A DNA stretch of 64,000 nt. It comes from Thermoanaerobacterium xylanolyticum LX-11 (GTDB lineage Bacteria; Bacillota; Thermoanaerobacteria; Thermoanaerobacterales; Thermoanaerobacteraceae). Position 1 is the first letter of the stretch. The number at the start of each line of letters is the position of its first letter. The stretch is from positions 1,065,001 through 1,129,000 of the forward strand of contig NC_015555.1 in assembly GCF_000189775.2 (NCBI RefSeq). Reading direction: 5' to 3'. Both the position numbers and the translations under genes were made by a program. Shown here piece by piece: positions 1 through 64,000 of the stretch. Below the pieces are notes generated by a model that saw nothing but the letters and a program-made list of their open reading frames with translations, was not told where the DNA came from and searched no databases.

Positions 1-832
1 GATCAACAACTTGAGATATTTGGACATTGCCAGATATACTGAAAAGAGTTGATATTTCTTCTATTGATAGGTCAGTATTTTTTTGAAAAAGTTCTGCCAT
101 GTCTTTTACTGCTGTTTCTATGGCTTTTGATATTGATTCGTTCGATGCGATTGTAGCTGTTACTTCATTTGTCTTTACAAGTGGATTATTGAGCTTTAAG
201 TTTTTTAATACTCTAAACTCAACTGTAACGGTGCCGCTTACTTCTACACCTGATACGCCTATCTCTCCATCTCCCATTACAGCATGCAAATCTCCTAATG
301 CGAAAAGTGCACCGTCGACAAAAACAGGCAAATAAAGCTTAGAGCCCTCTCCTATAAGTGTTGTATCCATGTTCCCTCCATGAGGACCAGGTGTGCCGCA
401 GTTTATTTCGCCTTCCTTTGGTGCAACTCCAATTACCCCTATCATTGGCTTTACAGGAAATGAGAGCTTTTCGTTGAAGATGACTTTGCCATCATTTATT
501 TCAACTACTTTTGAATATAAATCATTCATCTTATCGCCTAAAACTCCTAAATCCTTTCCTGTCGCAACGACACCTTTATTTTCAATGTCGATTTTTTTGA
601 TTATCACTTCTAATACGTCATTTTCTTTCGCACCATTGATGTAGATTGGACCTGTTGCGGGATTTACTTTATCCCAATCCATTGTTTCTAACTTGTCATC
701 ATTTGTTTTGATTTGGCATGAAAAACAATCTAAAGTTTCTATCTTCACCTCCTCTCCATCGTTTACATTAAGTACAGGATCGTTGTGCTTTGAAAAACCA
801 AAAATGCACTTCTCATTTGTCAATTCATGCAT
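1..832 (-). CDS. Acetamidase/formamidase family protein (C-terminus cut by window edge)
   Basis: Reading the minus strand from an ATG at 832 gives a continuous frame to the window edge, starting MHELTNEKCIFGFSKHND. An AAGGAG site lies about 9 bases upstream. The family (FmdA/AmdA) hydrolyses formamide or short amides to ammonia and the acid. Visible family traits are the segment NPATGPIYINGA near residue 40, the glycine-rich GTPGPHGGNMDTT near residue 145, and VDGALFALGDLHAVMGDGE, which supplies the metal- and substrate-binding region. About 277 residues are present of a usual ~300, so only a short C-terminus is missing. Substrate cannot be told from sequence. It is transcribed away from the next gene. 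Confidence 0.88.
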   Translation of the reverse strand, partial: MHELTNEKCIFGFSKHNDPVLNVNDGEEVKIETLDCFSCQIKTNDDKLETMDWDKVNPATGPIYINGAKENDVLEVIIKKIDIENKGVVATGKDLGVLGDKMNDLYSKVVEINDGKVIFNEKLSFPVKPMIGVIGVAPKEGEINCGTPGPHGGNMDTTLIGEGSKLYLPVFVDGALFALGDLHAVMGDGEIGVSGVEVSGTVTVEFRVLKNLKLNNPLVKTNEVTATIASNESISKAIETAVKDMAELFQKNTDLSIEEISTLFSISGNVQISQVVD

Positions 833-1035
833 ATTCCAGCATCTCCTTTTTATGTAAATTATGTTTAAGCTCATTATAACCCCAAATAAGATGTTATTCA
901 ATAAGAATATATTTTAATGATTAAAAGATTTTTGTAATTCCTAAAATGAATGTGCCAAGCTATTTAAAAATATAATTAATATGCTATAATGTTTTTAACG
1001 ATTATAATGGAATATATAGGAGTGGAGGGGAATGT

Positions 1036-2130
1036 ATGGTAGACAAAAGGGATAAGTACATTTTTTTACTAAAAGCGATTTTGTGGACTTATATTATAAT
1101 GTGCATAATCATAGCCGGATTAAATTATGGATATGCAAGTAAAGCCCCTAAAAATGTAGCTGATGCTATAAATTGGGTTTGGCAATTTTATGAGAACTGG
1201 ATTAAGACCATATTTATTATTGCAGGTAGTTTTCTTACTATAAACATAATAGGCAAGTCGAAAAGGACAAAAATGAGAAAAGCGAACCTTATTGGTTTAA
1301 TCATTGCAGCACTTATTGTACATATTATAATGCCACTGTTTTTTCACAATGGTGATGTATATTTCTTTGCTATGCCTCTTCCATGGACGACAGTGCCATT
1401 GCAGCTTTTATACCATAATTCTTCGTTTTATAAAAGTTATTTTCCTATATGGGGTGTTGCAGGCATTTCAAGTGTATTAATATTTTACGTATTGGTTAGC
1501 ATAATCGTTTTTATAGGAACTTTTTTATACGGTAGAAGATGGCAATGCTCTACAATCTGTCTTTTTAATGGATTTGCTTCAGAAGTTTTTGATCCTGTCT
1601 TTCCTCTTTTGGGAAAGAAAAAGCATCTAAATCAAAAGGGAATAAAAATATTTGCATTATTAAGATGGTTATTCTTTGCTATATCGCTATTTTTAACTAT
1701 TTGGTGGATATTATTCTTATCTGGAGTGTTTTTAGGTGGCAATTATGATGCGATAAGTAAGATAGAATCGTATAAGTATCTTGCTGGCGAACTTCTTATG
1801 GCTATGTTTTTTTGGATTGCATTAACAGGCAGAGGATATTGCTATTATTGCCCATTGGGAACAGTTTTGGGATTGATAAGTAAAATTGCTGGGCAAAAAA
1901 TCACTACAAATAATTCAAAATGTATTCAATGTGGACAATGCAATGAATCATGTCCTATGAGTATAGACATAAAAAGTGCAGCATATTACGGTAAAGATGT
2001 TACTGATATAAGGTGTGTAGGGTGCGGACATTGTGTTGATGCATGTCCTACAAAAACATTATCTTATACAACGAAAGTTTTAAGTATCTTAAAAAAGAGA
2101 GATAAGAAATCATCAATCATGCAAATTTGA
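1036..2130 (+). CDS. NapH/CcoG-like membrane 4Fe-4S binding protein
   Basis: This 364-residue protein has about six hydrophobic segments, with a first anchor near residues 10-30. A CX5C-type pair sits in RRWQCSTICLFNG and a CYYCPLG motif near residue 270. The C-terminus carries two classical [4Fe-4S] motifs, CIQCGQCNESCP and CVGCGHCVDACP. The arrangement is that of polyferredoxin-like membrane proteins (NapH, NosR, CcoG relatives), which pass electrons between the membrane and soluble iron-sulfur partners. The start is preceded by GGAGTGGAGGGG. No partner oxidoreductase lies beside it, so its electron donor and acceptor are unknown. A TATAAT at 985-990 could be its -10 box, but the -35 is poor. 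Confidence 0.8.
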   Translation: MVDKRDKYIFLLKAILWTYIIMCIIIAGLNYGYASKAPKNVADAINWVWQFYENWIKTIFIIAGSFLTINIIGKSKRTKMRKANLIGLIIAALIVHIIMPLFFHNGDVYFFAMPLPWTTVPLQLLYHNSSFYKSYFPIWGVAGISSVLIFYVLVSIIVFIGTFLYGRRWQCSTICLFNGFASEVFDPVFPLLGKKKHLNQKGIKIFALLRWLFFAISLFLTIWWILFLSGVFLGGNYDAISKIESYKYLAGELLMAMFFWIALTGRGYCYYCPLGTVLGLISKIAGQKITTNNSKCIQCGQCNESCPMSIDIKSAAYYGKDVTDIRCVGCGHCVDACPTKTLSYTTKVLSILKKRDKKSSIMQI

Positions 2131-2278
2131 CAATTATTAGTTGGCAGGCTAAACTAAATCTAAAATATAAATTTGATAAAGGCTTGAATATAGGCATAAG
2201 ATTTTTCTTGATTATTAATATGTGACTATTGTAAAATAAATATATAAAGCTTTATTTAATAATTTTGGGGGAAATTTT

Positions 2279-2473
2279 ATGCCTTCTTATGAATATTCTT
2301 TTTCTGAAATGACAGTCAAATCAAAAAGTTTAACCAATAAAAAGGTATTATTGTATCTAAATGATATATTAAAAAATGAAATATACAACAAGTTATCTGA
2401 AATAGTATTAGATACTTTCCCTTTAGAAGGAGAAATTTTAGAATTCATTATTAAACTAAAACTTCGCACATAA
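2279..2473 (+). pseudogene. 5' fragment of a tandem-receiver response regulator, cut by an IS element
   Basis: The frame opens at ATG 2279 behind GGGGGAA and runs 59 codons before entering the insertion element at 2456. It then reads six foreign codons and stops at 2473. Removing the element and one copy of the 8-bp duplication joins this frame exactly to the open frame at 4052. The rebuilt protein has 266 residues: an N-terminal receiver-like domain with KKVLLYLND as first strand and DLIILEN at the phosphoacceptor position (Glu68 where Asp is expected), then a complete second receiver. The gene is therefore a broken response regulator rather than a short orphan protein. Confidence 0.85.
2448..2455. 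repeat. Left target-site duplication TTATTAAA of the IS4-family element
   Basis: TTATTAAA at 2448-2455 is repeated exactly at 4044-4051, immediately outside the element's inverted repeats. Eight bases is within the range known for IS4-family subgroups. Confidence 0.85.
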
Positions 2474-2537
2474 ATAATTACTCTGTTCCTTGAAAACTTA
2501 ATGCTTTGCCAGAAAAAAGTAATAGTAATTTACACAA

Positions 2538-3911
2538 TTATGCACACTTCGGAAGTCTTTCCTTAAGTTCTTTGGGAATCGCAGCCATAAAAGCATCAAG
2601 TAATTGGTCCAGCTGTTCTGAAGATAACGATAGTTTATCTGTTATTGTATCTATGAATACTTGCATAAGTAGATGAAAAGCCTGAATCAGCGTAATATCG
2701 GACATTTCATCCTGTATGTAGTAAAATATCTCTCCCATTGTTCGTAAATCTGATGATCGACGGTTCTCTAGTGCAAGCATCATGTATCTGGTAAATACGA
2801 TTGCTGTATGTGCTGTCATCGCATCGTAAGATAATGAATTGCATTCCTTGCTGAGCTTCAAGTATGATTTACACACTTTGAAAAAGACTTCTATATCCCA
2901 GCGCTTCCCGTATATACGAATGATTTCGTCCTCGTTAAGGTTCATATCCGTGGTAATAAGTGCCAGATAGTCTTTTCGATTATTCCTGTTTCTGACAAAT
3001 ACAATTCGAGCAGGAATAGATTTTCCGTCTTTTTCAATGGAAACTTCCACGGATAACAGGTATCTAGACCTGCCTCTTCTTTTTCTGTTCTGCTTGTATA
3101 TTTCTGTTAACGGCTGCATTATTCCATTATATAGGTAATGCATCTTTGATGTTTTCTTTGCCATTGCAATAACATCATAGCCTATTTCTTTAATAGCAAT
3201 CAAAGAAGAGGGAGAACAGAACCAAGTGTCAAACAATACATAAGATGCTGGAATCATTGCTTTTTTAGCGGTCTTTATTAATTCCAGAGCTACGGCTGTT
3301 GCTTTAGTTTGGGATAGATTCCTTCTTAAATACCCGGCGGAACGCTTGTCCACAGGTATAGCTTCATTGATACGATTCTTTTGATTCTCAGTAGATAAAA
3401 GACATCCATTGACTGGGATAAAAGTATTTCCATCTGACCATCCGAGTGTAAGTAGGCGAAAGCCATATTTGTATGTTTTCTTAGCATGGTCATATACTTT
3501 TGCTAGTAGTTCTACTTTTTTAGAGCTAGAGCGTTCGAATAAAGAGTCATCAACAATAAGAACATTTACGCGTTTGTCACTTGTTAACCCAGTAATTGTC
3601 TCATTTATAATCTGTGCACTAAGCCAAGTGGTAAACCGAATCCAATTAATATGAATAGAGTTTAAGAATCTGTAAACCGTGTCTTTCTTAAAACCAACCT
3701 GATTTGTACCCATTAGCATATTCATATACATAGATCTATTGGTAAAGATCATACAGAATAAGTACTCGAAAATAGAAATAACGGGAATACCCTTGCTTTT
3801 GTAAGCATTCGATAACCTTAAAGCAGCCGAAATTCTATATTTTTTGAAGAAACTTTTAATCGAAGTAGAAACCTTATTATCAATTTGGTAATTTTGTGTT
3901 ATACTATTCAT
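2538..3911 (-). CDS. IS4-family DDE transposase
   Basis: The protein has 457 residues when started at the ATG at 3911, which has TTGGAGG eight bases upstream. The longer frame from TTG at 3950 lacks such a site. DDE catalytic features are readable: IVDDSLFERS (first Asp), VLFDTWF (second Asp) and YGKRWDIEVFFKVCK, which fits the IS4 signature Y-x2-R-x3-E-x6-K and holds the catalytic Glu. It would cut and rejoin the element's ends. The frame has no stops or shifts, so the enzyme is probably functional. A foldback structure covers its start site. Confidence 0.93.
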   Translation of the reverse strand: MNSITQNYQIDNKVSTSIKSFFKKYRISAALRLSNAYKSKGIPVISIFEYLFCMIFTNRSMYMNMLMGTNQVGFKKDTVYRFLNSIHINWIRFTTWLSAQIINETITGLTSDKRVNVLIVDDSLFERSSSKKVELLAKVYDHAKKTYKYGFRLLTLGWSDGNTFIPVNGCLLSTENQKNRINEAIPVDKRSAGYLRRNLSQTKATAVALELIKTAKKAMIPASYVLFDTWFCSPSSLIAIKEIGYDVIAMAKKTSKMHYLYNGIMQPLTEIYKQNRKRRGRSRYLLSVEVSIEKDGKSIPARIVFVRNRNNRKDYLALITTDMNLNEDEIIRIYGKRWDIEVFFKVCKSYLKLSKECNSLSYDAMTAHTAIVFTRYMMLALENRRSSDLRTMGEIFYYIQDEMSDITLIQAFHLLMQVFIDTITDKLSLSSEQLDQLLDAFMAAIPKELKERLPKCA

Positions 3912-3979
3912 AGCATGAGCCTCCAATTGGTTTATTTTTTGATAATTCAATTATACCAAAAATGGAGGTCTCATGCTAT
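3910..3979 (-). promoter_or_regulatory. Foldback hairpin that would hide the transposase ribosome site
   Basis: Bases 3910-3925 pair with 3963-3979 in a 16-bp stem with one bulged base (3969) and a loop of about 37 nt. The stem covers the GGAGG at 3920-3924 and the A and T of the start codon. Transcripts entering from flanking DNA would contain both arms and be poorly translated, a strategy known from IS10, IS50 and related elements. Two promoter candidates exist: TTGATA-N17-TATAAA just upstream, whose RNA would include most of the stem, and a TATAAT in the loop, whose RNA would escape it. Which is used is not decided by sequence. Confidence 0.7.
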
Positions 3980-4043
3980 TTTATAGCCAAATAATATTGA
4001 ATTATCAAGGTACAGAGCTACTTTTATAAGTGCGAAGTTTGAG

Positions 4044-4051
4044 TTATTAAA
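4044..4051. repeat. Right target-site duplication TTATTAAA of the IS4-family element
   Basis: Exact second copy of the 8-bp target sequence. After it the interrupted receiver gene resumes in frame at 4052. Confidence 0.85.
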
Positions 4052-4675
4052 GATAATCCCGATTTAATTATTTTGGAAAATTCATTAAACATCAATGCAT
4101 TAAATTTATTAAGGCTTTTATCTGAAAATGGAATAACAAGTAAAATTCCTATTTTTATAATTGATGATAAAAGTAGTTTGAAAATAGAATATTTAAAATT
4201 GGGTGCGTTTGATTGTATAGAAAAGCCATTTAATGTGGATGAGTTAGTATTGAAAATAAAAAATATGATAAACATAGCCGACAATTGCAGCGATAAAAAG
4301 CTTCAAGGTGAAAAAAAGAATAATATTTTATTTGTAGATGATGAAAAGATAATTTTGTCAATATTGACGTCGCGGTATAAGAGCAAAGGATATAATGTTT
4401 ATTCAACTGATGATGGCGTTAAAGCGCTTGAAATCATAAATAATAACAAAATTGATTTAGTTGTTACTGACTATTATATGAAAACTATGAATGGAGATGA
4501 ATTGACAAAATCTATAAAGAAAAGTCACAAAGAAATAAAAATAATACTGTTGACATCTCAAGATAGTGAAGATTTTGTGAAAAAAGCTTTCGAAATTGGA
4601 GCTGATGACTATGTATCAAAACCTTTTTCACCTATGGAGCTAGACAGCAGAATAAAAAAATTATTGTCAGAATAG
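4052..4675 (+). pseudogene. 3' fragment of the tandem-receiver response regulator
   Basis: From 4052 the frame reads DNPDLIILENSLN and continues as the second half of a degenerate receiver (IPIFIIDDKSS, AFDCIEKPFNVDEL with the conserved K-P). A linker follows, then a full receiver: ILFVDDEK acidic pocket, VVTDYYMKTMNGDE with Asp199 of the rebuilt protein, LLTSQD and DDYVSKPFSPMEL. There is no DNA-binding or enzymatic output domain, so the intact protein probably acted through protein contacts. The fragment could only be translated from an internal TTG at 4073, without a visible ribosome site. The downstream HEAT and glycosyltransferase genes are closely spaced and may suffer polar effects. 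Confidence 0.83.
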
Positions 4676-4685
4676 TGGTGATTAA

Positions 4686-5840
4686 ATGGAATCAATAGCC
4701 ATAATTTCAATAGCTGTATTTTCGGGTATTATACTTGCTTTATATGCGTATTTAATATTTGAAAAGATATATGTATTGATAAATAATATGCTTAAGCAAA
4801 GGTATATGAATGAGATCTCTAAATTTCTTGATGAATTAGTATATCTTCTTGATGAGAAGTATGTTGGTGAAACTGATATAGAGAAATTAAGAGTTCTAAT
4901 GAGAAATAAAATCAAGAGAAACTTAGTAGAAGAGAGAATGGCATACTATTTTGAAAATTTTAAGGGTATTGTTGCTGAAAGATTGACAGCATTATGCGAA
5001 AAGATTGGGCTTATAGATTATGAGATAAGCAATCTAAATAAAAGAAATATATTCAAAGTTTCTTTGGTATGTAGATATTTAGGTGATTATAGGAGTAAAA
5101 AGGCTGTGAAGCCATTATTAAATTTAGTTACCACACATTCTACTGATCTATTATATAATGTTCTTTTGGCACTTGCTAAAATAGGCGATGAAAAATCTTT
5201 TGTAGAAGCGTTTAAAAGTCTTTCAAATACAATTTTATTAAGTGAGAGAAGTATTATAGAAATTGTTGATAATTTTGAGGGCGATAAACTATATGTCTAT
5301 AGATCTTTAATGTATCTTGATGATGATTTCATTGCTTCTATTTTTATAAAATCAGCTGGAAATTACAAGGATACTTCTTTAGCAGACGATATAGCTAAAT
5401 TTCTAAAAAGCAAAAACAAAGAAAAGAGAATAGCGGCTCTTAAGGCTTTGGGTAGTATGGGTGATAATAGGTTTACTTATAAAATCATAGAGCTTTTAAA
5501 AGATGAAGAGTGGGAAGTAAGAGCAGTCGCAGCTAAAGTATTGGGTCAAATACAGGATGAGAGGTCACTTGCACCTCTTGTAGAAGCATTGTCTGATAAA
5601 CAATGGTACGTAAGGTATAATGCTGCACATTCATTGATAAATATAAATGGCGGTTTAGAGGCCATCAAAACGGTATTTCAAAAAGATGATAATTTTGCAA
5701 AGGATATAGTCGTTTCTGTTTTGGAAACAGATTATGGATACGATAAGCTTCTGCAATATGAATCGGTATTTTACACAGGTCCTAAACTTTCTGACTTAAT
5801 TACAGAATATGTTAAAAGCAAGATGGAGGTGATGGCTTGA
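4686..5840 (+). CDS. Membrane-anchored HEAT-repeat protein
   Basis: The 384-residue protein has one N-terminal transmembrane segment (about residues 5-33). Helical repeats occupy the C-terminal part, most clearly residues ~240-330, where KNKEKRIAALKALGSMGDNR, DEEWEVRAVAAKVLGQIQDER and DKQWYVRYNAAHSLININGG repeat at ~31-residue spacing, typical of HEAT/PBS-lyase-like repeats. Such repeats bind proteins. It starts 10 bases after the receiver gene with a GTGG site and overlaps the next gene by four bases, so the three genes look like one operon. I infer a scaffold linking the receiver protein to the glycosyltransferase at the membrane. No enzymatic motif is visible. Confidence 0.78.
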   Translation: MESIAIISIAVFSGIILALYAYLIFEKIYVLINNMLKQRYMNEISKFLDELVYLLDEKYVGETDIEKLRVLMRNKIKRNLVEERMAYYFENFKGIVAERLTALCEKIGLIDYEISNLNKRNIFKVSLVCRYLGDYRSKKAVKPLLNLVTTHSTDLLYNVLLALAKIGDEKSFVEAFKSLSNTILLSERSIIEIVDNFEGDKLYVYRSLMYLDDDFIASIFIKSAGNYKDTSLADDIAKFLKSKNKEKRIAALKALGSMGDNRFTYKIIELLKDEEWEVRAVAAKVLGQIQDERSLAPLVEALSDKQWYVRYNAAHSLININGGLEAIKTVFQKDDNFAKDIVVSVLETDYGYDKLLQYESVFYTGPKLSDLITEYVKSKMEVMA

Positions 5841-7255
5841 GCATATCTTTATTAAAATCGATTATTTTAGGATTTAATAAAACACTTATTTATTATGTTT
5901 TCGCAATTAACTTTATATATTTTTTTCAGCTAATTTTAGCTGCAATTAATTTAAATAGATACATAAAGAAAATAAGATATTCTGATTATAGGAGATTTAT
6001 ATCTTCTTCAAATATGATACCAATATCTATATTAGTTCCAGCTTATAATGAGGAAGAAACAATAGTAGAGAATATAAAATCGCTTTTATCGTTGCACTAC
6101 CCAATTTTTGAGGTAGTAGTAATAAATGATGGTTCGAAAGATAATACATTAAAAAAGGTGATTGAAGCATTTGAATTAAAAGAGGTAGATCAACCAATTA
6201 GATATCGTATCAAAACCAATAAAATACTAAAAGTCTATAGAAACATTGATATACCTAATCTCATATTAGTAGATAAAGAGAATGGTGGAAAAGCTGATGC
6301 ACTAAATGCTGGTATAAATGTATCTAATTATCCAGTAATAACATCTATCGATGCAGACTCAATTTTAGAAAGTGATTCACTTGTAAGAATAATAATGCCT
6401 TTTGTTGAGGATAAAAGAACAATTGCTGTTGGTGGCATAGTCAGAATAGCAAATGGTAGCACTATAATAAGAGATAAAATCATAAACATCGATTTACCAA
6501 GAAATAGAATAGCAAATTTTCAGATAGTAGAGTATTTGAGGGCTTTTTTATTGGGGCGAGCTGGTTGGGATTTGATAAATTGCCTTCTTATCGTATCTGG
6601 TGCGTTTGGGGCTTGTAGGAAAGATGCTGTTATAGAAGTTGGTGGCTATGATAAAGATACAATCGGTGAGGACATGGAGCTTATAGTAAAACTTCACGAA
6701 CATTTTGTAGAGAAAAGACAAGAATACAGAATAAAGTTTATTCCAGATCCTGTATGTTGGACACAGGCACCAGAAAGTATAAAAGATCTAAGGAGTCAGA
6801 GAAGAAGATGGCAGATAGGTCTTATAGATAGCCTTTTTAAACACAAAAAAATGCTATTAAATCCAAAGTATAAGCAAATTGGTTTAATAGCAGTTCCTTA
6901 CTTTTGGTTATTTGAAATGATAGGACCTGTTGTTGAAATACTAGGGTATATTTTTATTCCGATTACGTACATATTAGGTATTCTAAACATAAAATATTTT
7001 ATTTTGTATTTTGCAGCGGCTATTCTTTATGGAGTGCTTTTATCATTAGGTGCTATATTGTTAGAAGAATATACATTTAATAATTATCCTAAGTTGGTTC
7101 AACTTTTAAAACTAAGTATATACGGTGTATTAGAAAATTTTGGATACAGGCAGATGACAACTCTATTTAGGATAGAAGGTATTGTTAAATTTAAAAAATT
7201 AAAAAGCAGTTGGGGAAAAATCAAGAGACATAGTTTTGAAACTAAGAAAGCTTAA
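5837..7255 (+). CDS. Processive family 2 glycosyltransferase, membrane-bound
   Basis: The start is TTG at 5837, with GGAGGTGATGGC just before it and a TTGA overlap with the HEAT gene. One N-terminal membrane segment precedes a GT2 domain: ISILVPAYNEEE, VVINDGS, the DxD in ITSIDADS, the catalytic base in DTIGEDMEL, and QRRRW (Q-x-x-R-W) for processive synthesis. Three or more membrane segments close the 472-residue protein. This is the layout of PgaC, hyaluronan and cellulose-type synthases, which polymerise sugars from nucleotide donors and extrude them. The sugar cannot be assigned. Neighbouring receiver and GGDEF genes suggest signal-controlled exopolysaccharide; no PilZ domain is evident in the protein. 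Confidence 0.87.
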   Translation: MSISLLKSIILGFNKTLIYYVFAINFIYFFQLILAAINLNRYIKKIRYSDYRRFISSSNMIPISILVPAYNEEETIVENIKSLLSLHYPIFEVVVINDGSKDNTLKKVIEAFELKEVDQPIRYRIKTNKILKVYRNIDIPNLILVDKENGGKADALNAGINVSNYPVITSIDADSILESDSLVRIIMPFVEDKRTIAVGGIVRIANGSTIIRDKIINIDLPRNRIANFQIVEYLRAFLLGRAGWDLINCLLIVSGAFGACRKDAVIEVGGYDKDTIGEDMELIVKLHEHFVEKRQEYRIKFIPDPVCWTQAPESIKDLRSQRRRWQIGLIDSLFKHKKMLLNPKYKQIGLIAVPYFWLFEMIGPVVEILGYIFIPITYILGILNIKYFILYFAAAILYGVLLSLGAILLEEYTFNNYPKLVQLLKLSIYGVLENFGYRQMTTLFRIEGIVKFKKLKSSWGKIKRHSFETKKA

Positions 7256-8145
7256 GCCATAACTTGATTTCTTTTTTTCTTTGCTTCGTATAATTTTTGG
7301 TCGGTTTTTTCAATAACATCTAAATAATTTTCATAATTGCCTTCAAATGTATATACCCCAAAGCTGGAAGTGATTTTAATTTCCTTGTCTTTATATATTA
7401 TAGTGCTGCTTTCAATGCTTTTTCTTATTCTTTCAGCTATTTCGTAAGCCTCATTTTTATCTGTATTTTTCAAACAAATTAAAAATTCTTCTCCACCATA
7501 CCTAGCTGCCCAATCATCTTTTCTAATATTGCTTTGAATTATGGAGGCAAAAAATTTGAGCGTTTCGTCACCTGCAATATGACCATATGTATCATTTACT
7601 TTTTTAAAGAAGTCTATATCTGCCATTATTATGGAGACTGGCATGGTATTTAAAGAAGCTCTAAGGATATCAACAGGTAATCTTTCATCTACGAATCGTC
7701 TATTATATAGTCCAGTGAGACCATCTTTTACCACTAATTCATTTAATTCATTTACTTTATCATATATATTTTGACTTGTCAGATTTTTAATATCTTCAAT
7801 CAAACCTGCATCTGTAGAATCTTTTAAAAGTTCGACTACAATTTTACCTGAGTCTGTGTAAAATGGTGTCGATGTTACTAAATATAATTTTTCTCCAGTA
7901 TATTCAACTTTTACAAAAGTTTTATCTTCAATAATTGTTCTTATTGATATACAATTACTACATATTTTACCTTGATTCCAAAAATCATAGCAATAATCTT
8001 TTTCATCAATGATTTCCTTGCTATTTAGAAAAGAGTAGTAAACTTTCTTTTTTAAAGGATCTACTATTCTTATACCATCGAATATATTTACTAAAAATGA
8101 TACATTTTTTATAATATCATCTATTGATAGATAAGTACTATTCAT
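7252..8145 (-). CDS. Diguanylate cyclase with N-terminal Cys-containing PAS-like domain
   Basis: The protein has 297 residues. Residues ~10-115 resemble a PAS sensor and contain three cysteines, C52, C62 and C65, in CYDFWNQGKICSNC, a plausible redox or metal site. A short helical linker leads into a GGDEF domain with DGLTGLYNRR, ADIDFFKKVND, GGEEF at 217-221 and a complete inhibitory I-site RKDD at 208-211. It should make cyclic di-GMP and be feedback-inhibited. The gene is convergent with the glycosyltransferase and shares four bases at the 3' ends. Cyclic di-GMP control of the neighbouring synthase is an inference from position. Confidence 0.88.
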   Translation of the reverse strand: MNSTYLSIDDIIKNVSFLVNIFDGIRIVDPLKKKVYYSFLNSKEIIDEKDYCYDFWNQGKICSNCISIRTIIEDKTFVKVEYTGEKLYLVTSTPFYTDSGKIVVELLKDSTDAGLIEDIKNLTSQNIYDKVNELNELVVKDGLTGLYNRRFVDERLPVDILRASLNTMPVSIIMADIDFFKKVNDTYGHIAGDETLKFFASIIQSNIRKDDWAARYGGEEFLICLKNTDKNEAYEIAERIRKSIESSTIIYKDKEIKITSSFGVYTFEGNYENYLDVIEKTDQKLYEAKKKRNQVMA

Positions 8146-8241
8146 AAAAAATTCCTGCCTCCCATAATTATTAATTCTATTTTACCATAATTTATATATA
8201 TATAAAAGAACAATGTATAGATTATCAAGAAAATTTGACGA

Positions 8242-8249
8242 TAGAGTGC
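8242..8249. repeat. Left direct repeat ATAGAGTG flanking the ISLre2-type element
   Basis: ATAGAGTG recurs at 10094-10101. ISLre2 elements typically duplicate about 9 bp, so one diverged base may belong to the duplication as well. Confidence 0.6.
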
Positions 8250-8304
8250 TTAGTGTAAAATTTTTTTAGGTGAAAAAGCAGGAAAATAGCGATGAAATGT
8301 AGAA

Positions 8305-8367
8305 ATAAGACCTCACCATCCTCCCAAGAGGATGAGTTAGAAAATAAATAGGAAGGTGAGGTCTTAT
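8305..8367 (+). promoter_or_regulatory. Foldback hairpin over the ISLre2 transposase start
   Basis: ATAAGACCTCACC at 8305-8317 pairs perfectly with GGTGAGGTCTTAT at 8355-8367, covering the GGTGAGG ribosome site and the first bases of the start codon. A second small hairpin (8318-8323 with 8328-8333) lies inside the loop. A read-through transcript from the neighbouring region would fold and block translation. The arm is also part of the element's subterminal inverted repeat. Confidence 0.65.
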
Positions 8368-9775
8368 GAAAATAATTCAACATACACTTCAAAAATTCCT
8401 GCTTGTTGTAGAAAAAATTATTGGATTACTTGATGGAAAATATACCTATTTGGAATTTGAAGAAGAACTTAAAAAAATTCTAAATGAATTAGGAAAAGAG
8501 ATTTGTGCAGATGTACTTCATGAACTTGATCAAAGCATATATAAAGATAAATACAAAAGGAAAAACTGGGTGGTAGTCCAAAAAGATTGTGAAAGGACAA
8601 TAACAACTGCATTTGGAGATATCACATACAAAAGACGGTACTATAAAAACAAAGAAACAGGAGAGAAGGCATATCTCGTAGATAAAGCTGCTGGCATCCA
8701 AAAATATGAAAGAATAGATGCTGAGCTTAAAGCTGATATAACGGATCTTTCTACAATACTCTCATATCAAAAAACCACTCAGGAACTTAAAAGAAATGGA
8801 GCTAACTGCAATGTAAGCCGGCAAACAGTAATGAACACATTAAGAAAAATAGACAACCTTCAAACATATGAAAAGCCAAAGACTAAAAAAGAAATAGAAA
8901 CTTTATACATAGAAGCTGATGAAGATCATATACATCTTCAAAACGGCAAACCAGACATTGTAAAATTAATATACGTACATGAAGGAAAACAAACAATAAC
9001 AAAAGGCAGAAATGAACTAAAAAATGCCGTATACTTTTCCGGTGTATACGAAGGAGATAAAGTAGAAGAGTTATGGAAAGAAGTATGGGAGTACATTGCA
9101 AGCACATATAACGAAGACAAAATAAAACGCATATACGTATCTGGAGATGGAGCGGAATGGATAAAATTCGGAGTAAAATATCTGCCTAACGCCGTATACG
9201 TATTAGACCTATTTCATCTACAAAAATACATAACAGCTGCAATAAAAGAAGATAAAAAAACAAAGAGAGAATTATGGAAAGCCATATTTAAAGCAGATAA
9301 ACAAAAAGTCAATGAGCTTTTAACACAAAAATACAAAGAACTAGAATTAAACGGAACAGAAAATCCCGTAACGAAGTGCCAAACATATATAAATAACAAT
9401 TGGGATGGAATAAATTCATACAGCCTTTACAAAAAAGAAATAACAGGATGCAGTGCAGAAAGTCATGTAAGTCATGTACTTTCAGAGAGACTATCAAGCA
9501 GACCAATTTCATGGAGCAAGGTTGGAGCTCACAAAATGGCAAAATTAAGAGCAATAAAAGCAAGCGGCATATCGCTGAAAGGTGTCGTATTAAAACAGCA
9601 ATATGAAAGCTTAAAGCCAATAGAAATACCAAAGCAAACAGTGTATAAAGCGAAACAACAACTAAAGAAAATAAAATCAACTTATGAAAACATAATAAGC
9701 TTGCCAATATTGCAAAATAAAAAAACATTAACAAGTCAGGCTATAAAATCATTACTATTGAGAAATGCCATTTAA
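8366..9775 (+). CDS. ISLre2-family (UPF0236) transposase
   Basis: This 469-residue protein starts at ATG 8366 behind GGAAGGTGAGG. The N-terminal region (FGDITYKRRYYKNKETGEKAYL) and the middle ETLYIEADEDHIHLQ and YVSGDGAEWIKFGVKYLP, followed by VYVLDLFHLQKYI, are typical of the UPF0236 family, which are transposases of ISLre2 elements. Acidic residues in EADEDH, SGDGAEW and the later SAESHVSHVLSERLSSRP block are the likely catalytic set. The frame is uninterrupted. It is unrelated to the other transposase in the window. Confidence 0.88.
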   Translation: MKIIQHTLQKFLLVVEKIIGLLDGKYTYLEFEEELKKILNELGKEICADVLHELDQSIYKDKYKRKNWVVVQKDCERTITTAFGDITYKRRYYKNKETGEKAYLVDKAAGIQKYERIDAELKADITDLSTILSYQKTTQELKRNGANCNVSRQTVMNTLRKIDNLQTYEKPKTKKEIETLYIEADEDHIHLQNGKPDIVKLIYVHEGKQTITKGRNELKNAVYFSGVYEGDKVEELWKEVWEYIASTYNEDKIKRIYVSGDGAEWIKFGVKYLPNAVYVLDLFHLQKYITAAIKEDKKTKRELWKAIFKADKQKVNELLTQKYKELELNGTENPVTKCQTYINNNWDGINSYSLYKKEITGCSAESHVSHVLSERLSSRPISWSKVGAHKMAKLRAIKASGISLKGVVLKQQYESLKPIEIPKQTVYKAKQQLKKIKSTYENIISLPILQNKKTLTSQAIKSLLLRNAI

Positions 9776-10082
9776 AAGTATGCATATATATTGAAGATTG
9801 TAGTTTTAGTTATTATTATGGGGAGCTTATTTGGGTTACCTATCACATGTAAAATTCATGAATAAATAGCATTGATATACATGATGGCTTCTTTGAAGAG
9901 CGTGAGAATCTGAGAATGAGTGAGATATTAAAAGAAAATCAAAGATTATAGAGTGAGTGGCGATTTTATGCTATCAAGAAGTTAAGAGACTTCAACACTA
10001 AAAACTTTTCTTAAAATCCAGCTATCAATACTCATCCTTAGAGTGATAGTGAGGTCTTTTTTTCAAAAAAACCTAAAAATAC

Positions 10083-10110
10083 TTGACACGATCATAGAGT
10101 GAAATATCCT
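10083..10110 (+). promoter_or_regulatory. Possible hybrid promoter: -35 from the IS end, -10 outside
   Basis: TTGACA at 10083-10088 lies in the terminal repeat of the ISLre2 element and points outward. TATCCT at 10105-10110 lies 16 bases further on, outside the element. A transcript from here would carry the complete TPP riboswitch. A weaker alternative, TTGTGT-N17-TAATAT at 10127-10155, would start too close to the riboswitch. The -10 is only a fair match. Confidence 0.35.
10094..10101. repeat. Right direct repeat ATAGAGTG flanking the ISLre2-type element
   Basis: Second copy of the putative target-site duplication, immediately outside the right end of the element. Confidence 0.6.
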
Positions 10111-10155
10111 GTACAAGTCAAACAATTTGTGTTAAAATTAAATAAAAGTTAATAT

Positions 10156-10254
10156 TTAGTCTGGGGAGCTGGGGTGATAGCCCGGCTGAGAGTTAGCAGC
10201 TATTTCTGCTATGACCCATAACCTGATCTGGATAATGCCGGCGTAGGGAGTACA
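10156..10254 (+). promoter_or_regulatory. TPP riboswitch (THI element)
   Basis: The conserved THI-box parts are present in order: GGGGAGC near 10163, GGCTGAGAG near 10184 in the pyrimidine-binding arm, a variable hairpin, GACCCATAACCTGATCTGG near 10213-10231 and AATGCCGGCGTAGGGAG near 10233-10250. It binds thiamine pyrophosphate. It precedes a terminator and the thiD operon, so high TPP should stop transcription. Confidence 0.95.
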
Positions 10255-10263
10255 TTGGGATTT

Positions 10264-10290
10264 AAGTGTGCTTATCCAGCACACTTTTTT
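10264..10290 (+). terminator. Riboswitch expression-platform terminator
   Basis: AAGTGTGC at 10264-10271 pairs with GCACACTT at 10279-10286 around a 7-nt loop and runs into a T tract to 10290. Its place between the TPP aptamer and thiD makes it the ligand-controlled terminator. Confidence 0.88.
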
Positions 10291-10332
10291 GTTTCGTATT
10301 TCCTTAAGGCATACAAAAAAGGAGGAATCGAT

Positions 10333-11142
10333 GTGAGAAAGTTACTTACAATTGCAGGCTCTGACAGCATTGGTGGAGCTGGCATAGAGGCAGATTTAAA
10401 GACGTTTTGCGCACTTGGAGTATACGGCATGTGCGTCATAACGGCAGTTACTGCGCAGAATACAGTAGGAGTTTTTGACGTGAGGGAGATGGATGCAGAT
10501 ATCATCAAAAAGCAGATTGACTGTGTATTTGAGGATACAGAAGTTGATGCTGTGAAAATAGGCATGGTGTCAAGTGGAGAAATCATTGACGCTATTGCAT
10601 CATCACTTAAAATATGGAATCCAAAAAACGTCGTGTTAGACCCTGTCATGATATCAAAAAGCGGATATTACCTTCTAAAAGAAGACGCCATAGATGCATT
10701 GAAGACAAAACTTTTGCCTATGGCAGATATCATTACTCCAAATATACCGGAGGCATGTGAACTTACGGGAATGAATATTGAGGGAATTGAAGACATGAAA
10801 GAGGCTGCTAAAAAAATCATCGATATGGGTGTAAAAGCTGTCGTTGTAAAAGGTGGTCATTCTGTAGAAAATGCTACTGATGTATTTTACGATGGAAGTG
10901 AATTTTTACTTTTGCCGCAGGAGAGGATCGACACCAAAAATACACATGGGACAGGATGTACGTATTCATCTGCAATAGCTTCGTACCTTGGTAGAGGATT
11001 TAGCTTGAAAGATGCAGTAATAAACGCAAAAAGTTACATAACAGAGGCTATTAAAAATTCTCTTGAGATAGGTAAAGGTGTAGGACCTGTAGGACATTTA
11101 GTAGATCTTTATAAGAAAGCAGGTATTGACTATGAAGATTAA
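10333..11142 (+). CDS. thiD: Hydroxymethylpyrimidine (phosphate) kinase
   Basis: ThiD phosphorylates HMP and HMP-phosphate to the diphosphate used to make thiamine phosphate. The start is GTG at 10333, seven bases after AAGGAGG; an extended frame into the riboswitch is not credible. The 269-residue protein shows the ribokinase-fold motifs: LTIAGSDSIGGAGIEADLKTF at the N-terminus, NVVLDPVMISKSG, PNIPEACELTG and the C-terminal anion hole NTHGTGCTYSSAIAS with the catalytic Asp region. It is first in the thiD-cytX-thiM-thiE operon and overlaps cytX by 11 bases, implying coupled translation. Confidence 0.95.
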   Translation: MRKLLTIAGSDSIGGAGIEADLKTFCALGVYGMCVITAVTAQNTVGVFDVREMDADIIKKQIDCVFEDTEVDAVKIGMVSSGEIIDAIASSLKIWNPKNVVLDPVMISKSGYYLLKEDAIDALKTKLLPMADIITPNIPEACELTGMNIEGIEDMKEAAKKIIDMGVKAVVVKGGHSVENATDVFYDGSEFLLLPQERIDTKNTHGTGCTYSSAIASYLGRGFSLKDAVINAKSYITEAIKNSLEIGKGVGPVGHLVDLYKKAGIDYED

Positions 11143-12313
11143 AAATTCGACGCTTTTTTTGATATGGGCAGGTGCGGCCATATCCATTGCAGAGGTTTTT
11201 ACTGGTTCATACTTTGCACCATTAGGCTTAACTAAAGGAATTTTAAGCATATTGTTAGGTCATATAATTGGTACTCTGTTTTTTGCTTTAGGAGGGCTTA
11301 TGTCCTTTAGAGTTAAGAAGCCTGCAATAGAGTCCACGAAAGGTGTATTGGGCGAGAGAGGCATGGTATTTATAGGGCTTTTAAATGTGCTTCAATTGGT
11401 TGGCTGGACGGCTGTAATGATAATACAGTCTGCAAAGGCTTTCAACGGTGCCATAGGCATGTCTACTGCTATTGGAATTTTTGTCGTTGGCATATCTGTT
11501 TTATTGTGGACATTATTCTTTGACAATGAAGCTTATTGGATAAACGATATTGCTGTTGTACTTTTATTTATATTGACTATATTTGTTGTATTGTATTTAA
11601 AAGGCGGGAAAATAGCGTCAGTAACGGGAGACATGAGTTTCAGCGGTGCTGTTGAGCTTGCCGTTGCTATGCCTGTATCATGGCTTCCGCTGGTAGGGGA
11701 TTACACTATAAATGCTAAAGATGGGAAGTCCAGCTTTATATATACATTTGCAGGATATTTCATAGCAAGCTGCTTCATGTATTTTATAGGACTTTATGTG
11801 GCTTTAAAAACAGGCGGAAAGGATATAATCTCGTATTTTGCGTCAATAAAAACGGGAATTGTACCGCTTCTCATTATACTTTTGTCGACGGTTACTACGA
11901 CTTTTATGGATGTGTATTCTGCTGCTATTTCAACCCTTTCTATTGTCAAAGCAAAATTAAGCAGAAAAAGTCTGCTTATTATATATTCCATTGTGGGGCT
12001 TATTGCCGCATATTTGTTCCCAATGGATAATTACCAAAACTTTTTATACGCCATAGGAAGTGTATTTATTCCAGCATATACGGTTGTATTTGAAGATTTC
12101 TTTTTGATGAAAAGCAAAAGCCATAGCTTCTTAAATGTGCCTGCCACGATTTCTTTTGCGGTGGGTACGATATTCTACAATTATCTTACATATTTTGGCA
12201 CAAATCTATCAAAATGGTTTATAACGCCCACAATAGGTACGATTATTTTAACTGCTGTAATCTATCCAATTATGAAATCTTTAAATAAGAGAGAGGAGAA
12301 AATTTATGGTTGA
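11132..12313 (+). CDS. cytX: Putative hydroxymethylpyrimidine transporter CytX
   Basis: The protein has 393 residues when started at ATG 11132 (AGG site eight bases upstream), inside the end of thiD. It contains about 11-12 hydrophobic segments and begins with LIWAGAAISIAEVFTGSYFAPLG, typical of the nucleobase:cation symporter-1 family member CytX found in TPP-regulated operons. It should import HMP or a related thiamine precursor. Context supports salvage: it lies between the HMP and thiazole kinases, and no thiC or thiazole synthase is in this operon. Substrate is inferred from context. Confidence 0.9.
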   Translation: MKIKNSTLFLIWAGAAISIAEVFTGSYFAPLGLTKGILSILLGHIIGTLFFALGGLMSFRVKKPAIESTKGVLGERGMVFIGLLNVLQLVGWTAVMIIQSAKAFNGAIGMSTAIGIFVVGISVLLWTLFFDNEAYWINDIAVVLLFILTIFVVLYLKGGKIASVTGDMSFSGAVELAVAMPVSWLPLVGDYTINAKDGKSSFIYTFAGYFIASCFMYFIGLYVALKTGGKDIISYFASIKTGIVPLLIILLSTVTTTFMDVYSAAISTLSIVKAKLSRKSLLIIYSIVGLIAAYLFPMDNYQNFLYAIGSVFIPAYTVVFEDFFLMKSKSHSFLNVPATISFAVGTIFYNYLTYFGTNLSKWFITPTIGTIILTAVIYPIMKSLNKREEKIYG

Positions 12314-13106
12314 AGAAGCAATAAAGGTTTTAGAAAGATTAAAAGAAGAAGTGCCGCTTGTCCACGCTATAACAAACTACGTCGTAATAAACGATAATGC
12401 CAATGCACTACTAAGTATAGGGGCATCTCCTGCAATGGTTATGTCACCGGACGAAGCGTACGATTTTACAGCAATTTCAAATGCTTTGTACGTAAATATA
12501 GGTACTATCAATAATGAAACTAAAGAGACAATAATCAATTCTGTAATATCAGCAAAAGACCACAAAAAACCAGTCGTCTTAGACCCTGTAGGATGTGCTG
12601 CTATAAAAAGCAGGGTTGACTTTGTAAATATGCTTTTGAAAATAGGTGATATAAGCATTATAAAGGGGAATGGCGGTGAAATAAAGGCTTTATCAGGTGA
12701 AAGTGCAAATGTCAGAGGTGTAGATTCTTTAGATGACAGCGGAAATGTTGACTCATGTGTAAAACTTGCAAAGTTAACAAATACGGTTGTTGTTGCAACA
12801 GGTAAAGAAGACTATATAAGCGACGGCAAAAGAGTAGTAAAAGTTAAAAATGGTACCTATTTATTTACAAAGATAACAGGTGCGGGCTGTACTTTAGGTG
12901 CAATAATGGCGGCTACGTCTGCATGCAGCCATGACAAAGTGATATCGTCATTGGCTGCCCTTCTTATTATGAATATAGCTGGAGAATTGGCGGAAAAAGA
13001 GTGCAATTTGCCTGGGACATTTAGGGCAAAATTTATAGACAATCTGTACCTTATAAACTCCGACATTATAAGGAAATACGCTGATATTGAAGTATTGGAG
13101 GCGTAA
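12306..13106 (+). CDS. thiM: Hydroxyethylthiazole kinase
   Basis: ThiM phosphorylates the thiazole alcohol so it can be joined to HMP-diphosphate. The 266-residue protein has the expected length. Family motifs include PLVHAITNYVVINDNANALLSIGASPAM, PVVLDPVGCAA, IIKGNGGEI and TGAGCTLGA, with the catalytic Cys in the last. The start ATG at 12306 lies behind GAGAGGAG and overlaps cytX by eight bases. It serves thiazole salvage in this operon. Confidence 0.95.
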   Translation: MVEEAIKVLERLKEEVPLVHAITNYVVINDNANALLSIGASPAMVMSPDEAYDFTAISNALYVNIGTINNETKETIINSVISAKDHKKPVVLDPVGCAAIKSRVDFVNMLLKIGDISIIKGNGGEIKALSGESANVRGVDSLDDSGNVDSCVKLAKLTNTVVVATGKEDYISDGKRVVKVKNGTYLFTKITGAGCTLGAIMAATSACSHDKVISSLAALLIMNIAGELAEKECNLPGTFRAKFIDNLYLINSDIIRKYADIEVLEA

Positions 13107-13108
13107 GC

Positions 13109-13738
13109 ATGAAAGATTTTGATGTATCTCTTTATTTGGTCACTGACAGAAACCTTTTGAAGGCTGGTAGAGATTTTTACGATGCTGTAGAAGAATCATT
13201 GCAAAACGGTGTTACTATGCTACAGCTTAGGGAAAAGGATATTTCATCAAGAGAGTTTTACGAGATTGCTAAAAGATTAAAAGATATTGCAGGAAAATAC
13301 AATGTTCCATTTATAATAAATGACAGAATTGATATAGCACTGTCTGTTGATGCAGATGGAGTTCACCTAGGTCAAGAAGATCTGCCATGCAGCATTGCAA
13401 GAAAGATCATGAGCGATAATAAGATAATCGGCATATCTGCTGGATGCGTAGATGAAGCCGTAGAGGCAGAAAGAGATGGTGCTGACTACATAGGAGCAGG
13501 TGCAGTATTCTACACAGGCACAAAGAAAGATATAGGTGAAGCAATAGGGCTTTTGGATTTAAAAAAAATAAAAGAAGCAGTAAAGATTCCTGTTGTCGCA
13601 ATTGGAGGCATAAAATACAGCAATGCATTAGATGTAATGAGAACGGGCGTTGATGGAATCTCAGTTGTATCAGAGATCATGGCATCAGATGATATAGGTT
13701 TTGCCACAAGGCGCTTAAAAGATGCTATATCAAAGTAG
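13109..13738 (+). CDS. thiE: Thiamine-phosphate synthase
   Basis: ThiE condenses HMP-diphosphate with thiazole-phosphate to give thiamine monophosphate. The 209-residue TIM-barrel protein shows LYLVTDRN, MLQLREKD, PFIINDRIDIALSVDADGVHLGQEDLP (pyrophosphate and magnesium binding), IGISAG, GADYIGAGAVFYTGTKKD and VVAIGGI. GGAGGCGTAAGC precedes the start, two bases after thiM. It is the last gene of the operon and is followed by a terminator. Together the four genes take imported HMP and thiazole to thiamine phosphate. Confidence 0.96.
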   Translation: MKDFDVSLYLVTDRNLLKAGRDFYDAVEESLQNGVTMLQLREKDISSREFYEIAKRLKDIAGKYNVPFIINDRIDIALSVDADGVHLGQEDLPCSIARKIMSDNKIIGISAGCVDEAVEAERDGADYIGAGAVFYTGTKKDIGEAIGLLDLKKIKEAVKIPVVAIGGIKYSNALDVMRTGVDGISVVSEIMASDDIGFATRRLKDAISK

Positions 13739-13742
13739 TATG

Positions 13743-13776
13743 AAAAGCACATTCTTACAAATAGGATGTGCTTTTT
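13743..13776 (+). terminator. Terminator after thiE
   Basis: AAAAGCACAT at 13743-13752 pairs with ATGTGCTTTT at 13766-13775, loop 13 nt, followed by T. It ends the thiamine operon. Confidence 0.85.
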
Positions 13777-13842
13777 GCATATACTATTTGAAATGTGCTA
13801 AGAATAAAAATAAACAAATTACTTAAAAAAAGGAGTACGAAA

Positions 13843-14865
13843 ATGTTTATTCCTAAGCGCATTATTTTTGAAAAAAATGCTATAGACTATGAAATTGGAT
13901 ACAACATATACCAATTTTTTAAAGACAGAAAAGAAGTTGAATTTATAGAGATGAAAGGAAATAGAATAAAAGGACATATACCAGGGGACAATTTACGAGA
14001 ATATTATAAAGAAGGGAAAAATACTTTAGTTGTGGGCGTGAAGAAAAAGATAGATTTTCAATCTTGTAAACCATCAGCTAATTATCAGCTACCATTGCTA
14101 TCTGGTTGTGTAGGTCAATGTCAATATTGTTATCTTAATACAAATTTAAGCGAGAGGCCTTACATAAAGGTCAATGTAAATATAGATGACATATTTATGT
14201 GGGCAAATGATTATATTGAAGCAAGGAAACCTGAAAAGACAATTTTTGAAGGTTCGGCAACGTCAGATCCCGTGCCAGTAGAGCCGTATACAAACATTCT
14301 AAAATCTGCGATAGAATTTTTCAGCAAAAGCGAAAGTGGAAGATTTAGATTTGTCACGAAGTTTACAGACATAGATACACTTCTTGATATTGAACATAAT
14401 GGACATACAGAAGTGAGATTTAGTTTAAATACTGAAAAAATCATAAACGAATATGAAAAAAGGACTCCATCATTAGAGAAAAGATTGGAAGCCAGCAGAA
14501 AAATAATTGAATCAGGCTATCCCATGGGTTTTTTGATAGCGCCTGTTTTTTTGTATGACAATTGGCAAAAAGATTATAAAGAACTATTATTTAAAATGAA
14601 GGAAAGTATACCTGAAAAAACTGCATATCCAATAACATTTGAAATCATCTCACACAGATACACAGCAAAAGCCAAAAGTACCATATCAGAGATTTTTCCT
14701 GAAAATACACTGCCTATGAATGACGAAGAAAGGGTTTGTAGATTCGGTCAATTTGGCTACAAAAAATTTATGTACAAAAATGATGAGATAAATGAAATGA
14801 AGGAATTTTTTATAAAGGAAATAGAGTCAATATTTGATGGTAATGTCATCAAATATATAATATGA
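13843..14865 (+). CDS. splB: Spore photoproduct lyase
   Basis: SplB is a radical-SAM enzyme that reverses 5-thyminyl-5,6-dihydrothymine (spore photoproduct) in germinating spores. The start is ATG 13843 after AAAAAGGAG, giving 340 residues, the usual size. The SAM cluster motif CVGQCQYCYLN (CxxxCxxC) lies near residue 85-95. KTIFEGSATSDPV and the GHTEVRFSLN segment fit the family. The conserved Cys donor is expected near ERVCRFGQFGYKK at the C-terminus (Cys in that segment). It stands alone between the thiamine operon and folT. I could not find a convincing forespore sigma promoter. Confidence 0.94.
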   Translation: MFIPKRIIFEKNAIDYEIGYNIYQFFKDRKEVEFIEMKGNRIKGHIPGDNLREYYKEGKNTLVVGVKKKIDFQSCKPSANYQLPLLSGCVGQCQYCYLNTNLSERPYIKVNVNIDDIFMWANDYIEARKPEKTIFEGSATSDPVPVEPYTNILKSAIEFFSKSESGRFRFVTKFTDIDTLLDIEHNGHTEVRFSLNTEKIINEYEKRTPSLEKRLEASRKIIESGYPMGFLIAPVFLYDNWQKDYKELLFKMKESIPEKTAYPITFEIISHRYTAKAKSTISEIFPENTLPMNDEERVCRFGQFGYKKFMYKNDEINEMKEFFIKEIESIFDGNVIKYII

Positions 14866-15060
14866 GTCTAAATGTCAAATAAGCTTGCAGCGGATCTTAA
14901 AAGGCTACTATATATAAAAAGCAATTAATATGATATTATAAAAAAACTTGATTTGAGAGTATTGATGATATATAGAGTTTATGGTACCATTGTAGTAGTC
15001 TTTTTCTAATTGTGTAGCAGTCTTATTATAACCTATATAATTGATAGGGAGGCTTGTTTA

Positions 15061-15591
15061 ATGAAAAAAATACATACGAGAGAACTGGTTTTTCTAGCAT
15101 TGTTGATTAGCCTAAACATAGTTTTAAGTAGAATAGCTAGTATTAGAATAGCTGTTGGTGGTATTGAAGGTATAAGAATTGGCTTTGGCGCATTGCCGGT
15201 GATTCTTGCAGGGATAATGTTTGGATCTACAGCAGGAGGTATAGTAGGTGCTGTAGGTGATATAGTTGGGTATTACATTAATCCTTTAGGACCATACATG
15301 CCACATTTTACATTGACAGCAGCTCTCACAGGTATTATTCCTGCTTTGGTTTTAAAGCCGATAAAAGCTCCAATCCCTTCTATATGGCAATTGCTGATAG
15401 CAATTGGTGTAGGTCAGTTAATTTCATCAGTAATATTGGTGCCTTATTTTCTTCTGCTGTTATTTAAAATGCCTTTAGTGACTACTCTACCTCCAAAGGT
15501 TGTAGGAGAAATTATTAATGTTCCGATATATTCATTGTTTACGCAAGTATTGCTAAAAAGAATAAATATAGTTTATTTTAAAGACAACTAA
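15061..15591 (+). CDS. folT: ECF transporter S component, folate type
   Basis: The 176-residue protein starts at ATG 15061 behind GGGAGG and has six predicted membrane helices. The sequence from ELVFLALLISLNIVLSR through RIGFGALPVILAGIMFG to GGIVGAVGDIVGYYINPLGPYMPHFTLTAALTG is characteristic of FolT-type substrate-binding subunits of energy-coupling-factor transporters. They borrow a shared EcfAAT module, which is not in this window. Upstream TTATTATAAC at about 15024-15033 could be its -10 region. The 195-base gap before it (14866-15060) showed no tetrahydrofolate riboswitch that I could recognise. Confidence 0.85.
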   Translation: MKKIHTRELVFLALLISLNIVLSRIASIRIAVGGIEGIRIGFGALPVILAGIMFGSTAGGIVGAVGDIVGYYINPLGPYMPHFTLTAALTGIIPALVLKPIKAPIPSIWQLLIAIGVGQLISSVILVPYFLLLLFKMPLVTTLPPKVVGEIINVPIYSLFTQVLLKRINIVYFKDN

Positions 15592-15680
15592 TAAAATCAA
15601 ATCATTGTTTATAACTCTTTAGAGCTTTGAATAAATGATATTATTATGTTTACTATGAATGAATTGTAAGGAGAAGAATT

Positions 15681-15941
15681 ATGGTTAATTATAGATTAAA
15701 AGCTTTAATTATGGATGTTGTTGAGAATCAATTGAAAATGGATGATCCGAAATGTACAAAAGCTACCCTGATGCGACTAAAAAATTTAGGTTATTCTGAA
15801 CAAAAGTCAAAAGAAATGATAGGTTCGGTCTTGATTGAAGAGATATATTATATACTTAAGGAGAAAACTCATTTTAATGAGAAAAAATATTGCGAAAAAT
15901 TATCTTTGTTGCCTGATTATTATTTCAAAAAGAAAGATTGA
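15681..15941 (+). CDS. Small conserved clostridial protein of unknown function
   Basis: This 86-residue protein has an AAGGAGAAG site at the right distance. It reads RLKALIMDVVENQLKMDDPKCTKATLMRLKNLGYSEQKSKEMIGSVLIEEIYYILK over two segments, a helical, acidic/basic pattern that I associate with small hypothetical proteins common in Clostridia. It has no cysteine motif, signal peptide or membrane segment. It stands alone; the DNA to the ammonium transporter (15942-16052) shows nothing else. Confidence 0.65.
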   Translation: MVNYRLKALIMDVVENQLKMDDPKCTKATLMRLKNLGYSEQKSKEMIGSVLIEEIYYILKEKTHFNEKKYCEKLSLLPDYYFKKKD

Positions 15942-16052
15942 TTTACTTTGTATTAGTTGATGTTTATAAGATTTTTACTTGTTTTACAACATTCATTTCA
16001 GATTTATATTAAATTGCAATTTAAATTTTTTGCAAAATAGTAAACTTAGATA

Positions 16053-16081
16053 TTGACAAAAAACATATATAGATGTACTAT
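16053..16081 (+). promoter_or_regulatory. SigA-type promoter of the first ammonium transporter
   Basis: TTGACA at 16053-16058 and TACTAT at 16076-16081 are separated by 17 bases. Transcription would begin near 16088, giving a leader of about 105 nt that holds the hairpins at 16117-16170. Confidence 0.75.
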
Positions 16082-16116
16082 TATAACTAAGATAAATATT
16101 ATTACTTTAAATTGAC

Positions 16117-16170
16117 AGAGCAAAGGCGCTCTAATTCATAGGTAACCTATGTATTAGGGCGTCTTCTTTT
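16117..16170 (+). promoter_or_regulatory. Leader with hexaloop hairpin overlapping a terminator (ANTAR-type attenuator, first amt)
   Basis: AGAGC (16117-16121) and GCTCT (16128-16132) close a 6-base loop AAAGGC with A at position 1 and G at position 4, the features ANTAR antiterminators recognise. The same bases from 16125 start a 19-position stem pairing with 16145-16163 (one mismatch, two G-U), followed by TTCTTTT. The two structures are mutually exclusive. I see no convincing upstream partner hairpin (P1) of the usual two-hairpin motif. Confidence 0.62.
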
Positions 16171-16194
16171 ATTATTTTTAAAGGAGGAATAAAT

Positions 16195-17517
16195 GTGAAG
16201 AAAAAGATATTTATTACATTGATGTTCTTATTGGCAGTTTTAATACCAAATATGGCTTTTGCAGCGACAGGCAAGATAGACACAGGTGATACAGCATTTA
16301 TACTATTTTCATCAGCATTAGTCATGATCATGACACCGGGATTGGCATTTTTTTACGGCGGTATGGTTAATGGGAAAAATGTCATAAGCATAATGATGCA
16401 AAGTTTCACTATTATCGCACTTGTTTCTGTACAATGGGTATTATTTGGATTTTCATTATCCTTTAGTGGTGATACATACCACTTGATAGGAAATCTACAT
16501 TGGGCTGGTCTTAACAATATTGGTCTTGGACCTGATGGTACTTATTCATCGACGATACCACTTTTGGCGTTTATGGTATATCAATTGATGTTTGCCATAA
16601 TAACACCTGCTTTAATAACGGGTGCATTTGCGGAAAGAATGAGATTTTCAGCATTCATCGTATTTACGCTTATTTGGACTACATTAGTATATGATCCACT
16701 TGCACATTGGGTATGGGGAAATGGTGGATGGCTTAAAAACTTAGGCGCATTGGACTTTGCTGGTGGTACAGTCGTTCACATAAGTTCTGGCGTTTCAGGA
16801 CTTGTGGCGGCTTTAATACTGGGCAAGAGAAAAAATACAAAGATGGTACCACATCACATGCCTATGGTTTTGATGGGAGCAGCATTTTTATGGTTTGGCT
16901 GGTTTGGATTTAATGCAGGAAGCGCTTTATCTGTAAATGGTCTGGCGGTTAATGCATTTGTCGTGACAAATACTGCTGCTGCTGCCGCCTCCATGGGATG
17001 GGTATTAACCGAATGGAAAGTAAGCGGTAAGCCTACACTACTTGGTGCTGTAAGTGGTGCTGTAGCAGGACTTGTAGCTATTACACCTGCAGCAGGATAT
17101 GTGACAGCAGTTTCTGCGATCGCAATAGGAGTCATATCAGGTATAATATGCTTCACATCTGTCAATTACATCAAGCATAAATTTGGATATGATGATTCAC
17201 TTGATGCGTTTGGTATACACGGCGTTGGCGGTACATGGGGTGCACTGGCTACAGGACTTTTTGCAACAAAAGCTATAAATCCTGCAGGTGCTAATGGCTT
17301 ATTCTACGGCAATCCGAATCAATTGCTTATTCAGCTTACAGGAGTTGTTACAACTTACATCTTTGCAGGGCTTATGTCATTTATAATATTGAAATTTATA
17401 AGCTTATTTATGGAGCTTAGAGTTACTAAAGAAGAAGAGGAATTAGGACTTGATATAGTTGAACACGGTGAAGAAGCGTACAACATTGGCTTTAAAGCTT
17501 TTGACTTTAATCAATAA
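16195..17517 (+). CDS. amtB: Ammonium transporter (first copy)
   Basis: The start is GTG 16195 behind AAAGGAGG; the ATG two bases earlier is followed at once by TGA. The 440-residue protein has a signal peptide ending MAFAATG, then about eleven membrane segments. Amt markers are FFYGGMVNGKNVISIMMQS, GAFAERMRFSAF, DFAGGTVVHISSGVSGL (first pore His) and DAFGIHGVGGTWGALATGLF (second pore His). It conducts ammonia across the membrane and is usually gated by PII, which is encoded downstream. The leader suggests control by transcription antitermination. Confidence 0.95.
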   Translation: MKKKIFITLMFLLAVLIPNMAFAATGKIDTGDTAFILFSSALVMIMTPGLAFFYGGMVNGKNVISIMMQSFTIIALVSVQWVLFGFSLSFSGDTYHLIGNLHWAGLNNIGLGPDGTYSSTIPLLAFMVYQLMFAIITPALITGAFAERMRFSAFIVFTLIWTTLVYDPLAHWVWGNGGWLKNLGALDFAGGTVVHISSGVSGLVAALILGKRKNTKMVPHHMPMVLMGAAFLWFGWFGFNAGSALSVNGLAVNAFVVTNTAAAAASMGWVLTEWKVSGKPTLLGAVSGAVAGLVAITPAAGYVTAVSAIAIGVISGIICFTSVNYIKHKFGYDDSLDAFGIHGVGGTWGALATGLFATKAINPAGANGLFYGNPNQLLIQLTGVVTTYIFAGLMSFIILKFISLFMELRVTKEEEELGLDIVEHGEEAYNIGFKAFDFNQ

Positions 17518-17542
17518 TAAAACAAATAGTCATTCGATAAAA

Positions 17543-17588
17543 AAGCAAGGGTGCTTAAATCTTGGAGATCTAAGCACCTTCATTTTTT
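17543..17588 (+). promoter_or_regulatory. Hexaloop hairpin overlapping a terminator (ANTAR-type attenuator, second amt unit)
   Basis: AAGC (17543-17546) and GCTT (17553-17556) enclose loop AAGGGT, again with A1 and G4. From 17548 the same bases form a terminator stem with 17566-17580 (one mismatch), followed by TTCATTTTTT. It can end transcription of the first transporter and, when opened, let it run into the second unit. The arrangement copies that at 16117-16170 although the stem sequences differ. Confidence 0.62.
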
Positions 17589-17608
17589 GAAAGGAGGTGA
17601 TGACATAA

Positions 17609-17854
17609 ATGAAAAAAATCCCTATCATCACATTATACACTATAAATACAATAATTTTTATTTTAGCTTTAACGTTTATATTATACAGCATATCTATGCA
17701 TAATACAATAATAATCTTTTCCAATAGCGTGCCAGCATTTATAATGGCTTTGCCAATTGTCTACCTTGTAATAATCTATTTTGTAAGGATTTACAATCTT
17801 TCAAAAAATATAAAAGATAAAAAGTTTTCAATTAGAAATTTTAAGAGAATATAA
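17609..17854 (+). CDS. Small two-helix membrane protein
   Basis: The protein has 81 residues, with AAAGGAGGTGATG upstream. It contains two hydrophobic stretches (about residues 5-27 and 38-60) and a strongly basic tail (KNIKDKKFSIRNFKRI). I do not recognise a family. It sits between the attenuator and the second ammonium transporter, 27 bases before that gene, so it is probably co-transcribed and may interact with the transporter or simply be a small accessory protein. Function is unassigned. Confidence 0.55.
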   Translation: MKKIPIITLYTINTIIFILALTFILYSISMHNTIIIFSNSVPAFIMALPIVYLVIIYFVRIYNLSKNIKDKKFSIRNFKRI

Positions 17855-17881
17855 AAGTTAAATAATATGGAGGTGCTTTTC

Positions 17882-19474
17882 ATGAAAAAGAAAATTGTAA
17901 TAGGTATTGTATTGGCATTACTTTTGATAATGACAGTAGGGGTGGTATATGCTGCTGGTGGTGATCCAACAGGGGCTAATCTTGGCACTGTAAAAGACAT
18001 TACAAGTGCAGTTACAGGTAAACCTACATTAGATGAAGTAGCAACACAGGTTGCAAAGAATAAGCTTGGCATTAATTTCGTATGGGTAATGCTAACTGCA
18101 TTTTTGATATTCTTCTTTCAGGCTGGGTTTGCACTTGTTGAAACTGGCTTTACACAGGCTAAAAATGCAATGCACACTATGGCCATGAATCTTATGGTAT
18201 TTTTAGTAGGTACTGTTGGATTTTTCTTGACAGGTTTTGCATTTATGATGGGCGGCTCTGGTTCATTTTCAAGCCTTGGTGGTACAGCACCTTTAAACCA
18301 CGCACTAAGCATAGGAGGATGGAATTTAGTGGGGCTTAATGGATTTTTCCTATTAAGCGGTGGAACGTATGATGTAGGTGTGTATGCGTTGTTCTTCTTT
18401 GAGATGGTATTTATGGATACGACGGTTACAATACCTACTGGTGCGATGGCAGAAAGAGTTAAATTTTTAGCGGTTGTCATTGGATCGTTTTTTGTTTCAA
18501 TGGTTTATTATCCCATCTATGGTGGATGGGTCTGGGGAGGAGGATGGCTTTCACAGCTTGGAGCCAAACTCGGACTCGGGAATGGTGTAATTGACTTTGC
18601 AGGATCTGGTGTCGTTCATGCAATGGGGGGCATGATGGCACTTGCAGGAGCGATGGTAATAGGACCAAGAATTGGGAAATTCAAGAAAGATGGTACGCCT
18701 GTGCCAATACCAGGCCATGACGTACCAATGGCTATTCTTGGTACCATCATACTTTTCTTTGGATGGTTTGCATTCAATGCAGGTTCCACACTTAATGGAA
18801 CGGATCTAAGGTTGGCGGTTGTTGCAACAAATACCATGATCGCTGGGGCTGTAGGAGGACTTGTTGCAATGCTTTATATGTGGGTTAAATATGGAAAACC
18901 TGATCCGTCGATGATGTGTAATGGTGCTTTAGCCGGACTTGTGGCGGTAACGGCACCATGTGCATTTGTAAATGGTATATCGGCTTTTATAATCGGTGCT
19001 GTGGCTGGCATTTTGGTCTGCGTATCTGTTGCCTTTGTTGAAAATAAACTTAAGATTGATGATCCGGTAGGAGCTTTTTCTGTACACGGTGTAAATGGCT
19101 TGTGGGGTATTTTAAGCGTCGGCATATTTGCAGATGGCACATATGGTGCAGGGCTCAACGGAGTACAAGGTGCTGTAACAGGAATACTTTATGGTAGTAC
19201 AGGTCAACTTTGGGCACAGCTTATAGATATGGCGGTTATAGTCGTATATGGATTTGGATTAAGTTACTTGTTCTATAAAGCCCTTGATGCTATAATGGGT
19301 ATAAGAGTCAAACCGGAAGACGAAATCGCAGGGCTTGATTTGCCGGAAATGGGCGTTTTAGCATATCCTGATTTCCAATTGACGCCTGTTGTGTACTCGG
19401 ATGGTGTTCTTGAAAAAAATGTAAAAAGTCCACAAGTTTTAGATGATGCTGTACTAAGCAAGGGGGTAAAATAA
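17882..19474 (+). CDS. amt: Ammonium transporter (second, long copy)
   Basis: ATG 17882 follows ATGGAGGTG and gives a 530-residue protein with a signal peptide cut near VVYAAGG. It has an extra ~30-residue exported segment before the first core helix. Amt motifs are FALVETGFTQAKNAMH, GAMAERVKFLA, GSGVVHAMGGMM (first pore His) and GAFSVHGVNGLWGILSVG (second pore His). It differs clearly from the first copy: it has the E-T-G-F motif of the longer Amt group and a longer cytoplasmic tail ending LDDAVLSKGVK. Its stop codon overlaps the PII start by one base, the standard amtB-glnK pairing. Confidence 0.95.
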   Translation: MKKKIVIGIVLALLLIMTVGVVYAAGGDPTGANLGTVKDITSAVTGKPTLDEVATQVAKNKLGINFVWVMLTAFLIFFFQAGFALVETGFTQAKNAMHTMAMNLMVFLVGTVGFFLTGFAFMMGGSGSFSSLGGTAPLNHALSIGGWNLVGLNGFFLLSGGTYDVGVYALFFFEMVFMDTTVTIPTGAMAERVKFLAVVIGSFFVSMVYYPIYGGWVWGGGWLSQLGAKLGLGNGVIDFAGSGVVHAMGGMMALAGAMVIGPRIGKFKKDGTPVPIPGHDVPMAILGTIILFFGWFAFNAGSTLNGTDLRLAVVATNTMIAGAVGGLVAMLYMWVKYGKPDPSMMCNGALAGLVAVTAPCAFVNGISAFIIGAVAGILVCVSVAFVENKLKIDDPVGAFSVHGVNGLWGILSVGIFADGTYGAGLNGVQGAVTGILYGSTGQLWAQLIDMAVIVVYGFGLSYLFYKALDAIMGIRVKPEDEIAGLDLPEMGVLAYPDFQLTPVVYSDGVLEKNVKSPQVLDDAVLSKGVK

Positions 19475-19812
19475 TGAAGAAAGTTGAATGCATAATAAGA
19501 CCGGATGTCTTGGAAGATGTAAAGTCAGAGCTTAATAAGCTGAAAATACACGGAATGACGGTGTCGCAGGTTTTTGGATGTGGACATCAGAAAGGTAAAA
19601 AAGAGATTTACAGAGGTGCGGAAATTGAGATAAGCCTTCTTCCAAAAGTTAAGATTGAGATTGTGACAGATGATGGAAGCGTCGAAAACATCGTAGATGC
19701 TGTTACAAAAGTGGCAAGAACAGGCAATGTAGGTGATGGAAAGATATTTATATACGACATACAAGACGCCATAAGGATAAGAACCGGTGAGCGCGGAGAA
19801 AAAGCAATATAA
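19474..19812 (+). CDS. glnB: Nitrogen regulatory protein PII
   Basis: The 112-residue protein has the PII core: MKKVECIIRPDVLEDVKSEL, GMTVSQVFGCGHQKG, the T-loop and DGKIFIYDIQDAIRIRTGERGE, which holds the ATP-binding residues. It senses 2-oxoglutarate and ATP/ADP and blocks Amt pores with its T-loop. The T-loop reads YRGAEIEIS, so the position equal to Tyr51 of E. coli GlnB/GlnK is Ile. Uridylylation there is therefore impossible, and control would be by effector binding alone. It is translated directly after the transporter and ends at a strong terminator. Confidence 0.93.
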   Translation: MKKVECIIRPDVLEDVKSELNKLKIHGMTVSQVFGCGHQKGKKEIYRGAEIEISLLPKVKIEIVTDDGSVENIVDAVTKVARTGNVGDGKIFIYDIQDAIRIRTGERGEKAI

Positions 19813-19830
19813 AGATTTAGTGAAATTACC

Positions 19831-19866
19831 AAGGCTTCTACATGAGAGAATGTGTAGAAGCCTTTT
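19831..19866 (+). terminator. Terminator after the amt-PII operon
   Basis: AAGGCTTCTACA at 19831-19842 pairs with TGTAGAAGCCTT at 19853-19864, followed by TT. Twelve perfect base pairs around a 10-nt loop. Confidence 0.85.
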
Positions 19867-19896
19867 AGATATTAACAAAAACTTGACATTTTCTAT

Positions 19897-19922
19897 TAAA
19901 TTTTTAAAAGTTTTGCCGATAA
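19897..19922 (+). promoter_or_regulatory. SigD/FliA-type (flagellar) promoter
   Basis: TAAA at 19897-19900, a 14-base spacer and GCCGATAA at 19915-19922 match the motility sigma consensus TAAA-N15-GCCGATAT almost exactly. It lies 32 bases before the FliD-like gene and makes flagellar co-expression very likely. Confidence 0.82.
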
Positions 19923-19954
19923 AAAAGTAAAATAAAAAGGTTGGAGGTGAAAAT

Positions 19955-21274
19955 ATGGCAGGCTATATTGATACAAGTTATATGTATATGATGTACCCTT
20001 ATTACAGTGATTACAGCTATCTTTTTAATATGAGCAATCCATTGACTTCATTATCAAATATTTCTTCTGACAATATATCTCAAATTGCACAGCAAGCATT
20101 GTATACAGATATGTATAACCAACAATTGCCAATGCAAACGACAAATGCCCTTGTCATGCTGAATAGTTACGCAAATAATTTAGCTGAGGCAGCGTCACAG
20201 TTACAACTTACATCGCCTGATAATGTTTTTAATCAGATGGTTGCTACATCCAGTGATCCAAATTCCATAAGTGTATCAGCTCAGCCAGGTGCAACTGCTT
20301 CTACCTATAATGTTACTGTAAATCAGCTTGCCATGGCGCAACAAAACAATGGTACAAGTTTATCAAGCAATAGCGTCACAAGCCTTACACCTGGAACATA
20401 CAGCTTTAAAGCACAAGTAGGTGGGCAACAATATAATATATCTTTTAATGTCAATCAAGGAGACACTAATCAAACTGTCTTAGATAATATGGCTCAAGCA
20501 ATTAACTCTGCAAATATAGGGGTTACAGCCATTGTAAATAACAATCCATATCTTGGTACAAGTCAGTTAGAAATAAATGCAAATAATACTGGAACAAATA
20601 ATGCATTCACATTGACAGATGTCAACGGCAATGCAGTTTCATATACTGGCGCAAATACAGTAACAGTAGAAGCAACAAATGCAAATTATACTATTAATGG
20701 AGTAAGTGGTACATCTCAAACAAACACCGTCAATGTTGACAATAACAACTTATCCATGACATTTAATAAAACTGTAAGCAATGCTACAGTAACAGTGGCG
20801 CCTGATACGCAATCCATAAGCAACAGCATAAATAATTTTGTCAATAACTACAACGACCTGTTAACATATGCAAATCAAAATCAGCAATATATAAGCCCTC
20901 TTGTTGTTTCAGAGCTTACTCAAAATTATGAATATCAGGCATCAAATTTACAAGCTATTGGAATTACTCAAAATCCAGATATGACTCTCTCGGTAGATCA
21001 AAATGCTTTAAATAATGCGATACAGAACAATAATGCGATACAGAACAATTTTAGCACTGCTCAAGCAGCCTTTTCTGGATTTGATGGATTGGCTGTAAAT
21101 GTAGGTCAATTTGCTTGGCGAATAGCTGAAAGTCCTCTTACAGACTATGCAAATGAAACAATGCCTTTAGTCAATAACAATATGGGAATTTATGATTCAA
21201 CTGGAATGCTTGATGCGTCATTAATACAGACAATGCTGATGCCATCTGGTCAATTCATAAATTCACTAATTTAA
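19955..21274 (+). CDS. FliD-like flagellar filament-capping protein, divergent
   Basis: The 439-residue protein is rich in Asn and Gln. The middle (YNVTVNQLAMAQQNNGTSL, then INSANIGVTAIVNNN, ITGVSGT-like segments) and the end (SISNSINNFVNNYNDLLTYANQN, LQAIGITQNPDMTLSVDQNALNNAIQNN) follow the D2/D3 and C-terminal coiled regions of FliD. The first ~60 residues are unusual, starting with a Tyr/Met-rich run (SYMYMMYPYYSDYSY). A GGAGG site precedes the ATG, and a SigD-type promoter lies upstream. No other flagellar gene is in the window, so this is an orphan copy. It could be an alternative cap or a related secreted adhesin. Confidence 0.75.
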   Translation: MAGYIDTSYMYMMYPYYSDYSYLFNMSNPLTSLSNISSDNISQIAQQALYTDMYNQQLPMQTTNALVMLNSYANNLAEAASQLQLTSPDNVFNQMVATSSDPNSISVSAQPGATASTYNVTVNQLAMAQQNNGTSLSSNSVTSLTPGTYSFKAQVGGQQYNISFNVNQGDTNQTVLDNMAQAINSANIGVTAIVNNNPYLGTSQLEINANNTGTNNAFTLTDVNGNAVSYTGANTVTVEATNANYTINGVSGTSQTNTVNVDNNNLSMTFNKTVSNATVTVAPDTQSISNSINNFVNNYNDLLTYANQNQQYISPLVVSELTQNYEYQASNLQAIGITQNPDMTLSVDQNALNNAIQNNNAIQNNFSTAQAAFSGFDGLAVNVGQFAWRIAESPLTDYANETMPLVNNNMGIYDSTGMLDASLIQTMLMPSGQFINSLI

Positions 21275-21291
21275 CAAAGAATTAAAGAAAT

Positions 21292-21321
21292 CTCCCATCT
21301 TTTATGGTGGGAGTTTTTTTT
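21292..21321 (+). terminator. Terminator after the FliD-like gene
   Basis: CTCCCAT at 21292-21298 pairs with GTGGGAG at 21307-21313 (one T-G pair), followed by eight T. Confidence 0.82.
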
Positions 21322-21460
21322 ACATAGCAAATACTTTGGCAAGGTAAGTATCACCAAGAATTTTCACATTTTTACCCTTTCTACATATACTACAAACAGA
21401 TGAAATTCAATATCAATCAATATGGCTACCCTTATTATTATTTCGAAAGGGGCTGATACG

Positions 21461-23302
21461 ATGTGCGGAATAGCAGGATGGGTAAGCTTTGATGAAGAAG
21501 TGATAAATAGGAAAAACATAGTAGTTGCAATGGGAGAAAGACTTAGGAATAGAGGACCTGATAGCTGGGGTACATGGTTTTCGACCCATTGTGGTTTTGC
21601 ACAGACAAGGCTTATAGTAATTGACCCTGAGGGCGGTGAACAGCCAATGATTAAAGAGTTTGGCGAGAGAAAGTACGTGATAATATACAATGGCGAATTG
21701 TACAATACGGAGGAAATAAGAGATGAGCTTAGGTCGTTAGGTTACAAATTCAATGGTCATTCAGATACAGAAGTTTTGTTGACTTCATACATCGAATGGG
21801 GAAGTGATTGTGTCCACAAGTTAAATGGCATATATGCATTTGCGGTATGGGATGATTATGAGAATAAGCTTTTTCTTTCAAGGGATAGGATAGGTGTTAA
21901 ACCTCTTTTTTATACTTATAAGAATGGTTCTCTCATTTTCGGCTCGGAAATCAAAGCGATTTTAGCACATCCATACGTTCAGGCCGAAGTGGATGAAGAA
22001 GGACTTGCAGAGATTTTTGTCATGGGTCCTACCAGGACGCCGGGGATTGGCATTTTTCGTGACATATATGAGTTAAAGCCGGGCCATTCTCTTACGTTTA
22101 ACAAAGGCGGAATAAAAATTGAGAGATATTGGTCATTGGTAAGTAAAGACCATGAAGATGACCTTAAAATTACGATGGAAAAAATTCGGTATCTTTTAGA
22201 TGATGCCTCAAAGCGTCAGCTTGTTTCAGATGTGCCGCTGTGCTCGTTGCTTTCTGGTGGATTAGACTCTACTGCGGTTTCTGCCTTTGCCAATGAAAAG
22301 TTAAAGAAATTAGGCAGCAAGCTTATAACATATTCGGTAGATTACATTGGAAACGATAAATACTTTAAACCAAATCAATTTCAGCCAAACAGCGATTCAG
22401 ATTTAGTTGAAGCTGTTTCAAAAGAAATATATACGGCTCATAATTATGTCTATGTAGATAATGAAGAACTGGCAGATGCCCTATTACCTGCTCTTTATGC
22501 CCGCGATTTGCCGGGAATGGCTGATGTTGATTCGTCTTTGTACTTATTTTTGAGAGAAGTCAAAAAGGATGTAAAAGTCGCACTGTCAGGTGAAGGTGCT
22601 GATGAAGTGTTTGGAGGCTATCCATGGTTTAGAAATAAAGCTGCCATCGAGTCAGGTACTTTTCCATGGATAAGAATGGTTGAAAAAAGAATGAATCTTT
22701 TATCTAAAGACGTTGTAAAAAAGATCCGTCCAACAGAGTACTTAAACGATCGGTACAATGAAGCATTAAGGGAAGTACCTAAGCTTTCAGGAGAAGATAA
22801 AGCATCTTCTCGTATGAGAGAGATATTTTATCTAAACCAGACGAGATTTCTTTCCATGCTTCTGGATAGGATGGATAGGATGAGCATGGCGTCAGGTCTT
22901 GAAGTCAGGGTACCGTTTTTGGATCATAGGATAGTGGAGTATGTCTGGAATATTCCGTGGGATATGAAAAATCTCCACAACAGAGAGAAAGGCCTTTTGA
23001 GAGAATCGTTAAGAGGATATATACCTGATATAGTAGTAGAAAGGAAAAAAAGTCCATATCCTAAGACACATAATCCGGTTTTTAAAGAGAAGGTAAAAAG
23101 TTGGCTTCAAAGGATTATTGACGATCCGTCTTCACCGATTTTACAATTAGTCAACAAAAATGAAGTGCAAAATCTCATAGATACTGATGCGAAAGATTAC
23201 GACCCAGCATGGTTTTCTCAACTTATGGGTGGTCCTCAGTTATATGCATACCTTATACAAGTAAATGAATGGCTTTTAAAGTACAAGATAAGAATTTTAT
23301 AG
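21461..23302 (+). CDS. asnB: Asparagine synthase (glutamine-hydrolysing)
   Basis: AsnB amidates aspartate using glutamine nitrogen and ATP. The correct start is ATG 21461, so that Cys2, the glutaminase nucleophile, is exposed after removal of Met (MCGIAGWVSF); AAAGGGG precedes it. The N-terminal class II glutaminase domain contains RLRNRGPDSWG and ENKLFLSRDRIGVKPLFY. The synthetase domain has the ATP loop SLLSGGLDSTAVSA and LSGEGADEVFGGY. Length is 613 residues, in the family range. It is a single gene beside the nitrogen locus, consistent with nitrogen assimilation. Confidence 0.95.
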   Translation: MCGIAGWVSFDEEVINRKNIVVAMGERLRNRGPDSWGTWFSTHCGFAQTRLIVIDPEGGEQPMIKEFGERKYVIIYNGELYNTEEIRDELRSLGYKFNGHSDTEVLLTSYIEWGSDCVHKLNGIYAFAVWDDYENKLFLSRDRIGVKPLFYTYKNGSLIFGSEIKAILAHPYVQAEVDEEGLAEIFVMGPTRTPGIGIFRDIYELKPGHSLTFNKGGIKIERYWSLVSKDHEDDLKITMEKIRYLLDDASKRQLVSDVPLCSLLSGGLDSTAVSAFANEKLKKLGSKLITYSVDYIGNDKYFKPNQFQPNSDSDLVEAVSKEIYTAHNYVYVDNEELADALLPALYARDLPGMADVDSSLYLFLREVKKDVKVALSGEGADEVFGGYPWFRNKAAIESGTFPWIRMVEKRMNLLSKDVVKKIRPTEYLNDRYNEALREVPKLSGEDKASSRMREIFYLNQTRFLSMLLDRMDRMSMASGLEVRVPFLDHRIVEYVWNIPWDMKNLHNREKGLLRESLRGYIPDIVVERKKSPYPKTHNPVFKEKVKSWLQRIIDDPSSPILQLVNKNEVQNLIDTDAKDYDPAWFSQLMGGPQLYAYLIQVNEWLLKYKIRIL

Positions 23303-23320
23303 ATGATCTATAAAAATATC

Positions 23321-23350
23321 TTGACAAATAAAGCGAAAGACAAGTATAAT
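23321..23350 (+). promoter_or_regulatory. Promoter of the ferredoxin gene
   Basis: TTGACA (23321-23326), an 18-base spacer and TATAAT (23345-23350): both boxes are perfect SigA consensus. The palindrome at 23363-23378 covers the expected start region. Confidence 0.85.
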
Positions 23351-23362
23351 GTATACAGACAA

Positions 23363-23378
23363 CCCTACTACAGTAGGG
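23363..23378. promoter_or_regulatory. Palindromic operator candidate CCCTAC-N4-GTAGGG
   Basis: CCCTACTACAGTAGGG is a perfect 6-bp inverted repeat, extended by further G residues and TAT to its right, centred about 20 bases downstream of the -10 box. Repressor binding here would block initiation or early elongation. G/C-tract palindromes of this sort are used by CsoR-family repressors, and one is encoded at 53860, but the link is speculative. Confidence 0.45.
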
Positions 23379-23418
23379 GGGTATAATAAAATATTGATAG
23401 ACTAAAGGAGGAAATGAT

Positions 23419-23622
23419 ATGAGGTATGCATATGTAGATCAAGAAATATGCGATAGATCACCGTTTTGCCCAGCAAGCCACAGTTGCAAGTTTGGCGCAT
23501 TTAAGTTGTCAAGAAAGGGCTTGTTTCAAGTAGAGATAAATGTTGATAAAGAAAAGTGCACTGGATGCGGCGTCTGCACAAGGTATTGCCCGCATGGCGC
23601 TATAAAATTAGTAAACGCATAG
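23419..23622 (+). CDS. Small 4Fe-4S ferredoxin-like protein
   Basis: The 67-residue protein follows AAAGGAGG. The C-terminal half holds a standard cluster motif CTGCGVCTRYCPHGAI. The N-terminal half has Cys11, Cys17 and Cys23 in ICDRSPFCPASHSCKFGAF, an expanded spacing typical of a family of small clostridial iron-sulfur proteins. Two clusters are possible. It is monocistronic with a strong promoter and terminator, which suggests an abundant soluble electron carrier. Its partner enzymes cannot be read from context. Confidence 0.85.
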   Translation: MRYAYVDQEICDRSPFCPASHSCKFGAFKLSRKGLFQVEINVDKEKCTGCGVCTRYCPHGAIKLVNA

Positions 23623-23635
23623 TATATTTAGAAAG

Positions 23636-23670
23636 GGTATGTACGAAAGGTATATACCTGTATTTTTTTT
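23636..23670 (+). terminator. Terminator after the ferredoxin
   Basis: GGTATGTA (23636-23643) pairs with TATATACC (23651-23658), including one G-T pair, followed by TGTATTTTTTTT. Confidence 0.75.
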
Positions 23671-23740
23671 GTCTATTTTCTTTTTATTAATAGTAAATAT
23701 ATGGTATAATTGTAATAGATAATTTATGGGAGGATGTGAA

Positions 23741-23842
23741 ATGTCAGACTTTAGCAAAGATTTTTTGTTTGGCGTGGCTACGGCTTCGCATCAAGTTGAA
23801 GGTGCTTACAACGAGGATGGCAGGACTATGTCTATTATCTAA
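23741..23842 (+). pseudogene. Relic of a GH1 beta-glucosidase (N-terminal 33 codons)
   Basis: An ATG with GGGAGG upstream reads FSKDFLFGVATASHQVEGAYNEDGRT over residues 4-29, the unmistakable N-terminus of family 1 beta-glucosidases (usually followed by MSIWDTF), then stops at 23840. The remaining ~410 codons, including both catalytic glutamates, are absent. The DNA to 24080 shows no recognisable continuation, though a short segment VEYFGKFAKVDYG near 23880 vaguely resembles a GH1 C-terminus. The ribosome site and a TATAAT at 23705-23710 survive. Deletion of an ancestral bglA-type gene explains this best. Confidence 0.75.
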
Positions 23843-24080
23843 AGGCAGGTATCAACAAGATATGGTGGAGTATTTTGGTAAATTTGCAAAAGTCGATTAT
23901 GGCAGAGCATCAAACCTGCCATTTTTCTTATATTTTATTGACTATTGCCTTCTTCAATATTATAATTTATTAGTGATGTAATATATTGGTTATTATTTTT
24001 TATTTGCATTTGGAGCGAATCATTCTTACAAGTCTTAAATATAATTTATTATGGGTGAAAAAGATTTTGGGGGAAGTAAT

Positions 24081-25013
24081 GTGAATGAAAAAAGTATATT
24101 GATCGTTGATGATGATAAGCTAAGCAGGACTATTTTAAAAAACATTTTAGGCAGTGCCGGGTATAAAATTTACGAGTCACAAGATGGTGATGAGGCTTTA
24201 AAGTTGTATAGACGTATTTTGCCGGATATGGTCATACTTGATGTAGTCATGCCTGGTCTTAGTGGATTTGACTTACTTAGAATATTGAGGGATGAAGAAG
24301 AAAATCAATTGGTGCCTGTAATACTTTTGACATCCAGTGACAATTATGAAGAGAAACTGCACGGGTTGGAGTTAGGCGCTGATGCCTACATAACAAAGCC
24401 ATTTAATGAAAAAGAACTTCTTGCACAAGTGAAAAATCTGTTTCAGAGGATCGAGCACAATAGAATGGCCAATCCACTTACAGGACTTAGAGGCAATATT
24501 GACATAAAGTATGAGATAAGAAGGCGCATAAAAAATGGGCTCTTGTACGCCGTTTTGTACATAGACTTGGATAATTTTAAGTCATTTAATGATTACTACG
24601 GATTTTCACGTGGCGATAAAATAATAAGGCAGACAGCCAGGATTTTGAAAGATGCCCTTTTTAAATGTGGAAATCCCAACGATTTTTTAGGGCATATAGG
24701 CGGAGATGACTTTATAATAATAACTACTCCAGATAAAATCGATGATATATGCAATTATATAATAAATACCTTTGATGAGGATATAAAGAGGTATTACGAT
24801 GATGAGGATTTGGCCAATGGCTATATAGAAGTCATCAATAGGCGAGGAGAAATACAGAGGTTTCCATTCGTTTCAATATCTATAGCTGTTGTGACGAACG
24901 AAAACAGGAATTTTGATAATGAGCTGCAGATAAGTGCAGTAGCTGCAGAGATTAAGAGGAAGCTTAAGTCTATGGAAGGAAGTAAATACTTAAAAGATAG
25001 AAGGAAATGTTAG
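24081..25013 (+). CDS. Response regulator with GGDEF output domain
   Basis: The start is set at GTG 24081, behind GGGGGAAG, giving 310 residues. Receiver: LIVDDDK, phospho-Asp54 in VILDVVMPG, LTSSD and DAYITKPFNEKEL. GGDEF domain: ANPLTGLRGN, YIDLDNFKSFNDYYG, and GGDDF at 207-211 where GGDEF or GGEEF is usual. The inhibitory site is changed (NPND instead of RxxD), so product feedback is probably lost. It should be a diguanylate cyclase controlled by phosphorylation, although the D-D signature leaves activity uncertain. No histidine kinase is adjacent. It is the second GGDEF protein in the window. Confidence 0.87.
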   Translation: MNEKSILIVDDDKLSRTILKNILGSAGYKIYESQDGDEALKLYRRILPDMVILDVVMPGLSGFDLLRILRDEEENQLVPVILLTSSDNYEEKLHGLELGADAYITKPFNEKELLAQVKNLFQRIEHNRMANPLTGLRGNIDIKYEIRRRIKNGLLYAVLYIDLDNFKSFNDYYGFSRGDKIIRQTARILKDALFKCGNPNDFLGHIGGDDFIIITTPDKIDDICNYIINTFDEDIKRYYDDEDLANGYIEVINRRGEIQRFPFVSISIAVVTNENRNFDNELQISAVAAEIKRKLKSMEGSKYLKDRRKC

Positions 25014-25041
25014 GCATACGGTAGGTATGCTGATTTTTTTT
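25014..25041 (+). terminator. Terminator after the REC-GGDEF gene
   Basis: GCATAC (25014-25019) pairs with GTATGC (25025-25030), then TGATTTTTTTT. The next gene's AGGAGG follows immediately, so the hairpin may act as an attenuator between the two. Confidence 0.75.
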
Positions 25042-25055
25042 AGGAGGTTTTATTT

Positions 25056-25790
25056 TTGAAAAATCCTTATGTACCTGACAAAAAAGTACGGTGTGTCGTC
25101 GTCGATGGAAGGCATTGTGATGTAGCTAATTCATTGAAAAAGATAGGAATAGAAGTCGTAATGACAGAAAGACATAGTTCTCTCTACGAAGCCATATCAT
25201 ATCATCCAGATATAATAATGCATAATGTAGGTGACGGTCAGGTAGTTTTAGCACCTGATATTAATGGAAACTTTGTTAAAAAAATCAAAGACTTAAATTT
25301 GGATGTAATATTTGGAAAGACTGTACTAGGTAGAAACTATCCTGACAATATAGCATATAATGTAGCAAGATTAGGCGATTATGCTTTTCATAATTTGAAG
25401 TATACTGATCCAGTATTAAGGGGAGTATTAGAGAAAAAAGGAGTGAAATTTATACACGTTAAGCAAGGATACACCAAGTGCAATATAGCAATTGTGGACA
25501 ATATAAGTTTTATAACATCGGACGCAGGTATTTATAAGACGGCTTCTAAAGAAGGGTTTGACTGCCTTTTGATTGAACAAGGCTGTATAAAGCTTGATGG
25601 ATTTGATTATGGATTTATAGGAGGAGCGTCTGGACTTATAGATAAAGATGTTTTTTGCGTTGCTGGAGATTTAAGATATCACAACGAATACAAGAAAATA
25701 ATTGATTTTTTGAAATATAAAAACAAAGAAATAATTTTTTTGTCATCTGGTGAAGTAAAAGACATAGGTTCCATTATTCCACTCTACTGA
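25056..25790 (+). CDS. Guanidino-modifying-enzyme-fold protein (DUF6873-like)
   Basis: The start is TTG 25056, with TAGGAGG upstream. The 244-residue protein resembles the DUF6873 family, a group with the pentein/GME fold of amidinotransferases and deiminases. Visible hallmarks are HNVGDGQVVLAPD near residue 55, VKQGYTKCNIAIVD near residue 140, IEQGCIKLDGFDYGFIGGASGLI and a late FLSSGEVKDIGSIIPL. A Cys in YTKCN and His residues might be catalytic, but the substrate is unknown and the classical deiminase motifs are not obvious. It precedes ytxC by 54 bases on the same strand. Confidence 0.65.
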   Translation: MKNPYVPDKKVRCVVVDGRHCDVANSLKKIGIEVVMTERHSSLYEAISYHPDIIMHNVGDGQVVLAPDINGNFVKKIKDLNLDVIFGKTVLGRNYPDNIAYNVARLGDYAFHNLKYTDPVLRGVLEKKGVKFIHVKQGYTKCNIAIVDNISFITSDAGIYKTASKEGFDCLLIEQGCIKLDGFDYGFIGGASGLIDKDVFCVAGDLRYHNEYKKIIDFLKYKNKEIIFLSSGEVKDIGSIIPLY

Positions 25791-25844
25791 TGATGCAAAG
25801 AAAAGACTTAAAAGCACATACTACTAACGAAGGGAGTGAGAAAA

Positions 25845-26720
25845 ATGCAGCTTTTGTCTATCGGTATCCCAAATGCTTTATTAAGTGGCAGTGTTTTTAA
25901 CAATGAATTAGAATATATGAAAAATAAAGGGTTAGATTTTACTGTAAATTTAGATAATCGTGGTAACATTACTTTTTTTAATATAGACGTAGAGGATAGA
26001 GTTTCGAGTAAAAATATAGCTAAAATAAAAGAGCATGTATCTGATATGATTTCTGATGTAATAGTCAATCAGATCGATAAGAAGTTGATAAAAAGGATTA
26101 TAGATAAATACTATTACTATTTTGATTCTGATGAGAAGCGAAAGATTGAAAACATAGCGAGAGGTATTTTAGATAACGATGTAAATAGAGAGACATTCAA
26201 ATTAGTTAAGAAAGAAAGAATTTTTGAGGAAATAGAGGATTTCTTAAAGGACAATGAGACTATTGACATAGAAGGGTTTGTCAATTTCAGGTTAAGGGAT
26301 TTTATTGGCGAGTTAAGTGAGGTAGTGGATAGAGCGGTTGATGAATACATGATGCAAAAGGAATACGATGAATTTATCGGGCTATTAAAGTATTTTGTAG
26401 AACTTCAGGACTCCAAAATAGATGTTCTTAACATCCTCGTTGATAAAAGCGGAAAATTTTTATTTTACGATAAAGAAAAAAAACCTATAACAGGAAAATT
26501 TTTAAGCGATATAACAATTGAATTTACAGGAGGAGAATTGACAGATGATGATATGCTTATAAGCACACTCATTGCAATGGCGCCTTCTAAGATATATATA
26601 CATTCGTTGGAAAATATAAAAAGTAAAGATGTATTTGATACTGTTGAAAAAATATTTTCAAACAAAGTGTTTATATGCAATGGTTGCAGCTTATGTACGA
26701 TAAATGAGGCAAGGAAATAA
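25845..26720 (+). CDS. ytxC: YtxC-like sporulation protein
   Basis: ATG 25845 follows AAGGGAGTGAG. The 291-residue protein matches the YtxC type in length, in the IKEHVSDMISDVIVNQIDKKLIKRII segment and in the C-terminal IEFTGGELTDDDMLISTLIAMAPSKIYIHS region. It ends with three Cys in ICNGCSLCTI. YtxC is widespread in endospore formers, its genes are linked to sporulation, and its biochemical role is not known. No membrane segment or signal peptide is seen. A terminator follows directly. Confidence 0.8.
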   Translation: MQLLSIGIPNALLSGSVFNNELEYMKNKGLDFTVNLDNRGNITFFNIDVEDRVSSKNIAKIKEHVSDMISDVIVNQIDKKLIKRIIDKYYYYFDSDEKRKIENIARGILDNDVNRETFKLVKKERIFEEIEDFLKDNETIDIEGFVNFRLRDFIGELSEVVDRAVDEYMMQKEYDEFIGLLKYFVELQDSKIDVLNILVDKSGKFLFYDKEKKPITGKFLSDITIEFTGGELTDDDMLISTLIAMAPSKIYIHSLENIKSKDVFDTVEKIFSNKVFICNGCSLCTINEARK

Positions 26721-26722
26721 TG

Positions 26723-26745
26723 CCCAGCTTAGGCTGGGTTTTATT
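26723..26745 (+). terminator. Terminator after ytxC
   Basis: CCCAGC (26723-26728), loop TTAG, GCTGGG (26733-26738), then TTTTATTATT. Confidence 0.85.
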
Positions 26746-26797
26746 ATTGAGTAAAATCTGTTATTATATATGTAGCTTATTTTGTTGAGGTGATCTA

Positions 26798-27397
26798 ATG
26801 CATTTTTTTCTACAAATGATGTTTTTAGGCGTTGTGGGTGCTGCTATTGGATGGATAACAAATTACATTGCTGTCGTCATGCTTTTTAGACCGATAAAGC
26901 CTGTAAAAATTTTTGGCATTTCTATTCAAGGGCTTATACCAAGAAGGAGAGATGAGATAGCGTCATCAATAGGAAAAGTAGTGGAAGACGAACTTGTATC
27001 GATGGACGACATATTGGATAAGCTTTTGAATACGGACAATCGCAATTATATAATAAAGAAGATATTAGACGACGTTGATTCTACAGTTGAGAAGAATATT
27101 CCTTCATTTATACCGAAATCATTAAAATCGATGATAGTAAATTATGTAGTTGGGATTGTAAGCAAAGAAGCAGAGAAGTTTTTGGATGAATCTGCAGCTA
27201 CGATGCTAAACGATATGTCAGAAAAGATTGGCATAGCAGAAATAGTTGAGGAGAAGATAAAACTTTTTGAGCTTGAAAAGCTGGAGAAGATTATACTGGA
27301 TGTTTCTAATAAAGAATTAAAGATGATTGTAATTTTAGGCGGGGTTTTAGGTTTTGTAATCGGCATTTTACAGGCATTTGTGGTAAGGCTTCTGTAG
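26798..27397 (+). CDS. DUF445 family membrane protein
   Basis: The 199-residue protein has one hydrophobic segment at each end (residues ~5-28 and ~178-197), a topology seen in short DUF445/YheB-like proteins. The N-terminal IGWITNYIAVVMLFRPIKPV and IQGLIPRRRDEIASSIGKVVEDEL are the family signature. The middle is charged and helical. Function is not established. GAGGTGATCT precedes the ATG. The thrS promoter starts five bases after its stop codon. Confidence 0.85.
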   Translation: MHFFLQMMFLGVVGAAIGWITNYIAVVMLFRPIKPVKIFGISIQGLIPRRRDEIASSIGKVVEDELVSMDDILDKLLNTDNRNYIIKKILDDVDSTVEKNIPSFIPKSLKSMIVNYVVGIVSKEAEKFLDESAATMLNDMSEKIGIAEIVEEKIKLFELEKLEKIILDVSNKELKMIVILGGVLGFVIGILQAFVVRLL

Positions 27398-27401
27398 AAT
27401 A

Positions 27402-27430
27402 TTGACAAGTCAGTATATCAATTATATAAT
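27402..27430 (+). promoter_or_regulatory. Promoter of the thrS T-box operon
   Basis: TTGACA (27402-27407), a 17-base spacer and TATAAT (27425-27430), perfect SigA boxes just upstream of the T-box leader. Confidence 0.85.
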
Positions 27431-27449
27431 AGAAAAAAATCAATATTTT

Positions 27450-27650
27450 GGCGATGATGAGGAAAGTAGATATCTAAAAATATCAAAGAGATTGAATGAC
27501 GTAGGCTGAAATCATTCAAATATTTTTGGTATCGAAGACCACCTCTAAGCTGCGGGTGATGAATCCGATCGGTAATTCCGTTATAATTTAGAGTATAAAT
27601 GAGAGTGGAACCGCAGAACCTCTGCCTCTTTTGGCGTGAGGTTCTTTTAT
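27450..27650 (+). promoter_or_regulatory. T-box leader, threonine-specific
   Basis: Stem I opens with GATGAGGAAAGTAGA. The specifier ACC (threonine) lies at 27538-27540, just before CCTC, which closes the stem with GAGG. The T-box sequence is GAGAGTGGAACCGC at 27601-27614. The competing terminator pairs GAACCTC (27616-27622) with GAGGTTC (27638-27644), followed by TTTT. Uncharged tRNA-Thr should stabilise the antiterminator and turn on thrS. Confidence 0.93.
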
Positions 27651-27675
27651 TTAAATTTAAAAAGGAGGACAAGAT

Positions 27676-29580
27676 ATGAAAATAATACTTAAAGATGGAA
27701 CAGAAAGAGAATATGAAAGTGGCATAAGCGTATATGAAATCGCTAAAAGTCTAAGCCAGAAGCTTGCTAAAGAAGCACTTGGTGGCAAATTAAATGGCAG
27801 AATTGTGGAGCTGTTTACACCAATAAACGAAGACGGCAAGCTGGAAATCTTGACTTTTGATGATGAGGATGGAAAAAAGATATACTGGCACACTTCATCA
27901 CATATAATGGCACAGGCTATTAAAAGGCTTTATAAAAATGTGAAGCTTACGATAGGCCCTGCCATTGACAATGGTTTTTACTACGATTTTGATGTTGATG
28001 AACCTTTTACAGTTGATGATTTTTCTAAGATAGAAGACGAGATGAATAAGATTATTAAGGAAGATTTAAAGCTTGAGAGGTTTGTGCTTCCAAGAGAGGA
28101 AGCTATAAAATTCATGGAAGAGAAAGGTGAACCTTACAAAGTTGAGCTTATTAAGGATTTGCCGCAGGATGCCACAATATCTTTTTACAGACAAGGCGAA
28201 TTTACAGACCTTTGCGCAGGGCCTCATTTGCCATCAACAGGCATGGTTAAATCCATAAAACTCCTTTCGGTAGCAGGTGCTTACTGGAGAGGCGATGAGC
28301 GCAACAAGATGCTGCAAAGAATATATGGCATAAGCTTTCCTAAGAAAAGCATGTTAGATGAATACTTAAATATGCTTGAGGAAGCTAAAAAAAGAGACCA
28401 CAGGAAATTGGGAAAGGAATTGGATCTTTTCAGCATCCATAATGAAGGGCCAGGTTTTCCGTTTTTCCATCCAAAGGGAATGATCTTAAGAAATATATTA
28501 GAAGATTTTTGGAGAAAAGAACACGCAAAAAGAGGCTATCAGGAAATTAAGACGCCAATAATTTTAAACGAAGAGCTGTGGCACAGATCAGGCCATTGGG
28601 ATCACTACAAAGAAAATATGTACTTTACAAAGATTGATGATGAAGATTATGCTATTAAACCAATGAATTGTCCAGGTGCTTTGCTTGTGTACAATTCAAC
28701 TATGCATAGTTACAGAGATCTGCCACTTAGGCTTTGCGAACTGGGGCTTGTTCACAGGCATGAATTATCAGGTGCTCTCCATGGGCTGATGAGAGTGAGG
28801 AGTTTCACGCAGGACGATGCCCATTTGTTTATGACGCCAGATCAGGTGGAATCAGAAATTCTGGGCGTCATCAAACTTATCGATTACTTCTACAAGATAT
28901 TTGGATTTGAGTATTTTGTTGAGCTTTCTACAAGGCCAGAGAATTCTATAGGCTCTGATGAAGACTGGGAATTGGCAACAAATGCTTTAATAAAGGCTAT
29001 GGAGCATATAGGGCTCAATTATAAAGTGAATGAAGGCGATGGAGCCTTTTACGGTCCTAAGATCGACTTCCATCTGAAGGATAGTATAGGACGTACATGG
29101 CAGTGTGGAACGATACAGTTGGATTTTCAGATGCCTGAAAGATTTAACTGCGAATACGTCGGCGACGATGGAGAAAAGCATAGACCTGTCATGCTGCACA
29201 GGGTGGTATTTGGCAGCATAGAAAGGTTTATAGCGATTCTCACAGAAAACTTTGCCGGTGCTTTTCCTACATGGCTTGCTCCTGTACAGGTAAAAATACT
29301 CCCGATTTCTGATAAGCACTTGGCTTATGCACAGAATATTCATGAAAGGCTATTGGAAAATGACATAAGGGTTGAGCTTGATGATAGAAATGAGAAAATA
29401 GGCTACAAGATAAGAGAAGCACAGATGCAAAAAATACCTTACATGCTTATATTAGGCGATAAGGAAGTAGAAGCGGGAAATGTTTCTGTAAGGTCCAGAA
29501 AAGAAGGAGATCTTGGCTCTAAGTCGTTGCAAGAATTTTTATCATCCATTTTGGAAGAGATTAAGCAAAAGTCCCTCTAA
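27676..29580 (+). CDS. thrS: Threonine-tRNA ligase
   Basis: The 634-residue class II synthetase charges tRNA-Thr. Domains in order are: TGS (residues 1-60, IILKDGTEREYESGISVYEIAKSL), the editing domain with HTSSHIMAQAIKRLY and DLCAGPHLPSTG, the catalytic core with motif 2 (HRHELSGALHGLMRVRSFTQDDAHLF), zinc-binding Cys in MNCPGALL, motif 3 (MLHRVVFGSIERFIAIL), and a C-terminal anticodon domain. AAAGGAGGACAAG precedes the ATG. Expression is controlled by the T-box leader. Confidence 0.97.
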   Translation: MKIILKDGTEREYESGISVYEIAKSLSQKLAKEALGGKLNGRIVELFTPINEDGKLEILTFDDEDGKKIYWHTSSHIMAQAIKRLYKNVKLTIGPAIDNGFYYDFDVDEPFTVDDFSKIEDEMNKIIKEDLKLERFVLPREEAIKFMEEKGEPYKVELIKDLPQDATISFYRQGEFTDLCAGPHLPSTGMVKSIKLLSVAGAYWRGDERNKMLQRIYGISFPKKSMLDEYLNMLEEAKKRDHRKLGKELDLFSIHNEGPGFPFFHPKGMILRNILEDFWRKEHAKRGYQEIKTPIILNEELWHRSGHWDHYKENMYFTKIDDEDYAIKPMNCPGALLVYNSTMHSYRDLPLRLCELGLVHRHELSGALHGLMRVRSFTQDDAHLFMTPDQVESEILGVIKLIDYFYKIFGFEYFVELSTRPENSIGSDEDWELATNALIKAMEHIGLNYKVNEGDGAFYGPKIDFHLKDSIGRTWQCGTIQLDFQMPERFNCEYVGDDGEKHRPVMLHRVVFGSIERFIAILTENFAGAFPTWLAPVQVKILPISDKHLAYAQNIHERLLENDIRVELDDRNEKIGYKIREAQMQKIPYMLILGDKEVEAGNVSVRSRKEGDLGSKSLQEFLSSILEEIKQKSL

Positions 29581-29584
29581 AAGA

Positions 29585-29615
29585 AATGTCCACCAAGCTT
29601 GAATTGGTGGACATT
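29585..29615 (+). terminator. Hairpin after thrS
   Basis: AATGTCCACCAA (29585-29596) pairs perfectly with TTGGTGGACATT (29604-29615). There is no T tract, so termination is likely but not certain; it may also protect the 3' end. Confidence 0.55.
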
Positions 29616-29669
29616 CTACTACCTTGATTGACGAAATAAAAAATGGTAATCTAAATATGTAGTGTTTTA

Positions 29670-30923
29670 TTGGGGGGAATAATTACGACTAAAAATAGGG
29701 AGGTCTACAAATATCTTAACTACAACATAAAAATGAATCTGCTAAATGGCATAACATTTTCTATAGGTTACAACATGATTATGCCATTTGTAGGCATATT
29801 CGCTATAAAATTGGGTGCCAACAACTACGAAGTATCTCTTATTAATTCTCTTCCAGCCCTTATGGCTTTGATTGGGATACTGCCTGCCACAATCTTTATA
29901 AATAGAGCTAAAAATGTCTTTAAATTTGCTTACGTTTTAGAGTACATTACAAGGAGTTTTTATCTTTTAGTTGCATTAGTTCCGTTTATGAGCAAGTTTA
30001 GGCCTGAAGCGGTGGTCTTATTTGTTGGACTATTGAATTTGCCGGCTATTGTCGCAGGAATGTGTTGGCAGTCATTTATGAGTGATTTGATACCTGAGGA
30101 GTTTCGCGGCAAAGTCTTTGCGGATAGAAATATCTGGACAGGTGTGTTAGGTACAGCAGCAGTATTCATAACAGGCATACTTTTGGACAGAATCAAGTTT
30201 CCATACGGGTACCAGATAATGTTTTTTATAGCATTTTTGTTTGGGATACTTGACGCCTATTATTACTCAAAGTTTCACTACGTGTCACATAAAAAAGAAG
30301 CTTCAGCGTCTATTTTAGATTCGCTAAAAACTATGATGCAATCGAGAAAGTTTATTTATTTTAGCCTTGCATCTTTCATATTCACTTTCACGTGGATGAT
30401 GGCATGGCCTATATTTACCATTTACAAAGTCGACGATCTACACGCTAACAACATGTGGATGAGCATTTCTACGATTGTAGGCTCAGTAGGATCTATAATA
30501 ACCTATAAGTGGTGGGCGAATCTTGCGGATAGAAAAGGAAATGGCATTGCATTAAGCATAAGCACCCTGCTTATATCGACAATTCCAGCACTGTGGGCTA
30601 AAGTTACAAGCCTCTATGTAGGTGCTGTAATAGATTTTTTTGGCGGTATGGCTACGGCAGGATATACGATGCTATCTTTAAACTGGCTTTTAGAACTATT
30701 GCCTGACCATAAGGAAAAGATGAATTACATTGCCATCTATACCATTGTTACTCAGTTTGCGGCTTTTTTATCGCCTATTGCTGGAACGTGGTTTTATGAA
30801 ATTGTGGGATATGAGACATTCATGTATGTTACGACAGTATTGAGAGTCTTGTCCAGCGTATTGCTTTTTGCTGTTGCATTATATAAACCTGAAAAAACTG
30901 TATTAAGCAAAGGGGGAGTATGA
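29670..30923 (+). CDS. MFS transporter
   Basis: About twelve hydrophobic segments over up to 417 residues, with loops rich in basic residues such as [10 protein letters not shown] between helices 4 and 5, and ANLADRKGN-like [15 protein letters not shown] between helices 8 and 9, mark a major facilitator. The start is uncertain: TTG 29670 lies within the GGGGGGAA ribosome site, and a rarer codon a few bases later may be used instead. Substrate is unknown. The stop codon is one base before aroC, so the two genes are probably co-transcribed. Confidence 0.78.
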
Positions 30924-30924
30924 T

Positions 30925-31971
30925 TTGAGGTATTTAACATCTGGAGAGACCCATGGAGAAGCGCTTGTTGCGATTATCGAGGGTTTGCCATCAAATTTGT
31001 TTATAGATTTGGATTTTATAAATAATGAGCTTAAAAGAAGGCAATCTGGCTACGGTAGAGGCGGCAGGATGTCTATTGAAAGCGATGTTGTCCACATCTT
31101 AGGTGGAGTCAGAAACAATTTGACAATTGGTGCACCGCTTTCCATTCTCATTAGAAACCTTGATTATGAAAATTGGAAGGGAAAAGATGTGCCGAGAGTG
31201 ACCAGACCCAGACCAGGCCATGCTGATCTATCTGGTGCCATCAAATATGATCTAAAAGACATGAGGGATGTTTTGGAAAGAGCCAGTGCAAGGGAAACTG
31301 CAGCGAGAGTATCTGTTGGAGCTGTAGCAAAATTGCTTCTTAAAAACTTTGGCATAGTGGTAAAAAGCGATATATTGGAGATAGGTGGAGAAAGAGATAG
31401 AGAAAAGTGGCCTGCGCTTATAGATGAAGCTAAAAATGAAGGGGATACGTTAGGCGGTGTGATCGAAATTACTATAGACGGTGTGCCAATAGGTTTAGGC
31501 AGTCATGTTCAATGGGATCGCAAACTGGACGCCCTTTTATCTTATAGCGTCATGAGTGTTCAAGCCATAAAAGGGGTGGAAATCGGTATGGGATTTATGT
31601 CGGCGAGGCAAAAGGGGTCTTCAGTTCACGACGAGATATTTTACGATGGGCATTTTTACAGAAAGACCAACAACGCAGGTGGAATTGAAGGTGGCATTTC
31701 CAACGGTATGCCAATAGTTTTGAGAGCTTATATGAAACCCATACCAACTCTGAGAAAGCCTCTTACGTCTGTCGATATAGATTCGAAGGAAGAAGTGAAA
31801 GCCACATATGAGCGTTCAGATGTGACTGCTGTTGAAGCTGCTGCAGTTGTATTAGAAGCTGTATGTGCGTGGACTATAGCCGATGAAGTAACTAAAAAAT
31901 TTAGCGGAGATTCCTTGCATGATATGATAGAAAACTTTAATATGTATATGAAAAGAGTTGAAAAGTATTGA
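30925..31971 (+). CDS. aroC: Chorismate synthase
   Basis: AroC converts 5-enolpyruvylshikimate-3-phosphate to chorismate with reduced FMN. The TTG start at 30925 follows GGGGGAGTATGAT. Family motifs are [63 protein letters not shown] and [16 protein letters not shown]. It has 348 residues, slightly short compared with the usual 360-390. The last codons (GTTGAAAAGTATTGA) are part of a 31-bp direct repeat that recurs just downstream. No other shikimate gene is adjacent. Confidence 0.95.
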
Positions 31972-31987
31972 TATTATGTCGAGAAGG
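31957..31987. repeat. 31-bp direct repeat, copy 1 (covers the aroC stop codon)
   Basis: Runs from GTTGAAAAGTATTGATATT through ATGTCGAGAAGG. It includes the last four aroC sense codons and the stop. An identical copy begins 66 bases later. Confidence 0.9.
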
Positions 31988-32022
31988 TAGAGCCGAAACA
32001 GGAGAAACCGAAAGAGAACATC

Positions 32023-32053
32023 GTTGAAAAGTATTGATATTATGTCGAGAAGG
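32023..32053. repeat. 31-bp direct repeat, copy 2
   Basis: Exact second copy, in non-coding DNA just before the infC promoter. The 35 bases between copies contain CCGAAACAGGAGAAACCGAAA, itself a small imperfect repeat. Confidence 0.9.
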
Positions 32054-32056
32054 GTA

Positions 32057-32085
32057 TTGACTGAGATGATAAGTTGTGCTATAAT
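32057..32085 (+). promoter_or_regulatory. Promoter of infC-rpmI-rplT
   Basis: TTGACT (32057-32062), a 17-base spacer and TATAAT (32080-32085). Transcription would start near 32092, ahead of the L20-type leader. Confidence 0.82.
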
Positions 32086-32109
32086 TTAACTTGTGTTTAA
32101 AGTAGAAGC

Positions 32110-32200
32110 ACCCGCTTCTCACCTTTCACCGCAGGTGTCAGGTTTAAAGTAAAATGTTGTTTTAGCCAAAAAAGAAGCGGGTTTATACCCGTTTTATTTT
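32110..32200 (+). promoter_or_regulatory. Ribosomal protein L20-type leader with attenuator
   Basis: ACCCGCTTCT (32110-32119) is complementary to AGAAGCGGGT (32173-32182), forming a long-range stem. A terminator CGGGT-TTAT-ACCCG (32178-32191) with TTTTATTTTTT uses the same bases, so the two are exclusive. Between them lies CACC..GGTGTC, a small stem. This matches the L20 leader logic, where L20 binding favours the terminator. Confidence 0.78.
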
Positions 32201-32227
32201 TTGTAATATTTTAGGAGGTGCGTATTT

Positions 32228-32740
32228 ATTAACAAGGAGCTGCAGGTTAATGAGGAAATTAGAGATAAGGAAGTGCGCCTCATTGATCAAGATGGTAATC
32301 AATTAGGTATAATGTCAGCAAAAGAGGCATACAAAATTGCTTTAGAAAGGCACATCGATCTGGTTAAGATTGCACCACAGGCAAATCCACCAGTATGCAA
32401 ATTAATGGACTTCGGAAAATACAGGTATGAACAAAGCAAGAAAGAGAAAGAATCTAAAAAGAAGCAGAAAGTCATCAACATAAAGGAGATAAGGATGACT
32501 CCAGCGATTGAAGAACACGACTTTGGCGTTAAAGTCAAAAGTGCCATGAAGTTCTTAAAAGACGGAGATAAAGTAAAAGTGACGATAAGATTCAGAGGCA
32601 GGGAAGCTTCACACACAAATCTTGCCGAAGAACTATTAAATAGATTTGCAAAAAGCTTAGAGGAATACGGTAATGTTGAGAAGGCCCCAAACATGGAGGG
32701 CAGAAATTTAATGATGATATTAGCACCTAAAAACGTTTAA
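32228..32740 (+). CDS. infC: Translation initiation factor IF-3
   Basis: The proper start is ATT at 32228, seven bases after AGGAGGTG, giving 170 residues ([20 protein letters not shown]). An ATT or AUU start is the classical infC feature, letting IF-3, which rejects non-canonical starts, repress its own synthesis. Visible motifs are [44 protein letters not shown] and [17 protein letters not shown]. The protein binds the 30S subunit and prevents premature 50S joining. It is first in the infC-rpmI-rplT operon. Confidence 0.95.
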
Positions 32741-32757
32741 TTGAGGAGGATACGAAA

Positions 32758-32955
32758 ATGCCAAAAATGAAAACACACAGCGGAGCTGCAAAAAGATTCG
32801 CTCTTACAAAAACCGGTAAAGTAAAAAGATCAAAAGCTTTTAAGAGGCATATACTTACGAAAAAGACTAGAAAAACTAAGAGAAACTTGAGAAAGATAGC
32901 GTATTTAAGTGGTGTCGATGCAAAGAACATAAAGCGCTTGATTCCTTATGCGTAA
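32758..32955 (+). CDS. rpmI: Ribosomal protein bL35
   Basis: The 65-residue, strongly basic protein reads [14 protein letters not shown] at its start and ends [12 protein letters not shown]. This is the standard bL35 sequence and length. It lies between infC and rplT with AGGAGGATACG upstream, and is a component of the 50S subunit. Confidence 0.97.
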
Positions 32956-32974
32956 ATAATTAGGAGGTATAAAA

Positions 32975-33334
32975 ATGTCGAGGGTAAAATCAGGAAAAGT
33001 TACGAGAAAAAGACATAAAAAAATATTAAAACTTGCTAAAGGCTACTATGGTGCAAAAAGCAAACTTTTCAGAGTAGCCAACCAAGCTGTAATGAAGTCA
33101 CTTAATTATGCATACATTGGAAGGAAATTAAGAAAGAGAGATTTCAGGAAGTTGTGGATTGCCAGAATTAACGCTGCAGCAAGAGCAAATGGTATTTCTT
33201 ATAGCAGGTTTATAAACGGACTTAAAAAGGCCAATATAGAGATAAATAGAAAGATGTTATCAGAAATGGCTATACACGACAACAAAGCATTTGCAGAATT
33301 GGTTAACATAGCAAAGCAACAACTGAATGCATAA
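32975..33334 (+). CDS. rplT: Ribosomal protein bL20
   Basis: The 119-residue basic protein has the bL20 signature [28 protein letters not shown] and [16 protein letters not shown]. It is an early 50S assembly protein that binds 23S rRNA and, in Firmicutes, the leader of its own operon; that leader is present at 32110-32200. TAGGAGGTATAA precedes the ATG. Confidence 0.97.
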
Positions 33335-33340
33335 TCTTAT

Positions 33341-33362
33341 ACCCGGTACATGCCGGGTTTTA
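33341..33362 (+). terminator. Terminator after rplT
   Basis: ACCCGG (33341-33346), loop TACATG, CCGGGT (33353-33358), then TTTT. Confidence 0.82.
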
Positions 33363-33389
33363 ACCTATATACAGGATAGTGAATGTCAA

Positions 33390-34160
33390 ATGGTCATAAC
33401 AAGCGAAAAAAATGAGTTTATAAAGGATGTAAAAAAGTTAGCGGATAAGAAATACAGATATGAGAAAAGGTTGTTTTTTGTAGAAGGCAAAAACAGCGTT
33501 TTTGAAGCATTAAAAAGCGGCTTTGAAATTGTACACCTGCTGGTTGCAGAAGATTTTAATATAGACTTTCAGATTGAAAAAGAAAAGATAGTCTTTGTGG
33601 ATGAAAAGGTATTTAAGAAGATTTCTGACACTGTCGCTCCACAGATGATTATGGCTGTTGTCAAGATGCCTAAGTGGGAAGTGAATGACATTGTCAAAGA
33701 AGGCGGCTTCTACGTGATACTTGACGAAGTACAAGATCCAGGCAACGTAGGAACCATAATAAGGTCTGCAGATGCATTTAATGTAGATGGCGTCTTTGCT
33801 ATAAATAATACTGTAGATATATACAATCCTAAAGTCTTGCGGTCCACTATGGGCTCCATATTTCACTTACCTGTTGTAAATGATGTAGAGCCTTCAAGGC
33901 TTTTTCATGTACTTAAGAAACATGGCATAAGAATTTTATCTACAAGTCTTAAAGCAGAAAAGTACATATACGATTTTGATATTTCAAAAAATGCAGCACT
34001 GATTTTTGGAAATGAGTCAAGAGGTGTAAATAGGCTTTTAGATGAATTCATAGATAGTTCCTTTAAGATACCTATGGATGGCATGGCGGAATCTTTAAAT
34101 GTATCTGTAGCAGCGTCTATTTGCCTTTATGAATCAGAGAGGCAGAGATTGATAAAATAG
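33390..34160 (+). CDS. TrmH/SpoU-family RNA 2'-O-methyltransferase
   Basis: I start the gene at ATG 33390 (MVITSEKNEFIKDVKKLADKK), as the longer frame runs through the rplT terminator. The protein has 256 residues. An N-terminal substrate-binding domain is followed by the SPOUT knot: YVILDEVQDPGNVGTIIRSADAF (motif 1), ALIFGNESRGVN (motif 2) and IPMDGMAESLNVSVAASICLYE (motif 3), with the usual Asn, Arg, Glu and Ser residues. It should methylate ribose in rRNA or tRNA using SAM; the target base is not known. The ribosome site is weak. Its 3' end contains the pheS promoter. Confidence 0.88.
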   Translation: MVITSEKNEFIKDVKKLADKKYRYEKRLFFVEGKNSVFEALKSGFEIVHLLVAEDFNIDFQIEKEKIVFVDEKVFKKISDTVAPQMIMAVVKMPKWEVNDIVKEGGFYVILDEVQDPGNVGTIIRSADAFNVDGVFAINNTVDIYNPKVLRSTMGSIFHLPVVNDVEPSRLFHVLKKHGIRILSTSLKAEKYIYDFDISKNAALIFGNESRGVNRLLDEFIDSSFKIPMDGMAESLNVSVAASICLYESERQRLIK

Positions 34161-34177
34161 CATAAAGATGATATAAT
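34149..34177 (+). promoter_or_regulatory. Promoter of the pheST T-box operon
   Basis: TTGATA (34149-34154), a 17-base spacer and TATAAT (34172-34177). The -35 lies within the last codons of the methyltransferase gene. Confidence 0.78.
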
Positions 34178-34194
34178 ATTCGAAAAAATAAAGA

Positions 34195-34410
34195 AAAATG
34201 CGATGAAAGAGTAAAGTACATTACGCTTAAGTGCGACAGGGAGGCGATGCCGTAGACTGAGAGCATTGTTGGTACTGCGTAGTGGAAGTTCCCTCTTAAG
34301 CAGTGTGCTGAACTGATAGTAGGCATAACCGGTTTATATCCGTTACATCAAAATGAGTGGGCTTTTAGCCAAATTAGGTGGTACCACGGTCATATCTCCG
34401 TCCTTTTTAA
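34195..34410 (+). promoter_or_regulatory. T-box leader, phenylalanine-specific
   Basis: Stem I opens GATGAAAGAGTAAAGTA. The specifier TTC (phenylalanine) is at 34289-34291, followed by CCTCTT, whose CTCTT closes the stem with AAGAG. The T-box AATTAGGTGGTACCACGG is at about 34373-34389. A short terminator ACGG/CCGT (34386-34389 and 34398-34401) runs into TCCTTTTT. Uncharged tRNA-Phe should permit read-through into pheST. Confidence 0.92.
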
Positions 34411-34456
34411 GATGGAGTTTTTTTATTATATTTATGAAAGAAAGGAGAGTATTTCT

Positions 34457-35476
34457 TTGGAAGAGACATTGAGAAGTCTACTTGAAGAAGCCAAAAAAGA
34501 GCTATCATCTGCGGAAAGTTTAAAGACACTTGATGAGATAAGGGTTAAATATTTAGGGAAAAAAGGCGAACTCACAAAGATATTGAGAGGTATGGGAAGC
34601 CTATCACCTGACGAAAGGCCTATTGTTGGCAAAATCTCAAACGAGGTAAGAGAAGAGATCGAAAAAGAGCTTACTCAAAAAAGAGAAGAAGTGTTGCGAC
34701 AGGAAAAAGAGAAAAAAATAAAAAGCGAATATTTAGACATAACATTGCCTGGAAAAGTCCATGAGATAGGCCACAAACATCCTATGACAAAAGTTTTAGA
34801 TGAAATAAAGGACATATTTTTAGGGCTTGGATTTTCTATCGCCGAAGGGCCTGAAATCGAGCTTGATTACTACAATTTTGAGGCTTTAAATACTCCGCCT
34901 GATCATCCGGCCAGGGACTTGCAGGATACTTTCTACATTACCAAAAATATTTTGCTTAGGACGCAGACATCGCCTGTACAGGTCAGGACGATGGAAAAAA
35001 GCAAACCGCCTATAAAAGTCATATCACCGGGGCGAGTTTACAGGTCAGACGAAATAGATGCAACACATTCTCCTGTATTCAATCAGATAGAAGGATTGGC
35101 AGTTGATGAAGGAATAACGATGGGAGATTTGAAAGGCGTGTTAAATCTATTTGCCAAAAGGCTTTTTGGCTCTGATACAAAGACTAAATTCAGGCCTCAC
35201 TATTTTCCTTTTACTGAGCCAAGTGCAGAAATGGACGTATCGTGCTTTGCGTGTGGCGGAAAAGGCTGCAGAGTCTGTGGATATTCCGGGTGGATTGAGA
35301 TATTAGGATCTGGCATGGTTCACCCGAATGTGCTTAGGATGTCTGGAATCGATCCTGAGAAGTATTCAGGCTTTGCATTTGGGATGGGACTTGACAGGAT
35401 AACTATGTTAAAATATGGGATAGACGATTTGCGTCTTCTTTACGAAAATGACCTACGCTTTATTAAACAGTTTTAA
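34457..35476 (+). CDS. pheS: Phenylalanine-tRNA ligase alpha subunit
   Basis: The start is TTG 34457 after AAAGGAGAG, giving 339 residues ([16 protein letters not shown]). After the N-terminal coiled arm comes the class II core: [40 protein letters not shown], motif 2 in [20 protein letters not shown] and motif 3 in [19 protein letters not shown]. It forms the alpha2-beta2 enzyme with PheT, encoded 12 bases downstream. Confidence 0.96.
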
Positions 35477-35488
35477 GGAGGTTAAGAC

Positions 35489-37870
35489 ATGCTAATATCG
35501 TATTCATGGTTAAAAGACTACGTAGATTTGTCTGTTGATGCAAAAAAATTGGCTGACGATCTTACGATGTCAGGTTCAAAGGTGGAGACTATAAAAAGTT
35601 ACGGAGAAGAAATAAAAAATGTAGTGATAGGAAAGATTGTATCTTTAGAAAAACATCCTGATGCCAATAAACTTCAAATAGGAATCGTAGATGTAGGGGA
35701 AGAAAAATTGCAGATAGTGACAGGTGCTCAAAATATCAAAGTTGGTGATTATATTCCTGTCGCACTGCACGGTTCAACACTTCCTGGCGGCGTAAAGATA
35801 AAAAAAGGTAAATTAAGAGGTGTTGAATCAAATGGAATGATGTGCTCTGCCAAAGAATTGGGATTAGACGAAAGCTTGCTTCCGGAATACCAAAGAAATG
35901 GCATATTTATCCTGCCTGAGCTCCCCTTAGGTGAGGATGTGAGAAAGGTCCTTGAATTGGATGATGTAATAGAATTTGAAATAACGCCAAATAGGCCTGA
36001 CTGTCTTTCGGTAGTTGGAATTGCAAGAGAGGCCGCAGCCACGTACAGAAAAAGCTACAGTATGCCTGAAGTTAAAATAAACGAAGTTGACGACAAAAAT
36101 CCAGCTACTGTCACAGTTGAAGCAGATGATTTGTGTTTCAGGTATGTTGCCAGGGTGATAAGAAATGCGAAAATAGGTCCATCGCCTATGTGGATGCAAA
36201 TGAGGTTGTTAAAAGCAGGCATAAGACCCATAAACAACATAGTAGATGTGACAAATTACGTTATGATGGAGTTGGGACAGCCTCTACATGCTTTTGACTT
36301 AGATAAAGTCAAAAACAGGCATATTATTGTAAGAAGGGCAAAAGAAGGCGAAAAGCTTACAACTCTCGATGACAAAGAGAGGATTTTAGATAGGGATATG
36401 CTTGTAATCGCAGATGAGGAAAGGGCTATAGGCTTAGCTGGTGTTATGGGTGGTCAAAATACTGAAATAACAGATGATACAATAAACATATTGATAGAAA
36501 GCGCCAATTTTAAAGGCAGCAATATACGATATACATCGAGAAAACTGGGGCTTAGAAGTGAAGCATCGTCAAGGTTTGAGAAGGGGCTTGATCCAGAGAT
36601 TACGGTTTTGGCCTGCAATAGAGCAGCACAGCTTATGGCTGAATTAAGCGGCGGAGAGATTTTAGAAGGGCTTTTAGACGTATATCCAAAACCTGTAACT
36701 GAGAAAGTCTTAAGTGTGCGATATGAAAGAATAAACAAGCTTTTAGGAACAAATCTGTCTTGCCAAGAAATGAAGGAAATACTTTCATTTTTAGATTTTG
36801 GCGCCATCTGCGATGGAGAAAATTTGATAGTGAAGGTGCCAGCATTTAGAAGTGATATTGACGGTGAAGCAGATATTGCGGAAGAAATCGGGAGAATGTA
36901 CGGCTACAACAACATAGAAGATACCCTCTTAAAAGGAACTCAGATTACAGCAGGTGTTAAGACAAGAGAACAAAAACTGGAAGATACCGTAAAGGATGTA
37001 TTTTTGTCCTGCGGATTAAATGAAGTCATAACAACGTCATTTATGGGCATGAAGGATTTAGACAGGATAAATTTGCCTGATGACAGCTATTTGAGGAATG
37101 CTGTCAAGATAATGAATCCGCTTGGAGAGGATCAGGCTTACATGAGAACGACGCTTTTGCCATTCATGCTAAACGTGGCTTACACAAATTACAGCCGCAA
37201 AGTCCCAGAATTTAAAGCATTTGAAATATCGAGGGTATTTATACCGAAATCGCTGCCTGTAGAAGAACTTCCGACAGAGATAAAAAGCGGTATAATTGCC
37301 ATGTATGGACAGGATGTGGATTTTCTGACGATTAAGGGTGTGGTTGAAGAACTTTTAGACGTTCTCAACATCAAGAATGTCAAATACGTAAGAAGTCAAA
37401 ACCCTGCATATCATCCAGGAAGATCTGCTGATGTCATTGTAGAGGATGAAAAGATATGCGTATTTGGCGAATTAAGCCCTGATGTTGCAGAAAACTACGA
37501 TATAAATAAGAGGGTTTACGTCGCAGAGGTAAACCTTGAGCTTTTGTTTAAGCATGCAAACGACGAGAAAGTCTACAAGCCGCTGCCAAAATATCCAGCC
37601 GTTGAAAGGGATATAGCTGTCTTGGTGGATAAAAACACATTTGTAGCAGATATAGAAAGTGTCATAAGAAAAGTTGGCGGGAAACTTGTAGATGATGTTA
37701 AATTGTTTGACGTGTACGAAGGTGAAAATATTCCTGATGGCAAAAAAAGCGTGGCATTTTCAATTTGGTACAGATCGTACGACAAGACTTTGACAGACGA
37801 GGAAGTAAGCAAAGTCCACGACAAAATAGTAATGAGTCTGAATGAGGAACTTGGAGCGCAATTAAGATAA
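35489..37870 (+). CDS. pheT: Phenylalanine-tRNA ligase beta subunit
   Basis: The protein has 793 residues. An OB-fold tRNA-binding domain (residues ~40-150, [18 protein letters not shown] and [21 protein letters not shown]) is followed by the B3/B4 editing region ([17 protein letters not shown], later [21 protein letters not shown]). The B5 and catalytic-like modules contain [11 protein letters not shown], and the C-terminal FDX-ACB anticodon-binding domain covers residues ~700-793. AAGGAGG precedes the ATG. A terminator follows four bases into the spacer. Confidence 0.97.
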
Positions 37871-37896
37871 AAAAAGACCGGATTGGTCTTTTTTTC
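37871..37896 (+). terminator. Terminator after pheT
   Basis: AAAAAGACC and GGTCTTTTT flank a 5-nt loop GGATT (37880-37884), then TTTC. Confidence 0.85.
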
Positions 37897-37967
37897 TTCA
37901 TAAAGGAGGAAATCGAAAAGATTTGTAGAAATAAATAAAGTAATGCTTGGTTTGAGGGGATGTTCTA

Positions 37968-38342
37968 ATGGAAATTAGGAAGATAACGGTAAATATAAAT
38001 GGCAATGAGTACATATTGAAGACAGATTATCCTGAAGATTATATACTCAGATTGACAGAACATTTAAACGGTGTAATATCAGGTATTTCCGGCAGTTACA
38101 ATAGGCTTTCAAATCAGATGGTGCTTGTTTTATCGGCCCTTAATATAGCTGATGAGCTTTTTATCTCGAGGGAAGAAAACAGTGCCTTAAAAAAAGAGAT
38201 TGTATCGCTAAAATCAAGGTTAAGTGCTGATGACGAAAGGATAGAAGAATTAACAGAAGAAGTTGAAAAGCTGAAAGAAGAATTAAAAGCAGCCAGAGAA
38301 GAGTTGGAGGAATACATAAATACATTTGACGATGTTGGTTAA
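37968..38342 (+). CDS. zapA: Cell division protein ZapA
   Basis: The 124-residue protein begins KITVNINGNEYILKTDYPEDYILRLTEHLN, the ZapA globular head, and continues into a long coiled coil (about residues 65-118). ZapA cross-links FtsZ filaments in the Z ring. The order pheT, zapA, U32 protease-like gene, mutS2 is a conserved Firmicute neighbourhood. A GAGGGGATG site precedes the start. Confidence 0.9.
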   Translation: MEIRKITVNINGNEYILKTDYPEDYILRLTEHLNGVISGISGSYNRLSNQMVLVLSALNIADELFISREENSALKKEIVSLKSRLSADDERIEELTEEVEKLKEELKAAREELEEYINTFDDVG

Positions 38343-38395
38343 AATCTATTAAAATAAAGAGACTAAGTATATAAATATCTTTATAAGGTGATTTG

Positions 38396-40741
38396 ATGAA
38401 AAGAGTAGAATTGTTGGCTCCTGCAGGAAACCTGGAGACGCTAAAATTTGCTTTAAATTACGGAGCTGATGCTGTATACATTGGCGGCAAGCTTTTTGGT
38501 GCCAGAGCATATGCGGCAAATTTTGAAGAAGATGAATTGAAAGAAGCAGTAGAGTATGCCCATTTGAGAGATAGAAAGGTTTATGTGACTGTAAATACAA
38601 TCGTGTTTAACAAAGAAGTTGAATTGCTTCTCAAATACATCGATTATCTGTATCAGTTAAATGTGGATGCGATAATAGTTCAGGACTTTGGTGTTGTTAA
38701 ACTACTTAAAGACTTTTATCCTGAGTTGGACATACATGCCAGCACGCAGATGACTTTAAGCAACTTAGAAAGCATTAAAGCAGCCAAAGAGATAGGAATA
38801 AAAAGGGTCGTGGTGCCTCGTGAGCTAAGCTTAAAAGAAATTGAAAAGATAAAATCTGTGACTGGCATAGAAGTAGAGGTATTTGTTCATGGCGCTCTTT
38901 GTGTCTCTTACTCTGGTCAATGCTTATTTAGCAGCATAATTGGCGGAAGAAGTGGCAATAGAGGCAGATGTGCGGGGCCATGTCGCTTGAAATACGATCT
39001 TTTAGATGACAAAATGAATACAATTGCCAGCAATATGCATTTATTAAGTATGGCAGATTTATGTACGATAGACCACATAAAGGATATGATAGACTCAGGC
39101 ATTGACTCATTTAAGATTGAAGGCCGCATGAAAGAAAAAGAATACGTGGCATCTGTCGTCGCATCATACAGAAAGGCCATTGATGCATATTTAAGCGGAG
39201 AAAATATCAACACAGACGTGTACAAAGAAATGATGTCTGGAATATTTAGCAGAGGCTTTTCTAATGGATATCTTTATGAAAGAAAGCCACGTTACATGAG
39301 CTACATAAATCCAAAAAATAAAGGTGTTCCATTAGGCAAAGTCATATCCATTGATGGCAAAAAAATAAAAGTATCGCTTTTAAACAGTCTATCAGTTGGA
39401 GATGGCATATCAACAGAGACTGGTGAACATGGGTATAAAGTCGATGTTCTTATAGCAGATGGCAAAAAAGTGGATGAAGCCCATAAGGGGCAAGTTGTAG
39501 AGCTTAAAAAAATACCTGTAAATTGTGGTGACGTCTTATACAAAACGTATGATGTAAAATTAAACAAGATATTTTCTGTGTCCAATGAGTTAAAGTCGCC
39601 TGTTGATGTATTTGTGAATATGAAAGAAAATAGACATCTTAATATAATGATTAAAAATAACGACATATGTGTCTCTAAAGACAGCAAAATTGTCTCAACT
39701 AAGGCATTGAAAAAGGCTGTTGACAAAGACACATTGATAGAAAAAGTGGCGTCAATAAACGATACGCCTTTCTTTGTGAAAAGCATAGAAGTAGACATGG
39801 ATGAGGGCCTCTTTATGCCGTTAAGTGAGGTAAAAGAGACGAGAAGAGAAGCGGTAGAAGTCCTCATTACAAAAAAATTAAAATATAGAAGGCCTAAAAA
39901 TATTAACATAAATCTTTATAAATTAATAAATGATAAAATTAGTGATTTGAAATTGTCATTTTACACTGAAAAAGAAGAACATGTGAAAATAGCGTGCGCG
40001 CTTGGAGTAGATAGAGTCTACTTCGATTACAGGCTAAATGGTGATGTGCTAAAAGATGTCATTTGTTACATGGATAAATGTGAGATAATCCCGGCATTTC
40101 CGCAGATAATGAGGGATGAGCTGGATGATTTTAAACATATGCTTAAAAATATTAAAGAGATGGGTTTAAAAAAAGTCCTTGTGACTAACATAGGTTTGTA
40201 TGATACTGCAGTAAAATTAGGACTTGATGTGTGTGTTGATTTCAATTTGAATGTTTCAAATAGCCTTGCTGTTGATTTTTTCCATGAAGCAGATACAATA
40301 ACACTATCACCGGAGCTTAACATTCATCAGATAGAGGATATATCTTTAAGAAGCAATACGAAATTTGAGGCGATTGTTTATGGAAGATTGCCGCTTTTGA
40401 CGATGGAATACTGTCCAATAAAAAATTTAAAAGGATGCGATAAAAGAGGCTGTGAAGAAGGAAAATATTTTTTAAAGGACAGGAAGGGCAATCTCATGAA
40501 AATTGTAAGCGACGGCTTTTGTAAAATAAGGCTTTTAAACTCATCGGTTTTATATATGGCGGACAAGATGAATGATTTAAAAAAGATAGGTTTATCTTAT
40601 ATAAGGATAAATGATACAGTTGAAAGCGATGAAGAAATAAGAGATGTAATAAAAGCTTACAAAGATTCATTGGAATTTGGAACTTATGATTTACACGTTG
40701 AAAACTACACAAGAGGACATTTTTACAGAGGGGTATTGTAA
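38396..40741 (+). CDS. Peptidase U32 family protein, long form
   Basis: ATG 38396 (781 residues) is preferred to the TTG three bases earlier. The N-terminal U32 domain shows VELLAPAGNLETLKFALNYGADAVYIGG, VHGALCVSYSGQCLFSSIIGGRSGNRGRCAGPCRLKY with clustered Cys, and DSFKIEGRMKEKEYVASVV. A DUF3656-type middle and a further Cys set near the end (EYCPIKNLKGCDKRGCEEG) suggest an iron-sulfur site. Long U32 proteins such as RlhA hydroxylate 23S rRNA, so an RNA-modifying role is more likely than proteolysis; this is inference. Its stop overlaps the mutS2 start. Confidence 0.85.
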   Translation: MKRVELLAPAGNLETLKFALNYGADAVYIGGKLFGARAYAANFEEDELKEAVEYAHLRDRKVYVTVNTIVFNKEVELLLKYIDYLYQLNVDAIIVQDFGVVKLLKDFYPELDIHASTQMTLSNLESIKAAKEIGIKRVVVPRELSLKEIEKIKSVTGIEVEVFVHGALCVSYSGQCLFSSIIGGRSGNRGRCAGPCRLKYDLLDDKMNTIASNMHLLSMADLCTIDHIKDMIDSGIDSFKIEGRMKEKEYVASVVASYRKAIDAYLSGENINTDVYKEMMSGIFSRGFSNGYLYERKPRYMSYINPKNKGVPLGKVISIDGKKIKVSLLNSLSVGDGISTETGEHGYKVDVLIADGKKVDEAHKGQVVELKKIPVNCGDVLYKTYDVKLNKIFSVSNELKSPVDVFVNMKENRHLNIMIKNNDICVSKDSKIVSTKALKKAVDKDTLIEKVASINDTPFFVKSIEVDMDEGLFMPLSEVKETRREAVEVLITKKLKYRRPKNININLYKLINDKISDLKLSFYTEKEEHVKIACALGVDRVYFDYRLNGDVLKDVICYMDKCEIIPAFPQIMRDELDDFKHMLKNIKEMGLKKVLVTNIGLYDTAVKLGLDVCVDFNLNVSNSLAVDFFHEADTITLSPELNIHQIEDISLRSNTKFEAIVYGRLPLLTMEYCPIKNLKGCDKRGCEEGKYFLKDRKGNLMKIVSDGFCKIRLLNSSVLYMADKMNDLKKIGLSYIRINDTVESDEEIRDVIKAYKDSLEFGTYDLHVENYTRGHFYRGVL

Positions 40742-43101
40742 TGGATGAAAGGTATTTTAAAAATTTGGAATTTGACAAGATAATTAATCAAATTGTAAAT
40801 TTGTGTGATTCAGAACCGGGAAAAGAGTTAGCATTAAGCATTAAACCGTACGAAAATGTAGAAAAAGCATTAGAAGAAATTGAAAAAGTAAATGAAGCGG
40901 TATCTTTTATTAGTTCTTACGGCAATATTTCTTTTGCATTTAAAAAGTTAGACGAGATTTTGGCTAAAGCTAAGATAAAGTCGTCATTGAGTCCGGGACA
41001 GCTTTTATCTCTATCGAGGTTTTTATCATTGGCAGGTAAAGTCAAAGTGTATTTGAGAAACGAAAAGGAAGAAAGCAGTTTCCTATATTTAAGGGAGTAC
41101 AACATGAGGCTTACGAATATTAAGGAACTGTACGATAAGATCGATAGAGCTGTCATGTCTGAAGATGAACTGGCTGATGACGCATCGCCTGCCTTAAAAG
41201 AGATAAGAAGGCAGAAAGCGCAAATAAACAATAAGATAAGAGATACATTAAACTCTATAATTGCGTCTTCGCCAAAAGAGCTGCAAGATCCTATCATAAC
41301 CATAAGAAACGGGAGATACGTGGTACCGGTAAAACAGGAATACAGAGGAACATTTAAAGGCCTTATTCACGATCAGTCGTCTAGCGGTGCTACGCTTTTC
41401 ATAGAACCTATGGCTGTTGTAGAACTTAACAATGATCTAAGACAGCTTGAAATCAAGGAACAACATGAGGTAGAAAGGATTTTAGCTGAGCTCACAGAAG
41501 ATGTAGGAAAACATGTTGATGAGATAAATGAAAACATGGTTGTATTAAAAGAGCTGGATGTTATTTTTGCAAAGGCGAAGTATTCCATAAGCACAGACTC
41601 AACAAAACCTATATTGAATACTAAAGGATATGTAAATTTAAAAAATGCAAGACATCCTCTCATCTCAAAAGATGCAGTCGTACCTATAAGCATACATTTA
41701 GGTGAATCTTTTAATACTCTTGTCATAACAGGGCCTAATACAGGTGGAAAGACTGTCACATTAAAGACTGTAGGGCTTTTGACGCTTATGTCCATGTCAG
41801 GATTAAATATCCCTGCTGATGAGGGTTCTGATGTTGCTTTCTTTGACAACATATTTGTCGACATTGGAGATGAGCAAAGCATAGAGCAAAGCTTAAGCAC
41901 ATTTTCAGCACACATGACGAATATAGTAAAAATACTCAACAATGTCACCAGCAATAGTTTAGTTTTGCTGGATGAATTAGGAGCTGGCACAGATCCGACA
42001 GAAGGTGCTGCTCTTGCCATGAGTATACTTGACTTTCTTCACAGGATGAATTGTCGCACAATTGCCACGACACATTACAGTGAGCTTAAGCAGTATGCGC
42101 TGAAAAACGAAGGTGTGGAGAATGCCTCTGTGGAATTTGATGTAGAGACATTAAAGCCCACTTACCGCCTCACCATAGGAATACCTGGAAAAAGCAATGC
42201 ATTTGAGATAAGCAAGCGTTTAGGATTAAATGATGACGTCATAGACAATGCAAAAAGTTATATAACAAGTGAAGAGCTAAAATTCGAGGACATATTAAAA
42301 GACCTTGAAAACAAAAGGATAGAAGCAGAAAACGCCAAAGAAGAGATTGAAGCATTAAAAAATCAGGTAGAAAGTTTAAGACAAGAGTATGAAAAAAAAA
42401 TAAAAGATACAGAGAGAGAAAGAGAAAAAATTATAGAAAAAGCCAGAGAAAAGGCGAAAAAGATATTAGAAAATACAAAAGCTACTGCTGATGAAATTAT
42501 TGCTAAGCTTAAAGAGGCGGAAAAATCCGACAAAAAGAATAAGCTTATTGAGGAAGCTAGGCTTAAACTTAAAGAAAACATAAATGAGATGGAAGAAAGC
42601 CTTAAGAAATCGGAAATTCCCGAATATAAAAAAGTTCCCAAAGATGTCATGCCTGGACAGACTTTATACATAGTTCCGCTTGATCAGACTGGAATAGCTT
42701 TGTCAGAACCTGATAAGGATGGAAATGTAAAGATACAGGCAGGAATTCTAAAGATGAATGTGCACATAAGCAACCTTAGAGAGACTGAATCAAGCGAAGA
42801 GAAAGAGATGGAGAAAGGTTTTGCTAAGTACATTAATGAGAAATCTACCAATATTTCTACTTCAATTGACTTAAGAGGAAAGACATTGGAGGAAGCTTCG
42901 ATAGAAGTCGATAAATACCTTGATGATGCATACCTTGCAGGTTTAAAACAGGTAACTGTCATACACGGGAAAGGGACTGGCACTTTAAGGAGTGGTATCA
43001 CAAGGCTTCTTAAAATGAACAAGCATGTAAAATCTTTTAGACTTGGAAGGTATGGCGAAGGAGAAGACGGCGTCACAATCGTAGAATTAAAAGAAAAATG
43101 A
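40741..43101 (+). CDS. mutS2: MutS2 ATPase/endonuclease
   Basis: The 786-residue protein overlaps the preceding stop by one base. It lacks the mismatch-recognition domain of MutS. It shows Walker A GPNTGGKT near residue 335, Walker B LVLLDELGAGTDPTEGAAL, a long coiled coil (about residues 515-625), a KOW-like segment and a C-terminal Smr nuclease domain (SIDLRGKTLEEASIEVDKYL and VIHGKGTGTLRSGI). MutS2 acts on branched DNA or collided ribosomes according to work in Bacillus and Helicobacter. Both roles fit the domains. Confidence 0.95.
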   Translation: MDERYFKNLEFDKIINQIVNLCDSEPGKELALSIKPYENVEKALEEIEKVNEAVSFISSYGNISFAFKKLDEILAKAKIKSSLSPGQLLSLSRFLSLAGKVKVYLRNEKEESSFLYLREYNMRLTNIKELYDKIDRAVMSEDELADDASPALKEIRRQKAQINNKIRDTLNSIIASSPKELQDPIITIRNGRYVVPVKQEYRGTFKGLIHDQSSSGATLFIEPMAVVELNNDLRQLEIKEQHEVERILAELTEDVGKHVDEINENMVVLKELDVIFAKAKYSISTDSTKPILNTKGYVNLKNARHPLISKDAVVPISIHLGESFNTLVITGPNTGGKTVTLKTVGLLTLMSMSGLNIPADEGSDVAFFDNIFVDIGDEQSIEQSLSTFSAHMTNIVKILNNVTSNSLVLLDELGAGTDPTEGAALAMSILDFLHRMNCRTIATTHYSELKQYALKNEGVENASVEFDVETLKPTYRLTIGIPGKSNAFEISKRLGLNDDVIDNAKSYITSEELKFEDILKDLENKRIEAENAKEEIEALKNQVESLRQEYEKKIKDTEREREKIIEKAREKAKKILENTKATADEIIAKLKEAEKSDKKNKLIEEARLKLKENINEMEESLKKSEIPEYKKVPKDVMPGQTLYIVPLDQTGIALSEPDKDGNVKIQAGILKMNVHISNLRETESSEEKEMEKGFAKYINEKSTNISTSIDLRGKTLEEASIEVDKYLDDAYLAGLKQVTVIHGKGTGTLRSGITRLLKMNKHVKSFRLGRYGEGEDGVTIVELKEK

Positions 43102-43107
43102 GTAACC

Positions 43108-43148
43108 AAAACACCTCATCTATCATAAAATGTAGAGGAGGTGTTTTT
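43108..43148 (+). terminator. Terminator after mutS2, overlapping the yunB ribosome site
   Basis: AAAACACCTC (43108-43117) pairs with GAGGTGTTTT (43138-43147), then T and TATAT. The right arm includes the GAGG of the yunB ribosome site, so read-through RNA would also have that site masked. Confidence 0.75.
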
Positions 43149-43152
43149 ATAT

Positions 43153-43863
43153 ATGAGGAGAAAAAAGTGGGGAAGAAGGAGGATAAAAATACGTGGGATA
43201 AACAAAAATTTTGTTTACGTTTTGGCATCATTATTTATATTATCATTGCTGTATATGTTTGTAACATACAGGTTGACACCTGCTCTTATTAAAGCCAGTG
43301 AGACAGTAGCTCAGGAAGTGGCTGTTAAATCTATCAATAAGTCTATAAATGAAAAGGTATTGAAAGGTATTCAATACAGCGACCTTATAAATGTAAGAAC
43401 TGACAACAGTGGAAAAGTATCGATGCTGCAAGCTAATACGATAGAGATGAATATTTTATCTGCAAAGATTACTCAAGCTGTTCAGGATAATTTAAACAGC
43501 ATAGGATCGGTGTACGTGAAACTGCCTCTTGGTAGTCTAATATCAAAGGATGTATTTGCAAACACAGGCCCAAAGATAAAAGTAGGACTTCTGCCTATTG
43601 GTTCGGTGAATGTAGACTTTGAATCAAGCTTTGAACCAGCGGGAATAAATCAGACGAGGCACATAATATATCTTTACATAAAGACAAACATCCAAATAAT
43701 TGCACCGCTTGCATCAAAGCAAATACAGGTATCCACACACATGCCTATTGCAGATAGCATAATCGTAGGTGATGTGCCTCAAAGCTTTGTAGACGTCAAT
43801 GGCAATAAGTACACTGTGCCTGTTCCAAATGGAAATTCAAAAATTAATATAGAAAGCAATTGA
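43153..43863 (+). CDS. yunB: Sporulation protein YunB
   Basis: ATG 43153 with GAGGAGGTG upstream gives 236 residues. A basic N-terminus (RRKKWGRRRIKIRG) precedes one membrane segment (about residues 20-38), followed by an extracytoplasmic region. The segments TPALIKASETVAQEVAVKSINKSINEKV, YVKLPLGSLISKDVFANTGPKIKVGLLPIGSVNVDFESSF and INQTRHIIYLYIKTNIQII are the YunB signature. In Bacillus it is a mother-cell (SigE) gene needed for normal sporulation. I did not identify a SigE promoter here. Confidence 0.9.
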   Translation: MRRKKWGRRRIKIRGINKNFVYVLASLFILSLLYMFVTYRLTPALIKASETVAQEVAVKSINKSINEKVLKGIQYSDLINVRTDNSGKVSMLQANTIEMNILSAKITQAVQDNLNSIGSVYVKLPLGSLISKDVFANTGPKIKVGLLPIGSVNVDFESSFEPAGINQTRHIIYLYIKTNIQIIAPLASKQIQVSTHMPIADSIIVGDVPQSFVDVNGNKYTVPVPNGNSKINIESN

Positions 43864-43887
43864 CAACATTAGAAATTATGGTATAAT
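43860..43887 (+). promoter_or_regulatory. Promoter of the tRNA pair
   Basis: TTGACA (43860-43865) overlaps the yunB stop codon. TATAAT is at 43882-43887, with a 16-base spacer. The first tRNA starts at 43902. Confidence 0.8.
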
Positions 43888-43901
43888 AATAATTGTTTGA
43901 C

Positions 43902-43977
43902 GGGGGTGTAGCTCAGTTGGGAGAGCACCTGCCTTGCAAGCAGGGGGTCAGGAGTTCGAATCTCCTCATCTCCACCA
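43902..43977 (+). tRNA. tRNA-Ala (anticodon TGC)
   Basis: The acceptor GGGGGTG pairs with CATCTCC (43967-43973). The anticodon arm CCTGC-CTTGCAA-GCAGG carries TGC. The T arm contains GTTCGAATC. A CCA tail is encoded (43975-43977). All four arms fold; length is 76 nt. Confidence 0.96.
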
Positions 43978-43978
43978 T

Positions 43979-44052
43979 GGGCTTGTAGCTCAGGCGGTAA
44001 GAGCGCACGCCTGATAAGCGTGAGGTCGATGGTTCAAGTCCATCTAAGCCCA
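43979..44052 (+). tRNA. tRNA-Ile (anticodon GAT)
   Basis: The acceptor GGGCTTG pairs with TAAGCCC (44045-44051). The anticodon arm CACGC-CTGATAA-GCGTG carries GAT. The T arm contains GTTCAAGTC. No CCA is encoded, unlike the tRNA-Ala one base upstream. Confidence 0.95.
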
Positions 44053-44059
44053 TTTGTAA

Positions 44060-44080
44060 ACCCTAGCGGGTCTTTTTTTT
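44060..44080 (+). terminator. Terminator after the tRNA pair
   Basis: ACCC (44060-44063), TAGC, GGGT (44068-44071), C, then T8. Short stem but strong T tract. Confidence 0.72.
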
Positions 44081-44160
44081 ATGTCTAAAATTAAAAAAAT
44101 AGAGGAATTAGCAAATTTTTGTCGAATTAGATAAATAAAATTTGTCTTTGAGGTGTAAAA

Positions 44161-45309
44161 ATGGCTTCCAAGTTTGAATATGATAAAAAGCTTGACAACA
44201 TAGTAGAAAAGACGATAGAAGTTATAGGTAGCAGCAAAGAGCAGATTTCAGAAATATTAGAGAGGACAAGGAATGAGTATCACCTTTTAGAAGAACAGAT
44301 AAACGAGCTGAAAGTCAAGGTTAGATTTGTTATAAAAGAGGTAGAACAACTTGAAAGAAAAGAGAAAAGCTCTAAGTTAAAACTGGCTTATGTAAGCCAG
44401 CGCTTTGGCAATATAAGTGAGGATGCCATAAAGGAAGCTTACGAAGAAGCGAAGGAGATTCAGGTAGCGCTTATTTTAAAAAGGCAGGAAGAAAAAGACC
44501 TTATAGCAAGAAGAAATGAGCTGGAGAGAAAGCTAATTGAGTATAGGGCAATTGTAGAAAAAGCAGAAAAACTTTCTACACAGATAGGTGTTGCCCTTGA
44601 TTACTTGACAGGCGATTTGACAAAGCTTCACAGCCAGTACGAAGAACTTAAAGACAGGCAACTTCTAAATATACGCATAATAGAAGCTCAGGAAGATGAG
44701 AGGAAAAGGATCGCTCGCGAGATACACGATGGTCCAGCCCAGTCTATGGCAAATGTAATATTAAAAGCAGAGCTATGCGAGAAACTTATTAGCAAAGATG
44801 TAGAAAAAGCTAAAGATGAGCTTAAAAATCTTAAAGACATAGCACATTTATCATTGAAAGAAGTGAGAAAGATCATTTACGATTTAAGGCCGTCCGTTCT
44901 TGATGATTTAGGCTTAATACCTGCTGTATCAAAGTACATAAATGACTTTAAAAATGATACTGGAATAAATGTGGATTTTATTACCTTATCTGAACATAAA
45001 CGATTAAAGCCTGAAATAGAAATAACCTGTTTTAGGGTCATTCAGGAAGCCTTGACAAACATTCGGAAGCACTCAAAGGCGAAGAATGCCGTGATACGAT
45101 TAGAGTTTGGTGATCGATTTATAAGCATAATTATAAAAGATGACGGTGTAGGTTTTGAAAAGACATCTCAAGACAATAAATTTGGACTGTTGGGGATGCG
45201 GGAGAGAGTTCAGATATTAAACGGGAAATTTGAAATAAATAGTTCACCTAATGAGGGGACTCAAATTTACATTTCCATTCCGCTAGGTGGTGATAAGTGC
45301 AATGATTAA
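44161..45309 (+). CDS. degS: DegS-like cytoplasmic sensor histidine kinase
   Basis: The 382-residue protein has no membrane segment. Residues 1-170 form a coiled, charged sensor domain of the DegS type. The HisKA_3 dimerisation helix has the phospho-His in DERKRIAREIHDGPAQSMAN (His189). The ATPase domain shows RVIQEALTNIRKHSKAKNAVI (N box), IKDDGVGFE (G1) and FGLLGMRERVQILNG with GTQIYISIPL. It should phosphorylate the regulator encoded in overlap downstream. In Bacillus the pair controls exoenzymes, competence and motility; the targets here are unknown. Confidence 0.92.
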   Translation: MASKFEYDKKLDNIVEKTIEVIGSSKEQISEILERTRNEYHLLEEQINELKVKVRFVIKEVEQLERKEKSSKLKLAYVSQRFGNISEDAIKEAYEEAKEIQVALILKRQEEKDLIARRNELERKLIEYRAIVEKAEKLSTQIGVALDYLTGDLTKLHSQYEELKDRQLLNIRIIEAQEDERKRIAREIHDGPAQSMANVILKAELCEKLISKDVEKAKDELKNLKDIAHLSLKEVRKIIYDLRPSVLDDLGLIPAVSKYINDFKNDTGINVDFITLSEHKRLKPEIEITCFRVIQEALTNIRKHSKAKNAVIRLEFGDRFISIIIKDDGVGFEKTSQDNKFGLLGMRERVQILNGKFEINSSPNEGTQIYISIPLGGDKCND

Positions 45310-45934
45310 CATTATGATAGCTGATGACCATGTGCTTTTGCGTCAAGGGCTAAAACAGATAATTGAATTAGAAGAAGATATGAAAGTGGTGTATCAAGCC
45401 TCAGATGGAGAAGAAGCTTATAATTTGGCTAAAAATAATTCTCCAGATATAATTTTGATGGATATAAACATGCCAAATGTAAATGGCATTAAAGCTGCAA
45501 AGATGATTAAAAGCAATGATCCTAAAAATAAAATAATGTTTTTGACTATCTACAATGACAAAGAGTACCTTATGGAGGCATTGAAAATAGGTGTGGAAGG
45601 TTACATATTAAAAGATGCAGATTCAGATGAACTTATAAAGGCTATAAGAATCATATCAAATGGAGGCGTTTACATACATCCTTCACTTATCAGGGAAATT
45701 GAAAGCCTAGAGAAGAATGAATGCAAAAAAGATCTTACTGACAGAGAGTTTGAGATATTGAATTTAATCGCTGAAGGTTATAGCAATAAAGAGATAGCAG
45801 ATAAGCTCTTCTTAAGCGAAAAGACAGTCAAAAATCACGTGTACAATATATTTAGAAAATTAGATGTAAAAGATAGGACTCAAGCTGCCATATATTTATT
45901 AAAAAATAATAATATGTACAATATGCATACATAA
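45302..45934 (+). CDS. degU: DegU-like LuxR-type response regulator
   Basis: ATG 45302 lies inside the last codons of degS, so translation is coupled. The 210-residue protein has a receiver (MIADDHVLLRQGLK, phospho-Asp in IILMDINMPN, LTIYND, GYILKDA) and a NarL/LuxR helix-turn-helix (LTDREFEILNLIAEGYSNKEIADKLFLSEKTVKNHVYNI). DNA binding upon phosphorylation is expected. The order and type match degSU of Firmicutes, though several paralogues of this family share the layout. Confidence 0.92.
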   Translation: MINIMIADDHVLLRQGLKQIIELEEDMKVVYQASDGEEAYNLAKNNSPDIILMDINMPNVNGIKAAKMIKSNDPKNKIMFLTIYNDKEYLMEALKIGVEGYILKDADSDELIKAIRIISNGGVYIHPSLIREIESLEKNECKKDLTDREFEILNLIAEGYSNKEIADKLFLSEKTVKNHVYNIFRKLDVKDRTQAAIYLLKNNNMYNMHT

Positions 45935-46002
45935 AATTTGCTTTTATTCCAAAAATATTTTATAGTTAATATGTAATCCAAAATGTTTAGGAGGCGTATG
46001 AA

Positions 46003-47406
46003 ATGGAGAGTGGCGAGTTAAAAGACATTGAAAAAAGATTAGGATACAAAAGCAAAAATGGATGGCTTAAAGTAAATGACGATGAAAGGGAAAAGATATT
46101 TGAGTACGCAGAAGATTACAAAGCATTCATAGGAGAGTGTAAGACGGAGAGAGAAGTTGCAGACAGGATAATAAAGATTGCTGAAGAAAATGGCTTTATA
46201 AATTTAGAAACAGCTACAAACTTAAAGCCAGGCACAAAGGTGTACTATGACAATAAAGGCAAATCGGTAATTTTAGCTGTTATTGGAAAAGATTCTGTCC
46301 GCAATGGATTTAAAGCAGCAGCCGCTCATATAGATTCACCAAGGATTGATTTAAAACCAAATCCATTATACGAAGATAGTGGTCTTGCTCTTTTTAAGAC
46401 ACATTATTATGGGGGGATTAAGAAATACCAGTGGGTTACGATACCATTGGCATTGCACGGAGTTGTCATAAAAGAAAGTGGCGAAAAAGTCGTTTTTAAC
46501 CTTGGAGAAGATGAAAAAGATCCTGTGCTATATATAACTGATTTACTGCCTCACCTTGGAAAAGATCAAATGGAGAAAAAAGCTGCTGACGTGGTCACTG
46601 GAGAAGCATTGAATCCAGTCATAGGAAATATGCCTTTGTCTGAAGACGTTTCTGTAAAGCCAAATTTATTGAAAATTTTAAACGAGAAATATGGGATAGT
46701 GGAAGAAGATTTTATAAGTGCTGAGTTGGAGTTGGTGCCAGCACATAAACCAAGGGATATAGGCTTTGACAGAAGTATGATAGGTGCTTACGGACAAGAT
46801 GATAGGATATGCGCTTATGACGTACTTAGAGCTATTTTAGATGTTGACAATCCTGAAAAGACTGCAGTAGCTATATTTGCTGACAAAGAAGAGATAGGAA
46901 GCATGGGAAATACAGGATTGCAGTCCAGATTTTTTGAAAATGCTATAGCGGAAATCTTGGAAAAGCAAGAAGGCAGCACTGATATAAAGCTTAGAGCAGC
47001 CATGAGAAATGCAGAATTGTTATCTGCAGATGTAAATGCTGGCTTTGATCCTTTATACCCTGATGTAAGTGAAAAACTTAACAGCTCATATATAGGAAAT
47101 GGTGTATGCCTGACGAAGTACACAGGTTCACGTGGAAAAAGTGGATCAAATGATGCAAATGCTGAGTTTGTGGCAAAAGTGAGAAAGATATTTAATGAAA
47201 ATAATGTAGTATGGCAGACAGGAGAGCTTGGAAAAGTTGACATTGGAGGCGGAGGAACAGTCGCACTTTTTGCAGCAAATTATGGCATGGAGGTTATTGA
47301 CTGTGGTATTGCACTTTTAAGCATGCATTCACCTTATGAATTGTCATCAAAACTTGACTTGTACATGGGATATAAAGCATATAGATCCTTCCTTTTAAGT
47401 AGGTAA
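46003..47406 (+). CDS. M18-family zinc aminopeptidase
   Basis: The 467-residue protein follows TAGGAGGCG. Metal ligands of the M18 family are readable: AAAHIDSPRIDLKP (His and Asp), FADKEEIGSMGNTG (the catalytic Glu pair) and MHSPYELSSKLD near the end (last His). The family, to which yeast aminopeptidase I and aspartyl aminopeptidase belong, removes N-terminal residues using two zinc ions. It has no signal peptide and is presumably cytoplasmic peptide turnover. The terminator downstream shows it to be monocistronic. Confidence 0.92.
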   Translation: MESGELKDIEKRLGYKSKNGWLKVNDDEREKIFEYAEDYKAFIGECKTEREVADRIIKIAEENGFINLETATNLKPGTKVYYDNKGKSVILAVIGKDSVRNGFKAAAAHIDSPRIDLKPNPLYEDSGLALFKTHYYGGIKKYQWVTIPLALHGVVIKESGEKVVFNLGEDEKDPVLYITDLLPHLGKDQMEKKAADVVTGEALNPVIGNMPLSEDVSVKPNLLKILNEKYGIVEEDFISAELELVPAHKPRDIGFDRSMIGAYGQDDRICAYDVLRAILDVDNPEKTAVAIFADKEEIGSMGNTGLQSRFFENAIAEILEKQEGSTDIKLRAAMRNAELLSADVNAGFDPLYPDVSEKLNSSYIGNGVCLTKYTGSRGKSGSNDANAEFVAKVRKIFNENNVVWQTGELGKVDIGGGGTVALFAANYGMEVIDCGIALLSMHSPYELSSKLDLYMGYKAYRSFLLSR

Positions 47407-47417
47407 AGGTCATTTAA

Positions 47418-47443
47418 AAACACCGGTATAGCCGGTGTTTTTT
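47418..47443 (+). terminator. Terminator after the aminopeptidase gene
   Basis: CACCGG (47421-47426) pairs with CCGGTG (47432-47437), extended by A/T pairs, followed by TTTTTT. It lies between convergent genes and may serve both. Confidence 0.85.
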
Positions 47444-47450
47444 AGCAATT

Positions 47451-48233
47451 TTATTGATTTATAAACATTTCTACCACAATTACGCCGTTTCCAGTGCTGT
47501 TTGTGACAACGCCAACGCCGACTTTATTGAAATAAGGGTTTAAGATATTTTCTCTATGACCGCTGGAATTCATCAATGCATAATGAACACTTACAACATC
47601 GCTGTTTAGTGCTATGTTTTCTGCAGCGGCATTGTAACTTATACCAAATTCTTTCATCATATCAAATGGCGAGCCATAAGTAGGTGACGTGTGAGAAAAA
47701 TAGTTGTTGTCCCTCATATCCTCAGCTTTTATCCTGGCTACTTTTGATAGGTTTTCATCGATGGTAAGCGGACTCAAGCCTCTTGACGTTCTTTCGCTAT
47801 TTATGAGATCCACCAACTGCTTTTCTTGTACTGATAACCCTTGATAATTTTGTTGTGCGCTACTATTCTTGACGCTTTCAACAGCATTGGAAGATGAATT
47901 GCCGGCTGATGTAGTCGTAGTTGTAACAGTTCCTTTTGTATTAATTGTCGTCTGGTTTACATTTGCAGTGTTATTAGCCATTGTAACCCACCAATAATTG
48001 TTGTTGTACCAAGCATTTGTGTTATTTGCCTGTACATAATTTATTTTTACTGTGGCTGTATTGAATACAGAGTAATTTGATGTGGTGGCATTTGAAGTTG
48101 TCGTTCCATTGTAGACAACATTGTTGTTTGTATATGTTCCGTAAGAATACGAAGCTTTTGCAGCATTAAAAGAGCTAATCATTGACAATGAAATTACTGC
48201 AAATGTCGCATAGTACTTTAGATTTTTTTTCAC
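47451..48233 (-). CDS. Secreted CAP/SCP-domain protein
   Basis: I favour GTG 48233, about 10 bases after AAGGGG; a GTG at 48242 lies too close to that site. The ~260-residue protein has a signal peptide (KKNLKYYATFAVISLSMISSFNAAKA), a long Asn/Thr/Tyr-rich low-complexity region, and a C-terminal CAP domain of YkwD type: LVDLINSERTSRGLSPLTIDENLSKVARIKAEDM, NYFSHTSPTYGSPFDMM and HRENILNPYFNKVGVGVV. Such proteins are often found on spores or cell walls in Firmicutes. Function is unknown. Confidence 0.85.
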   Translation of the reverse strand: MKKNLKYYATFAVISLSMISSFNAAKASYSYGTYTNNNVVYNGTTTSNATTSNYSVFNTATVKINYVQANNTNAWYNNNYWWVTMANNTANVNQTTINTKGTVTTTTTSAGNSSSNAVESVKNSSAQQNYQGLSVQEKQLVDLINSERTSRGLSPLTIDENLSKVARIKAEDMRDNNYFSHTSPTYGSPFDMMKEFGISYNAAAENIALNSDVVSVHYALMNSSGHRENILNPYFNKVGVGVVTNSTGNGVIVVEMFINQ

Positions 48234-48361
48234 TAATATCACACCCCTTAATTAAAATTATTCGACAAAAAAAGAAAAAAACCTTTAAGTAATTAATGGA
48301 CACGTAGGAAATCTTATCAATAGTTGCGCCTCTGAATATAATGTGAGTAGGGGGTGCAAAG

Positions 48362-48619
48362 ATGAGATATGGGATATTAGTCTTTTATTCTTATCAACAT
48401 GCAGTGTTGTGTGACAAAGTATTAAGGCAGAACAATATACCTGTAGAATTTATACCAACGCCACGCTCTATAATGAATAGCTGCAGCCATTCTTTAAAAT
48501 TTGGTCTGGAATACGTGGATATTGTGAAATTAATAGTACAAAGAATAAATATCCCTTATAAAGGGATATATGAAGTTGAGAAAACATATAGCGGATATAC
48601 CGTCATAGGTGTTCGTTAG
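48362..48619 (+). CDS. DUF3343 (putative Se/S carrier-like) protein
   Basis: The 85-residue protein follows AGGGGGTGC. It reads YSYQHAVLCDKVLRQNNIPVEFIPTPRSIMNSCSHSLKF, the DUF3343 pattern: an aminotransferase-like start, TPR motif, and Cys-Ser-containing CSHS segment. Some members accompany sulfur or selenium metabolism genes, but the function is unproven. Its 3' end overlaps the convergent downstream gene by 17 bases. A weak TATAAT is seen at 48337-48342. Confidence 0.8.
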   Translation: MRYGILVFYSYQHAVLCDKVLRQNNIPVEFIPTPRSIMNSCSHSLKFGLEYVDIVKLIVQRINIPYKGIYEVEKTYSGYTVIGVR

Positions 48620-49973
48620 GTTTTCCAAAGATAATTGACTTTATTTTGTCTATTGTCCCATTTTCTACTTTTTCATTAAGCTTTGAGTTTAATATGATTA
48701 TTTTATTTTGCAGATCTTTTACCTGCTTTTTTAATTTTTCGTTTTCCAAAAGGACATTGTTGTAAACAGAATTAAGATTGTCAATTTTTGAAGTGTACTT
48801 CATTCTTTCTTCATAATATTTCTTCAAATTTTCTTTAAGTTCTTCAATATTTCTGTTTTTAAGTGCGATTTCATAGCTTTTTTGATTTAGATTTCTCTCT
48901 AAATGTACTTTCTCCTTTTGGAGGTTTTCTATTTTTTTAGATAGTGTGCTTAAGTATTCTTGGACTTCTTTTATATAAAATGTGAAGTAATTATCTTTAT
49001 CATATGATATGATATCTTTAACTCTATTAAAAGGAAGCTCTAATCCGTTATCATCTAAAAATGTGAATTTTTCTATTGAATCTTCCACTTTTTTTACAAA
49101 TTCATATGACGAAGGCTTTTCAGCTAATTTAAAAGGCTTGCAGAAACTATTGCCGCCGTCTGATGATACAGCGCTGTAAAAAGTGTCTTGTTGAATCCAT
49201 GTACACCATATAGTGGTGTCTATTATGTTAAAGCAAGGCCACAAAATTGCATCTGAAAATGACAAAGTGATTTTCTTGTCCCACGATCCTTTTGGCCATC
49301 CACCATCGACTTTTTTTCTATACTTTAGTTCTTTTATTATGTTTTCCTCAACCCAGCATATATGAATGTTTCGTTTGTCATCGATGGATATGTTCGGATA
49401 TTCAAGCGATATGGCTTCAGAAATTGTAGTCTTTAAAGTCCACGTATCATTTAAATACGTTGTATAGTATATTTTTTGAGTGTTTTCGGTTGTGACATAA
49501 ACTAAGTGCATAATTCCGAATTTATCAGATGCTACACTGTAGAAAGGCTTAATTTGGCTGTTGTAAATGACAGCTACGTCATTAACTTTGAAAGTCTTAT
49601 TGAGTACAAAATGCTTTAGAATCAATTTTTTGGGTGTTGATAGATTATGCTCTATAAAAAATAGATGTAATGTTCCACCAAATATTATTAATCTGAAGTT
49701 ATCTGCAAAAAATGATTTGTCATTATAATGGTACAAAATCTTTTTGATTATTTTGTTATCATCATTTAAATGTGCTAAAACTATGTTTTGCTCTTTGCTA
49801 AAATATGTGATTAAAATTTCATCCGAGTTTAATCCAACATCGAAATCGCTTATTGTATTGTCTATAAGGCTTATTTCATCCGAATTTTCACCAGCTATAT
49901 TTAACAAAATAGAGTTCCGATTTGATGAAAATTTGTACACCTTGCCTTTAAAATTTAATAGCACCTTGTCCAT
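48603..49973 (-). CDS. Putative beta-propeller/coiled-coil protein of unknown function
   Basis: ATG 49973 has GAAAGGAGG upstream, giving 456 residues. Residues ~1-330 consist of repeating ~45-residue beta units with Asp- and Trp-rich turns (KFGIMHLVYVTTENTQKIYYTTYLND, KRNIHICWVEENIIKELKYRKKVDG, IIDTTIWCTWIQQDTFYSAVSSDGGNSF), like sialidase-type propellers. Residues ~340-440 are a long coiled coil. There is no signal peptide, membrane segment or catalytic motif that I recognise. It is divergent from the structural-like protein at 50101, with which it shares a 127-base intergenic region; both may be spore or surface components. Confidence 0.6.
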   Translation of the reverse strand: MDKVLLNFKGKVYKFSSNRNSILLNIAGENSDEISLIDNTISDFDVGLNSDEILITYFSKEQNIVLAHLNDDNKIIKKILYHYNDKSFFADNFRLIIFGGTLHLFFIEHNLSTPKKLILKHFVLNKTFKVNDVAVIYNSQIKPFYSVASDKFGIMHLVYVTTENTQKIYYTTYLNDTWTLKTTISEAISLEYPNISIDDKRNIHICWVEENIIKELKYRKKVDGGWPKGSWDKKITLSFSDAILWPCFNIIDTTIWCTWIQQDTFYSAVSSDGGNSFCKPFKLAEKPSSYEFVKKVEDSIEKFTFLDDNGLELPFNRVKDIISYDKDNYFTFYIKEVQEYLSTLSKKIENLQKEKVHLERNLNQKSYEIALKNRNIEELKENLKKYYEERMKYTSKIDNLNSVYNNVLLENEKLKKQVKDLQNKIIILNSKLNEKVENGTIDKIKSIIFGKPNEHL

Positions 49974-50100
49974 AAAATACCTCCTTTCATTTAAAATTAT
50001 ATTCTTTATTTGTAACAAATATTATGGTTATTACGTATATTGTAACTAGAAATATGCAAAATCAAATTAAACAAAAATTTAGTCGTAAGGGGGAAATAAA

Positions 50101-50769
50101 ATGGCATTTGCTAAAAAGCTGATTGGAGAACAAGAAGTAGGACCAGGTCCAGTAGAGCCAGGTCAGCTTCCTGAACCAACAGAGATAACTTGCATAGAAG
50201 TTACAAAGATATACGATTCATGCTCACAGAGATTGTGTTTAGACAGCATACCACCAGTTCCATTTGTGCCTACTATTACAAACCCAACATTTGGACGCTG
50301 TGAAAATGTGACTGTTACACTTGTATCACCTCCAGGATTTACACTTACACCTATTCCTGAAAGACCTGGATTTGCAAGAGTGCAGGCTACATTCCAAGTA
50401 ACATATGATGTAGTGATTACAAATACATCTGGCGATATTCAAACATTGACAGGACTAACAACTACGTTTAATAAGGATATAGTATTGTACGTGCCAGAAC
50501 CTACTATTGCTATCATGAAGTTTGAGGCTGTTGCAGAGTGCTTATTTGGTAGAGTCAATGTTGGAACACCAACAACATTAGAGGTAATCATAGGTGTATG
50601 GATCATCATAAAATCTGCTATGGATGTGCAATTATTGATACCTTCGTATGGATTCTGCCCAGTACCACCTGAGTGCGAGGAGTTTCCGACAAATGTATGT
50701 GATGAATTCATGCAGAGACCATTCCCACCTATATTTCCTCCGCAGAAAGCCCCATATTCACCATATTAA
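50101..50769 (+). CDS. Pro- and Cys-rich structural-like protein, unknown family
   Basis: The 222-residue protein follows AAGGGGGAAAT. It is rich in Pro, Val, Thr and Cys: a PGPVEPGQLPEPTEI linker, CIEVTKIYDSCSQRLCLDS, a central beta-rich module (RVQATFQVTYDVVITNTSGDIQTLTGLTTTF), CFGFCPVPPECEEF-like cysteines near 185-205, and a PFPPIFPPQKAPYSPY tail. There is no signal peptide. The composition resembles spore-coat or exosporium proteins of clostridia, but I cannot name a family. A terminator follows, and a group II intron is inserted directly after it. Confidence 0.6.
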   Translation: MAFAKKLIGEQEVGPGPVEPGQLPEPTEITCIEVTKIYDSCSQRLCLDSIPPVPFVPTITNPTFGRCENVTVTLVSPPGFTLTPIPERPGFARVQATFQVTYDVVITNTSGDIQTLTGLTTTFNKDIVLYVPEPTIAIMKFEAVAECLFGRVNVGTPTTLEVIIGVWIIIKSAMDVQLLIPSYGFCPVPPECEEFPTNVCDEFMQRPFPPIFPPQKAPYSPY

Positions 50770-50776
50770 AAATATG

Positions 50777-50800
50777 AAAAGCCAGCATAAGCTGGCTTTT
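50777..50800 (+). terminator. Terminator that served as target for the group II intron
   Basis: AAAAGCCAGC (50777-50786), loop ATAA, GCTGGCTTTT (50791-50800), then CTCA and the intron's first base at 50805. Class IIC introns recognise such stem-loops as insertion sites. Confidence 0.9.
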
Positions 50801-50804
50801 CTCA

Positions 50805-52712
50805 GTGCGCCCGGCATGGGCGATAACTTGGCGGTGAAAGTCCGCTGTGGGCTTGGTAGTGGGAACCACTAGCTGAACCGCAAGGGTGTCCATCGTGAGG
50901 TGGAATCTGAAGGAAGCGGTAGGCAAAATCTCGGTCTGAGGAATACGAACCAGATAAGAGGCTGAATTGGGGCGGACGAGTTTGCTGAACAAAACGAAGT
51001 CCAACACTACCCGAACCCCATACAGTAAATCTGGCAGATAGACGAGATGAAGGTTATCGTTCTTACCCGGGGAGGTCTCAAGGATAAGTCATTAAAGTGA
51101 ACTCTGAAATGACAACCCATGCAGTGATGTATGGCTGAACCTTGAGAAGTCAGCAGAGGTCATAGTACTTATCTAGTCATGAATAGATAAGGAAGGACCG
51201 AACATTAGGAGGTTTTGGAAATCTTATGAACTCGAAAGATATGCAGAGACTGCAGACAACTCAACAAAGAGGCTATCCGCTCAATCAAGAAATGGAATTT
51301 CAAGAGAGAGCGGAAGTGCATAGTATATCATCGGCGTCAAAAGATAGAAGAAACAATGTACAAAGATACACCAGTAATATGCTTGAAATGATACTAGACC
51401 GAGAAAACATGAAAGAAGCATACAAACGAGTAGTTGCAAATAAAGGAAGCCATGGAGTCGATGGGATGGAAGTAGATGAACTTCTACCGTATCTCAAAGA
51501 AAACTGGCCGACCATAAAGCAACAATTACTGGAAGGAAAATATAAACCACAACCAGTGTTGAGAGTAGAAATACCAAAACCAGATGGAGGAACAAGACTA
51601 CTAGGGATACCTACAGTACTAGACAGACTAATACAACAAGCAATAGCCCAAATACTAAGTGGAATATACGACCATACATTCTCTGATAACAGTTATGGTT
51701 TCAGACCTAGACGCAGTGCAAAAGACGCAGTAATAGCCGCAGAAGTATATATAAACGAAGGATGCACATGGGTAGTAGATATAGACTTAGAAAAGTTCTT
51801 TGACAGAGTAAACCACGACATACTAATGTCCAAATTAGAAAAGCGGATAGGAGACAAACGAGTACTGAAGCTAATACGAAGATACTTAGAATCAGGAGTA
51901 ATGATAAATGGAATCAAAGTAGCAACAGAAGAAGGGACACCACAAGGAGGGCCATTAAGTCCGCTACTAGCAAACATAATGTTAGATGAACTAGACAAAG
52001 AACTAGAAAGAAGAGGACATAAATTCTGTCGATATGCAGATGATTGCAACATATACGTAAAAAGCAGGTCAGCAGGAAACAGAGTAATGAAAAGCATAAA
52101 GAAATTCATAGAAACCAAATTAAAACTAAAAGTCAATGAAACAAAAAGTGCTGTAGATAGACCATGGAAAAGAAAATTCTTAGGATTTTCGTTTTATACA
52201 AAAGAAAACGAAGTAAGAATAAGGATTCATGAAAAATCCATCAAAAGGTTTAAGGAAAAAGTAAGAGAAATAACCAATCGAAACAAGGGAATAAGCATGG
52301 AATACAGAATACGTAGATTGAATCAGATAACGACAGGATGGGTTAACTATTTTGGATTAGCAGATGCGAAAGGAATAATGAAAGCTCTTGACGAATGGAT
52401 AAGGCGTAGACTAAGAGCATGTATATGGAAGCAATGGAAGAAGACAAAAACAAAGTATGACAATCTGATAAAATTAGGAGTAGAAAAACAAAAAGCCTGG
52501 GCATACGCCAATACGAGGAAAGGCTACTGGAGAATATCCAATAGCCAAATACTCAATATGACTCTTACAAATAAATACTTCGAAGACATAGGTTATAGAA
52601 GTTTATCAAAAAGGTATCTAATCGTACATTAAATCTTAATGAACCGCCGTATACCGAACGGTACGTACGGTGGTGTGAGAGGACGGCGGTTAGTCACCGC
52701 CTCCTACTCGAT
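50805..52712 (+). mobile_element. Group II intron, class IIC, full length (1,908 bp)
   Basis: The 5' end reads GTGCGCCCGGCATGGG (the GUGYG rule). Domain I landmarks such as CCGCAAGGGTGTCC, GAAGGAAGCGGTAGGC and GGTCTGAGGAATACGAAC follow, and TTACCCGGGGAGGTCT appears near 51061. The maturase gene is in domain IV. Domain V is GAACCGCCGTATACCGAACG onward (52641-52676). Domain VI ends CTACTCGAT at 52712, with a bulged-A branch region. Sequence and layout closely recall the Geobacillus stearothermophilus GsI-IIC intron. No target duplication is expected. Confidence 0.92.
51226..52632 (+). CDS. ltrA: Group II intron reverse transcriptase/maturase (class C)
   Basis: The 468-residue protein starts behind TAGGAGG at 51208-51214. 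Reverse-transcriptase blocks are present: GSHGVDGMEVDELLPYL (RT0-1), IPKPDGGTRLLGIPTVLDRLIQQAI (RT2), SYGFRPRRSAKDAV (RT2a-3), VVDIDLEKFFDRVNHD (RT3), EEGTPQGGPLSPLLANIML (RT4), CRYADDCNIYV with the catalytic YADD (RT5) and KRKFLGFSFY (RT7). A thumb/X maturase domain follows. It lacks the HNH endonuclease, as class C proteins do. It assists splicing and reverse splicing of the host intron. Confidence 0.95.
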   Translation: MNSKDMQRLQTTQQRGYPLNQEMEFQERAEVHSISSASKDRRNNVQRYTSNMLEMILDRENMKEAYKRVVANKGSHGVDGMEVDELLPYLKENWPTIKQQLLEGKYKPQPVLRVEIPKPDGGTRLLGIPTVLDRLIQQAIAQILSGIYDHTFSDNSYGFRPRRSAKDAVIAAEVYINEGCTWVVDIDLEKFFDRVNHDILMSKLEKRIGDKRVLKLIRRYLESGVMINGIKVATEEGTPQGGPLSPLLANIMLDELDKELERRGHKFCRYADDCNIYVKSRSAGNRVMKSIKKFIETKLKLKVNETKSAVDRPWKRKFLGFSFYTKENEVRIRIHEKSIKRFKEKVREITNRNKGISMEYRIRRLNQITTGWVNYFGLADAKGIMKALDEWIRRRLRACIWKQWKKTKTKYDNLIKLGVEKQKAWAYANTRKGYWRISNSQILNMTLTNKYFEDIGYRSLSKRYLIVH

Positions 52713-52734
52713 TAACAATGATAGGAGGATTTTT

Positions 52735-53847
52735 ATGAAAATTTTATTTATGACATTTATCGATATTTTAAATTCACTTCCGCAGAGAAGTCATCACTTG
52801 ATAGATTACTTAAAAGACAAATATGACTTGACGGTAGTATTTTGTAGGTATGACGATCTTGGGGTATTAAAAAAGCAAGAAGGTACGATTACTTATATAG
52901 GAATACCTGTTAAGTTTGCAAGTCTTTTTAGCCCGATGATTTTGTATAAAAAATACGTTGAACTTGATTCTTCTAAATACGATATATGTATTGCACAAGG
53001 TCCATGGGCAGGTTTGACTGCTGTAGAACTTCTGAAGGCTGGGAAAATAAGTTTTTTGGCTTATGAAGATATCGACTATTTTCCTGCGTTTTTTGAATAT
53101 GAGGACATTTATGAGAGGACAAAAAACATGGAGAAATATTGCATTGAAAATTCTGATGTTACATTTTCTGTAAATCAACATTTGATAGAATTGAGAAAAA
53201 ACATGACAGGCATTACACCATATTACATACCAAATGGTGTCAATTATGAACTGTTTAATGGCAGAAAGGAAAAACATCAAGGAATAGTCATTGTATTTAG
53301 CGGTTCATTAGAGCATTGGTCAGGCGTTGAGATGCCTATAAAAGCCCTTCCTATCTTAAGGCGAGAATATGACGTTTCGATGATGATACTTGGGAAGGGA
53401 AAATATGAACATGTTCTTAGGAAATTGTCGAGAGATTGCAAAGTAAATGATGTTGTACATTTTTTGGGAAAAGTAAAGTATAGCGATTTGCCGCTGTATT
53501 TTAATAAAGCTGATATTGGACTTTGTACGCTTTTTCCAACGGAACTAATAAAATATTCTTTTCCACTTAAAGCTGTAGAATACATGGCATCTGGCCTTCC
53601 TGTGATAGCAACAGACATTGGCGATTTAGGGAAATTGATTAAAGAAAATGATTGTGGTATAACTATAGAGTACAATGTATCGGATTTTGTTGAAAAAGCT
53701 ATAGATTTGATAGAAAATTATGATAAAATGAGTATATACGGACGAAACGGAAGGGAATTTGCTAAAACGTTTGACTGGAAAGAACTTTTTAAAAAAGAAA
53801 TGAGCATAATTTTTGAAAAATTAGATAAAGTTATAAAATACAATTGA
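52735..53847 (+). CDS. Family 4 glycosyltransferase
   Basis: ATG 52735, with ATAGGAGGAT upstream, gives 370 residues. An N-terminal Rossmann-like domain begins MKILFMTFIDILNSLPQRSHHLIDYL. The C-terminal half contains TPYYIPNGVNYELF, VFSGSLEHWSGVEMPIKALPIL and a donor-binding segment FPLKAVEYMASGLPVIATDIGDLGKLI, in which the expected E-x7-E pattern is partly present (KAVEYMASG). It should transfer a sugar from a nucleotide donor to a surface or spore polysaccharide. The intron end is only 22 bases upstream, so its native upstream region has been displaced. Confidence 0.85.
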   Translation: MKILFMTFIDILNSLPQRSHHLIDYLKDKYDLTVVFCRYDDLGVLKKQEGTITYIGIPVKFASLFSPMILYKKYVELDSSKYDICIAQGPWAGLTAVELLKAGKISFLAYEDIDYFPAFFEYEDIYERTKNMEKYCIENSDVTFSVNQHLIELRKNMTGITPYYIPNGVNYELFNGRKEKHQGIVIVFSGSLEHWSGVEMPIKALPILRREYDVSMMILGKGKYEHVLRKLSRDCKVNDVVHFLGKVKYSDLPLYFNKADIGLCTLFPTELIKYSFPLKAVEYMASGLPVIATDIGDLGKLIKENDCGITIEYNVSDFVEKAIDLIENYDKMSIYGRNGREFAKTFDWKELFKKEMSIIFEKLDKVIKYN

Positions 53848-53859
53848 AAGGTGATGGCT

Positions 53860-54126
53860 ATGACCAAAAGTATAAAAGATGATGTACTTTTAAGATTAAA
53901 AACCATAAAGGGGCATATAGCTGGAATCGAAAAAATGGTGGAAGAAGACAAAGGATGTTCTAACATTTTGCTTCAAATAGCAGCGGTGAGAGCTTCTTTA
54001 GAAAAAGTTGGATTGTCAATCATAAATGAACATGCTGAACAGTGCTTTCTTGCAAATGAAGATGGAAAGATAACTTATGAGGAACTTCAAAGTGTTGTTG
54101 ATTTATTAGTTAAATTTTTAAAATGA
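53860..54126 (+). CDS. csoR: CsoR/DUF156-family metal-sensitive repressor
   Basis: I choose ATG 53860 (88 residues), seven bases after AAAGGTG. The all-helical DUF156 fold is recognisable in LLRLKTIKGHIAGIEKMVEEDKGCSNILLQIAAVRASLEKVG and INEHAEQCF. The Cys, His, Cys triad that binds Cu(I) in CsoR is complete (C in KGCSN, H and C in NEHAEQC). No copper ATPase or chaperone is adjacent. Members of this family also sense sulfane sulfur, nickel or formaldehyde, so the ligand is not certain. Confidence 0.88.
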   Translation: MTKSIKDDVLLRLKTIKGHIAGIEKMVEEDKGCSNILLQIAAVRASLEKVGLSIINEHAEQCFLANEDGKITYEELQSVVDLLVKFLK

Positions 54127-54146
54127 GCAATATTTGGCAGTAAAAT

Positions 54147-54170
54147 AGGGTCAGAAAAGACCCTTCTCTA
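54147..54170 (+). terminator. Terminator after the csoR-like gene
   Basis: AGGGTC (54147-54152), loop AGAAAA, GACCCT (54159-54164), then TCTCTA. Weak T tract. Confidence 0.6.
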
Positions 54171-54223
54171 TGTTGATAATGGAAATAGAAGGGTGTATAA
54201 TTAATAAAAAGAAGGTGTTTTAT

Positions 54224-54424
54224 GTGAGAATACATGGTATTGTAGAGAAGATAGAAGATGACGTAGCTATAGTTGTTCTTGATGATGACAGGAAGATAAA
54301 TATTCCCACAAAGTATCTTCCTAGTAATATTGCTGAAGAAGATGCTATTGATATTTCATTGGATGTCAATGAAAGAGGACGAAAATTAAAAAAGTTGATT
54401 GAAGAATCAAGGGAGGAAGACTAA
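54224..54424 (+). CDS. DUF3006 family small protein
   Basis: GTG 54224 follows GAAGGTG (the overlapping ATG runs into TGA), giving 66 residues: VRIHGIVEKIEDDVAIVVLDDDRKINIPTKYLP and then an acidic/basic helix. The short beta-barrel-like pattern is that of DUF3006. The function is unknown. It lies between csoR and the hfs operon and has its own ribosome site. Confidence 0.75.
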   Translation: MRIHGIVEKIEDDVAIVVLDDDRKINIPTKYLPSNIAEEDAIDISLDVNERGRKLKKLIEESREED

Positions 54425-54446
54425 TTTTTTAATTTTTTAACGCTAA

Positions 54447-54464
54447 TTGTTAATAAATTAACTA
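54447..54464. promoter_or_regulatory. Rex operator upstream of hfs
   Basis: TTGTTAATAAATTAACTA matches the Rex consensus TTGTTAANNNNTTAACAA at all fixed positions except one (T for A at position 17). It lies three bases upstream of the -35 box. Rex leaves its site when NADH is high relative to NAD+, so the hydrogenase operon would be induced under reducing conditions. Confidence 0.75.
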
Positions 54465-54467
54465 TTA

Positions 54468-54496
54468 TTTACACGCTTTCTTTTATGTAATAAAAT
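54468..54496 (+). promoter_or_regulatory. Promoter of the hfs operon
   Basis: TTTACA (54468-54473), a 17-base spacer and TAAAAT (54491-54496). A 13-base palindrome GTATACAGTATAC (54501-54513) covers the expected start site and could be a second operator. Confidence 0.7.
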
Positions 54497-54524
54497 AATT
54501 GTATACAGTATACGGGTGATTTTT

Positions 54525-54770
54525 ATGGTTATTACTGTTTGCGTAGGTAGTTCATGCCACTTGAAAGGTTCCTACGATGTTATAAACAAATTAAAAGAAA
54601 TGATTAAAAATTACGGTATTGAGGACAAAGTAGAATTAAAAGCTGATTTTTGCATGGGCAATTGTTTAAGGGCGGTTTCTGTAAAAATTGATGATGGAAA
54701 GTGTTTATCAGTTAAACCTAATAACGTAGAAAAATTTTTTAAAGAATATGTTTTAGGTGAACTAAAATGA
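54525..54770 (+). CDS. hfsA: Thioredoxin-like [2Fe-2S] protein, HfsA
   Basis: ATG 54525 follows ACGGGTGAT; 81 residues. It is a minimal NuoE/HndA-type thioredoxin-fold ferredoxin: ITVCVGSSCHLKG supplies C-x4-C, and ADFCMGNCLRAVSVKID supplies C-x3-C for one [2Fe-2S] cluster. It probably passes electrons to or from the hydrogenases encoded next; its stop overlaps the next start by four bases. The name follows the four-gene hfs operon described in Thermoanaerobacterium saccharolyticum, recalled rather than searched. Confidence 0.88.
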   Translation: MVITVCVGSSCHLKGSYDVINKLKEMIKNYGIEDKVELKADFCMGNCLRAVSVKIDDGKCLSVKPNNVEKFFKEYVLGELK

Positions 54771-56485
54771 GTGTCATTAATTTCAAAGAAGCCAATTGCA
54801 GAAACTGCTATAAATGCATTAGATACTGCCCAGTAAAAGCGATAAAAGTTAATAATGAACAAGCTGAAATCATAGAATACAGGTGCATAGCATGTGGAAG
54901 ATGTTTAAATATCTGTCCTCAGAATGCGAAGACAGTTAGATCAGATGTAGAAATAGTGCAATCATTTTTAAATCGGGGTGAAAAAGTTGTTTTCACTGTA
55001 GCTCCATCGTATCCTGCACTTGTTGGGCATAATAATGCTTTAAAATTCTTGAAGGCTTTAAAAAGTTTAGGAGCCGAAATGATAGTTGAGACCTCAGTAG
55101 GTGCTATGCTTATATCTAAGGAGTATGAAAAGTATTATAATGATTTGAAATATGACAATTTAATCACTACTTCATGCCCATCCGTAAATTATTTGGTTGA
55201 AAAATACTATCCAGATCTTATAAATTGCCTTGTACCAGTCGTATCACCGATGGTAGCTGTTGGAAGGGCTATAAAAATCATGTACGGTGAAAGCATGAAA
55301 GTTGTATTTATAGGTCCGTGTCTCGCTAAAAAAGCTGAGATGAATGATTTTAGTTGTGAGGGAGCTATAGATGCTGTATTGACATTTGAAGAAGTAATGA
55401 ATTTGCTTGGTACAGATGAAGTAGATTTTGAATATATGGAAGATTATTTGGAAGATGTTGATGTCGAAGAGCAGTACAAATTGTATCCAATTGAAGGAAA
55501 AACAATTGATTGCATGGATGTTGATTTGAATTTAAGAAAGGTTGTCTCTGTGTCATCGATAGAGAATGTCAAAGATCTTTTGAATGATTTAAGATATGGC
55601 AATTTACATGGGTATTGGATAGAAGCTAATGCTTGCGATGGCGGTTGTATCAATGGTCCCGCATTTGGAAAGTTAAAAAGTGGAATTGCAAAAAGAAAGG
55701 AAGAAGTTATAAGCTATTCTCGCGTGAAGGAGAGAGTTAACGATGATTTCAGCGACTTTAGCGATTTTTCTTTAGATTTAAGTCGAAAGTTTATTGATTT
55801 AAGCGATAAATGGAAGATGCCAAGCGAGAGCGAGATAAAAGAGATACTATCGAAAATTGGCAAGTTTTCACCTGAAGATGAATTGAATTGCGGTGCATGT
55901 GGCTATGACACTTGTAGGGAAAAGGCCATAGCAGTCTTTAATGGAATGGCAGAACCTTATATGTGCTTGCCATACATGAGGGGGAGGGCCGAAACATTGT
56001 CCAATATCATAATAAGCTCTACTCCCAATGCCATAATTGCGGTCAATAACGAGTATGAAATTCAAGATATGAACAGAGCATTTGAGAAGATGTTCTTAGT
56101 GAATTCATCAATGGTTAAAGGTGAAGATCTATCGTTGATCTTTGATATATCTGATTTTGTAGAGGTTATTGAAAATAAGAAAAGCATTTTCAACAAGAAA
56201 GTATCATTTAAAAATTACGGAATCATAGCATTGGAAAGCATCTACTATTTAGAAGAGTATAAAATTGCCATTGGGATTTTTACAGATATAACGAAAATGG
56301 AGAAACAAAAGGAAAGTTTCTCAAAACTTAAAAAGGAAAACTACCAGTTAGCACAGCAAGTGATAGATAGACAGATGAAAGTTGCACAAGAGATAGCCAG
56401 CTTGTTAGGGGAAACAACCGCGGAGACAAAAGTCATACTGACCAAAATGAAAGATATGCTGTTAAATCAAGGTGATGATGAATGA
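54767..56485 (+). CDS. hfsB: PAS-domain [FeFe]-hydrogenase-like protein, HfsB (probably sensory)
   Basis: Domains of the 572 residues are: two [4Fe-4S] motifs (CRNCYKCIRYCP and CIACGRCLNICP), an H-cluster domain (~65-310), a further CGACGYDTC-type cluster domain (~375-400), a PAS domain (~415-510) and a C-terminal coiled coil. The H-cluster Cys ligands remain (C137, C185, C290, C294), as do K188 and E191. The proton-shuttle Cys of TSCCP is Ser136, and both usual Met positions are replaced (G183, N288). Such changes mark sensory group C hydrogenases. It likely reads hydrogen or redox state and signals to the phosphatase next door. Confidence 0.88.
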   Translation: MSVINFKEANCRNCYKCIRYCPVKAIKVNNEQAEIIEYRCIACGRCLNICPQNAKTVRSDVEIVQSFLNRGEKVVFTVAPSYPALVGHNNALKFLKALKSLGAEMIVETSVGAMLISKEYEKYYNDLKYDNLITTSCPSVNYLVEKYYPDLINCLVPVVSPMVAVGRAIKIMYGESMKVVFIGPCLAKKAEMNDFSCEGAIDAVLTFEEVMNLLGTDEVDFEYMEDYLEDVDVEEQYKLYPIEGKTIDCMDVDLNLRKVVSVSSIENVKDLLNDLRYGNLHGYWIEANACDGGCINGPAFGKLKSGIAKRKEEVISYSRVKERVNDDFSDFSDFSLDLSRKFIDLSDKWKMPSESEIKEILSKIGKFSPEDELNCGACGYDTCREKAIAVFNGMAEPYMCLPYMRGRAETLSNIIISSTPNAIIAVNNEYEIQDMNRAFEKMFLVNSSMVKGEDLSLIFDISDFVEVIENKKSIFNKKVSFKNYGIIALESIYYLEEYKIAIGIFTDITKMEKQKESFSKLKKENYQLAQQVIDRQMKVAQEIASLLGETTAETKVILTKMKDMLLNQGDDE

Positions 56486-57642
56486 GTCATTACATCGATA
56501 TTGCACATGCATCATTGAATAAGTATGATGAAGAGTTGTGCGGAGATAGTGTTCAAATAATAAGAAAAAAAGATTATGTAATGGCAGTTATGGCAGATGG
56601 ACTTGGAAGTGGTGTTAAGGCGAACATTTTATCTACTTTGACAGTACGAATAGTGTCAAAAATGCTGGATATGGGTTCTGAACTAAAAGATGTGGTAGAA
56701 ACAGTGGCTGAAACATTGCCAATATGCAAAGAGAGGAATATAGCATATTCTACATTTACTGTTGTCTCTATATGTGGCAATAATGCTCATCTGGTTGAAT
56801 ATGACAATCCATCTGTGTTTTATTTTAAGAATGGTGTGTATAAGAAGATTGACAGAAATTGTGTTGAAATAGGTGACAAGAAAATCTTTGAAAGCAGCTT
56901 CAAATTGGATTTGAACGATTCACTGATAGTTGTATCTGACGGAGTAATCCATGCAGGTGTAGGAGGAATATTAAATCTCGGCTGGCAGTGGGATAATGTC
57001 AAGCAATATTTATCAAAAATATTGGAAGTCTACAGCGATGCATCAGATATTTGCTCACAGCTTATAACAACCTGCAATAATTTGTACAAGAATAAACCAG
57101 GTGATGATACAACTGCAATAGTGATAAAAGTTAACGAATCGAAAAAAGTTACAGTAATGGTAGGACCACCGGTTTTGAAAAATATGGATGAATGGGTTGT
57201 GAAAAAACTCATGAAAAGTGAAGGATTAAAGGTGGTATGTGGCGGTACTGCTGCAAAAATTGTAAGCAGGATTTTAAATAAAGATGTGATCACATCTACA
57301 GAGTATATTGATCCTGACATACCACCTTATGCACACATTGATGGAATTGATTTGGTGACAGAAGGTGTATTGACTTTAAGAAAGACTGTTGAAATTTTCA
57401 AAGAATATATTGAGAATAAAGATTCAAACTTATTGAGATTTTCAAGAAAAGATGCTGCAACTCGGTTGTTTAAGATTTTAAATTACGCTACTGACGTAAA
57501 TTTCTTAGTGGGTCAGGCTGTAAACAGTGCCCATCAAAATCCTGATTTTCCATCTGATCTTAGAATAAAGGTCAGGATTGTGGAAGAGCTTATAAACTTA
57601 TTAGAGATATTAAATAAAAATGTGGAAGTAAATTATTTTTAG
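56482..57642 (+). CDS. hfsC: SpoIIE/PP2C-type serine phosphatase, HfsC
   Basis: The gene overlaps hfsB by four bases; the protein has 386 residues. PP2C-type metal-binding acidic residues appear in VMAVMADGLGSGVKANI, SLIVVSDGVIHAG and NKPGDDTTAIVIKV, giving the SpoIIE phosphatase domain (about residues 5-220). The C-terminal ~160 residues (VGPPVLKNMDEWVVKKLMKSEGLKVVCGGTAAKIVSR...) are an accessory domain found beside hydrogenase genes. It should dephosphorylate a Ser/Thr protein. Coupling to a sensory hydrogenase is the known logic of phosphatase-linked group C systems; the target is unknown. Confidence 0.87.
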   Translation: MSHYIDIAHASLNKYDEELCGDSVQIIRKKDYVMAVMADGLGSGVKANILSTLTVRIVSKMLDMGSELKDVVETVAETLPICKERNIAYSTFTVVSICGNNAHLVEYDNPSVFYFKNGVYKKIDRNCVEIGDKKIFESSFKLDLNDSLIVVSDGVIHAGVGGILNLGWQWDNVKQYLSKILEVYSDASDICSQLITTCNNLYKNKPGDDTTAIVIKVNESKKVTVMVGPPVLKNMDEWVVKKLMKSEGLKVVCGGTAAKIVSRILNKDVITSTEYIDPDIPPYAHIDGIDLVTEGVLTLRKTVEIFKEYIENKDSNLLRFSRKDAATRLFKILNYATDVNFLVGQAVNSAHQNPDFPSDLRIKVRIVEELINLLEILNKNVEVNYF

Positions 57643-57657
57643 AAAGGATAGATTGCC

Positions 57658-59172
57658 TTGTTTAAGTTTAACACAGATGTTCAGATGTTAAAGTACGAGG
57701 TACTTTACAACGTTGCGAAATTGACTCTTGAAGATAGGCTTGAAGATGAATACGACGAAATACCTTATGAGATAATACCGGGAACTAAACCGAGATTTAG
57801 GTGTTGTGTGTATAAAGAAAGAGCTATAATTGAACAAAGAACCAAAGTTGCTATGGGGAAAAATTTAAAGCGTACTATGAAACACGCAGTGGACGGAGAA
57901 GAGCCAATAATTCAGGTTTTAGATATTGCCTGTGAAGAATGTCCAATTAAAAGGTATCGTGTCACTGAAGCTTGTAGAGGGTGTATTACTCACAGGTGTA
58001 CAGAGGTATGTCCAAAAGGTGCCATAACGATAATCAACAAAAAGGCAAACATCGATTATGACAAGTGCATAGAATGTGGTAGATGCAAAGATGCGTGCCC
58101 ATACAATGCAATTTCTGACAATTTGAGGCCATGCATTAGATCTTGTTCAGCAAAAGCCATAACTATGGATGAAGAATTGAAAGCTGCCATAAATTACGAA
58201 AAGTGTACTTCATGTGGTGCTTGTACAGTGGCATGTCCATTTGGAGCTATAACAGACAAGTCTTATATTGTTGACATTATAAGGGCGATTAAGAGTGGGA
58301 AAAAAGTTTATGCGTTGGTAGCGCCAGCCATAGCATCTCAATTTAAAGATGTAACAGTGGGGCAGATAAAATCTGCTTTGAAAGAATTTGGTTTTGTCGA
58401 TGTGATTGAAGTTGCTCTTGGGGCAGATTTTGTAGCTATGGAAGAGGCAAAAGAATTTAGCCATAAAATAAAAGACATAAAAGTCATGACAAGTTCATGT
58501 TGTCCTGCCTTTGTGGCACACATAAAGAAAAGCTATCCTGAGCTATCGCAAAACATATCGACAACTGTATCTCCAATGACAGCTATATCAAAATACATTA
58601 AAAAACACGATCCTATGGCAGTGACAGTATTCATAGGTCCATGTACTGCAAAGAAATCGGAAGTCATGAGAGATGACGTAAAGGGTATAACGGATTTTGC
58701 CATGACATTTGAAGAGATGGTTGCTGTATTAGATGCGGCAAAAATAGACATGAAAGAACAGCCAGATGTGGAAGTGGATGATGCTACGCTTTTTGGAAGA
58801 AAGTTTGCAAGATCGGGAGGAGTCTTAGAGGCTGTAGTTGAAGCCGTTAAAGAAATAGGCGCAGATGTTGAAGTAAACCCTGTAGTATGCAATGGACTTG
58901 ATGAATGCAACAAGACATTGAAAATAATGAAAGCTGGCAAATTGCCAAACAATTTTATAGAAGGCATGGCTTGTGTTGGAGGTTGTATTGGTGGTGCAGG
59001 AGTAATAAATAACAACGTAAATCAAGCAAAATTGGCTGTCAATAAATTTGGTGATTCATCTTACCATAAAAACATAAAAGACAGAATCAGCCAATTTGAT
59101 ACTGATGACGTCGATTTTCATGTTGATCACGGTGAAGATGAGTCAAGTGAAACATCGTTTAAAGAAGCTTAG
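57658..59172 (+). CDS. hfsD: [FeFe]-hydrogenase, HfsD
   Basis: The start is TTG 57658, after AAAGGAT; 504 residues. The N-terminal region has an unusual CEECP-x10-CRGC-x3-RCTEVCP cluster, then CIECGRCKDACP, CIRSCS and CTSCGACTVACP motifs. The H-domain keeps both cysteines of SSCCPAF (C281, C282), the second motif FIGPCTAKKSE (C329, with Gly for Met) and GMACVGGCIGG (M437, C439, C443). It therefore retains the proton path and is the better candidate for hydrogen production. Its acidic tail (DTDDVDFHVDHGEDESSE) is unusual. Confidence 0.9.
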   Translation: MFKFNTDVQMLKYEVLYNVAKLTLEDRLEDEYDEIPYEIIPGTKPRFRCCVYKERAIIEQRTKVAMGKNLKRTMKHAVDGEEPIIQVLDIACEECPIKRYRVTEACRGCITHRCTEVCPKGAITIINKKANIDYDKCIECGRCKDACPYNAISDNLRPCIRSCSAKAITMDEELKAAINYEKCTSCGACTVACPFGAITDKSYIVDIIRAIKSGKKVYALVAPAIASQFKDVTVGQIKSALKEFGFVDVIEVALGADFVAMEEAKEFSHKIKDIKVMTSSCCPAFVAHIKKSYPELSQNISTTVSPMTAISKYIKKHDPMAVTVFIGPCTAKKSEVMRDDVKGITDFAMTFEEMVAVLDAAKIDMKEQPDVEVDDATLFGRKFARSGGVLEAVVEAVKEIGADVEVNPVVCNGLDECNKTLKIMKAGKLPNNFIEGMACVGGCIGGAGVINNNVNQAKLAVNKFGDSSYHKNIKDRISQFDTDDVDFHVDHGEDESSETSFKEA

Positions 59173-59188
59173 GAGTTTTAAAAATGAT

Positions 59189-59215
59189 GGGTCCATCTAT
59201 TGGGCCCTAAATTTT
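59189..59215 (+). terminator. Probable terminator after hfsD
   Basis: GGGTCC (59189-59194) pairs with GGGCCC (59202-59207) with one T-G pair, then TAAATTTTT. The T tract is offset, so efficiency is uncertain. Confidence 0.5.
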
Positions 59216-59284
59216 TGTTGAAATATATATCATCATTAACATATAATATATTTGAATTACATAAAAATGTGAGGACTGATATGT

Positions 59285-60439
59285 ATGGAGGTATATCTTG
59301 ACAATAGCGCCACGACGAAAGTTCGTAGAGAAGTAGCTGAAAAAATGGTTGAAGTAATGGAAGTCGAATATGGCAATCCATCGTCGGTACATCGTAAAGG
59401 ATATAATGCAGAAAAGATATTGTCTAAGTCAAGAGAAGATGTAGCGAAATTATTGGGGGGTGCATCAGATGAAGTATTTTTCACATCAGGTGGAACTGAA
59501 TCAAATAATTTGGCTATACGCGGCATTGTACATAGCATGAAGCGATATGGCAATCATCTGATAACCACAAAGATTGAGCATCCATCTGTATTGAATGTCA
59601 TGAAGCAGCTTGAAGAAGAAGGTTTTGATGTCACTTATCTCAATGTAGATAAACAAGGATATGTAGACTTAGATGAGTTAAAAAATGTCATAAATGACAG
59701 GACGATTTTGATGTCTATAATGGCTGTCAACAATGAGATAGGCACTATAGAACCATTGGATGAGATTGCCAAATTAAAACAAATGAAAGATAAATTTTAT
59801 TTTCATGTTGATGGTGTACAGGCAATTGGAAAAATTAATATTGATTTAAGGAATATTAACATAGACCTTTTGTCTTTAAGCGGCCATAAAATGCATGGGC
59901 CAAAGGGCATAGGAGCTCTATACGTAAAAAAAGGGACTAAAATTAAACCTATTTTGTACGGTGGAGGGCAGGAAGCCAATTTAAGGTCAGGAACTGAAAA
60001 CATGCCAGGCATCGTAGGACTTGGAGAAGCATGTCTATTGATAAATGATAATTTTCTTGAATACGAGGCTAAACTTAAAACATTAAAGAGAAAATTGTAC
60101 GATGGTATAAAAAACGAGATTCCTGATATTCACTTAAATGGCCCTGACATCGATGATGGTGCACCGCAAATATTAAATGTATCTTTTTTAGGTGTAAGAG
60201 GTGAAGTATTGCTTCATGCTTTGGAAGACAAGGGTATATATGTGTCAACTGGTTCTGCTTGTTCATCCCATAAAAATACTGAAAGCCATGTATTAAAGGC
60301 TATTGGATTAAGTAGCGAATATATAGAAGGTGCTATTAGGTTTTCCTTAAGTGTATTTAATACAGATGAAGAAATAGATTATACGGTTGATGTATTAAAG
60401 GAGAAAGTGAAATTTTTAAGGAGATACAAAAGGAGGTAA
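59285..60439 (+). CDS. Cysteine desulfurase (IscS/NifS family)
   Basis: The 384-residue PLP enzyme takes sulfur from cysteine. It shows VYLDNSATTKVRREVAEKM, the His and Asp of the PLP site (HVDGVQAIGK), the Schiff-base Lys in SLSGHKMHGPKGIGALY, and the active-site Cys in STGSACSSHKNTESHVL on its mobile loop. It starts 3 bases before thiI ends the pair, so the two are probably co-transcribed; IscS-type enzymes hand persulfide to ThiI. Its position after the iron-sulfur-rich hfs operon may also serve cluster assembly. Confidence 0.93.
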   Translation: MEVYLDNSATTKVRREVAEKMVEVMEVEYGNPSSVHRKGYNAEKILSKSREDVAKLLGGASDEVFFTSGGTESNNLAIRGIVHSMKRYGNHLITTKIEHPSVLNVMKQLEEEGFDVTYLNVDKQGYVDLDELKNVINDRTILMSIMAVNNEIGTIEPLDEIAKLKQMKDKFYFHVDGVQAIGKINIDLRNINIDLLSLSGHKMHGPKGIGALYVKKGTKIKPILYGGGQEANLRSGTENMPGIVGLGEACLLINDNFLEYEAKLKTLKRKLYDGIKNEIPDIHLNGPDIDDGAPQILNVSFLGVRGEVLLHALEDKGIYVSTGSACSSHKNTESHVLKAIGLSSEYIEGAIRFSLSVFNTDEEIDYTVDVLKEKVKFLRRYKRR

Positions 60440-60441
60440 AA

Positions 60442-61587
60442 ATGGAAGTTATTCTTATAAAGTATGGTGAGTTAGCTTTAAAAGGCGACAATAGAGCTTT
60501 TTTTGAAAATAAACTTGTTAGAAACATTAAAGAAGCTTTAAAAAACTTTGATGGAGTAAAAGTTGAAAAGACACATGGGAGGATATACGTAGAAACAAGC
60601 AACAATGCAAAAGAAGCTATTGACAAACTTAAAAAGGTATTTGGAATAGTTGGAATAACAATAGCTAAAAAAGTAGAATTGGACCTTAATGCGATATACG
60701 ACTCGGCAATTGAGATTATGAGGCATCATTCAAATAAAAGTTTTAAAGTGGAGACTAGGAGACCTAATAAATCATTTCCTTATGAAAGCATTGAATTAAG
60801 TAGAATGATTGGAAGTGAAATACTTAAAAACATTGATGGTGTTCATGTTGATGTGCACAATCCTGATGTGGTATTAAATGTGGAAATAAGGGAGAAGGCG
60901 TATTTGTACTCTGATACCGTAGATGGAATTGGAGGAATGCCTATAGGCACAAATGGGAAAGCTGTGGTTTTATTATCAGGTGGAATTGATAGCCCCGTCG
61001 CAGCATGGATGATGATGAAAAGAGGAGTAAAGATAGAAGCAGTGTATTTTCACAGTCCACCATATACGCAGGAGCGTGCAAAGGACAAAGTAATTGATTT
61101 GTGCAAAAAACTTTCAGAGTATGGACAAGATGTATATTTACATGTGGTGAATTTTACAGATTTTCAACTTGCCATATACGATAAGTGTCCTCCAAAATTG
61201 ACTACTATTATAATGAGAAGAATGATGATGAGAGTCGCAGAAAATATTGCTCTTAAGTACGGTGCAAAAGCGCTTATAACAGGTGAAAGCTTAGGACAAG
61301 TTGCCAGCCAAACCATAGAAAGCTTGTACTGCACAAATGCAGTGACACACATGCCAGTGTTTAGACCACTTATAGGAATGGATAAGAGTGAAATTGTAGA
61401 GATTTCTAAGAAAATCGGGACGTACGACATATCTATAAGGCCGTATGAAGACTGCTGCACCATATTCGTTCCGAAACATCCTATTATAAAGCCGGATTTA
61501 GATGATGTCATTAAAGGCGAAAAAGAATTAGACTATGAACAATTTATTAACAGTCTTGAAATAGATGAGATAAAGATAAAAAGCTAA
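60442..61587 (+). CDS. thiI: tRNA 4-thiouridine synthase ThiI
   Basis: The 381-residue protein has an N-terminal ferredoxin-like/THUMP region (about 1-165; EVILIKYGELALKGDNRAFFE) and a PP-loop ATPase domain with VVLLSGGIDSPVAAWMM. It activates U8 of tRNA and inserts sulfur. The rhodanese domain of the E. coli form is missing, as usual in Firmicutes, where the paired desulfurase supplies sulfur more directly. AAAAGGAGG lies two bases after the desulfurase stop. It may also contribute to thiazole synthesis, although the thi operon here is a salvage type. Confidence 0.95.
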   Translation: MEVILIKYGELALKGDNRAFFENKLVRNIKEALKNFDGVKVEKTHGRIYVETSNNAKEAIDKLKKVFGIVGITIAKKVELDLNAIYDSAIEIMRHHSNKSFKVETRRPNKSFPYESIELSRMIGSEILKNIDGVHVDVHNPDVVLNVEIREKAYLYSDTVDGIGGMPIGTNGKAVVLLSGGIDSPVAAWMMMKRGVKIEAVYFHSPPYTQERAKDKVIDLCKKLSEYGQDVYLHVVNFTDFQLAIYDKCPPKLTTIIMRRMMMRVAENIALKYGAKALITGESLGQVASQTIESLYCTNAVTHMPVFRPLIGMDKSEIVEISKKIGTYDISIRPYEDCCTIFVPKHPIIKPDLDDVIKGEKELDYEQFINSLEIDEIKIKS

Positions 61588-61588
61588 A

Positions 61589-61618
61589 AAATCCCATAGG
61601 CATAAGTCTATGGGATTT
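61589..61618. terminator. Bidirectional terminator between thiI and ychF
   Basis: AAATCCCATAG (61589-61599) pairs with CTATGGGATTT (61608-61618). T runs follow on the plus strand and, by symmetry, on the minus strand. It touches the ychF stop codon. Confidence 0.85.
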
Positions 61619-62709
61619 TATACGTTAAATCTGAATACTATTATATCGCCATCTTCCACGACGTAATCTTTTCCTTCTAACCTCATCAATCCTTTTTCTT
61701 TTGCTGGAGTTTCTCCACCTGATTCAACGTAATCTTTATACGATATTACTTCAGCACGTATAAAACCTTTCTCAAAATCTGAGTGTATTTTTCCGGCAGC
61801 CTGTGGTGCCTTTGTACCTCGTTTAATAGTCCAGGCTCTTACTTCCTTTGGACCTGCTGTAAAAAATGTAATAAGTCCTAAAAGAGAGTACCCATGACGG
61901 ATTATGTTATTTAATCCAGGTTCTTCTAAACCGTATTCGGAAAGCAATTCATATTTTTCTTCATCTGGAAGTGACGAAAGTTCTTCTTCTATTTTTGCTG
62001 ATATTACAATAACATCAGATTTCTCATTTTTTGCAAAATCTTTAAGCTTCTTAACATACTCATTTTCGCTTTTAGATATAAGATCGTCTTCTGATATATT
62101 AGCTGCATACATTACAGGCTTTGATGTAAGAAGCATAAGTTGATTTACAAAGGATAATTCCTCATCATCAAAGTCCATTGTGCGGATAGGCTTACCATCA
62201 TCTAATGTCTTTTTGATTTTCTCCAATACATTCAATTCGAATGCAGCAGTTTTATCGTTTTTAGCGTATTTGGAAGTCTTTGCAATTCGCTTTTCAACAA
62301 CTTCCAAATCAGCCAGTATAAGCTCTAACGTTATTATTTCGATGTCTCTTATTGGATCAATACTGCCTTCAACGTGAGTTATGTTGCTATCATCAAAGCA
62401 CCTTACCACATTTAATATTGCATCAACTTCTCTTATGTGTGATAAAAATTTATTGCCTAAGCCTTCGCCTTTGCTGGCACCCTTTACCAATCCTGCTATA
62501 TCGACAAATTTTATCGTGGCAGGTATTATCTTTTGAGGATTTACAATGTTTGCTAATTCATTAAGTCTTTTATCGGGTACAGATACGATTCCTACATTAG
62601 GCTCTATCGTACAGAAAGGATAATTTGCACATTCGGCGCCTGCTTGTGTTATTGCATTAAAAATCGTGCTTTTTCCAACATTAGGTAGACCAACTATTCC
62701 TATTTCCAT
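61618..62709 (-). CDS. ychF: Redox-regulated ATPase/GTPase YchF
   Basis: ATG 62709 with GGAGG upstream gives 363 residues, the standard size. Obg-family motifs are [12 protein letters not shown] (P loop), [21 protein letters not shown] (switch/G3) and an N-x-x-E instead of NKxD (AANISEDDL), which gives the ATP preference of YchF. The C-terminal TGS-like domain is recognisable ([44 protein letters not shown]). It associates with ribosomes; its exact role is debated. Confidence 0.96.
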
Positions 62710-62874
62710 CTGTATTCCTCCGCTTTTTAAAATCAAAAAATTTTTCTAAATACATCAAATAGATTATATATGAAAAACTCTAAAACTTCAAACTGAGATG
62801 TTGGATATAATTTACATTGAATATTGTAATAAATTGACTTCATCTGAGCAAAATATTGATTGGAGGTGTTTGAA

Positions 62875-63447
62875 TTGAAAAATAGCAAAAAAATTTTTTC
62901 AATACTTTTAGCATTGATAATGGCATTGTCTATATCTTTGACGGGTTGCAAAGCATCTAAAAAGCCATCACCAACAAGATATACTCCTACGACGCCTAGG
63001 ACGACACCAGCTCCGTCACCAGGAATGACTACTCCTGCACCGTCAAGAGTGCCGACAACACCAACTCCAACAACACCTGCACCTACTACACCGACTCCAG
63101 CGAAAAAGCCGGTTCCGCAAAGCGTTAGAGCAGCAAAAATAGCCAGCAATGTGGCAAAACTTCCTGAAGTAAACAAGGCTACTGTAGTTATATCCGGAAA
63201 TACTGCTATTGTAGGTATTGACATGAAAGCCAGTGTCCAAGGTACACATGAGACACAGGTTAAGAAAAAAGTAGAGAAGACAGTGAGATATACTGATAAA
63301 GGTATAAAGAATGTGTCTGTAACATCTGATCCTGATTTATATACAAGGATAAACAATATAGCAAAAGGAATAGCAGCCGGAAGACCATTATCTGAGTTTA
63401 CTAAACAGATAACAGAGATACTAAAAAGGATAACGCCAAGTGCATAA
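62875..63447 (+). CDS. YhcN/YlaJ-type sporulation lipoprotein
   Basis: TTG 62875 follows TTGGAGGTG at a good distance; 190 residues. A lipoprotein signal peptide ends in the lipobox SLTGC, then a Pro/Thr-rich linker (about 45 residues, repeats of TTPAPT and TPTP) leads to a YhcN-like domain: AAKIASNVAKLPEVNKATVVISGNTAIVGIDMKASVQG and a helical end. Family members are inner-membrane lipoproteins of spores in Bacillus. It is divergent from ychF. A terminator-like hairpin follows. Confidence 0.85.
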   Translation: MKNSKKIFSILLALIMALSISLTGCKASKKPSPTRYTPTTPRTTPAPSPGMTTPAPSRVPTTPTPTTPAPTTPTPAKKPVPQSVRAAKIASNVAKLPEVNKATVVISGNTAIVGIDMKASVQGTHETQVKKKVEKTVRYTDKGIKNVSVTSDPDLYTRINNIAKGIAAGRPLSEFTKQITEILKRITPSA

Positions 63448-63450
63448 TAT

Positions 63451-63480
63451 AAACCTGGGGAAACCCGGGTTTATGTTTTG
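63451..63480 (+). terminator. Terminator after the sporulation lipoprotein
   Basis: AAACCTGGG (63451-63459), loop GAAA, CCCGGGTTT (63464-63472), then ATGTTTTG. Nine base pairs with one T-G pair and a tetraloop. Confidence 0.75.
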
Positions 63481-63509
63481 TTGACATATTTGTAGTTTTT
63501 AAATATAAT
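63481..63509 (+). promoter_or_regulatory. Promoter of the M16 peptidase-like gene
   Basis: TTGACA (63481-63486), a 17-base spacer and TATAAT (63504-63509): a full consensus SigA promoter, 37 bases before the start codon. Confidence 0.88.
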
Positions 63510-63545
63510 TAGGTCAATTGGATTATTATAGAAGGAGTGAAAAAT

Positions 63546-64000
63546 ATGTCCATTATAAAGGAAAACATTGCGAGTGGTATTGAACTCTATGTCAATAAAC
63601 TTAATAAGTTTAAAACGGTAACAATTAATGTGTACATAAGCAATAAATTAAGCGATGAAACGGCAAAATTTGCATTGCTGCCATCAGTTCTAAGGAGAGG
63701 GAGCTTTAGCTTTAAAACGTATAAGGATATAACAAAGCATTTAGAAGATCTTTACGGTGCTACGTTTGCTTATTCGGTTTATAAAAAAGGTGAGCGGCAG
63801 ATTGCACAGTTTAAGATGGAAATTGTAGATAGTACATATTTAAAGGAAGATATATTGGAAGAAAGCGTTAAGTTCATATCAGACATACTTTTGAATCCAT
63901 TAATATCAAATGATGGTTTTGAACAAACGTATGTGCAACAAGAGAAAGAAAAGCAGAAGAATATTATCAATTCCCGCGTAAATGAAAAGACTAAATACGC
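63546..64000 (+). CDS. M16 (insulinase) peptidase-like protein, YfmF type (cut by window edge)
   Basis: ATG 63546 follows GAAGGAGTG. 151 residues are visible, starting MSIIKENIASGIELYVN. It continues FKTVTINVYISNKLSDETAKFALLPSVLRRGSFSFKTYKDITKHLEDLYGATFAYSVYKKGERQ, which is the N-terminal M16 domain of YfmF-like proteins. The zinc motif HxxEH is absent from the visible part (LPSVLRRGS lies where it is expected), as is normal for the inactive YfmF partner of a YfmF/YfmH pair. The rest lies beyond the window. Confidence 0.82.
   Translation, partial: MSIIKENIASGIELYVNKLNKFKTVTINVYISNKLSDETAKFALLPSVLRRGSFSFKTYKDITKHLEDLYGATFAYSVYKKGERQIAQFKMEIVDSTYLKEDILEESVKFISDILLNPLISNDGFEQTYVQQEKEKQKNIINSRVNEKTKY

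Follow-up and report, generated by a model that had tools for sequence, protein, structure and literature searches.

The locus described here raises the question of whether a glycosyltransferase of family 2 (GT2) could be controlled through a HEAT-repeat protein placed between it and a receiver protein. In the best-known bacterial GT2 exopolysaccharide synthases, cyclic di-GMP acts via PilZ or via dedicated receptors. The original prediction, made for a segment of the window (the whole stretch of 64,000 nucleotides that was analysed), had described a receiver protein with a degenerate first domain, a membrane-anchored HEAT protein, a processive GT2 and a diguanylate cyclase converging on them, and had suggested the HEAT protein as a different control route.

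Gene layout and the split receiver gene

All four ORFs were found where they had been placed, and Pfam supported each identity (Response_reg, HEAT_2, Glycos_transf_2 and GGDEF; Table 1). The overlaps and near-contacts claimed for them were recovered as well, with 4 nt shared by the HEAT stop and the GT2 start (5837-5840), a gap of 10 nt between the receiver and HEAT genes, and four bases in common between the GT2 gene and the convergent GGDEF gene (7252-7255). The GT2 start codon is TTG and is preceded by GGAGG at 5825-5829, a strong ribosome site. Promoter-like and terminator-like sites showed no excess over shuffled sequence.

Table 1. Features of the receiver, HEAT and GT2 locus, with their positions in the window
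Feature	Position	Strand	Remarks
Receiver gene, 5' part	2279..2455	+	ATG 2279, 59 codons; cut off by insertion sequence
Insertion sequence, IS4-family, 1588 bp	2456..4043	-	Transposase 2538-3950, minus strand
Receiver gene, 3' part	4052..4675	+	Listed as ORF 4073-4675; remainder of pseudo-receiver and complete second receiver
HEAT-repeat protein, 384 aa	4686..5840	+	Pfam HEAT_2
GT2 glycosyltransferase, 472 aa, without PilZ	5837..7255	+	Pfam Glycos_transf_2; motifs; model
Convergent diguanylate cyclase, 297 aa	7252..8145	-	GGDEF, GGEEF and RxxD I-site

For the receiver, the earlier description was not borne out as it stood: the frame is the 3' fragment of a longer gene, split by the IS4-family insertion sequence. 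The element carries inverted ends and is flanked by copies of TTATTAAA at 2448-2455 and 4044-4051, which constitute an 8-bp target duplication, and its transposase scored 600 bits (cut-off 250) with the NCBIfam model transpos_IS4_4. Once the element and a single copy of the repeat are taken out, the empty site gives one frame of 266 aa from the ATG at 2279 to 4675. Ten full-length copies of the element, that in the receiver gene included, were found genome-wide at 99-100% identity, so that its ends are well defined and its movement was probably recent. Since the gene is split, the receiver input arm in this strain is likely to be either impaired or locked in a single state, and regulation may be broken; HEAT and GT2 both keep an intact frame. 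The Glu that had been noticed in place of the phospho-Asp of the first receiver domain was confirmed in the window protein, the second receiver has Asp, and Response_reg was matched by two stretches of the 3' part (Pfam, E 1.8e-36).

Pairing of HEAT and GT2 genes across genomes

A gene-neighbourhood search for HEAT-GT2 pairs with receivers had been named as a check of the original prediction. We scanned one genome per species and retained the best 80 loci of a larger number, with GT2 identities of 42-77%; the main count was redone as a six-frame search of all 80 contig loci, because the ORF caller had lost GC-rich loci. The results showed that a HEAT gene precedes GT2 in 79 of these best 80 loci, the exception being L061, where the contig begins inside the GT2 gene. 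A same-strand receiver was found within 5 kb in 68 of the 80, upstream in 51, and the other 12 had none within that distance, 4 of them offering under 3 kb of sequence before GT2. The conservation of the HEAT-GT2 pair was thus upheld, and a nearby receiver is frequent but not universal.

Because the HEAT profile behind these counts had been built from the genes that occupy this very position, independent checks of the HEAT assignment matter. Pfam HEAT_2 was found in 58 of the 59 HEAT partners scanned. A plasmid collection gave 13 matches, of which 11 were opened (the two left out are near-identical M. ciceri matches, and L212 and L132 are one record), and the HEAT-GT2 pair was present in 11 of 11, including loci from three haloarchaea, Bacteroides, Emticicia and Deinococcus. 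In 7 of these 11 a same-strand receiver stood upstream, in 4 there was none upstream, and in all three haloarchaeal loci opened the receiver, HEAT and GT2 genes are consecutive or have one small gene between them. Control loci with weaker GT2 matches had a HEAT partner in 0 of 21 cases. Among 398 genomes of the phylum, with adjacency judged by eye from coordinates, HEAT adjoins or is joined in one protein to 31 of 32 strong GT2 matches (exception G393), and 25 of 27 full-span HEAT matches, among the matches listed, precede a GT2; one of these 25, in G415, is cut by the locus end, the match in G193 adjoins another gene which by eye resembles a mechanosensitive channel, and G241 was left out.

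Two genomes (L158 and L160) encode HEAT and GT2 fused in one protein. The order receiver, HEAT, GT2 is shared by six loci from the same class (L042-L045, L052 and L053), whose identities to the window are 43-47% for GT2 and 19-21% for HEAT. The HEAT and GT2 distances of 57 pairs correlated at 0.86, whereas none of 2000 permutations exceeded 0.17, the calculation being made without species-tree control. The HEAT-GT2 pairing is strongly conserved across bacterial phyla and haloarchaea, and the arrangement of HEAT with a receiver was seen in Bacillota, Pseudomonadota, Bacteroidota, Deinococcota and Halobacteria. A scan of viral contigs gave 25 pattern matches and zero relatives.

Other neighbours were surveyed in a separate set of 99 distinct loci, in which identical GT2 proteins were collapsed and from which the ORF caller had lost some GC-rich loci. 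A TPR/YaiO outer-membrane barrel, which is the part that polymer export would need, was found by sequence search in 15 of the 99, all Gram-negative records; Pfam identified it in L080, and the Mesorhizobium and Emticicia plasmids carry it as an annotated gene. Histidine kinases adjoin L085, L094, L101 and L120, and HPt genes adjoin the Mesorhizobium and Devosia loci. A TIM-barrel-like family, secreted-looking by its N-termini, accompanies 32 of the 99 loci on either strand and is present elsewhere in the genome in G024 and G027. Its members at L084, L055, L085 and L057 gave no Pfam match, and a search of PDB sequences up to E 0.1 gave nothing for the family; in our own reading, two near-invariant Glu residues stand where they would suit an enzyme of clan GH-A.

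Predicted synthase and its possible control

The structure alignments covered 58 loci and the window each. The window HEAT protein matched HEAT_2 at E 1.5e-27 (96 bits against 27.7), and its model (pLDDT 96.3) has a helix at residues 2-57, hydrophobic in its first half, followed by a helical solenoid; in the PDB the model resembles importins and designed proteins of HEAT-like build. The description of a membrane-anchored HEAT protein is consistent with this N-terminal helix and the HEAT_2 match, and the solenoid would sit in the cytosol, because basic residues come after the hydrophobic stretch. The GT2 has the motifs D, DAD, GED and QRRRW, the last agreeing with the Q-x-x-R-W that had been reported, and among 59 GT2s scanned QxxRW occurred in 59, GED in 58 and D[AG]D in 57. 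In the GT2 model (pLDDT 89.4), long helices at 343-450 stand behind the catalytic domain and the protein ends shortly after the last of them; the model aligned with the archaeal mannosyltransferase 6yv7 at Z 31.1 over 340 residues (rmsd 3.3). A GT2 domain, QxxRW and membrane helices after it, the features that define a processive synthase, were all found in the sequence and the model, and the protein is probably a membrane enzyme that makes a long sugar chain. Among the best 50 matches listed for each GT2 fold search, none was named as a HEAT-bound synthase.

The reading we prefer, to which we give an even chance, is that of a two-subunit synthase with a HEAT subunit on which the receiver docks and with control that is not PilZ-based. 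In this scheme the GT2 would polymerise and extrude the glycan; the HEAT protein, an N-terminally anchored cytosolic solenoid, would bind the GT2, be required by it, hold and gate it, and offer the receiver a docking place; and phosphorylation of the receiver would alter its docking on HEAT and so open or close the synthase, the switch being thrown by a phospho-receiver in place of cyclic di-GMP binding to PilZ. The contact between HEAT and GT2, the contact between receiver and HEAT, and the gating of the synthase are all steps that we infer. A broader form of the proposal, that a class of synthases in bacteria and haloarchaea has a HEAT subunit which reads receivers directly, so that phosphorylation switches export post-translationally without cyclic di-GMP, is more tentative and falls somewhat short of an even chance.

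In a different account, which is unlikely and still has to be weighed, HEAT would be an essential structural or sensing subunit, in the way that PgaD serves PgaC, and control would come from cyclic di-GMP at a non-PilZ site, supplied by the GGDEF of the receiver proteins or by neighbouring cyclases. Pfam agreed with the earlier statement that no PilZ is visible in the window GT2 and found PilZ absent from 59 GT2s and 59 HEAT partners. A loose PilZ-like motif was observed in 3 of 99 GT2s (L073, L120 and L142), where it was rejected as Pfam gives no PilZ, and in 1 of 82 HEAT proteins (L153). The whole genome of the window has one PilZ protein (1372615-1372923), far from the window. Binding without PilZ has a precedent in Sinorhizobium BgsA, which is reported to bind cyclic di-GMP (PMC10374906).

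With regard to a source of the nucleotide, 13 loci encode REC-GGDEF-REC proteins, in which GG[DE]EF is intact in 9 and the I-site is present in 7, and a GGDEF occupies the place of the receiver in L148 and L149; cyclic di-GMP may for these reasons still act on the synthase. Against this, the GGDEF in the clade of the window is either SGDEF/AGDEF without an I-site (L041 and L057) or absent (the window), while HEAT and GT2 are retained. The ortholog at L041, in the nearest genome carrying the locus (G015), is a 500-aa REC-GGDEF-REC protein whose first phospho site is occupied by Gln, and the receiver protein of Thermosyntropha (L057) resembles it; since the closest intact relative has this form, the window tandem receiver has probably lost its GGDEF domain. 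The degenerate receiver was considered as a general trait and rejected, as the first receiver keeps its Asp in 10 of the 13 REC-GGDEF-REC proteins (the second in 12 of 13). In 12 loci, of which 11 are named Paenibacillus, a receiver encoded downstream of GT2 also has Glu at the phospho site, and such a Glu recurs in L066. The L071 protein has a weak HPt match at its front, and in L173 the receiver stands behind a long helical region with a beginning that by eye is DivIVA-like.

The cyclase next to GT2 in the window also speaks for the account based on cyclic di-GMP, its GGDEF scoring 170 bits against 37.4 and its GGEEF being preceded by the I-site. Its place in the signalling locus, as originally proposed, was not supported: four others among 41 genomes matched it at E<=1e-45, and the best (55%, in G027 at 9226-10083) is far from the GT2 of that genome, at 342224, so that the cyclase is not conserved as a neighbour and was rejected as a member of the module. 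GGDEF proteins are rare in archaea, and no GGDEF was found in the three haloarchaeal plasmids that bear the locus, the search covering the plasmids and not the chromosomes; together with the Asp that the haloarchaeal receivers keep (by eye), this favours a route without cyclic di-GMP. Regarding the control route envisaged in the original prediction, the conserved unit without PilZ stood, whereas an input from cyclic di-GMP may act, and that HEAT relays the state of the receiver to the synthase is what we infer.

We also considered, and regard as improbable, that in this strain the locus belongs to an accessory region which was gained recently and is now decaying, with open HEAT and GT2 frames but a product that is not made or not regulated. 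The receiver is split by an insertion sequence, as described above, and the segment at 2158-10098, which holds two transposase genes, is variable, because in the eight other genomes of the genus HEAT had no match at E<=0.001 and because G002, with the same flanking genes at 91.5-94.6% DNA identity, has a gene for a 582-aa ABC transporter between them; GT2 gave nothing better than 1.8e-22 in the same eight genomes. The G+C content of the module is low (0.289 vs 0.352 for the window), and the TIM-barrel-like family has no match in G000. However, G015 likewise has no match to that family, neither the HEAT nor the GT2 frame is broken, a strong ribosome site precedes GT2, and identities to L041 of 64% for HEAT and 80% for GT2 have been maintained. 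HEAT repeats are frequent in themselves, their alignment matching 135 of 398 genomes at E<=1e-15. It is nevertheless scarcely credible that HEAT and GT2 stand together by chance, or through a loose clustering of unrelated genes, as the pairing in 79 of 80 and 11 of 11 loci, in none of 21 controls and in two fusions contradicts this.

Relation to known systems and significance

PgaC, whose partner is PgaD, is a GT2 that works with a few membrane partners, and the poly-beta-1,6-GlcNAc synthase PgaC/IcaA is the best NCBIfam match of the window GT2 (TIGR03937, E 9.8e-45), which nevertheless scores 153.2 bits against a cut-off of 422.3 and has a HEAT solenoid as its partner. BcsA is similar in fold to the GT2 model (4p00, Z 23.3 over 386 residues, rmsd 3.4) and in QxxRW, but the GT2s here are without PilZ and TIGR03030 (CelA) scored 52.3 bits against 699.1. 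Hyaluronan synthases of Chlorella virus and Xenopus belong to the top structural matches (for 8snc, Z 29.1 over 393 residues, rmsd 3.4); they differ in that identity is 16% and the entry titles give the synthase with ligands or VNAR and no HEAT partner. For the receivers, the PleD-type REC-REC-GGDEF model was the best NCBIfam model for L041 (146 bits) and L071 (256 bits), although both scores are below the cut-off of 474, the order is REC-GGDEF-REC, and the window form is without GGDEF.

In print, the closest gene order is that of NELoc-2 of C. perfringens (CP4_0465-0468), where genes for CotH, a 685-aa protein, a 377-aa HEAT protein and a 466-aa glycosyl transferase are consecutive (PMC2879425, of which part was available), resembling L113 and Planococcus L217; it was set beside the module by description and not by sequence, and no receiver is among the genes listed in that part. 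That account presents NELoc-2 as no more than a locus associated with disease that encodes a supposed chitin synthase, with no functional test in the available portion. Romboutsia RiGT2 was tried as the closest system and rejected, being PilZ-type in the part of its source that was available. Within open-licence PMC text, which leaves most subscription papers outside, the HEAT-GT2 pair was found only in the NELoc-2 table (as far as the accessible text goes), and no functional account of the pair was found.

What emerges is a real arrangement of partners, conserved over a wide range of genomes, around an enzyme of known kind, and a control logic that would be new and is plausible. The association of HEAT, GT2 and receiver hints at a little-noticed way to turn on slime production. 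If true, it would represent a second control logic for biofilm polymers and would give a likely role to genes whose annotation goes no further than 'HEAT repeat domain-containing protein' or 'glycosyltransferase family 2', which perhaps extends to the disease-associated locus of C. perfringens, where the gene order in the available part of the printed account is the same.

Recurrent pseudo-receiver downstream of the glycosyltransferase

The replacement of the phospho-accepting Asp by Glu was found in the receiver downstream of GT2 at 12 HEAT-GT2 loci, 11 of them named Paenibacillus (L084, L089, L098, L106, L107, L110, L111, L114, L127, L128, L131, and L156), and judged by its sequence this protein is a predicted recurrent pseudo-receiver.

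Mobile elements and neighboring genes

The UPF0236 gene is a second mobile element adjoining the module in the window. At L046, the HEAT-GT2 region is seemingly broken by a transposase-like ORF pair, with fragments of HEAT and GT2 remaining, which appears to be a second mobile-element strike on the module. The window TPP riboswitch is followed by a thiD-like gene and then by more genes resembling thiamine genes. On Bacteroides finegoldii plasmid 4 (L213), HEAT and GT2 are consecutive, in that order, and close by are genes for a polysaccharide lyase of the chondroitinase type and for a DUF4838 protein.

Features in the window and at other HEAT-GT2 loci
Feature	Location	Match
UPF0236 protein	window 8366-9775	PF06782, E 1.6e-84; weaker match to ISL3-type transposase
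TPP riboswitch	window 10152-10266	RF00059, 58.7 bits (cut-off 54.3)
Apparently interrupted HEAT-GT2 region	L046 4024-6773 (G034)	
Genes 5' of REC-GGDEF-REC	L041 15269-19263 (G015)	
Receiver protein, 367 aa	L173 367-1470	

Possible inputs and placing of the synthase

In G015, the nearest genome with the module, the genes upstream of REC-GGDEF-REC include those which by eye resemble STAS, RsbT-like ATPase, CBS, and HD proteins, along with a GGDEF protein whose domain was detected by profile, and this gene set is possibly a partner-switching input. The L173 receiver, encoded immediately 5' of HEAT and GT2, has an N-terminus of DivIVA-like appearance, which raises the possibility that the synthase is positioned at a pole or septum.
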